From a virus: 25,505 nt of DNA. The stretch covers positions 1 to 25,505 of IMG/VR virus record IMGVR_UViG_3300021961_000575; one strand, written 5' to 3'. The translations under genes and the position numbers were made by a program. Each line of letters starts with the position of its first letter. Within the stretch, counting starts at the first letter, position 1. Shown piece by piece: positions 1 to 25,505 of this stretch. Below the pieces are notes generated by a model that saw only the letters and a list, made by a program, of their open reading frames with translations, did no database searches and was not told where the DNA came from.

Positions 1-11
1 AATAAATATTA

Positions 12-1721
12 CTAGCCGTCGCAAGAAACGCAATCTACAGTGCGAGATCCAAGATCTCCTTTAATTACTGAGTCAGTGCGTAAGTAATACAATGTCTTAA
101 TTCCTAATTTCCATGCCTCCATATGCACCTGATTGATCCATTTTGGTGAATCAGTTGGGTCAAATGACAAGTTAAGTGATTGAGTTTGGTCAATATATTT
201 TTGACGTACTGCGGCTTGTTGAACTAGAGCTAACTGATTGATTTCTGGGAAGGTTAAGAATACTTCTTTTTCTTCTTCAGTTAGGATTTCATGAGATAGA
301 TTCTGTACTGAACCATTGTCAGCTAGAATTTGATCCCATACTTTACTATTGTTTTTACCTTTAGATTCAAGTAATGCTTCTAATTCTGGATTTTTAACAA
401 TGAATGTTCCTTTAGCACCGTTAAATACGTAAACGTTTGCTGGTTGAGGTTCAATACCTGCTGAACATGAATTAATACGTGAATTAGATACAGTAGGAGC
501 GATTGCTAACAAGTGTGTATTTCTCATACCTGTTCCTTTACACCAAGCTGGCTCACCATATTCCATAGCCATTTTACGTGAAGCTGCTTCAGCTTGCATT
601 TTAATTTGGCTGAAGATAGTATGAGTCCAAGCTGTTGAAGCGATTGAGTTAAATGGCAAATTCTTTTGTTGTAAGAAAGTATGCCAACCCATTACTCCTA
701 AACCTAATGCTCTACCTTTTTTAGCGTGACGATGAGAACGAATCATTGATTCTTTACCATTAGTCTTTTGGATAAATTCTTCCATTACACCATCCAAGAA
801 ATAAATAGAAGTTTCTACTAGGTCAGTGTCTTTCCATTCATCGTACTTAGCTAAGTTAAGTGAAGATAAACAACAAATGAATGAGTGTTCTTCGTCTGTA
901 TGAAGTGTAATTTCAGTACAGATATTAGTCATTGAAACATTCAAGTTGTTCATTCTATATGCTAACGGATTATCTTTGTTAACATTATCACTGAACATGA
1001 TGTATGGTTCTCCGGTTTCAACTCGTGATTTAAGTATTTCTAACCATAGTGACATAGCCTCGCTGTCTCGGTCATTTAAGCGCTTCATAAACGCATCATC
1101 AACAACTACTGCTTGGTGTAGGTTAAGACATTGGCGGTTTGGGTCTCCTTTAGGTCTACGAATTTGAAGAAACTCATGAATATCTTTATGGTTGATATCT
1201 AAGTTTACGGATGCAGCTCCTCGTCTAACAGAACCTTGGTTAGTGGCAATGATAGTGGAGTCATAGATTTTAGCCCATGGTACAACGCCTTCTGACTTCC
1301 CATTTCCTGTGATATGAGCACCTCTTGGTCGAATGCGGCTAAGCGAGATTCCAACTCCCCCGCCGTAGGAAGTAAGACGCATAAGTTCAGCGTTAGTGAG
1401 TCCAATTCCGCGGACACTATCCGGGGTATCGATACCAAAGCAGCTAATAGGTAAGCCTCTATCAGTACCAGTATTGGAAAGAACAGGAGACGCCAGTCCA
1501 ATCCAACCGTTCCAGATGTATTTAAAAAACTTGTTTTCAAGGTCAGGTCTATTTAATCGTTGTGCAACCGCGTGAGCAACTCGTCTGTATGCTTTTTTAG
1601 GTGTTTCACCTGGGAGCAAATAACCCTTTGAGATAGTGCTGAGAGCTACCTCATCCATATACTCAGGATAGTCTTTACCTCTTTCCCAAGTTGTAAAATC
1701 AGCTACTAAATTATTGTCCAT
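12..1721 (-). CDS. nrdA: Ribonucleoside-diphosphate reductase, large (alpha) subunit, class I
   Basis: Catalytic subunit of class I ribonucleotide reductase, which reduces ribonucleoside diphosphates to deoxy forms for phage DNA synthesis. It pairs with NrdB encoded upstream. Visible in the 569 residues: active-site N266-x-C268-x-E270 (NICTE), redox cysteines C94 (ISCFG) and C283/C284, the radical-transfer pair Y545-Y546, and a C-terminal CVSC (C564, C567) that would receive electrons from thioredoxin or glutaredoxin. It is about 190 residues shorter than E. coli NrdA (761). The N-terminus begins directly with the core helical region, so the dATP-sensing ATP-cone appears to be missing. The ATG lies 2 bp after the stop of the 173-residue gene, so the two are co-transcribed. 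There is no Shine-Dalgarno sequence. The family assignment is secure. Confidence 0.96.
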   Translation of the reverse strand: MDNNLVADFTTWERGKDYPEYMDEVALSTISKGYLLPGETPKKAYRRVAHAVAQRLNRPDLENKFFKYIWNGWIGLASPVLSNTGTDRGLPISCFGIDTPDSVRGIGLTNAELMRLTSYGGGVGISLSRIRPRGAHITGNGKSEGVVPWAKIYDSTIIATNQGSVRRGAASVNLDINHKDIHEFLQIRRPKGDPNRQCLNLHQAVVVDDAFMKRLNDRDSEAMSLWLEILKSRVETGEPYIMFSDNVNKDNPLAYRMNNLNVSMTNICTEITLHTDEEHSFICCLSSLNLAKYDEWKDTDLVETSIYFLDGVMEEFIQKTNGKESMIRSHRHAKKGRALGLGVMGWHTFLQQKNLPFNSIASTAWTHTIFSQIKMQAEAASRKMAMEYGEPAWCKGTGMRNTHLLAIAPTVSNSRINSCSAGIEPQPANVYVFNGAKGTFIVKNPELEALLESKGKNNSKVWDQILADNGSVQNLSHEILTEEEKEVFLTFPEINQLALVQQAAVRQKYIDQTQSLNLSFDPTDSPKWINQVHMEAWKLGIKTLYYLRTDSVIKGDLGSRTVDCVSCDG

Positions 1722-1723
1722 TG

Positions 1724-2245
1724 TTATTTTGTTTTTATTAAGATAAAACCATCTCTATGAGTATCCGAGCCGTAGTTAGGAATCTGGTTGAGTTGTTTTT
1801 GAATAAATGCTTTGTATAGATTTGATTTCTTAGAGATATCTTTACTATCTAATTCTTTTGGAGTGCCTTGAATATACAATCCATCTATTTCGTTTGTATT
1901 TATAAAATTCTTTATAATATCTACTACTGTTGATAGAATTGTAAGTAAAGTTCTTAAATCAGATTTAGCAAATTGAATATCAGTTCCTGAGATAGCATAT
2001 CCTACATTGTATATATTTTCTAGGTTTCTATATTTCTGAGGTAGGTAGAATAGCTTATGCTCATCTTCGATAAATTTATCAAATTCTACAGTCGCTACTT
2101 CTGTAAAATCACCTATGTCAACTAAAAATTTATATTTGGTTGGAGATACTTTAGTCCATTTTAAAGGTGGAATATTTGCTTCTCCAATCTCTTTTAGTAG
2201 AATTTCTTCAACTAAAGGTATAAGTAAAGTTTTATGGGTCGCCAT
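1724..2245 (-). CDS. Unknown 173-residue protein between nrdB and nrdA
   Basis: I do not recognise this protein. It is 173 residues, soluble-looking, with no signal peptide, membrane segment or cysteine. The first half is rich in beta-type residues (KYKFLVDIGDFTEVATVEF), a helix-prone stretch follows (LRTLLTILSTVVDIIKNFI), and it ends in a basic/polar tail with HRDGFILIKTK. It sits 44 bp after nrdB and 2 bp before nrdA in the same direction, so it is almost certainly part of the same transcript. Position alone does not show a role in nucleotide metabolism, because phages often carry unrelated small genes between nrd genes. The start at 2245 is the only ATG that gives the full frame. It has no Shine-Dalgarno sequence. 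Confidence 0.8.
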   Translation of the reverse strand: MATHKTLLIPLVEEILLKEIGEANIPPLKWTKVSPTKYKFLVDIGDFTEVATVEFDKFIEDEHKLFYLPQKYRNLENIYNVGYAISGTDIQFAKSDLRTLLTILSTVVDIIKNFINTNEIDGLYIQGTPKELDSKDISKKSNLYKAFIQKQLNQIPNYGSDTHRDGFILIKTK

Positions 2246-2289
2246 TTTAATGATGTGAAATAGTTTCTAAAAATGCTCTAACTAATTTT

Positions 2290-3276
2290 TTAAAAAATAC
2301 TTTCATCCCAAGTCATGTGTCCTTTAGAGTAATTAGTTACTCGGTTAGCAAAGAAATCAGTGTGTTGCTTTCCAGCTGAAAGAGCATCAAACCACTTCAT
2401 ACGCTCAACCGCTGTCATATCAATATTGGAAACAATTGGATTGTAACCAAGGTCACCTAGTTTTGTATTAACTCGGTTTTTGATAAAATGCTGCAGGTCA
2501 TATTTTGAACAACCTTCTAAATCACCTAACTCATATACTTTGTCAATAAAGTCAAGTTCAAGTTTAAGAGACAACAAAGCGGCTTCATTAATTGCGGCTT
2601 CTAGTTCTTTTGTTTTAAGATATGGATTTTCTTCAACTAATGTTCTAAATAACCAACAACCTGCTTCTGAGTGCATCGATTCATCTCTAATAGACCATTC
2701 AACAATTTGACCTACTCCTTTAAGTTTGTTACGCATTTTAAAGCTTAACAACACAGCAAATGAAGAAAATAAATTAACACCTTCAGTAAATGCTGAGAAG
2801 ATAGCTAATGATTTAGCAATTTCATGAAGATCTTTTTCACCTTCAAAACTATCTCTAACAAGCATAAGATTTTCAATTTTGGCCATTGTAGTCTCATCCT
2901 CAAGGAATTCTGAGAAGTCATCAAGTCCAAGTGTCTCATTTAATAAAGAGTAAGCTTCAGCATGAATAGTTTCCATACTACCAAAGGTAGTTGCCATCAT
3001 GATAACTTCAGGCTTACGGAACCATTTTGTTACTAATCCTGACCAATAATCATTTACAATAGTTTCTGTTTGAGCAAATCCTTTTAAAATTGAGCCAATA
3101 ATGTTTTTTTCTGTTTCATTTAAATTCTGTTTCCAGTCATTCAAATCAGACATCATAGGCACTTCAGTATGTAACCAGTGGGCTTGTTGTTGATTAAGCC
3201 AGTATTCGTAAGCTTGTGGATATTCAAAAGGTTTGTAGACAATCCTCTCATGCAATAGATTTGATTTCTTTGCCAT
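2290..3276 (-). CDS. nrdB: Ribonucleoside-diphosphate reductase, small (beta) subunit, class I
   Basis: Radical-generating subunit of class I ribonucleotide reductase. A di-metal centre oxidises a tyrosine, and the radical is passed to NrdA. Of the 328 residues, the ligand set can be read as E71 (AQTETIV), E102 and H105 (METIHAEAY), E165 (FTEGVNLF), and E199 and H202 (RDESMH). The radical tyrosine is Y109, at the normal spacing of seven after E102. The first ligand is Glu where E. coli NrdB has Asp84, a change also known in other lineages. The length is close to that of short phage and bacterial NrdB proteins. The gene follows the helicase gene by 12 bp and precedes the unknown 173-residue gene and nrdA. 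No Shine-Dalgarno sequence is seen before the ATG. Confidence 0.96.
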   Translation of the reverse strand: MAKKSNLLHERIVYKPFEYPQAYEYWLNQQQAHWLHTEVPMMSDLNDWKQNLNETEKNIIGSILKGFAQTETIVNDYWSGLVTKWFRKPEVIMMATTFGSMETIHAEAYSLLNETLGLDDFSEFLEDETTMAKIENLMLVRDSFEGEKDLHEIAKSLAIFSAFTEGVNLFSSFAVLLSFKMRNKLKGVGQIVEWSIRDESMHSEAGCWLFRTLVEENPYLKTKELEAAINEAALLSLKLELDFIDKVYELGDLEGCSKYDLQHFIKNRVNTKLGDLGYNPIVSNIDMTAVERMKWFDALSAGKQHTDFFANRVTNYSKGHMTWDESIF

Positions 3277-3288
3277 TGTAAAAGTTTA

Positions 3289-4644
3289 TTAATTATTTAG
3301 GAAAAAGCTATTAAACTGTCGTAACGTTTCTTTTTCAGAGTCAGTAACTTCACCATATGAAGGCTTAGTGGCTGGAGTGATTGTCTCCAATTCATCGTCA
3401 GAAATGATTTCAAAGGCACCAGTTGAGGTATCAATCTTAGCTCCATATGTTAAACCATCCATTCCGTATCTATTCTTCATAATATGCCACCTTCCGGTGC
3501 CGTTAACTTTATCTTCTCTTTTGCGACTTAAGGAAGCGCCAAAATCAATAATCATGATTTTGTCATAAGAGCCCGCTGCCTTATCTCCTTCAATTACATC
3601 GTCTTTTGCTCCAGCTCTATTGACTTGAGAAACAGACCAAATTGGGATATTAAGCTCGCGGGCCAATCCTTTTGTGCTAGTATAAATATCATCTATCTCG
3701 TCCTTACGTTCACGATTGTTTCTCTTTGAGCGAAGAAGATCAACATAGTCGATAATAATCAAGTCAGGTTTAAAATCAAGGTCAATACATTTCTTGATAT
3801 GAGCTTCAACTGTAGATATAGATGCCTTACCTGGTGCGTATTCTTTAATGATTAGATTACCTGGTAGTTTTTCTAGTACTTTTTCTACCTTAGCTTTGTT
3901 CGGAATGATGACGTTTACTGGAATCTGAGTAAAGTAGGCGTCATATCGTCTACCAACATAATCCTCACCTAATTCAAGAGTGTAATGGATTACATTAAAA
4001 CCCATTCTAACAGCATGACCACCTAGAGCAACTAGCGCCCAAGATTTACCACCTCCTGGATTACCAAATATAAGACCAAAATCTCCATTTCCGAGACCAC
4101 CTTGAAGTAGTTCGTTAAATTCATTCCAAGGAGTTGGAATTGTAATCCTATGTTCTTCACGATATCGTGTTTCCAAATCTTTATTGTACTCATGACCTAA
4201 ATTTTTATCTTGACCTGCTTTCATTGCTGATTCAATCATAAACTTGATTGAGTCATAATCTCCAGCTTGTAGTAAATCTACTGATTGTAGTAGTGCTTTT
4301 TTTAGCATTTGGTTTTTACAGAATGCAGAGAACTCTTCTTCAACATAAGCTAGGTCATCTGTTTCCTTATATGCTTCTCGAAGTTGTTCTTTAACTGCAA
4401 TCTGTAGAACCTCATTTTCTAATTTTTTTAGTTCTACTTTAAGTACCTCTAGAGACGGTGTTGTGTGGTACTTGTCATAGTATTTTAGGATTTCTTTAAT
4501 AATCCATTTATGTGCCTGATTGTCAAAGTATTCTTCACTAACAATATCATGGATATTAGTTAGGAAGTTTTTACTATTGAGTAGGGCAGCTAGAACCTTG
4601 ACTTGAAAGCCAGGTCCATATTGATTAATGTCTCTTAATGTCAT
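3289..4644 (-). CDS. Replicative DNA helicase, DnaB/T4 gp41-like
   Basis: Hexameric 5'-3' helicase that unwinds DNA at the phage fork. The N-terminal region (1 to about 150) is a helical DnaB-N-like domain. The C-terminal RecA-fold ATPase has Walker A GNPGGGKS (194-201), a catalytic Glu in TLELGED (222-228), Walker B LIIIDY (295-300), SQVNRAG (339-345) and the KNRYGMDG motif (390-397) typical of DnaB/gp41 helicases. At 451 residues it matches gp41 (475) and DnaB (471). It lies 4 bp after the 5' exonuclease gene and 12 bp before nrdB, so it is part of the replication operon. No primase (gp61-like) gene is visible in the window. The start ATG at 4644 lacks a Shine-Dalgarno sequence. Confidence 0.94.
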   Translation of the reverse strand: MTLRDINQYGPGFQVKVLAALLNSKNFLTNIHDIVSEEYFDNQAHKWIIKEILKYYDKYHTTPSLEVLKVELKKLENEVLQIAVKEQLREAYKETDDLAYVEEEFSAFCKNQMLKKALLQSVDLLQAGDYDSIKFMIESAMKAGQDKNLGHEYNKDLETRYREEHRITIPTPWNEFNELLQGGLGNGDFGLIFGNPGGGKSWALVALGGHAVRMGFNVIHYTLELGEDYVGRRYDAYFTQIPVNVIIPNKAKVEKVLEKLPGNLIIKEYAPGKASISTVEAHIKKCIDLDFKPDLIIIDYVDLLRSKRNNRERKDEIDDIYTSTKGLARELNIPIWSVSQVNRAGAKDDVIEGDKAAGSYDKIMIIDFGASLSRKREDKVNGTGRWHIMKNRYGMDGLTYGAKIDTSTGAFEIISDDELETITPATKPSYGEVTDSEKETLRQFNSFFLNN

Positions 4645-4648
4645 GTAA

Positions 4649-5689
4649 CTATTTGTTATAACTAATTAGATCTTTAAAGGTTGATTGAGTCCAAAACTCA
4701 ACATTCTTTATAAGATGTCGTAAACCGTCTTCGTTGTAAAATTTTATAAATACTACAGTGTTAAGGTCAGGTGCGAGTTCTTCAATTACTTCACTTATAA
4801 ACTCCCTATCATTATCATCAATCATAGGATTATGTAAGTTCATAACTTTGTAACTCTTTTCTAATTCTTCAAAATCATGTAACAGGCGAGCATAAATTAT
4901 ATTTTCTTTTAATTTAACCTCACTGATGTCATATAGATCTTGTAAAGTAATTGGTCGTTGTCCTAGTTCAGGAAATAGTTTGTGTAATTTCTTTTCACCT
5001 AGTCCTTTCAATCCTTTTACCTTATCTGAATTATCACCTAACAGTGTTTTATAATATATAAAATTTTCAGCCAATACGCCAAACTTTTCTTGTACAGTAG
5101 ATGGAGTATAGTAATCTTTTTCAATTGGACGATATACAGTAATGTTATCATTTACTAGCTGAATAAAGTCACGGTCACTAGAGACAATGAATACCTTTGA
5201 ATCATATTTTTCAGCTAAGGTTGTAGATAACTGGGCTATAACGTCGTCCGCTTCAACTTTATCAATGGATATGGTCTTGACAGGTAAGCACTTAAGATAA
5301 TGGATTAGACGGACTAACTGGTTGACTTTAGCGTCATGCTCGTCCTCAATATTATCAAAAGCATCCCAGTTTGTAATTCTAGTCAGATGTCGATCTGCCT
5401 TATATTCTGGGATTAGATTTTTACGGTTAACTGTTGAACCAACTCCATCAAACACAATATAAACGGAGGTGGGATCCATTCGACCTATTAGTGTACCTAA
5501 CGATCGAAGGAACCCACCAAGACCCCCTACATGAGCACCAGTCTCGTTAACGAATCCCAACATGGCAAAGTTTCTAAAGAACAAGTTCAAAGCATCAATA
5601 ACTAGAACTCGGCTGTGCCTGTTTAAGGATTCGGTGTCATTCTCCTCAACAACATTATCAAGGAGTGCTAAGAGGTCTTTTTTATCCAT
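4649..5689 (-). CDS. 5'-3' exonuclease / RNase H (FEN/PIN family)
   Basis: Structure-specific 5' nuclease of the T4 RNase H / PolI 5'-exonuclease / FEN family, which removes RNA primers and flaps from lagging-strand fragments. The acidic metal-binding residues are visible: D32 (VIDALN), D81 (VFDG), E146/D148/D149 (VEADDV), D172/D174 (SSDRD), D219 and D222 (LGDNSD). A helix-hairpin-helix follows (VKGLKGLGEKKL, about 224-235). Its 346 residues fit T4 Rnh (305) with a longer N-terminus. In this phage the function is separate from the family A polymerase, whereas bacterial PolI carries both. The gene is 2 bp from the recombinase gene and 4 bp from the helicase gene, forming a tight operon. Confidence 0.92.
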   Translation of the reverse strand: MDKKDLLALLDNVVEENDTESLNRHSRVLVIDALNLFFRNFAMLGFVNETGAHVGGLGGFLRSLGTLIGRMDPTSVYIVFDGVGSTVNRKNLIPEYKADRHLTRITNWDAFDNIEDEHDAKVNQLVRLIHYLKCLPVKTISIDKVEADDVIAQLSTTLAEKYDSKVFIVSSDRDFIQLVNDNITVYRPIEKDYYTPSTVQEKFGVLAENFIYYKTLLGDNSDKVKGLKGLGEKKLHKLFPELGQRPITLQDLYDISEVKLKENIIYARLLHDFEELEKSYKVMNLHNPMIDDNDREFISEVIEELAPDLNTVVFIKFYNEDGLRHLIKNVEFWTQSTFKDLISYNK

Positions 5690-5691
5690 TT

Positions 5692-6771
5692 TTATTCTGG
5701 TTCGTGTGTGTATTCAGTTGCGTCTATAAATGTATCATTCTCTTCTACGATATCAAAATCCATTCCACCAAGAATGGCACTCCATTCTTTAGCATGCGCA
5801 TCTTTGTATGATTTGATTTCCTTTTCAGAGTCATTTATAAACCCGTGTGGAGTCATAATTATATTACCCCTTGTAGTAATACCATTGATATGGTTCTTAT
5901 CTATCTGAATTTTGGTACGTTTAGCAAATTCAACCTGTTTACCATCCTTAATTGCTTTAATTTTGGAAGTACCAGCATTTGAAACGTTACCAAATGTCAC
6001 TACGAACGTGGCGTCAAACCACATGGCGAAGCCACCTTTATTCATTAGTTTTGGTTGACTCATAGGTGTCTCAGCTTTTGCTGTCCAAACCTTATTGATA
6101 CAAACTAATGTGTTAGTGTAAGGTGAACTTTCCTTACGTGATAAGGTAATACGTTGGTTTACGTTATTACCAAATTGAGTTGACATTGCTCCTGCGTTCC
6201 ATTCGTTATTGTTTTTATTTGAACGAACTGATAATTCACAAGGTACAGAACCAATTGAATCCCACAAGAACATCAAGTCATAAGGTAGGTTACCTTTTTT
6301 CTGTTCATCTAACAAGTCAAGAATAAACGCTGCTACATCTTCAATTGTATGAATAGTTTCACGGTCAGTGTAAAGGAAGAAACCATTGTAATCTGTGATT
6401 TCACCTGTCTCCTCATCAACTACTTCATTTACTTGAAGACCCATCTGCATAACGTGTTCCCAGCTCCATTTCATCTCAGTTGTAATGAATACAGGCAAAA
6501 TACCTGCTTTTTGGGCATTAACAGCTGCTTCAATCAAGGCAGTAGTTTTACCTGTATCAGAGTGACCTCTCAAGAGAACAATGTGTCCTGTTGGAATACC
6601 AGGAACACTTGTTACATCTTGATAAGCGTCTGAAAGTGGTACCCATTTCTGGGGTTTAAACTTAACATTACCACTCAAACCTTTTTTATCCTTGAATTTA
6701 CCAAGGTTAAAACCAGATTTAAGCTCAGCAGATACTGCTGCTGCTAGTTCATCACTTTTTCTTTTTGCCAT
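5692..6771 (-). CDS. UvsX/RecA-like recombinase
   Basis: RecA-family ATPase expected to form filaments on single-stranded DNA and drive recombination-dependent replication, as UvsX does in T4. The core has Walker A GHSDTGKT (69-76), a catalytic Glu in FITTEMKW (E99), and Walker B LMFLWDS (167-172 region). A disordered-looking loop follows (SVRSNKNNNEWNAGAMSTQF, about 181-200), consistent with DNA-binding loop L1. Length is 359 residues (T4 UvsX is 391). The gene lies 2 bp after the gp32-like gene and 2 bp before the 5' exonuclease gene. The order single-strand binding protein, recombinase, nuclease, helicase supports recombination/replication rather than a tail role. UvsX is preferred to cellular RecA because of the phage context and weak match to RecA C-terminal sequence. 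Confidence 0.88.
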   Translation of the reverse strand: MAKRKSDELAAAVSAELKSGFNLGKFKDKKGLSGNVKFKPQKWVPLSDAYQDVTSVPGIPTGHIVLLRGHSDTGKTTALIEAAVNAQKAGILPVFITTEMKWSWEHVMQMGLQVNEVVDEETGEITDYNGFFLYTDRETIHTIEDVAAFILDLLDEQKKGNLPYDLMFLWDSIGSVPCELSVRSNKNNNEWNAGAMSTQFGNNVNQRITLSRKESSPYTNTLVCINKVWTAKAETPMSQPKLMNKGGFAMWFDATFVVTFGNVSNAGTSKIKAIKDGKQVEFAKRTKIQIDKNHINGITTRGNIIMTPHGFINDSEKEIKSYKDAHAKEWSAILGGMDFDIVEENDTFIDATEYTHEPE

Positions 6772-6773
6772 AA

Positions 6774-7595
6774 TCAGAAGGGCAAATCATCAGTTTCTCC
6801 ATCTTCAAACATTGAGTCAAACTTATCTAGTTTGCTCTGCTTAACTGCTTGAGTTGAAGTATTCATTGAATAGTGTGTTTTTGGAACCTCTTCAGCTTCT
6901 TTCTCATCGTCGATGATTTCACCTTCAGCTGGTTCTGGATTGAGCCAGTTTTGAAGAGCAATTTTCATTTCCTCGAATGAGATAGGTTTAAACATTTCCT
7001 TAGGATTAGGTTGATTTTCCAACCATGACTTAACCTCAGAAGCGTCATCAGACATAGGTGAGTTCTTCATTGAAGGACTTACAGTAGTACGATTGTACTT
7101 AGTACCAGTTGATTCAGGACCAACAGTAGTAAGTTTGATATCACGACCTTCGTTTACATCAGTGTAATCACCTACTTCCTCATCAATTGCAAGTTGTAGA
7201 AGAGCCTCATATGTCTCTTTACCAAACTGCCACAAACGAACACCTTTGTCTTCTTCACCACGAACAATAACCGGGGCAAAGTAACGAGCTTTAGGTTCGA
7301 TTTTTTTAGCCAACTTCCAGTTTTCCTTATCGTTGGTCTTTTTCAATTGAGCTGCGAACTCAACAATTGGGTCTTTATCACCCCAGTTAATTGGAGAAAC
7401 CATTACTGGTTTATCAATTCCATAGTGGAAGAACATCTCAGTAAAAGGCATTGACTTATTGTACTTAGAAGGTACAATACGAATGCTTTGTTTACCTACA
7501 GATGGTTTCCAAAATGCTTCCTTTCGCTCACCACCACCTTTATTGGCAGTTTTTTGCATTGCGCCTAGACGCGATCTGATTTCATTTAGATCCAT
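6774..7595 (-). CDS. Single-stranded DNA-binding protein, T4 gp32-like
   Basis: Coats single-stranded DNA and coordinates phage replication and recombination. The N-terminus (LNEIRSRLGAMQ) resembles the gp32 self-association region. An OB-fold-like core follows (KQSIRIVPSKYNKSMPF, aromatics in FTEMFFHYGI, then RYFAPVIVRGEEDKGVRLWQFG). The C-terminal third is acidic (from about 220) and ends in DDLPF. There is no cysteine anywhere in the 273 residues, so the zinc-binding site of T4 gp32 is absent. The terminal DDLPF resembles the DDIPF tip of bacterial SSB. The gene is first of a tight operon and lies just after a hairpin terminator, with its own A/T-rich leader. The gp32 assignment rests on the core pattern, acidic tail and position next to a UvsX-like gene. 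Confidence 0.85.
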   Translation of the reverse strand: MDLNEIRSRLGAMQKTANKGGGERKEAFWKPSVGKQSIRIVPSKYNKSMPFTEMFFHYGIDKPVMVSPINWGDKDPIVEFAAQLKKTNDKENWKLAKKIEPKARYFAPVIVRGEEDKGVRLWQFGKETYEALLQLAIDEEVGDYTDVNEGRDIKLTTVGPESTGTKYNRTTVSPSMKNSPMSDDASEVKSWLENQPNPKEMFKPISFEEMKIALQNWLNPEPAEGEIIDDEKEAEEVPKTHYSMNTSTQAVKQSKLDKFDSMFEDGETDDLPF

Positions 7596-7617
7596 AACTA
7601 TAATTAATAATTGTTTA

Positions 7618-7628
7618 TAACTAAATAT
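7618..7628 (-). promoter_or_regulatory. Weak copy of the putative phage promoter motif before the gp32-like gene
   Basis: The coding strand reads ATATTTAGTTA here, matching the ATATTTATAAT motif found before tail genes at 7 of 11 positions. It lies 22 bp before the ATG. An overlapping TTATAAAC could be a separate -10-like element. This is a tentative call. Confidence 0.3.
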
Positions 7629-7639
7629 ACATAACTAAT

Positions 7640-7652
7640 TTGGCATAGCCAA
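7640..7652. promoter_or_regulatory. 13-bp palindrome in the gp32 leader region
   Basis: TTGGCATAGCCAA is a perfect 5-bp inverted repeat (TTGGC/GCCAA) around a 3-bp centre. It lies between the terminator hairpin and the start of the gp32-like gene, about 45 bp before the ATG. It could be an operator or a small RNA hairpin. T4 gp32 is known to regulate its own translation through a leader structure, but nothing here proves an equivalent. Confidence 0.3.
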
Positions 7653-7660
7653 GTTAAAAT

Positions 7661-7681
7661 AAGCCCTCTTTTGAAGGGCTT
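7661..7681 (-). terminator. Hairpin terminator between the late genes and the gp32 operon
   Basis: A 7-bp perfect stem (AAGCCCT/AGGGCTT) with a 7-base loop, about 30 bp after the stop of the 121-residue gene. On the coding (minus) strand it is followed by ATTTTAAC, a modest U-tract. On the plus strand it is followed by TTTTTA. It may work in both directions. It separates the tail/polymerase transcript from the gp32-to-nrdA operon. Confidence 0.7.
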
Positions 7682-7708
7682 TTTTACTTTATATGTTGGG
7701 GGTATTTT

Positions 7709-8074
7709 TTACATATTATATGAAATACCATAAATGGGTTTACCTGCTATAACTAATTTAAAATTAGAAGCATCACCATATGTATCTTTTACTTTCTTTG
7801 GATTAAATGAAAAATCTAATCCGGCTTCACCTAAACCTGCTATTTCTGCATCCTCGTTTCCATCAGCATCAGCACCGGGTCCTATTTCATAATCGCTCAT
7901 CATTTCCATATCATCTTCATCATATTCGAATTTTGTAGCTAGTTTATTTAAAAGTTCTTGTTTATTTAATTCAAGAAAAGATAAAATATCTGTACCTTCT
8001 TCTTCATTTAAATTTCTAGAATTAGAAGTAAGCTTATTCTCTACTAAGTATTTTTTGTAATCAAAATTGCTCAT
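7709..8074 (-). CDS. Unknown small acidic protein (121 residues)
   Basis: I do not recognise the function. The protein is 121 residues and strongly acidic in the middle (EYDEDDMEMMSDYEIG, then DADGNEDAE). The N-terminus FDYKKYLVENKLTSNS is helix-prone, and the C-terminus FKLVIAGKPIYGISYNM is beta-like. There is no signal peptide, membrane segment or cysteine. It is the last gene before the hairpin terminator at 7661-7681. It has its own copy of the ATATTTATAAT motif 16 bp before its ATG, so it can probably be transcribed separately from the polymerase gene. Its promoter motif is shared with the sheath and tube genes, which hints at late expression. Confidence 0.75.
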   Translation of the reverse strand: MSNFDYKKYLVENKLTSNSRNLNEEEGTDILSFLELNKQELLNKLATKFEYDEDDMEMMSDYEIGPGADADGNEDAEIAGLGEAGLDFSFNPKKVKDTYGDASNFKLVIAGKPIYGISYNM

Positions 8075-8090
8075 TGTGTCTAAATTATTT

Positions 8091-8101
8091 ATTATAAATA
8101 T
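8091..8101 (-). promoter_or_regulatory. Putative phage promoter motif before the 121-residue gene
   Basis: The coding strand reads ATATTTATAAT, identical to the copies before the sheath, tube and 109-residue genes. It lies 16 bp before the ATG in a 38-bp gene-free gap. Confidence 0.5.
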
Positions 8102-8112
8102 ATAAATTTTTA

Positions 8113-8571
8113 CTAAAGTTCAATAATCTCGTGGATTTTAGTTCTTAGCTGCTTTAGCTCGTTTTGTTGAGTTAGCAAAATGGTGTTTTTGTAGTGTTGC
8201 CAGTCAATCTGGAAACGTGTATCTACCACCCCACCATTTAAGCTTTTAATAAGCTCGTTCAGGGCGTTAATTGTATATAGAGTGTTTGATTCTTTTTTAC
8301 GATGAACCAAAATCGTGTTTTCTGGGATGCTAGCTATGTTAGCCATTTCAATATTATACGTTAAAACGTACTCATTGTTATTTTTAACCTCTAGTACAAA
8401 TATCTTATTGTACATCACAGTATAGCTTCTTTGGATAGAGTCTACCAAATCATTTACACCATCTAACGTAGTAAATGTACAAAATAACTTATTATTCAAA
8501 TCTGTGAAGTTTATGGGATTATCTGTCCCATAAATATCATACGGTAGGTCTAAAGTCGTAACTGTTTCCAT
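8113..8571 (-). CDS. Unknown 152-residue protein overlapping the polymerase gene
   Basis: I do not recognise a family. The protein has 152 residues and no membrane segment. The N-terminal half is beta-rich (KIFVLEVKNNNEYVLTYNIE). The C-terminal half looks helical (LYTINALNELIKSL, then a final helix TQQNELKQLRTKIHEIIEL). It starts inside the end of the polymerase gene with a 35-bp overlap (8537-8571) in another frame, so translation is probably coupled. That makes a polymerase partner or a regulator plausible, but nothing in the sequence shows it. The ATG at 8571 is the first in frame. No Shine-Dalgarno sequence precedes it. Confidence 0.75.
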   Translation of the reverse strand: METVTTLDLPYDIYGTDNPINFTDLNNKLFCTFTTLDGVNDLVDSIQRSYTVMYNKIFVLEVKNNNEYVLTYNIEMANIASIPENTILVHRKKESNTLYTINALNELIKSLNGGVVDTRFQIDWQHYKNTILLTQQNELKQLRTKIHEIIEL

Positions 8572-9808
8572 GCGTAACTTTTATTGTTAATTTATGTTTT
8601 TCAAACACTTGATGAATATCTTGCAACACTTGTTGTTCTTCTCTGTCCCAATCAAACAAAAATGAATCATATGTGTATAAAACAATCCTAGTGTTTTTGT
8701 TTTTTAATATTTTAAATATATCCCATAAGATACGTACATTGAATGAAGTTTCCAAGTTTTGGAGTACATAATTCAAAAGCTTTTGAGGATTCATGTTTTC
8801 CAGCTTATCCTTATAATACTCATATCCGGATATAGGACATTTGATAAAACCTTGATATTGGAAAGTATCCCACAAATCATCTACATAGGCTTGAACCTTT
8901 CTAAAAAATTCAAGATTTTTATATTGAGACAAAATTCCTCCATATAGTTGTTGTAGAGTTAGCTTTTTGGCTTCCTGTCTATCAAGTCTATAAACTTCTG
9001 CAAAGTGACTATAAATATCCTTATCACCAAAATCATAGCCAACCAACCTAGATAAAAGAGTAGGATGGTAAGCCGTAATATCAAACTCAACAAGTTTAGA
9101 ATTACGCGCTCTAAACGCTTTCCTACACCCATTTTCTTTATTGAGTGCGGCATAATTTATACCATTAAAATTATTGGAAGGTCGTGTAGTTAACGTTTTT
9201 ATATTGTATTGAGTATACACTACACAACCATTGATGTCCTTATCAAAGTAATCGTTATATAACGTGTTATCCACGAATAAACCGGCACGTTCGATACCAT
9301 TGAATACCCAACTAGCCTTGTCATTGTAAAATTTATTGACTGGTTTATCTATCAAATGTTCTAATTCCTCAAATAGGGCCTCACAATACTCATAGTGTTT
9401 AACAATGGGTACTATCGTGTTTATATCTTGTTTTTGAGGGTATTTGTGGTAGAGGAATTCATGGGCGGGTGTAAATTGTATATACGTAGGGGAGGTTAAT
9501 GTGATGTCAATAAGCTGCTTAAGAGGAAAATAGTGTAGGAACTCTTTTTTGTCCCTACAATAAATTTTTTCTAAGTTCTTAATTAACAAAAATACCTTAT
9601 CCTCAAATAGCTTTTCCTCTACCTCTGTATGGTAGATTGGAAATAGGTAACCTTTATGGTCTTGTATAGGCCTAATGTAGATACAACAGATTGAATTTTC
9701 TGCCGGATGAATAAAAGGTGAGTATGGAATAATTTCAACAAAGGCTTCTTTAACATTTCTGTTTTTGAATGTTTCGAATTGACCTTTATTTTCTATTAAC
9801 CAGAACAC
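8537..9808 (-). CDS. Family A DNA polymerase, compact and divergent
   Basis: Palm domain of a PolI-type polymerase, probably the phage replicative enzyme. Motif A is EFDITAYHP (catalytic D243). Motif B has exact family spacing: R277, K281, L285, Y289, G290 (RQEAKKLTLQQLYGG). Motif C is TYDSFLF (catalytic D381), where HDE is usual. A TTRPSN segment (207-212) matches the usual TGR-S thumb motif. L285 aligns with E. coli PolI Phe762. The first 150 residues (beta-rich, FVEIIPYSPF to YIQF) may be a remnant of a 3'-5' exonuclease fold, but no DxE motif is visible, so proofreading is probably absent. Length is 423 residues, far below PolI (928) and T7 gp5 (704). The start is GTG at 9808, 11 bp after the previous stop, with AAAGG upstream. 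Confidence 0.85.
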   Translation of the reverse strand: MFWLIENKGQFETFKNRNVKEAFVEIIPYSPFIHPAENSICCIYIRPIQDHKGYLFPIYHTEVEEKLFEDKVFLLIKNLEKIYCRDKKEFLHYFPLKQLIDITLTSPTYIQFTPAHEFLYHKYPQKQDINTIVPIVKHYEYCEALFEELEHLIDKPVNKFYNDKASWVFNGIERAGLFVDNTLYNDYFDKDINGCVVYTQYNIKTLTTRPSNNFNGINYAALNKENGCRKAFRARNSKLVEFDITAYHPTLLSRLVGYDFGDKDIYSHFAEVYRLDRQEAKKLTLQQLYGGILSQYKNLEFFRKVQAYVDDLWDTFQYQGFIKCPISGYEYYKDKLENMNPQKLLNYVLQNLETSFNVRILWDIFKILKNKNTRIVLYTYDSFLFDWDREEQQVLQDIHQVFEKHKLTIKVTHGNSYDFRPTV

Positions 9809-9819
9809 TTATTTACCTT

Positions 9820-10440
9820 TTATTTGTAGTACTTAAGATAATCATCTTTTAAGTATCTGCCAAATTTAGGTAAGTTGAATTGTTGTGAAACTAAAACTGT
9901 TATATTTCTATTAACTCTAAACACTTGTTCTTTACCTCCTACTAATCTCCAAGGTAATTTAAATGCTATATATTGTTCATAATATATAGAAGGATCTTTA
10001 GAGATCAATCTATCATATAAATCTTTAGTAAACTCTATGTAAGTGTCTTGGTTTATAGTTTTAGCAAAATATCTTGTAAATTCTCCTGTTTGGTAATCTT
10101 GCTGGGTAGGAGGATTTTGGAGGTTAGTAGGAGCTTCTTTAACTAATTGACTTTGGTTAGTTAGTCTAGTGTAAGCATTATTTTCTAGGCTAGTATCATC
10201 TACAATTACTAAGGTTGCGTTAGCTTTATTAGTAGTAGGTATAGCAGTAGCTTGAGTTAGACCTGTTACAGGAACAATTTCTTGACTATCATTGGAATGA
10301 AGAGCCCCAGTGTAATACCTTCCATTTGATAATTGGTGGTAAGAACCACTAAATGGTAAAGTATTAGATACAAATACAAATTCGTCTGAATTAGCGAATA
10401 GGTTAGGTCTAATTTGATTAGGAGGATAGTATATAGCCAT
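9820..10440 (-). CDS. Unknown protein, probable baseplate or tail component (206 residues)
   Basis: I do not recognise a family. The protein has 206 residues, many Asn, Gln, Thr and Tyr, few charged clusters and no cysteine, the composition seen in the neighbouring virion proteins. The start is YYPPNQIRPNLF, a T/N-rich middle follows, and the C-terminal part is beta/aromatic (YEQYIAFKLPWRLVGG) and ends in a basic/aromatic tail (GRYLKDDYLKYYK). It starts 5 bp after the hub-lysozyme gene, so it is probably co-expressed with it. A baseplate role is inferred from position and composition only. Confidence 0.75.
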   Translation of the reverse strand: MAIYYPPNQIRPNLFANSDEFVFVSNTLPFSGSYHQLSNGRYYTGALHSNDSQEIVPVTGLTQATAIPTTNKANATLVIVDDTSLENNAYTRLTNQSQLVKEAPTNLQNPPTQQDYQTGEFTRYFAKTINQDTYIEFTKDLYDRLISKDPSIYYEQYIAFKLPWRLVGGKEQVFRVNRNITVLVSQQFNLPKFGRYLKDDYLKYYK

Positions 10441-10445
10441 TTTAA

Positions 10446-13400
10446 TTAAGTTCTAAGAAATAAATCTCGTTCAGTATATCTACGTCTTAATAATCCTTTA
10501 ATTGTTTTACCTTGAGCTTTAGAATATTCTAGCAATTTATCAGCTGCTCTATTATAATCACTATTCACTAATAAATTTCTTAAAGAACTACTTCTAGACC
10601 AACCTGTTCCTACATTATAACTAAATGAAACTAAAGCATCATATTCATTTTGATTTAATTTAACAGTACTAGGTAAATTAGCTTTTAAGCTGTCTTCAAA
10701 TTTAACAACAGATGTTCTTAAAAGTTCTGTAGCTACTTTGTCAGATGAAAGAACATCTCCTTTTTGAACTGCTTTTCCATTTTTATAGAAAGTATTACCA
10801 TAACCAATAGTCCATTTATCTCCAGGAATAGGTTGATATGCTTTAAGTCTAAGACCTTCAAAACTTTTAATTAAAGTTAAAGCATTATTACTAAAAGTTA
10901 AATCTTTAATAGGTTTACGAGTTGGATCCTGATCTTCAAATTTTAGTTTAGCTATTTTTATTCCAGTTGCTATTCTTTCTTCTACTTCTGAAGTGTCAGG
11001 TTCACTAGTTGATATAGGATCTTTAAGAGTTATATCTTTAGGAATACTAAGTGACTCAATTTCTGTAGTCCAACTGTCTTTACTAATAGTATGAGATATA
11101 CCCTTAATTAAGAATTGAAGTTTGTCTGGGTAATTTAAAGGTAAAAATTTACTGTCAATAGTAAATGTTTGATAAATTTTCATTCCTGATAAACCATCCA
11201 TTACTAAATTTAGGTTAATAGGAATAAAACCAACTCCACTAGGTGATGCTTTTTTCTCAGCTTCAGCTATAGTTTGAGACCAAAACTTTTGCCAGTTCTT
11301 ATTTAAAGTATTAATTTGGCTAAGTTCATCTTTACTTAAAGTTTTATCATCATACTTTTTAAGTAATGACACATAATTTAAAACATCATCTTTGTATCGA
11401 TCCCAAGCTGTTTTTTCTTCTTTATCTTGAGTTGGATCTTCTTTTACTTTAGCTGTTCTGTCTGTTAAACCTTCATTCCATGATTGCAAAGCTGTAGCGT
11501 TTTCAGTTACAACAGCATTTACTGCTTGGGCCCCAATTGCTAAAGTAGTAGATAATTTATTAGAAACTTCTGTTCTAATACCAAAATCCCTAATAAAACT
11601 ACCATTTAAACCTCTATCTGTAGGTGAAAAAGCATATACTTGGAATTCTGTAGGAGTATTATTTAGATTAAAATCTTCTATTATACCTGGGATAGGTTTA
11701 TCATCAATAAATTTAATAGTGTTTGTTTCTTCGTCTACTACTACATCAATACTATTTACATAACCTAATGATGAATTTATACCTTGACAAATTCCTTGTA
11801 GAAAATTAAATAAGGAAATATTACCTTCACTATCAACATTAGACTTTAAAGTTTCTACTAACCAAGATAAATTTAAGAATATATTCATTAATTTACCAGC
11901 GTTAGCATTTTTATCACTAGTAAATTCTACATCACTTGGTAATTCTAAAAGGTCAATAGTATCTGTACTATTTATAGTTTCTAAATCAGGAAATTTGATA
12001 TTACGAGTAATTACTTTAGTCCAGTCTGTAGCTACAGAATATTTATTTTTATAGATAAGATTATCAGCTACACTTAAATCAAATTTTAATGCTTTGGTTT
12101 TTTTATCACCATTAACATTATTAAAAATAAGATTGTCTTGAATCCACCTTAATAAGGTTCTAAATTTTATATAATAATTACCTTCACTTTGACCTTCCCA
12201 ATTAACTCTACAAGCGTAAGTTGTATTACCATCTTTTAAAACTGAAACAACTGAAGTTGTTTGTCCTTTTCGTTTAGTAATAGTTATAGCTTTAGTTGAA
12301 TCTAATTCTAGTTGTATACCTGTATATAAGAAATAAGTTAAGGAATTAAGACCAGCGTTGGTTGCTACAACACCACTTGGACTTGTAATATTAGATTCAG
12401 TTATTGGGGTGGCTGAAACTATATTGGCGTTTCTAGTTATAAAAGCTAGTATAGCTTCATCATCATAATTAGAGGAACCTCCTTGGGATGAATATAAAGT
12501 TTTATTAGTAGAAGGATCAACTACAAACTTAGAAGATTGAGCTGTTCCTGCTCCTGCTGCTCCTGAGGATTGGGAAATTCTAGTGACATTAACCTTAGCT
12601 TGAGTTCCATTAACATTAATATTACCATCATTTTGAATATTTCTTAGTTGGTCTTTAACTCCATCAAGTACTTCTTGGAAGCTATCTGAGGTTAGAATAG
12701 TGCCTTTACCTGTAATATCATTTAAAGTTAATGATTCAATAATATCACCTACACTAACTAAATTTATACTAATATCATAAGTACCATCAGGATTAAATGA
12801 CCAATTAAAGTTAGTTATTTTACCATACAAAGCATCATAGTTTCCACTTAAATTTTCTCTACTTTGTCTTATAGTTGGTAAAATATTTCCACTGTCTAAA
12901 GAACCATTTAAAAATCCATTAGCTAAAGTTCTTCTTATTTGAGGAACTACTTCACCATTATTATTTAAATAATTAGCTCCCCAACCCCATTCTAATAAAA
13001 CAGTATATCCTAGTCTTAAATAAAGAGCATCAATTATATTTAGTTGTGTTTTATTATATGCTTTAACTTGAATAGTGGCTGTTTTTAGAGAACCTCTGTT
13101 TTTATAACTAACTGTGGCTGAGGTTATACCAGGCATTGGAACTTGACCAAATTCAAGTCCTCCTAAACCATAAGCAGAGCTACCTAAAATTGATTGGTCA
13201 TTATTTAAACCAGCTTTTAAGTTAAAAACATCTTGACCATCACTATTGAGTCCTTGAAATTCAGAAGTACCAGCAAATAATACAAAAGTTTTAGCTAAAT
13301 TTTCTCCAGCTAAACTTTCAGGTAAACCTAATTTTTTAAGTTTATCTGCTGTTATATCAACACTAGATATTAATTTAGCAAAGGGTTGTTTATTATAAAG

Positions 13401-13520
13401 ATATTGTTGTCTATCTTCTATAAAACCTTGACTTGGATTAGCCTCAGACCCATAAAATCTTTGTCTTACATTGACTTGGGTTGCTACATAATCATCAAAA
13501 CTTTCACCTATTAAATTCAT
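10446..13520 (-). CDS. Baseplate hub protein with C-terminal GH24 lysozyme domain
   Basis: A large (1024-residue) hub protein that probably combines structural hub functions with local peptidoglycan digestion during injection, as gp5 with gp27 does in T4. The first 870 residues are beta-rich with N/S/T-rich loops and a conserved-looking region LEFGQVPMPGITSATVSY to VLLEWGWG. Residues 876-1024 (about 10449-10895) are a T4-lysozyme-like GH24 domain: SFEGLRLKAY with catalytic E888, then GDKWTIGYGNT, NEYDALVSFSYNVGTG and LLRRRYTERDLFL. The Asp usually nine residues after the Glu is replaced; D901 four residues later may substitute. No beta-helix spike repeats follow the lysozyme. The ATG overlaps the previous stop (ATGA). 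The LysM-like gene upstream and tape measure further up fit a baseplate cluster. Confidence 0.85.
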   Translation of the reverse strand: MNLIGESFDDYVATQVNVRQRFYGSEANPSQGFIEDRQQYLYNKQPFAKLISSVDITADKLKKLGLPESLAGENLAKTFVLFAGTSEFQGLNSDGQDVFNLKAGLNNDQSILGSSAYGLGGLEFGQVPMPGITSATVSYKNRGSLKTATIQVKAYNKTQLNIIDALYLRLGYTVLLEWGWGANYLNNNGEVVPQIRRTLANGFLNGSLDSGNILPTIRQSRENLSGNYDALYGKITNFNWSFNPDGTYDISINLVSVGDIIESLTLNDITGKGTILTSDSFQEVLDGVKDQLRNIQNDGNINVNGTQAKVNVTRISQSSGAAGAGTAQSSKFVVDPSTNKTLYSSQGGSSNYDDEAILAFITRNANIVSATPITESNITSPSGVVATNAGLNSLTYFLYTGIQLELDSTKAITITKRKGQTTSVVSVLKDGNTTYACRVNWEGQSEGNYYIKFRTLLRWIQDNLIFNNVNGDKKTKALKFDLSVADNLIYKNKYSVATDWTKVITRNIKFPDLETINSTDTIDLLELPSDVEFTSDKNANAGKLMNIFLNLSWLVETLKSNVDSEGNISLFNFLQGICQGINSSLGYVNSIDVVVDEETNTIKFIDDKPIPGIIEDFNLNNTPTEFQVYAFSPTDRGLNGSFIRDFGIRTEVSNKLSTTLAIGAQAVNAVVTENATALQSWNEGLTDRTAKVKEDPTQDKEEKTAWDRYKDDVLNYVSLLKKYDDKTLSKDELSQINTLNKNWQKFWSQTIAEAEKKASPSGVGFIPINLNLVMDGLSGMKIYQTFTIDSKFLPLNYPDKLQFLIKGISHTISKDSWTTEIESLSIPKDITLKDPISTSEPDTSEVEERIATGIKIAKLKFEDQDPTRKPIKDLTFSNNALTLIKSFEGLRLKAYQPIPGDKWTIGYGNTFYKNGKAVQKGDVLSSDKVATELLRTSVVKFEDSLKANLPSTVKLNQNEYDALVSFSYNVGTGWSRSSSLRNLLVNSDYNRAADKLLEYSKAQGKTIKGLLRRRYTERDLFLRT

Positions 13521-13816
13521 GAGTTAATAGCTTCAAAATTGTTTATTGCTTGAGTTGTATCGGATGGGATTCTCAATTGAACACCCTCAGGTAAATATAG
13601 ACTATTTTGAGGAATGTTATTGTTAGCTGTAGAAATAATCCACCATAAAGATGAATCACTATAATATTGGTTAGCTAAAATATCAAATCTATCTCCTTTA
13701 TTTGAAATAACATAGATGTCATTTGGGTTTAAAGGAATTTCAGGATACTTAACTGTCTGGTAAATAGTTTTACCAGTTGCTGTTCTAGTAGTTGGGATAG
13801 TTTGATAACGATTCAT
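13517..13816 (-). CDS. LysM-like baseplate protein, T4 gp53-like
   Basis: Small (99-residue) protein with a LysM-type fold in residues about 33-85: YVISNKGDRFDILANQYY, SLWWIISTAN, then LYLPEGVQLRIP. The pattern of a turn after KGD, an aromatic-rich helix pair and a final LxxGxxLxIP strand is typical of LysM-like proteins in contractile tails, such as T4 gp53, which join the baseplate wedge or hub and the tube. There is no signal peptide, so it is a virion part rather than a secreted wall-binding protein. It lies 1 bp after the gp48/gp54-like gene and overlaps the hub-lysozyme start by 4 bp, fitting coordinated assembly. Confidence 0.78.
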   Translation of the reverse strand: MNRYQTIPTTRTATGKTIYQTVKYPEIPLNPNDIYVISNKGDRFDILANQYYSDSSLWWIISTANNNIPQNSLYLPEGVQLRIPSDTTQAINNFEAINS

Positions 13817-13817
13817 T

Positions 13818-16028
13818 TTAGTAGTTTCTAAATGTATTACCTTGTCTTGTTACAGCTATATAGTTTTCAGTTTGTTGTACTAAGTATCCTTCATTATTAG
13901 TTAAACCAGCATCAACAGCAGGTAAGAAATTAACATCTCTCTTATTAGCAATTAATCCTTTAGAGAAGGCTTGTTCATCTTTTGGAGTATCGTAAGGTAA
14001 TATAACTCCTTTAGGTTTCCTAGCTAAGAATTCAGGAATTGGAGTAAATGTCATAGATACATCTATCATTTTAGGTAATTCAAATACTCCTGGGTTGCCT
14101 TCTCTTTCTTTTACACTTGGAGTAGTTTGTAAACTATCACCATAAGCATCAATACCAATTTCCCAACCAGCATCAAAATTAGCGGTATAAGTTAAGCTAC
14201 TTATAAAACCAGGTTGGTCAAATAAATAAGCTCCAACAGTTAACTCAACTAAAGAACCTCTCATGTAACCTGCTGAACTATAGTCAGGCATAGTATTTGC
14301 TGCTAAATAATTTAGCTTTTTATACATTGGTAATAATTCTTGAACTGATTGAGCCATGACAGTCCAAGATAATGTTACCTGACGAGTAAATCCAGAGTAA
14401 GTGTAAAGTTTATCACCTCTACCTACATAAGAGATAGTATTCCATTCTGGGTTGTAGTTGTCTACAAAAGAATTTAAGAATGCTCTAAAATGCATAAAAT
14501 CCTTTAAAGAAGGATTATCATTGTTTATAGCTGCTATTCTAAATTTAACTAGATCATTTAATGGGCCTCCAACGTCAGTTTGTTTAGGATTAACGTTAGT
14601 AGATCTATAAATTGGAAAGGCATTAATAGTATCAAGAGCATTAATACCTTTACCATTATTACTATAATCTATACCTTTACTATAGTCAAATCTGTTGTAA
14701 GTGGGGCTACCCGGATTTCCTAAATTAACTCTGTTTTCAATGTTTTTAGTAGTGTAGTCTGGGGCTGCAGATATAGTATTAGATACATATTTACCATTTT
14801 CTTTAGGTAAAGAAGCATATAATTCTTTTCTAAAATCTCTTAATGTGGTATTATAACGGGCATACCCTATAGTATTATTAGAAGAAAATGAACCTGTATT
14901 ACTAGCCTCAATTAATTGATCTTGAGTAAGAGTTAGTACACCACTAGGTGTGCCATCTGTAGCTCTGTTATTATAGGAATTAGTATTAGTAGATTTAGTA
15001 GAAGTTGAAGTTCCATCTACTTCACTTATAGCATTGTAAGTGTTGTTAAATTCAGCAATAGATGAAACAAAACCCCCTATATTATTAAGTAAAAGTTGAC
15101 CTTTAGCTAAAGTATATGTTTTACTAACACCATAATTACCTACTATTCTACTTAAATTTAAAACAGGTGGTAGAGCTATAACTGATTCAGGGTTAAATAA
15201 GAGAGCTTCTGAAGTGATTCGAGCTTCTTCTGATTCACCCTTTCCATTTATAAGAAAATTTAAATCAGTACGTCTATTAGAAGACGTATTGCTATTAGTA
15301 TCTGTAAATGGAGTTGATAAAGTATTAAACGCATATAAATATTTTTTAACTTTATCATTATTAACACCTGTTCTTAAATAACCTCCACCAGGATTTCCAG
15401 CAAATCCTATAACAGTGTTACCTATACCTAATTCGGCACCTGGACCCCCTGTATATGATAAAATTTCATTATTTGAAGGTGAAATAGTTAGAGATCTGTT
15501 ATTAGTGGCAACACCTGTTAAGATTTTGCTATTATATAGTTGAGCTAATCTATTTGTATTATAATCTTCTGCTCCATTATCACCTGCTGTAAATTCAGGT
15601 TGTAATTTTTCTAAGTAGGTTCTTTGGGTTTGTTTTTCAAAGTAAGCTCCAATGCCTACACCTGCTACACTAGCTAATGTACTTAAAGGATTATATAAAC
15701 CATCATTTAAAGGACCAACAGTATTTTGTTCTCGAACTCCAATACGAGACAAAAGCTCTTGTTTTCCTATAAATAAAAGTCCTTGAGGGGATGTTAAGAA
15801 TTTACCTACTCTAACCTCATCCTGAATTATAGCTCTAGGAAGACCAAATCCTCCTCTAAAGAAATCCGTTACATTACCACCAACACCACCTAAAGGAGGC
15901 AATCCACTAATTAACTGATAGCCGTTACTTTCAGGCTCATCAGGAATTTGTGTGATTACATAAGGTGCTTGAGTATATGTTTCGTACTTTAGAGACTTAA
16001 GATTAGTCGTTGAGGTTATTAAGGGCAT
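13818..16028 (-). CDS. Baseplate structural protein, possibly gp48/gp54-like tube initiator
   Basis: A 736-residue virion protein. Residues 544-665 hold a recognisable tube-like pattern: YSGFTRQVTLSWTVMAQSV, ELLPMYKKLNYLAANTMPDY, GYMRGSLVELTVGAYL and PGFISSLTYT. This resembles the tube-fold proteins gp48 and gp54 that cap the T4 baseplate and start tube growth. The first 540 residues are N/T/S-rich with glycine-rich segments and no recognised domain. It is much longer than gp48 (364) or gp54 (320), so it may carry extra baseplate domains or combine roles. It lies 18 bp after the 109-residue gene and 1 bp before the LysM-like gene. The baseplate assignment is fairly safe; the precise counterpart is an inference. 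Confidence 0.65.
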   Translation of the reverse strand: MPLITSTTNLKSLKYETYTQAPYVITQIPDEPESNGYQLISGLPPLGGVGGNVTDFFRGGFGLPRAIIQDEVRVGKFLTSPQGLLFIGKQELLSRIGVREQNTVGPLNDGLYNPLSTLASVAGVGIGAYFEKQTQRTYLEKLQPEFTAGDNGAEDYNTNRLAQLYNSKILTGVATNNRSLTISPSNNEILSYTGGPGAELGIGNTVIGFAGNPGGGYLRTGVNNDKVKKYLYAFNTLSTPFTDTNSNTSSNRRTDLNFLINGKGESEEARITSEALLFNPESVIALPPVLNLSRIVGNYGVSKTYTLAKGQLLLNNIGGFVSSIAEFNNTYNAISEVDGTSTSTKSTNTNSYNNRATDGTPSGVLTLTQDQLIEASNTGSFSSNNTIGYARYNTTLRDFRKELYASLPKENGKYVSNTISAAPDYTTKNIENRVNLGNPGSPTYNRFDYSKGIDYSNNGKGINALDTINAFPIYRSTNVNPKQTDVGGPLNDLVKFRIAAINNDNPSLKDFMHFRAFLNSFVDNYNPEWNTISYVGRGDKLYTYSGFTRQVTLSWTVMAQSVQELLPMYKKLNYLAANTMPDYSSAGYMRGSLVELTVGAYLFDQPGFISSLTYTANFDAGWEIGIDAYGDSLQTTPSVKEREGNPGVFELPKMIDVSMTFTPIPEFLARKPKGVILPYDTPKDEQAFSKGLIANKRDVNFLPAVDAGLTNNEGYLVQQTENYIAVTRQGNTFRNY

Positions 16029-16046
16029 ACTTAACCATTAAGACTA

Positions 16047-16376
16047 TTAAAGTCCGTTTACTAAAAATCCTCTGCCTTCTGGGGCGCCTAACTTATATCT
16101 ATTTGATGTTAACTCACCATTAGAAAAATCTAATTGGGTTGGTGGAGGTAAAACAATTGTAGCTGCTTTTTGTGGGCCATCATATCTGAAATAATCTGCT
16201 TTTTGGATTTGCAAATTTGGATTTCCATCTAATGAGTAACCATCAGTTGGGTTAGTTGGTCCAGCCCAGTGCATTTGGGTTTGAGTTTTTTCAGTATTTT
16301 TTAATGGAATAGGAGTATTACCATCCCAGAAAGTTAAATCTGAACCTTGTACTTGGAGTTTGTTTAGTAATGACAT
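16047..16376 (-). CDS. Unknown small tail-region protein (109 residues)
   Basis: I do not recognise it. It is 109 residues, proline- and asparagine-rich and probably extended (GPTNPTDGYSLDGNPNLQ, then VLPPPTQLDFSNGE), ending in GRGFLVNGL. No cysteine, membrane segment or coiled coil is seen. It lies between the tape measure and the gp48/gp54-like gene, so a small structural or assembly role in the baseplate is likely. It has its own ATATTTATAAT motif 22 bp before the ATG, in the gap after the tape measure stop, suggesting a separate promoter for the baseplate block. Confidence 0.72.
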   Translation of the reverse strand: MSLLNKLQVQGSDLTFWDGNTPIPLKNTEKTQTQMHWAGPTNPTDGYSLDGNPNLQIQKADYFRYDGPQKAATIVLPPPTQLDFSNGELTSNRYKLGAPEGRGFLVNGL

Positions 16377-16398
16377 ATCTAAATTAATTTAGGGTTTG

Positions 16399-16409
16399 AT
16401 TATAAATAT
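16399..16409 (-). promoter_or_regulatory. Putative phage promoter motif before the baseplate block
   Basis: The coding strand reads ATATTTATAAT, an exact copy, 22 bp before the ATG of the 109-residue gene. It lies in the 39-bp gap after the tape measure gene. The 109-residue gene and the baseplate genes after it would be transcribed from here. Confidence 0.5.
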
Positions 16410-16415
16410 TAACCT

Positions 16416-18734
16416 TTATTGGAGCTTAGCACCAGCTGTCATTCTACCTATCTCAAGGCGGTTCATATCTACAACCATCTTTATTTGTGATATAGCTGCT
16501 GGGATTTGGTTTAGTCCTTCTCTAAGGCTCTTTAATTCAGCTAACATTGGTGATAAGTCAACTTGTGCTTGTGGTGTTTGAGTTGCTCTCATGTCACCAC
16601 GTTCCGCAACATTTAATGGCTTGATTCTAGCTCCTTCAGGCAATTGGACAATTTCAGGACCAACCTCACCTACTCTAACTGCTCCTCCTTCTTCTACTTC
16701 ACCACCAAATTGAGCACCTGGAGGTTTAGCTTGAGAGGCTATTAATCCAACCATAGTAGCTGTACCAGCTGCCGCAGCTGCTATACCTACAGGACCTAAT
16801 TTAGCACTTCCTGAGAATATATCAGCTATAGCTTTAGTAATTGATCTATATGCTGCTATTGCTCCTTTAGCAGCCATAGCAGCTAAAAATCCTACAGCTA
16901 CACTTAATAATGGGACTAATGCTACAGTTGAAGTTAAGATTGAACCCATAAATTCAGCTATCATTCCTAATGGACCTTCAGCTATATCTGTAAATAAGTC
17001 TTTCATTTTATTGATAGACTCATTAAACTTTTCTTGTAAGGTAATATTTTCTATTCTTTTAGCTACTTCTTCACCCTCAGCTGCTGCTATTTCATCATAA
17101 GTTTTACCTCTATATTGTTCTAAAAGAAGCATTTCACTTAATTCGCCAACACTCATACCTAATGATTGAGCAAATGCTTGTTGTTGAATAACATTCATTT
17201 GTTGGAAGTCACTAAAGTCACCCATTTGACTATTAATTTCATCCATCAATCCAGTTAGATTATTGGTAAGAGCAAAATAACGTGCTCTTTCTAAATTAAG
17301 TTCTTTACCAGTTAATAATTCAGCTTCTAATTCAGCTGAAATAGAATCTTCAAAGTTAAGTAAAGAACTAGCTATTTGATTTACTCCTTCTAAAGAAGTA
17401 CCTAATGCCTTAGCTTTAGCTACAGCTTCAGTTAATGCTGAAGTAGAACCTTTAAATTGAGCTAAAGTATAAGCTGAGGATTTACCAACCTCGGACATTA
17501 CTCCTTTAATATCTAATTGAACTCCATATTGAGAACTTACAGATTGAGCTATTTCATATGAATCTAGCTTTTGTTTAGCAAAATCTTCACCAGTAGCTTC
17601 AGCAAAGAATTGTAATTTAGCTGCTTCCTCACCTGAAATTTTAAGTAATTTAGTTAATTCAGTTTGAGTGATTAAATTTTCAGCATTGATTTTACCTTGT
17701 AAACCTAATAAAGTAGTTAATTCACCTTGAGCTTTAACTAAATCTCTAGTGTTAATTAAAACATTCCCTGAAGATGTAGCAGCATCTGAAAATTCTGCTC
17801 TTAAATTTCTAGCTTCACTAGTTGATAAAGCTAAATTCTTTTGCAGTTGAACAGTATCTTGGTTTACTGCTACTATAGCATCCTTTAATTGTTTAAGGAC
17901 AAATAATAATATAACAAAAGGATCACTAAGAGCTCTAAATGATTTTTGTAAAGTTTTAGAAGCTAACATTCCTAAAGCCTCAGTTCTGTCTACAACTCTA
18001 CCAGTTTCCTCATATATTTTCTTAATTTCTGTTTCAACTTCAGAAAATGCTTCAGAGGCTGATGCTCCTATACCTGGGATTGAACCCAAAAGTTTAGTTA
18101 GGCCTCCAGCTACACCTAATGCACCTTGGATGTCTTGTTCAACTTTTAATTCTTTTTTACGCTGCTCAGTTTGTTTTTCTAATTCAGCAGTATTTAAAAT
18201 ATTAAGAGCATATTGTTGTTGGAGGATAGATAAACTTTTAGCTTCTTGTTCGGCTTGGGCTGTTACTTGAGATAATCTACCTTTTAAACCAGCTAATCTT
18301 CTTTGATTAATTTCTTCTCCTTGAACTGCTTTTTCTAATTCAGCTTCAATAGATTTTTCTAAATTTTGTTGCTGCTGAACTATTTTAACAAAATCCTCAG
18401 CTTCTTTTTTACGTTTATCTCCTAATGAAGTAGCTAGAGAAGCTTGTACTGTCTGGCTTTTTTGAATTAGATCATTATTTTTAGCTATTTGCTTACTAAT
18501 AACATCAATACCATTTAAACCAGTTTTTTGGTTTAAAATAGCTTGATAAACCTGCTTATTAGTACCTAGTAATGTAGATTCAAATTGAGTACGTTTACTC
18601 TGGATTCCTAGAGTTTCTTTTAAAGAGTCAATAATAGAAGAAGAGATGTCTAAACTTTCTCTTCTTAATTGAGCAGTTTTTTCTAACTCACTATTGAGTT
18701 CCCTCTGCCTTAAAATTTCCTCTTGTGTAGCCAT
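16416..18734 (-). CDS. Tape measure protein
   Basis: Sets tail length and is expelled during DNA injection. The 772 residues show the typical layout: a long N-terminal coiled coil (about 8-200, rich in Gln/Glu/Lys/Leu), a helical middle with a short hydrophobic patch (272-281), hydrophobic Ala/Gly/Val-rich segments (about 590-627 and 648-668), and the C-terminal motif GGEVEEGGAVRVGEVGPEIV...LPEGARI (676-704) seen in many tape measure proteins. A short helical tail follows. At roughly 1.5 angstrom per residue the tail would be about 115 nm, somewhat longer than T4. It follows the gp26-like and overlapping ORF pair, the usual place for tail assembly chaperones. The motif ATATTTATTAC lies 15 bp before its ATG. 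Confidence 0.9.
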   Translation of the reverse strand: MATQEEILRQRELNSELEKTAQLRRESLDISSSIIDSLKETLGIQSKRTQFESTLLGTNKQVYQAILNQKTGLNGIDVISKQIAKNNDLIQKSQTVQASLATSLGDKRKKEAEDFVKIVQQQQNLEKSIEAELEKAVQGEEINQRRLAGLKGRLSQVTAQAEQEAKSLSILQQQYALNILNTAELEKQTEQRKKELKVEQDIQGALGVAGGLTKLLGSIPGIGASASEAFSEVETEIKKIYEETGRVVDRTEALGMLASKTLQKSFRALSDPFVILLFVLKQLKDAIVAVNQDTVQLQKNLALSTSEARNLRAEFSDAATSSGNVLINTRDLVKAQGELTTLLGLQGKINAENLITQTELTKLLKISGEEAAKLQFFAEATGEDFAKQKLDSYEIAQSVSSQYGVQLDIKGVMSEVGKSSAYTLAQFKGSTSALTEAVAKAKALGTSLEGVNQIASSLLNFEDSISAELEAELLTGKELNLERARYFALTNNLTGLMDEINSQMGDFSDFQQMNVIQQQAFAQSLGMSVGELSEMLLLEQYRGKTYDEIAAAEGEEVAKRIENITLQEKFNESINKMKDLFTDIAEGPLGMIAEFMGSILTSTVALVPLLSVAVGFLAAMAAKGAIAAYRSITKAIADIFSGSAKLGPVGIAAAAAGTATMVGLIASQAKPPGAQFGGEVEEGGAVRVGEVGPEIVQLPEGARIKPLNVAERGDMRATQTPQAQVDLSPMLAELKSLREGLNQIPAAISQIKMVVDMNRLEIGRMTAGAKLQ

Positions 18735-18749
18735 TAATCTAGGTTATAT

Positions 18750-18760
18750 GTAATAAATAT
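18750..18760 (-). promoter_or_regulatory. Putative phage promoter motif before the tape measure gene
   Basis: The coding strand reads ATATTTATTAC, matching ATATTTATAAT at 9 of 11 positions, 15 bp before the ATG. It lies directly after the hairpin at 18765-18794. Confidence 0.42.
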
Positions 18761-18764
18761 GGAA

Positions 18765-18794
18765 AGTCCCAAAGTTTGTTAATACTTTGGGACT
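18765..18794 (-). terminator. 11-bp hairpin between the gp26/partner genes and the tape measure gene
   Basis: A perfect 11-bp stem (AGTCCCAAAGT/ACTTTGGGACT) with an 8-base loop spans the stop codon of the 124-residue frame (18779-18781). On the coding strand it is followed by TTCC and then the promoter motif, not by a clear U-tract. It may be a weak terminator, an RNA-stability element or a processing site. Stem perfection in an AT-rich gap makes chance unlikely. Confidence 0.55.
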
Positions 18795-19153
18795 CTTTGA
18801 TCCTTACTATTATATTGTTTACTTACCTTAGCAAACTCAGGAGCATTTATAGTACCATCTTCATTTATGACATTGGTAGTGTTTCCTGATTTGGTTTGCT
18901 GTTTTTGAGCTTCTGCTTGTTTAGTGTAATGGTCTTGCAGTTTATTGAAAGTAAACTTTCTTAACCATACAGGCATATTATAGACTGTAGGATAATCATA
19001 ACCTCCATTACCATGGAAAATTATTTCATGTATTTCAGTAAATAAAGACGCTCTAAAATTAGAAACGTTCTGCAATGTCAGGCCAAAAAAAGTCAAGTCC
19101 AATTGGAATTGTGCGAAATCGACCGTCCTCCCCCTCGTAGGACATATCCACAT
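18779..19153 (-). CDS. Overlapping tail assembly protein, gp51-like or frameshift extension of the gp26-like gene
   Basis: A 124-codon open frame overlapping the gp26-like gene by 95 bp. The part beyond the overlap looks like a real protein: SNFRASLFTEIHEIIFHGNG, then YNMPVWLRKFTFNKLQDHYT and a charged Gln/Lys-rich tail. The first 23 residues (MWICPTRGRTVDFAQF...) merely read the gp26-like gene in another frame and look non-native. I therefore think the true product starts by frameshift at the run of seven T (19085-19091): a +1 or -2 shift joins residue 237 of the gp26-like protein to this frame, giving about 338-339 residues. Independent initiation at the ATG at 19153, or a sequencing error in the T run, remain possible. 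The position before the tape measure gene fits a G/GT-type tail chaperone pair. Confidence 0.6.
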   Translation of the reverse strand: MWICPTRGRTVDFAQFQLDLTFFGLTLQNVSNFRASLFTEIHEIIFHGNGGYDYPTVYNMPVWLRKFTFNKLQDHYTKQAEAQKQQTKSGNTTNVINEDGTINAPEFAKVSKQYNSKDQRVPKY

Positions 19154-19796
19154 CTGGCATTGTATTTTTATAATGGTCTCTTAGTGCTCTTGAATCTGAT
19201 GCTAGAAGGTAATTGTCTATAAAATTGACAATAGTACTCATATCACGATTACCTCCTACTGAAGTGATAATGAAACGGAATCGAGTGGTTAATTCACCTG
19301 CGTTAGGATTTACTTTTCTTAAACCTTCTAATTCTTTAGTGATCATTTTTTCATCCTTACCTGTTAAAAGCTTAAAGGTAATTTGAGTAGTAGTTTGAGG
19401 AAGTGTATAAGAAAATTCATTATTTCCCTCAGTTAGACCTGTAAAGTCATTATTGATGTTCTCTAGCTTAGATAAGTCAATGGTTTGTGTCTTACTTCCG
19501 TATGATACGGTGTAATTTGAACCGTAACCTAAGATACGAGCAGCCACTAATAGAGCATTCTTATCGCCTATTAACAAGTCTTCTAAGTTAAATTTAGGAC
19601 TGATGATAAGTGATTCTAGTAATTTATCTAAAACTATACCTTGCTGAATATAGTTAGCGTTAGCTAGGATATCTTCTTCCTTAGCTGTCATATATTTCAT
19701 TTCTACTTTACCTTCTTTAAGAGGATGTTCGGCTGGATAAAAGAAGCCTTTAGAAGGTAGTTCAACTGTTTCAGTTGGGAATTTAAATTCTGGCAT
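19059..19796 (-). CDS. Baseplate/tail assembly protein, T4 gp26-like
   Basis: A 245-residue protein of the T4 base plate (gp26) type. The N-terminus ELPSKGFFYPAEHPLKEGKV is followed by EMKYMTAKEEDIL (33-45), a conserved-looking signature of these proteins in T4-like phages. A helical region with ELEGLRKVNPNAGELTTRF follows, and the end is IPIGLDFFWPDIAERF. The position (after the tube, before the tape measure) and an overlapping downstream frame match the tail assembly chaperone locus of other tailed phages, so it may act as a chaperone of the tape measure rather than as a virion part. A GTATTTATAAA motif lies 24 bp before its ATG. An unusually GC-rich patch (about 19120-19137) lies in the overlap region. 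Confidence 0.75.
   Translation of the reverse strand: MPEFKFPTETVELPSKGFFYPAEHPLKEGKVEMKYMTAKEEDILANANYIQQGIVLDKLLESLIISPKFNLEDLLIGDKNALLVAARILGYGSNYTVSYGSKTQTIDLSKLENINNDFTGLTEGNNEFSYTLPQTTTQITFKLLTGKDEKMITKELEGLRKVNPNAGELTTRFRFIITSVGGNRDMSTIVNFIDNYLLASDSRALRDHYKNTMPDVDMSYEGEDGRFRTIPIGLDFFWPDIAERF
19085..19091 (-). other. Candidate frameshift site: run of seven T
   Basis: The coding strand reads GAC TTT TTT TGG in the gp26-like frame. Slipping +1 or -2 enters the long downstream frame that continues for 101 codons. A -1 slip ends at once (TTG GCC TGA). The site lies nine codons before the gp26-like stop. A purine-rich GAGGGGGAGG lies roughly 40 bases upstream, which is farther than usual for a stimulatory Shine-Dalgarno element. 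Confidence 0.45.
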
Positions 19797-19820
19797 AAAT
19801 TATTTGTTATAACTTGTATG

Positions 19821-19831
19821 TTTATAAATAC
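19821..19831 (-). promoter_or_regulatory. Putative phage promoter motif before the gp26-like gene
   Basis: The coding strand reads GTATTTATAAA, a 9 of 11 match to ATATTTATAAT, 24 bp before the ATG. It lies in the 63-bp gap after the 103-residue gene. Confidence 0.42.
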
Positions 19832-19859
19832 TATAAAGGGAGGTTCTTTAACAGGTTAA

Positions 19860-20171
19860 TTAATATGATTTATTAAAACTTAAAGATTTAAGTTCTTTTT
19901 TGGTTTTCTCGTCAAGTTTATCTACTCTACTATCAATATGGCGATAGAGACTTTCTAATTCTCGTTGAGTGTTATTATTTAATAGATCTGTGTAATCAAT
20001 ACATCTATGTTCAAGAGCATTGTTGTCACGAATAATTGCTTCATCAATGCTTTGAAGAATATTGATTTGTTTTTGGAGATTTTTGATTTCCATATAATTC
20101 ATAAACGTAACCACAACCATTGCAATAGTAATGACAGCAGCTACACCTAAAATAAATGATGTTGTTTCCAT
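19860..20171 (-). CDS. Small membrane-anchored coiled-coil protein (103 residues)
   Basis: A 103-residue protein with one N-terminal hydrophobic helix (about 5-24, SFILGVAAVITIAMVVVTF) and then a charged heptad-rich region (about 27-95, EIKNLQKQINILQSIDEAI onward) that should form a coiled coil. No signal-peptidase site is obvious, so it is probably membrane-anchored with the coil on one side. I cannot assign a function; possibilities are a spanin-like or holin-associated protein, an inner-membrane factor for injection, or an assembly scaffold. It is preceded by a strong terminator (20236-20257) and lacks a good copy of the promoter motif, so it may have a separate promoter in the 111-bp gap. 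Confidence 0.72.
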   Translation of the reverse strand: METTSFILGVAAVITIAMVVVTFMNYMEIKNLQKQINILQSIDEAIIRDNNALEHRCIDYTDLLNNNTQRELESLYRHIDSRVDKLDEKTKKELKSLSFNKSY

Positions 20172-20235
20172 AGTTTGTTTAGTATTTAGATGTCAAAGAA
20201 CCTATCCCTTATAGATTGAGTTGTAAGATAAAAAA

Positions 20236-20257
20236 AAGCTTGCCGAGTGGCAAGCTT
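20236..20257 (-). terminator. Intrinsic terminator after the tail tube gene
   Basis: A perfect 9-bp stem (AAGCTTGCC/GGCAAGCTT) with a 4-base loop, followed on the coding strand directly by a run of T (complement of the A run from 20231). It lies about 25 bp after the tube stop codon. This is the clearest Rho-independent terminator in the window. Confidence 0.88.
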
Positions 20258-20282
20258 AATTTTAATTTTGGTAAAAAACTTC

Positions 20283-20771
20283 TTAGAAGTTTAGTACACA
20301 GTAATCCATACCCATAGTAACAGTGAGGTTTACAGCACCCGCATCTGTATCCCAGTTATATTCACCAAAGTTAGCAGACTTAATGAATGCGCCTTTAATT
20401 ACCCATTCTGAAACAATATCACCAACAGGACCTAATACTTGGATAGTTGGATCCTTCTTATAGAAGTCGGAGTAACCATCTCTACCTGTTACTGATTCGT
20501 GGTGTAAACGAAGCCATTCAATTACTGCTTGAGCACCTGAAGGTGTGATTGGATCGTATAGTGTCATAGTCAAATCATTCCAAACAGTTCTACCTTTTAC
20601 TTTGCGGTAGATGTTGATATGGTTTAATCTGATTTCACCTTGATCGAAGCCTACCGCTGATAAACCTTTAATCATGAAGGCTGGAATGCCTGTGATTGAG
20701 AAGATAAATCTATTCTGAACTTTAGGTTCGAATGGGGTGAAGAAAATATCGTTTATACCTAATACTGCCAT
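20283..20771 (-). CDS. Tail tube protein, T4 gp19-like
   Basis: Major subunit of the inner tail tube through which DNA passes. At 162 residues it is nearly the length of T4 gp19 (163). Typical features are the N-terminal FEPKVQNRFIFSITGIPAFM, KGLSAVGFDQGEI, the strand-rich HINIYRKVKGRTVWNDLTMTL with a DPITPSGAQAVIEW helix, and the C-terminal SEWVIKGAFIKSANFGEYNW followed by LTVTMGMDYCVL. It lies after the sheath gene with a 46-bp gap, has its own ATATTTATAAT motif and its own terminator. Independent, strong transcription fits a protein needed in more than a hundred copies per virion. Assignment is secure. Confidence 0.93.
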   Translation of the reverse strand: MAVLGINDIFFTPFEPKVQNRFIFSITGIPAFMIKGLSAVGFDQGEIRLNHINIYRKVKGRTVWNDLTMTLYDPITPSGAQAVIEWLRLHHESVTGRDGYSDFYKKDPTIQVLGPVGDIVSEWVIKGAFIKSANFGEYNWDTDAGAVNLTVTMGMDYCVLNF

Positions 20772-20791
20772 TTTGCTGTGTTATTTATTTT

Positions 20792-20802
20792 ATTATAAAT
20801 AT
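20792..20802 (-). promoter_or_regulatory. Putative phage promoter motif before the tail tube gene
   Basis: The coding strand reads ATATTTATAAT, an exact copy, 20 bp before the ATG in the 46-bp sheath/tube gap. Together with the terminator after the tube gene it would define a single-gene transcript. Confidence 0.55.
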
Positions 20803-20817
20803 TTGTGTTTGAAACTT

Positions 20818-22569
20818 TTACGCTGGGAAAGTTGCACCAGTTGGTAAGACGCTGAAGTCAAGATAGATGAATTCTGCTGTCTTAGTTGGCTGGATGAAGA
20901 TTTGACCTACTAATTGGTTTCTGTCAATTACGTCTGCAGTATTATTGGAATCATCCATGATTACTCTAAACGCGTATAAACCTTGTCTCTGTTGTACTGA
21001 CTCTAGATATGGGTTTACAATTGATAGGAAGTTGTTTCTAGTTGTTAAAGTATTTTGTTCAAACACTAAGTTGTTAGCTACTTGAGAAATGAATCCTTTA
21101 AGTTGAATTAACAATCTACGAACATTTACTCTATCAAGAGCAGATGACTTAGTTTGTAATGTTTTCTGACCGTATACTACAACTCCAGTTCCTGGGAATG
21201 TTGCAATTGGGTTTACTTTACCTGTATAGAGATCATCACGATCAGCTTGAGAGAGTTTTTGTTCTGCTCTAATTACTTGACCTAAACCACCTCTGTTAAT
21301 ACCTGCTGGAGCAAACCATGGATCAGCAGCTCTATCATTGAAGGCATAAACACCTGGAATCAAAGCTGAAGCTGGTACCCAAACATTCTTACCTGTTTCT
21401 GGGTCAAGTACTTGACACCATGGCCAGTAAGTAGCGGCGTATGAAGTATCTCTAGAAGCAGCTTGAGATGTTACAGCTCCTACAGTTGAACCGTAGGTAA
21501 CCATATCTGGAATGTAGATATTGTCTCCTCTATTCTGAGTATTTGTAATGATGCTTGTAACAGCTGAGCTATGAGAAGCGAAAGAATTTACTAAACCTGG
21601 AGTTACTAATAGATTGAATCTGTAATCATCTTGGTTAGATAACAAGTTGATCATATTAGTGTAATCAATTGCTAATAGACCTTGTGAGTTAGTATTAGTA
21701 ATTAGGTTGTAGTACTTATTTCCAGCTGTAGATATAGGATCACCAGTTGCGGCTGTGAATGAACCACTAGCGTTTATTGGAAGTGAGCTTGTATAAGCTG
21801 GTTTAAAGTTTCCGTTATTATCAAAGTAATTTGGAGTAGGAGTAGTTACTGATTTTACTCTAATGTAATTTGATCTGTTAGCGTAAGAACCTGAAGTGGT
21901 AAGCTGATTAGTTGATGGGTTGTAGTTTTGAGTTTGGTCACCAATTACAGCTGCAATGAAGTTACCTTGAGTTGGATCTAATGATAAGTTAGTCCAAGTC
22001 TCTAATACAATCTGACTGTTTGTAGTGTCATTACCTTGTCTTACTAATAGAGTAAATGTACCTGAAGAAGTACTAGCATTTTGAATTGCCCATCTAACGT
22101 TATTTGAGGTACCATTTACTAAAGCTCCAGACGTATCTAGTGCTCCTGAACTGTTCATGATAACACCTTCAGAGATAGTTTCCAAGATGAAAGCTTCAGT
22201 ACCGGCAGCATTAACAATTGAAACACCAGCACCAGCACCACCACTTACAGAGGCTGTAGCTGTAGTAGCTGGAGCCCAAGTTGCAGAAGCACTTACTACT
22301 CTAGCTACTAGAAGTGAAGTACCGCCGTTTAAGAAGTAATTGTAGGCTGTTAAGGCTGTTAAGTATGAGTATGAATCACCACCACTAACAAAAGCACCAC
22401 CAAACTTGTTAATATAGTCTGAGTAAGTGGTTATAATGGTTGGGATTTCAACTGGTCCTTTTGTTGTTGGGCCGATGATAGCTGCTCCAACTGCGGCTGG
22501 AGTTTGAGTTAAAAATGACTGATCGTTTTCTCTTGCTAAAACACCAGGTGATACTAAAGTTTCTGCCAT
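20818..22569 (-). CDS. Contractile tail sheath protein, T4 gp18-like
   Basis: Forms the contractile sheath around the tail tube. The 583-residue protein has the N-terminal SPGVLARENDQSFLTQTPAAVGAAIIGPTTKG pattern of sheath proteins, an N/T/S-rich variable middle domain (about 100-300, probably the exposed surface), and the conserved C-terminal domain: FNDRAADPWFAPAGINRGGL, RVNVRRLLIQLKGFISQVAN, RNNFLSIVNPYLESVQQRQG, then GQIFIQPTKTAEFIYLDFSV. T4 gp18 has 659 residues. The gene has its own promoter motif 21 bp upstream, and follows three glycosyltransferase genes. The S/T-rich middle domain is a candidate target of those enzymes, but this is inference. Confidence 0.93.
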   Translation of the reverse strand: MAETLVSPGVLARENDQSFLTQTPAAVGAAIIGPTTKGPVEIPTIITTYSDYINKFGGAFVSGGDSYSYLTALTAYNYFLNGGTSLLVARVVSASATWAPATTATASVSGGAGAGVSIVNAAGTEAFILETISEGVIMNSSGALDTSGALVNGTSNNVRWAIQNASTSSGTFTLLVRQGNDTTNSQIVLETWTNLSLDPTQGNFIAAVIGDQTQNYNPSTNQLTTSGSYANRSNYIRVKSVTTPTPNYFDNNGNFKPAYTSSLPINASGSFTAATGDPISTAGNKYYNLITNTNSQGLLAIDYTNMINLLSNQDDYRFNLLVTPGLVNSFASHSSAVTSIITNTQNRGDNIYIPDMVTYGSTVGAVTSQAASRDTSYAATYWPWCQVLDPETGKNVWVPASALIPGVYAFNDRAADPWFAPAGINRGGLGQVIRAEQKLSQADRDDLYTGKVNPIATFPGTGVVVYGQKTLQTKSSALDRVNVRRLLIQLKGFISQVANNLVFEQNTLTTRNNFLSIVNPYLESVQQRQGLYAFRVIMDDSNNTADVIDRNQLVGQIFIQPTKTAEFIYLDFSVLPTGATFPA

Positions 22570-22590
22570 TTTGATAATAGGTTATATTTT

Positions 22591-22601
22591 ATTATAAATA
22601 T
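22591..22601 (-). promoter_or_regulatory. Putative phage promoter motif before the sheath gene
   Basis: The coding strand reads ATATTTATAAT, an exact copy, 21 bp before the ATG. It overlaps the end of the hairpin at 22598-22631. A related copy (ATATTTATTAG) lies at 22664-22674 over the stop codon of the upstream glycosyltransferase gene. Confidence 0.55.
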
Positions 22602-22631
22602 CAAGCCCTTGTTCAAAAAACAGCTTGATAT
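22598..22631 (-). terminator. Hairpin between the glycosyltransferase and sheath genes
   Basis: A perfect 9-bp outer stem (ATATCAAGC/GCTTGATAT) with possible additional inner pairing (TGTT/AACA). On the coding strand it is followed by TTATAATAAA, not a clean U-tract, and its last bases are shared with the promoter motif. It could terminate the glycosyltransferase transcript, stabilise an mRNA end, or regulate the sheath promoter. Confidence 0.5.
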
Positions 22632-22663
22632 ACGCAACCTTAAAAAGACAGAACTACTTATAT

Positions 22664-23857
22664 CTAATAAATATTAAGTACTTTTTCTAGAGATTTTATT
22701 ACCATCTCTGGGGTAATTGATTTAGTACATTCAAAATGTCTTGGAGTATCTTTATGATCTGGGCACCATTCCCAATCTCCTGGGTTTAGCCACTCACGAT
22801 TAAAACATCCTGAACAAAGTCCTGCCGGAGTATAAATACGCTCACAATCTTCAAATTCACTGTATGGTTCTGAGAATCCTGAGATGAGTATTGTTTTTTG
22901 TCCTAATGCCCAACTTAACCAACTTAAACCACTACCTACACCAATAAAAGCATTAGCATGTACTATGTCATTCATTCGGTCCTCAAGTGGTAAATTGCCA
23001 GTTTTATTAACTACATTCTTTAAAGTACCACCTAATTTAGAATCATGCCATTCATCATTTAAAGGTTCACTTGTAATCATAACTGCCTTATAGCCGTTAT
23101 CATTTAACCAGTTAATGACACGCTGCCAACCCCCTGGGTAATTCCAGTACTTAGCATGAGCTGAAGCATGAGGGGCAATTACAACATATTTTTGTTTAAT
23201 TGACTTTGGTTTTTTCTTTAAGTATACTCTTGGTTTAATTTCAGTATACTCTAAACCTAAAATGTCTGATGATGTTTGAGCTAAAGGTAAGTTTTTAAAC
23301 TCACGAACATTTTTATCTAAGTTAATTGAATGGTCTTCATTATAGAACCACCCAACATTATACATGGCATACAAGTCATGGACTGTAGTACCAGGTTTTA
23401 CAAATTCAATGTCTTTGTAAGTTTTAGCAAACCATTCATTATGGAATGTAGATACAATAAGTTCACATTTATGTTTTTTTCTAAACTCTTCTATATGGGG
23501 GAACCATGCTAAAGTATCTCCTATGGCTGAAGAATCCATATGGATGTAAACTCGTTTACCTTCAGCGTTATATTTGTGTTCAAATACTAAGTCATCATCT
23601 TCATATACTTGAACTAACCAGTTTGTAAAGTATTTACGATTGGTACGAGTCCACATATTATTTGAGATACTACTTTCATGTACTACCTCATTTTTGTCTT
23701 GGTCTATAAATTTTACAATATAGTCTCCTTTTTCAGAACCTAAAACCTCTAAAAAGGCACCATCAAGAAAATGACATATAAAAGTATTTTTAGACTCCTT
23801 ATAAGGTAATCCTAAAATCTTTACATTATTATAAATTTCCTTTAAGACTTCTTTCAT
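22664..23857 (-). CDS. Protein O-heptosyltransferase-like glycosyltransferase, TibC/Aah (BAHT) family
   Basis: Resembles bacterial autotransporter heptosyltransferases, GT-B enzymes that attach heptose to Ser/Thr of surface proteins. Characteristic parts: SSAIGDTLAWFPHIEEFR (109-126), a nucleotide-sugar domain beginning YVVIAPHASAHAKYWNYPGG, the signature FIGVGSGLSWLSWALGQ (304-320) and ISGFSEPYSEFE, then the four-cysteine iron site C348-x2-C351, C365, C377 (in CSGC, WCPDH and FECT). All four cysteines are present, so the metal site looks intact. The sugar donor and acceptor here are unknown; virion proteins such as the neighbouring sheath are one possibility. It overlaps the upstream GT4-like gene by 29 bp, so the two are translated together. 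Family assignment is strong; substrate is not. Confidence 0.87.
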   Translation of the reverse strand: MKEVLKEIYNNVKILGLPYKESKNTFICHFLDGAFLEVLGSEKGDYIVKFIDQDKNEVVHESSISNNMWTRTNRKYFTNWLVQVYEDDDLVFEHKYNAEGKRVYIHMDSSAIGDTLAWFPHIEEFRKKHKCELIVSTFHNEWFAKTYKDIEFVKPGTTVHDLYAMYNVGWFYNEDHSINLDKNVREFKNLPLAQTSSDILGLEYTEIKPRVYLKKKPKSIKQKYVVIAPHASAHAKYWNYPGGWQRVINWLNDNGYKAVMITSEPLNDEWHDSKLGGTLKNVVNKTGNLPLEDRMNDIVHANAFIGVGSGLSWLSWALGQKTILISGFSEPYSEFEDCERIYTPAGLCSGCFNREWLNPGDWEWCPDHKDTPRHFECTKSITPEMVIKSLEKVLNIY

Positions 23858-24788
23858 ATAACTCTACTAATTCTTTTGTTCTGTTAAACCAATCTAGTTC
23901 TTTAGCTGTATTGGAACATCTTTCTCTGTAACTATCCCAATTATCCATTATATCATCTAATCCTCTAGTCATTTCAAATATGTCACGAGGTGCTCTCCAA
24001 CCACCATGAAATACAGTTTCATATTCCCAATCTGCTATAACAGGCAAACCTGCTGCTACAGCTTCAATCATTGTTAGATTTGGGTGACCTGCTTCCAACA
24101 TTGTAGGATGAACAAATATATCGTGTTGATGATACAAATTTAATAATTCACTATTTGGTAGATCAAATATAATGTTAAGTTTTGGATAAGCCAAAGTCCA
24201 TAAGTGATTATTAAAGAAATGTTTATTGTTTGAAGGGCCAGCTACAGTTATAGGTAAATTACGAGATTGAGCTAAAGCTATACCATATGCAAATCCTTTT
24301 CTATCAAAACCTGGATTACCTGCTAATCCATTGTTAGCGACCATTAATAGTTTAGGTTCTGTAGGTTTAGATTTTTCTATTGGGTAAAATTCCTGAGTGT
24401 TAATTCCATGAGCAAAATATTGAACTTTTGGATGATCAAAATAGTCTACTAAGTATCTTGCAGGAACTAAAGACATTGTAGAACCTTCTATAGCTTTCAT
24501 GTTCTCTCTAAAAACATGACTATCCTTACCATAATGATAGGCATGATGGTCATGTAATTGAAAGACATAAGGAACATTTTGTTCCTGAAGCATTAAGGCT
24601 AAATTGCCAACATGACAATGAACAATGTCAAAGTCACCAGGGTTAATTTCAGTTGCAAATTTGATTTCTGACTCATGTCCGTGTGCTAAAAAATTTAAAT
24701 GTAATTCCCATACAATCTTTTCGATTGCACCCCAATCTTTAGGTGGAACATCTATTCCACATGCAGGATGTACTTGACAAATTCTCAT
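23829..24788 (-). CDS. GT4-family glycosyltransferase (GT-B fold)
   Basis: A 319-residue retaining-type glycosyltransferase. The N-terminal domain has MRICQVHPACGIDVPPKDWG and FDIVHCHVGN with QLHDHH. The C-terminal donor domain has LLMVANNGLAGNPGFDRKGF (147-166), HDIFVHPTMLEAGHPNLTMIEAVAAGLPVIAD-type signature split around E232 and E242, two glutamates that usually contact the nucleotide sugar. Sequence shows no membrane segment or signal peptide. It starts in a 4-bp ATGA overlap with the GT25-like gene and ends overlapping the BAHT-like gene by 29 bp. The three enzymes therefore look like one pathway, perhaps building a short glycan on a virion protein or modifying host surface sugars. Acceptor unknown. 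Confidence 0.85.
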   Translation of the reverse strand: MRICQVHPACGIDVPPKDWGAIEKIVWELHLNFLAHGHESEIKFATEINPGDFDIVHCHVGNLALMLQEQNVPYVFQLHDHHAYHYGKDSHVFRENMKAIEGSTMSLVPARYLVDYFDHPKVQYFAHGINTQEFYPIEKSKPTEPKLLMVANNGLAGNPGFDRKGFAYGIALAQSRNLPITVAGPSNNKHFFNNHLWTLAYPKLNIIFDLPNSELLNLYHQHDIFVHPTMLEAGHPNLTMIEAVAAGLPVIADWEYETVFHGGWRAPRDIFEMTRGLDDIMDNWDSYRERCSNTAKELDWFNRTKELVELYERSLKGNL

Positions 24789-25495
24789 TCAGCAGCGTAT
24801 ATTAAAGGACTATTTTCATCTGTACCTTTAAATTCTTGTTCAATGATGCTGAATCCAGGTAAGTGTTTAGTATAGATTTTTTCTGCTGTTCCTACTCTTA
24901 AACGAGCAACATTACAAACCCATAGATCAAAAGCATCCCAAGGTGTTGAATTTGCTAAATCTACAATTTTGTTTATTTTATCTTGGTTTATAAGATATGA
25001 TTGAGCTGGGATAAATGGAGTTACATCTGTATAAATGTCCTCAATTTTAGGTCCATTTAAATTACGATTTTGATATGGGTTACCAAATCCGATAATATCC
25101 ATATCTGTTTGTTTAGCTAATCTACTAAAACGTTTTAGTGACTCATACAATTCATTATAGTCTGAATCTATAATAACATCACCTTCAAATATTAAGATAT
25201 AATCATAATTTGGATTGTCTTGAGCTAATAAAGCATTTTTATGGGCTAAATAACAACCATAATGACCTGGGGCTAGTTTATAATAGCCTGGTTTGTCTTG
25301 TACCTCAGTTGGTCGAGCACAATTTTCAGTTGGTGGTGTTTCAGTCCAGATTGCATTTACTCTTTGTTCATAAACAATACCTGTTCTATTACAGAAATCT
25401 TTAATGTTTTCAATTGATCTGATTTCTTTAGGATTAGTTTCAGGTTCAGTTACTAAATGTATTAGTTTGATTTTAGGAACAAACCATTCAAACAA
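24785..25495 (-). CDS. GT25-like glycosyltransferase
   Basis: A 236-residue enzyme resembling family 25 glycosyltransferases (LPS/collagen-type galactosyltransferases, GT-A-like fold). Visible: an N-terminal IKLIHLVTEPETNPKEI strand/turn, GHYGCYLAHKNALL (77-90; family 25 usually has GCYLSH), and the metal/nucleotide motif YILIFEGDVIID (99-110, E104-G105-D106). The C-terminal part has PAQSYLINQDKINKIVD and PGFSIIEQEF. The start at 25495 is the only ATG before the frame nears the window edge, and only 10 bp remain upstream, so the promoter is not visible. It is first of a three-gene overlapping glycosyltransferase set ahead of the sheath gene. Confidence 0.8.
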   Translation of the reverse strand: MFEWFVPKIKLIHLVTEPETNPKEIRSIENIKDFCNRTGIVYEQRVNAIWTETPPTENCARPTEVQDKPGYYKLAPGHYGCYLAHKNALLAQDNPNYDYILIFEGDVIIDSDYNELYESLKRFSRLAKQTDMDIIGFGNPYQNRNLNGPKIEDIYTDVTPFIPAQSYLINQDKINKIVDLANSTPWDAFDLWVCNVARLRVGTAEKIYTKHLPGFSIIEQEFKGTDENSPLIYAAE

Positions 25496-25505
25496 ACCAT
25501 TATTA

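Follow-up and report, generated by a model that had tools for sequence, protein, structure and literature searches.

Tail assembly chaperones produced with a −1 ribosomal frameshift are known from phage lambda (gpG and gpGT) and from other phages (Xu et al. 2004; reviewed in PMC5009743). Across phages, chaperone frameshifts of −1, −2 and +1 have been described, including a −2 shift in phage Mu and a likely +1 shift in the haloarchaeal virus HSTV-2, and T4 itself has been described as lacking the frameshift (PMC5009743). For T4-like phages, PMC12846349, which cites Vladimirov et al. 2022, reports −1 poly-T signals in chaperone genes, and PMC10885494 states that some members carry a short gene together with a separate, longer fused gene. 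The gp26/gp51 chaperones of T4 and cyanophages (Vladimirov, Gautam and Davidson 2022, cited via these two papers) form a family homologous to the proteins analysed here. In this study, we examined a 25.5-kb IMG/VR virus record (hereafter the window; all of its genes are given in window coordinates) and its relatives, and we consider it very likely that the tail assembly chaperone gene of this T4-like contractile-tailed phage yields two proteins by programmed +1 ribosomal frameshifting.

The arrangement of the locus is given in Table 1. A pair of overlapping frames lies between the genes for the tail tube and the tape measure protein, which is the gene order of G and GT. As described in the original prediction, the two frames overlap by 95 bp, and a run of seven T is located at the junction, where frame 0 reads GAC TTT TTT TGG CCT GAC; relative to this reading, the second frame is shifted by +1 (equivalently, −2). 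Our recalculation of the fusion lengths gave the values stated there: a +1 slip leads to 338 residues and a −2 slip to 339, whereas a −1 slip reaches a stop after two codons. The suggestion that the second frame is native only after its first 23 codons also held, as homology to relatives starts at about residue 24 (GLTLQ) and conservation does not extend to the ATG at 19153.

Table 1. Features of the putatively recoded chaperone locus in the window, its neighbours, and annotated T fragments in relatives
Feature	Position	Strand	Basis or remark
ORF1, putative G-type tail assembly chaperone N-domain (gp26-like, phrog_150), zero-frame product, 245 aa	19059..19796	-	phrog_150 match, AlphaFold model
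Second ATG-to-stop frame, 124 aa	18779..19153	-	open reading frame
Run of seven T (A on the + strand)	19085..19091	-	
Proposed slippery site TTTTTTTGGC, read TTT TTT TGG C	19082..19091	-	YTT-T in frame here and in 256/261 loci
Codon 2 (TTT), proposed P site	19086..19088	-	
TGG, proposed A site	19083..19085	-	
Seventh T, base proposed to be skipped	19085	-	
CCT codon after TGG, dual-coding	19080..19082	-	CCT in 131/132 representatives
T domain in the +1 frame (GLTLQ...VPKY), 101 codons + stop	18779..19084	-	homologous in all +1 loci
Whole putative recoded gene: G product 245 aa, predicted G–T fusion 338 aa (+1)	18779..19796	-	frames and conserved site
Tail tube protein, upstream neighbour	20283..20771	-	phrog_4542 tail tube, E 4e-21
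Tape measure protein, downstream neighbour	16416..18734	-	phrog_167 tail length tape measure, E 8e-8
Annotated T fragments (L001; L002; L169)	3839-3949; 3737-3973; 3321-3440		public annotations of immuto; Mel-JY01; SP-15

Relatives were collected by tblastn and by four scans of viral contigs; the scans gave about 260 loci, and the count of the site covered 261. The tblastn matches included Flavobacterium phages immuto, Microcystis phage Mel-JY01, an uncultured 484-kb phage, and more distant Firmicute and jumbo phages. A site of the form YTT-T-nn-CC, in frame near the end of ORF1 and with the final CC nearly always part of CCT, was present in 256 of the 261 loci, a count that overstates independence because the loci share common ancestry. 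Codon 1 of these 256 sites was TTT in 238, TTC in 15 and CTT in three; codon 2 was always YTT (TTT in 233, CTT in 23); and codon 3 was TGG in 248, TAC in six and TTC in two. The minimal site is thus YTT_TGG, and the general rule is YTT followed by T, or TTT followed by C in the outlying loci L003 and L004. Leu at codon 2 was encoded by CTT in all 18 representatives that have it, as compared with 17% of Leu codons in the gene body. When 21 diverse loci were aligned over 160 nt, conservation was highest in the columns of the T run and of CCT; CCT encodes Pro in frame 0, and the +1 frame reads through it as GGC CTG (Gly-Leu). Together, the recurrence of the site in nearly every locus, a +1 frame that stays open much longer than the −1 frame (see below) and the peak of conservation at the junction put the frame pair far beyond chance, confirming that the two overlapping frames are real. 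Conservation of the junction in T4-type relatives, which the original prediction had named as a check, is thus borne out.

Downstream of the site, a conserved domain (hereafter T) continues in the +1/−2 frame, with the consensus FFGLTPxYRxxLFxQIHxIVFHGKGGYDxxTVYNMPIWLRxFT. Past the ORF1 stop, the +1 frame remains open for a median of 86 codons, as against 10 for the −1 frame. Substitutions in the T frame past that stop fall at third positions in 61% of cases and at second positions in 15%, closely resembling those in ORF1 (59% and 14%), a pattern indicating that the T frame is under purifying selection at the coding level. Such constraint speaks against a decaying gene; in one locus (L034), T is intact except for an internal stop. 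A sequencing or assembly error, which a homopolymer at the junction might invite, is of negligible probability, and for the group an assembly error is excluded, as the same junction is found in 256 loci from many samples as well as in the isolate genomes of immuto and Mel-JY01. The relatives likewise do not carry one uninterrupted frame, the outcome that would have contradicted the original prediction.

We also considered that T might be an ordinary overlapping gene translated from its own ATG, which is at 19153 in the window and has upstream counterparts in some relatives. However, this ATG is absent from relatives that are 87–90% identical to the window (L008 and L009), the residues preceding FFGLT are not conserved in the T frame, and the last upstream in-frame stop of that frame lies only 9–15 bases before the site in many loci. 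No ATG, GTG or TTG exists between this stop and the site in 97 of the 256 loci, and initiation therefore cannot explain the translation of T; a separate gene is extremely unlikely. Separately encoded T does occur in two loci, L185 and L190, exactly those in which the site is degraded (TTC TTG TAT and TTC CTT TGG CCA, respectively) and T lies in another frame. There, T forms a separate ORF of its own, which starts at an ATG located shortly behind the stop of ORF1 and includes about 25 new residues. These loci are sisters (support 100/99) nested inside the +1 clade, so that loss of the site and gain of a start go together. Relatives with separate genes, which had been named as evidence against a fusion, are thus limited to this pair.

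The T frame can be entered by a +1 or a −2 slip, and the original prediction had allowed both. A run of seven T by itself permits either direction, as UUU can re-pair one base forward or two bases back, and a −2 shift as in Mu would give a fusion longer by one Phe. In favour of −2, nearly all loci have TTT as codon 1, above the 81% TTT predicted from codon usage, and at TTTCTTT sites a Leu tRNA could pair on UUC through G-U. The two directions are distinguished by the divergent sites. TTC TTT TGG in L175–L184 and L186–L189 (14 loci, two representatives) and TTC TTT CGT in Streptococcus phage SagM-GXN1 (L004) would force a middle-position mismatch (UCU) upon a −2 slip, and TTT CTA TTC in L003 fits +1 only; at all of these sites, a Phe tRNA would re-pair after a +1 slip (UUU on UUU or UUC). 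Re-pairing two bases back, as expected of a Mu-type shift, thus does not hold throughout the group. Because these sites re-pair only on a +1 slip, the direction is very probably +1, the half of the original proposal that we favour, and a programmed −2 shift appears improbable. Another way to reach the same frame is slippage of RNA polymerase on the T run, by which mRNAs would lose one U or gain two and then be read normally. Seven-T runs are short but potentially slippery, and the bounding of the run by a G or C in most representatives (see below) would fit such an event. Nevertheless, the architecture is the same at TTTCTTTGG (10 representatives), TTTCTTTAC (three) and TTCTTTTGG (two), which contain runs of only 3–4 T; since the TTTCTTT and TTCTTTT sites lack a long run, transcription slippage cannot be the general mechanism and is very improbable as an account of the group. 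It is likewise excluded at the TTC TTT CGT and TTT CTA sites.

According to the +1 ribosomal model, most ribosomes would finish ORF1 at its stop codon and release the short G-type chaperone. In a minority of ribosomes, a Phe (or Leu) tRNA would be on YUU in the P site with UGG waiting in the A site; this tRNA would slip one base forward onto UUU, after which GGC CUG A... would be read to give the G–T fusion. The slip codon would be codon 1 in L003, codons 1 and 2 are indistinguishable in the loci with seven T, and in Listeria phage LIS04 (TTT TTT AGT) a +1 slip fits codon 1 better than codon 2. The predicted junction peptide of the window type is TIPIGLDFFGLTLQNVSNFR for +1 and TIPIGLDFFFGLTLQNVSNFR for −2; for immuto, it would be VSFLGLTPEYR (+1 at CTT), VSFFGLTPEYR (+1 at TTT) or VSFLFGLTPEYR (−2). 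The analogy to gpG/gpGT of lambda suggests that the G part may coat the tape measure protein and that the T part may recruit tail tube subunits.

At the bacterial prfB +1 site, CUU_UGA, a stop codon occupies the A site and a Shine–Dalgarno sequence lies three bases upstream. The site described here resembles that of prfB in that a P-site YUU would re-pair on UUU after a one-base forward slip and in that the A-site codon starts with UG and is followed by C. Unlike in prfB, the A-site codon is a sense codon (UGG in 248 of the 256 loci) and no Shine–Dalgarno sequence is found at the prfB spacing. Instead, GGAGG is enriched about 35-fold in the 45 bases upstream of the T run (15.5 per kb versus 0.44 per kb in the gene body), and Glu-Glu pairs in this stretch are encoded as GAG GAG in 49 of 54 cases, as compared with 5 of 200 elsewhere. 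In place of the close Shine–Dalgarno sequence, this GGAGG lies 26–30 bases upstream; relative to codon 2, it is mostly found 31–35 nt upstream, with its start mostly 31 or 34 bases before that codon, and that of the window (19127–19131) is further up, at 43 bases. Since it is encoded as Glu-Glu or Gly-Gly in different lineages, selection acts here on the nucleotides. Its distance is outside the Shine–Dalgarno spacings known to stimulate frameshifting. A hairpin between GGAGG and GGCCT was also considered and dropped, as the bases after GGAGG vary, and RNAalifold predicted zero conserved pairs around the site among 21 diverse loci.

The base immediately 5′ of codon 1 is also constrained: 125 of 132 representatives have C or G there (the last base of codon 19092–19094 in the window), as compared with 19% of third positions in the gene body. 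Asn before the first Phe is AAC in 44 of 45 cases (body, 28%), and Ser is AGC in 31 of 40 (body, 3%). This preference is not explained only by avoidance of a longer T run, because A is shunned as well as T and these genomes prefer A or T at such positions. These features raise the possibility, which we put forward tentatively, of a new +1 signal design in which YUU_UGG is combined with a G or C that directly precedes the first Phe codon and with a GGAGG conserved 31–35 nt upstream; it would have evolved from or alongside the −1 signal at the same codons and would operate without a stop codon, a conserved RNA structure or a close Shine–Dalgarno sequence.

In the tree, the +1 clade forms one branch (99/93) of 51 rows that includes L003, L175 and both site-less loci, and the jumbo and classical T4-like lineages fall outside it; long branches make the deep placement uncertain. 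S-PM2, Melnitz, Vibrio PG216, Stenotrophomonas Ps15, RAS14, XacN1, Atu_ph07 and PA5oct have a T-like domain in the −1 frame, and their ORF1 terminates within or close to the same Phe-Phe codons (TTT TTC or TTT TTT). A profile of six −1 T parts matched the T domain of the +1 clade (hhalign 94.7%, E 6e-8). Hence, these lineages share with the +1 clade both a homologous T part and the junction codons and differ in the direction of the shift. In our set, the loci of cyanophage-type and jumbo lineages with the same Phe-Phe codons and T in the −1 frame are L005, L171, L172, L173, L174, L275, L278 and L279; T is often annotated there as a separate short gene. The gp26-family genes of Bacillus phage SP-15, Listeria LIS04 and Streptococcus SagM-GXN1, which are distant and outside the main clade, have an open +1 T-like frame after EFF, with A-site codons CAC, AGT and CGT, respectively; T is annotated as separate or missed in these phages.

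These comparisons set the locus apart from the described systems. Whereas the lambda-type shift is a −1 slip on an X XXY YYZ heptamer, with the T part in the −1 frame, the proposed slip here is +1 on YTT_TGG in proteins of the gp26 family, and T lies in the +1 frame. In T4, genes 26 and 51 are separate and divergently placed, whereas here a single gene would be recoded. Mu and HSTV-2, likened to this locus by their published description, also shift into the +1/−2 frame in a myovirus tail chaperone gene, but HSTV-2 is an archaeal virus and, unlike this clade, is not T4-like. The original prediction had considered a fusion in a T4-type phage notable in itself; this no longer applies to the −1 versions, which have been described (PMC12846349) and were also found here. 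In our literature searches, no +1 chaperone frameshift had been reported for T4-like phages, and what may be new here is the very probable +1 form of a known kind of frameshift; Vladimirov et al. 2022 is represented in this comparison by the papers citing it, and priority may lie there.

T4 has long been listed as an exception to the chaperone frameshift, and hundreds of its relatives appear to keep one, in the forward direction. The forward form, the backward form at the same two Phe codons in other lineages, and the abandoned form in one pair constitute a rare natural series, in which one can ask how recoding signals come to switch direction and to disappear. The clade also offers a large set of candidate sense-codon +1 sites in phages. 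Annotation can be corrected as well, since such genomes now either list T as a truncated hypothetical protein or lack an entry for it.

The assignment of ORF1 to the gp26 family of T4-like phages is based on profile matches: ORF1 matched phrog_150 ("baseplate hub"), as did 46 of 46 diverse relatives, and it weakly matched PF12322 (T4_baseplate). The Melnitz G protein led to T4 gp26 by tblastn, and direct profile comparison of the G domain with T4 gp26 or gp51 gave no convincing match. An AlphaFold model of the G domain had a pLDDT of 93.3. Its two best matches in the PDB were YqbN (Z 6.0) and the HK97 tail assembly chaperone (Z 4.5), weak values that may be incidental as Z is under 8, and a Foldseek search of the PDB returned nothing below E 0.6. 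YqbN, listed in the PDB only as a structural-genomics target, is a prophage protein that we take to be a chaperone homologue. These weak fold matches of the model agree with the gene order, and the chaperone role of G and T that we infer would follow by analogy. The T model consists of helices with a low-confidence tail. Pfam and PHROGs searches with the T domain of the window gave no reliable match, and some T-domain members weakly matched phrog_634 (baseplate hub assembly catalyst).

In the public annotations of immuto, Mel-JY01 and SP-15, part of T is entered as a short hypothetical gene whose start codon is there by chance, which hides the fusion. Between the tail tube and chaperone genes of the window, a small ORF (19860–20171, − strand) with an N-terminal hydrophobic stretch weakly matched Rz-like spanins (phrog_4349, E 3e-6); it is absent at that place in immuto. 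A 423-aa ORF with a GTG start (8537–9808, − strand) had no Pfam match at 0.01 and, by eye, contains motifs resembling the palm of family A polymerases (DITAYHP, YGG and YTYDSFLFDW). A 1024-aa protein (10446–13520, − strand) carries a phage lysozyme domain at its C terminus (E 1e-33) and is probably a gp5-like hub with lysozyme at its end. Finally, three glycosyltransferase genes in a row (Glyco_transf_9, group 1 and Glyco_transf_25; 22664–25495, − strand) adjoin the tail genes.
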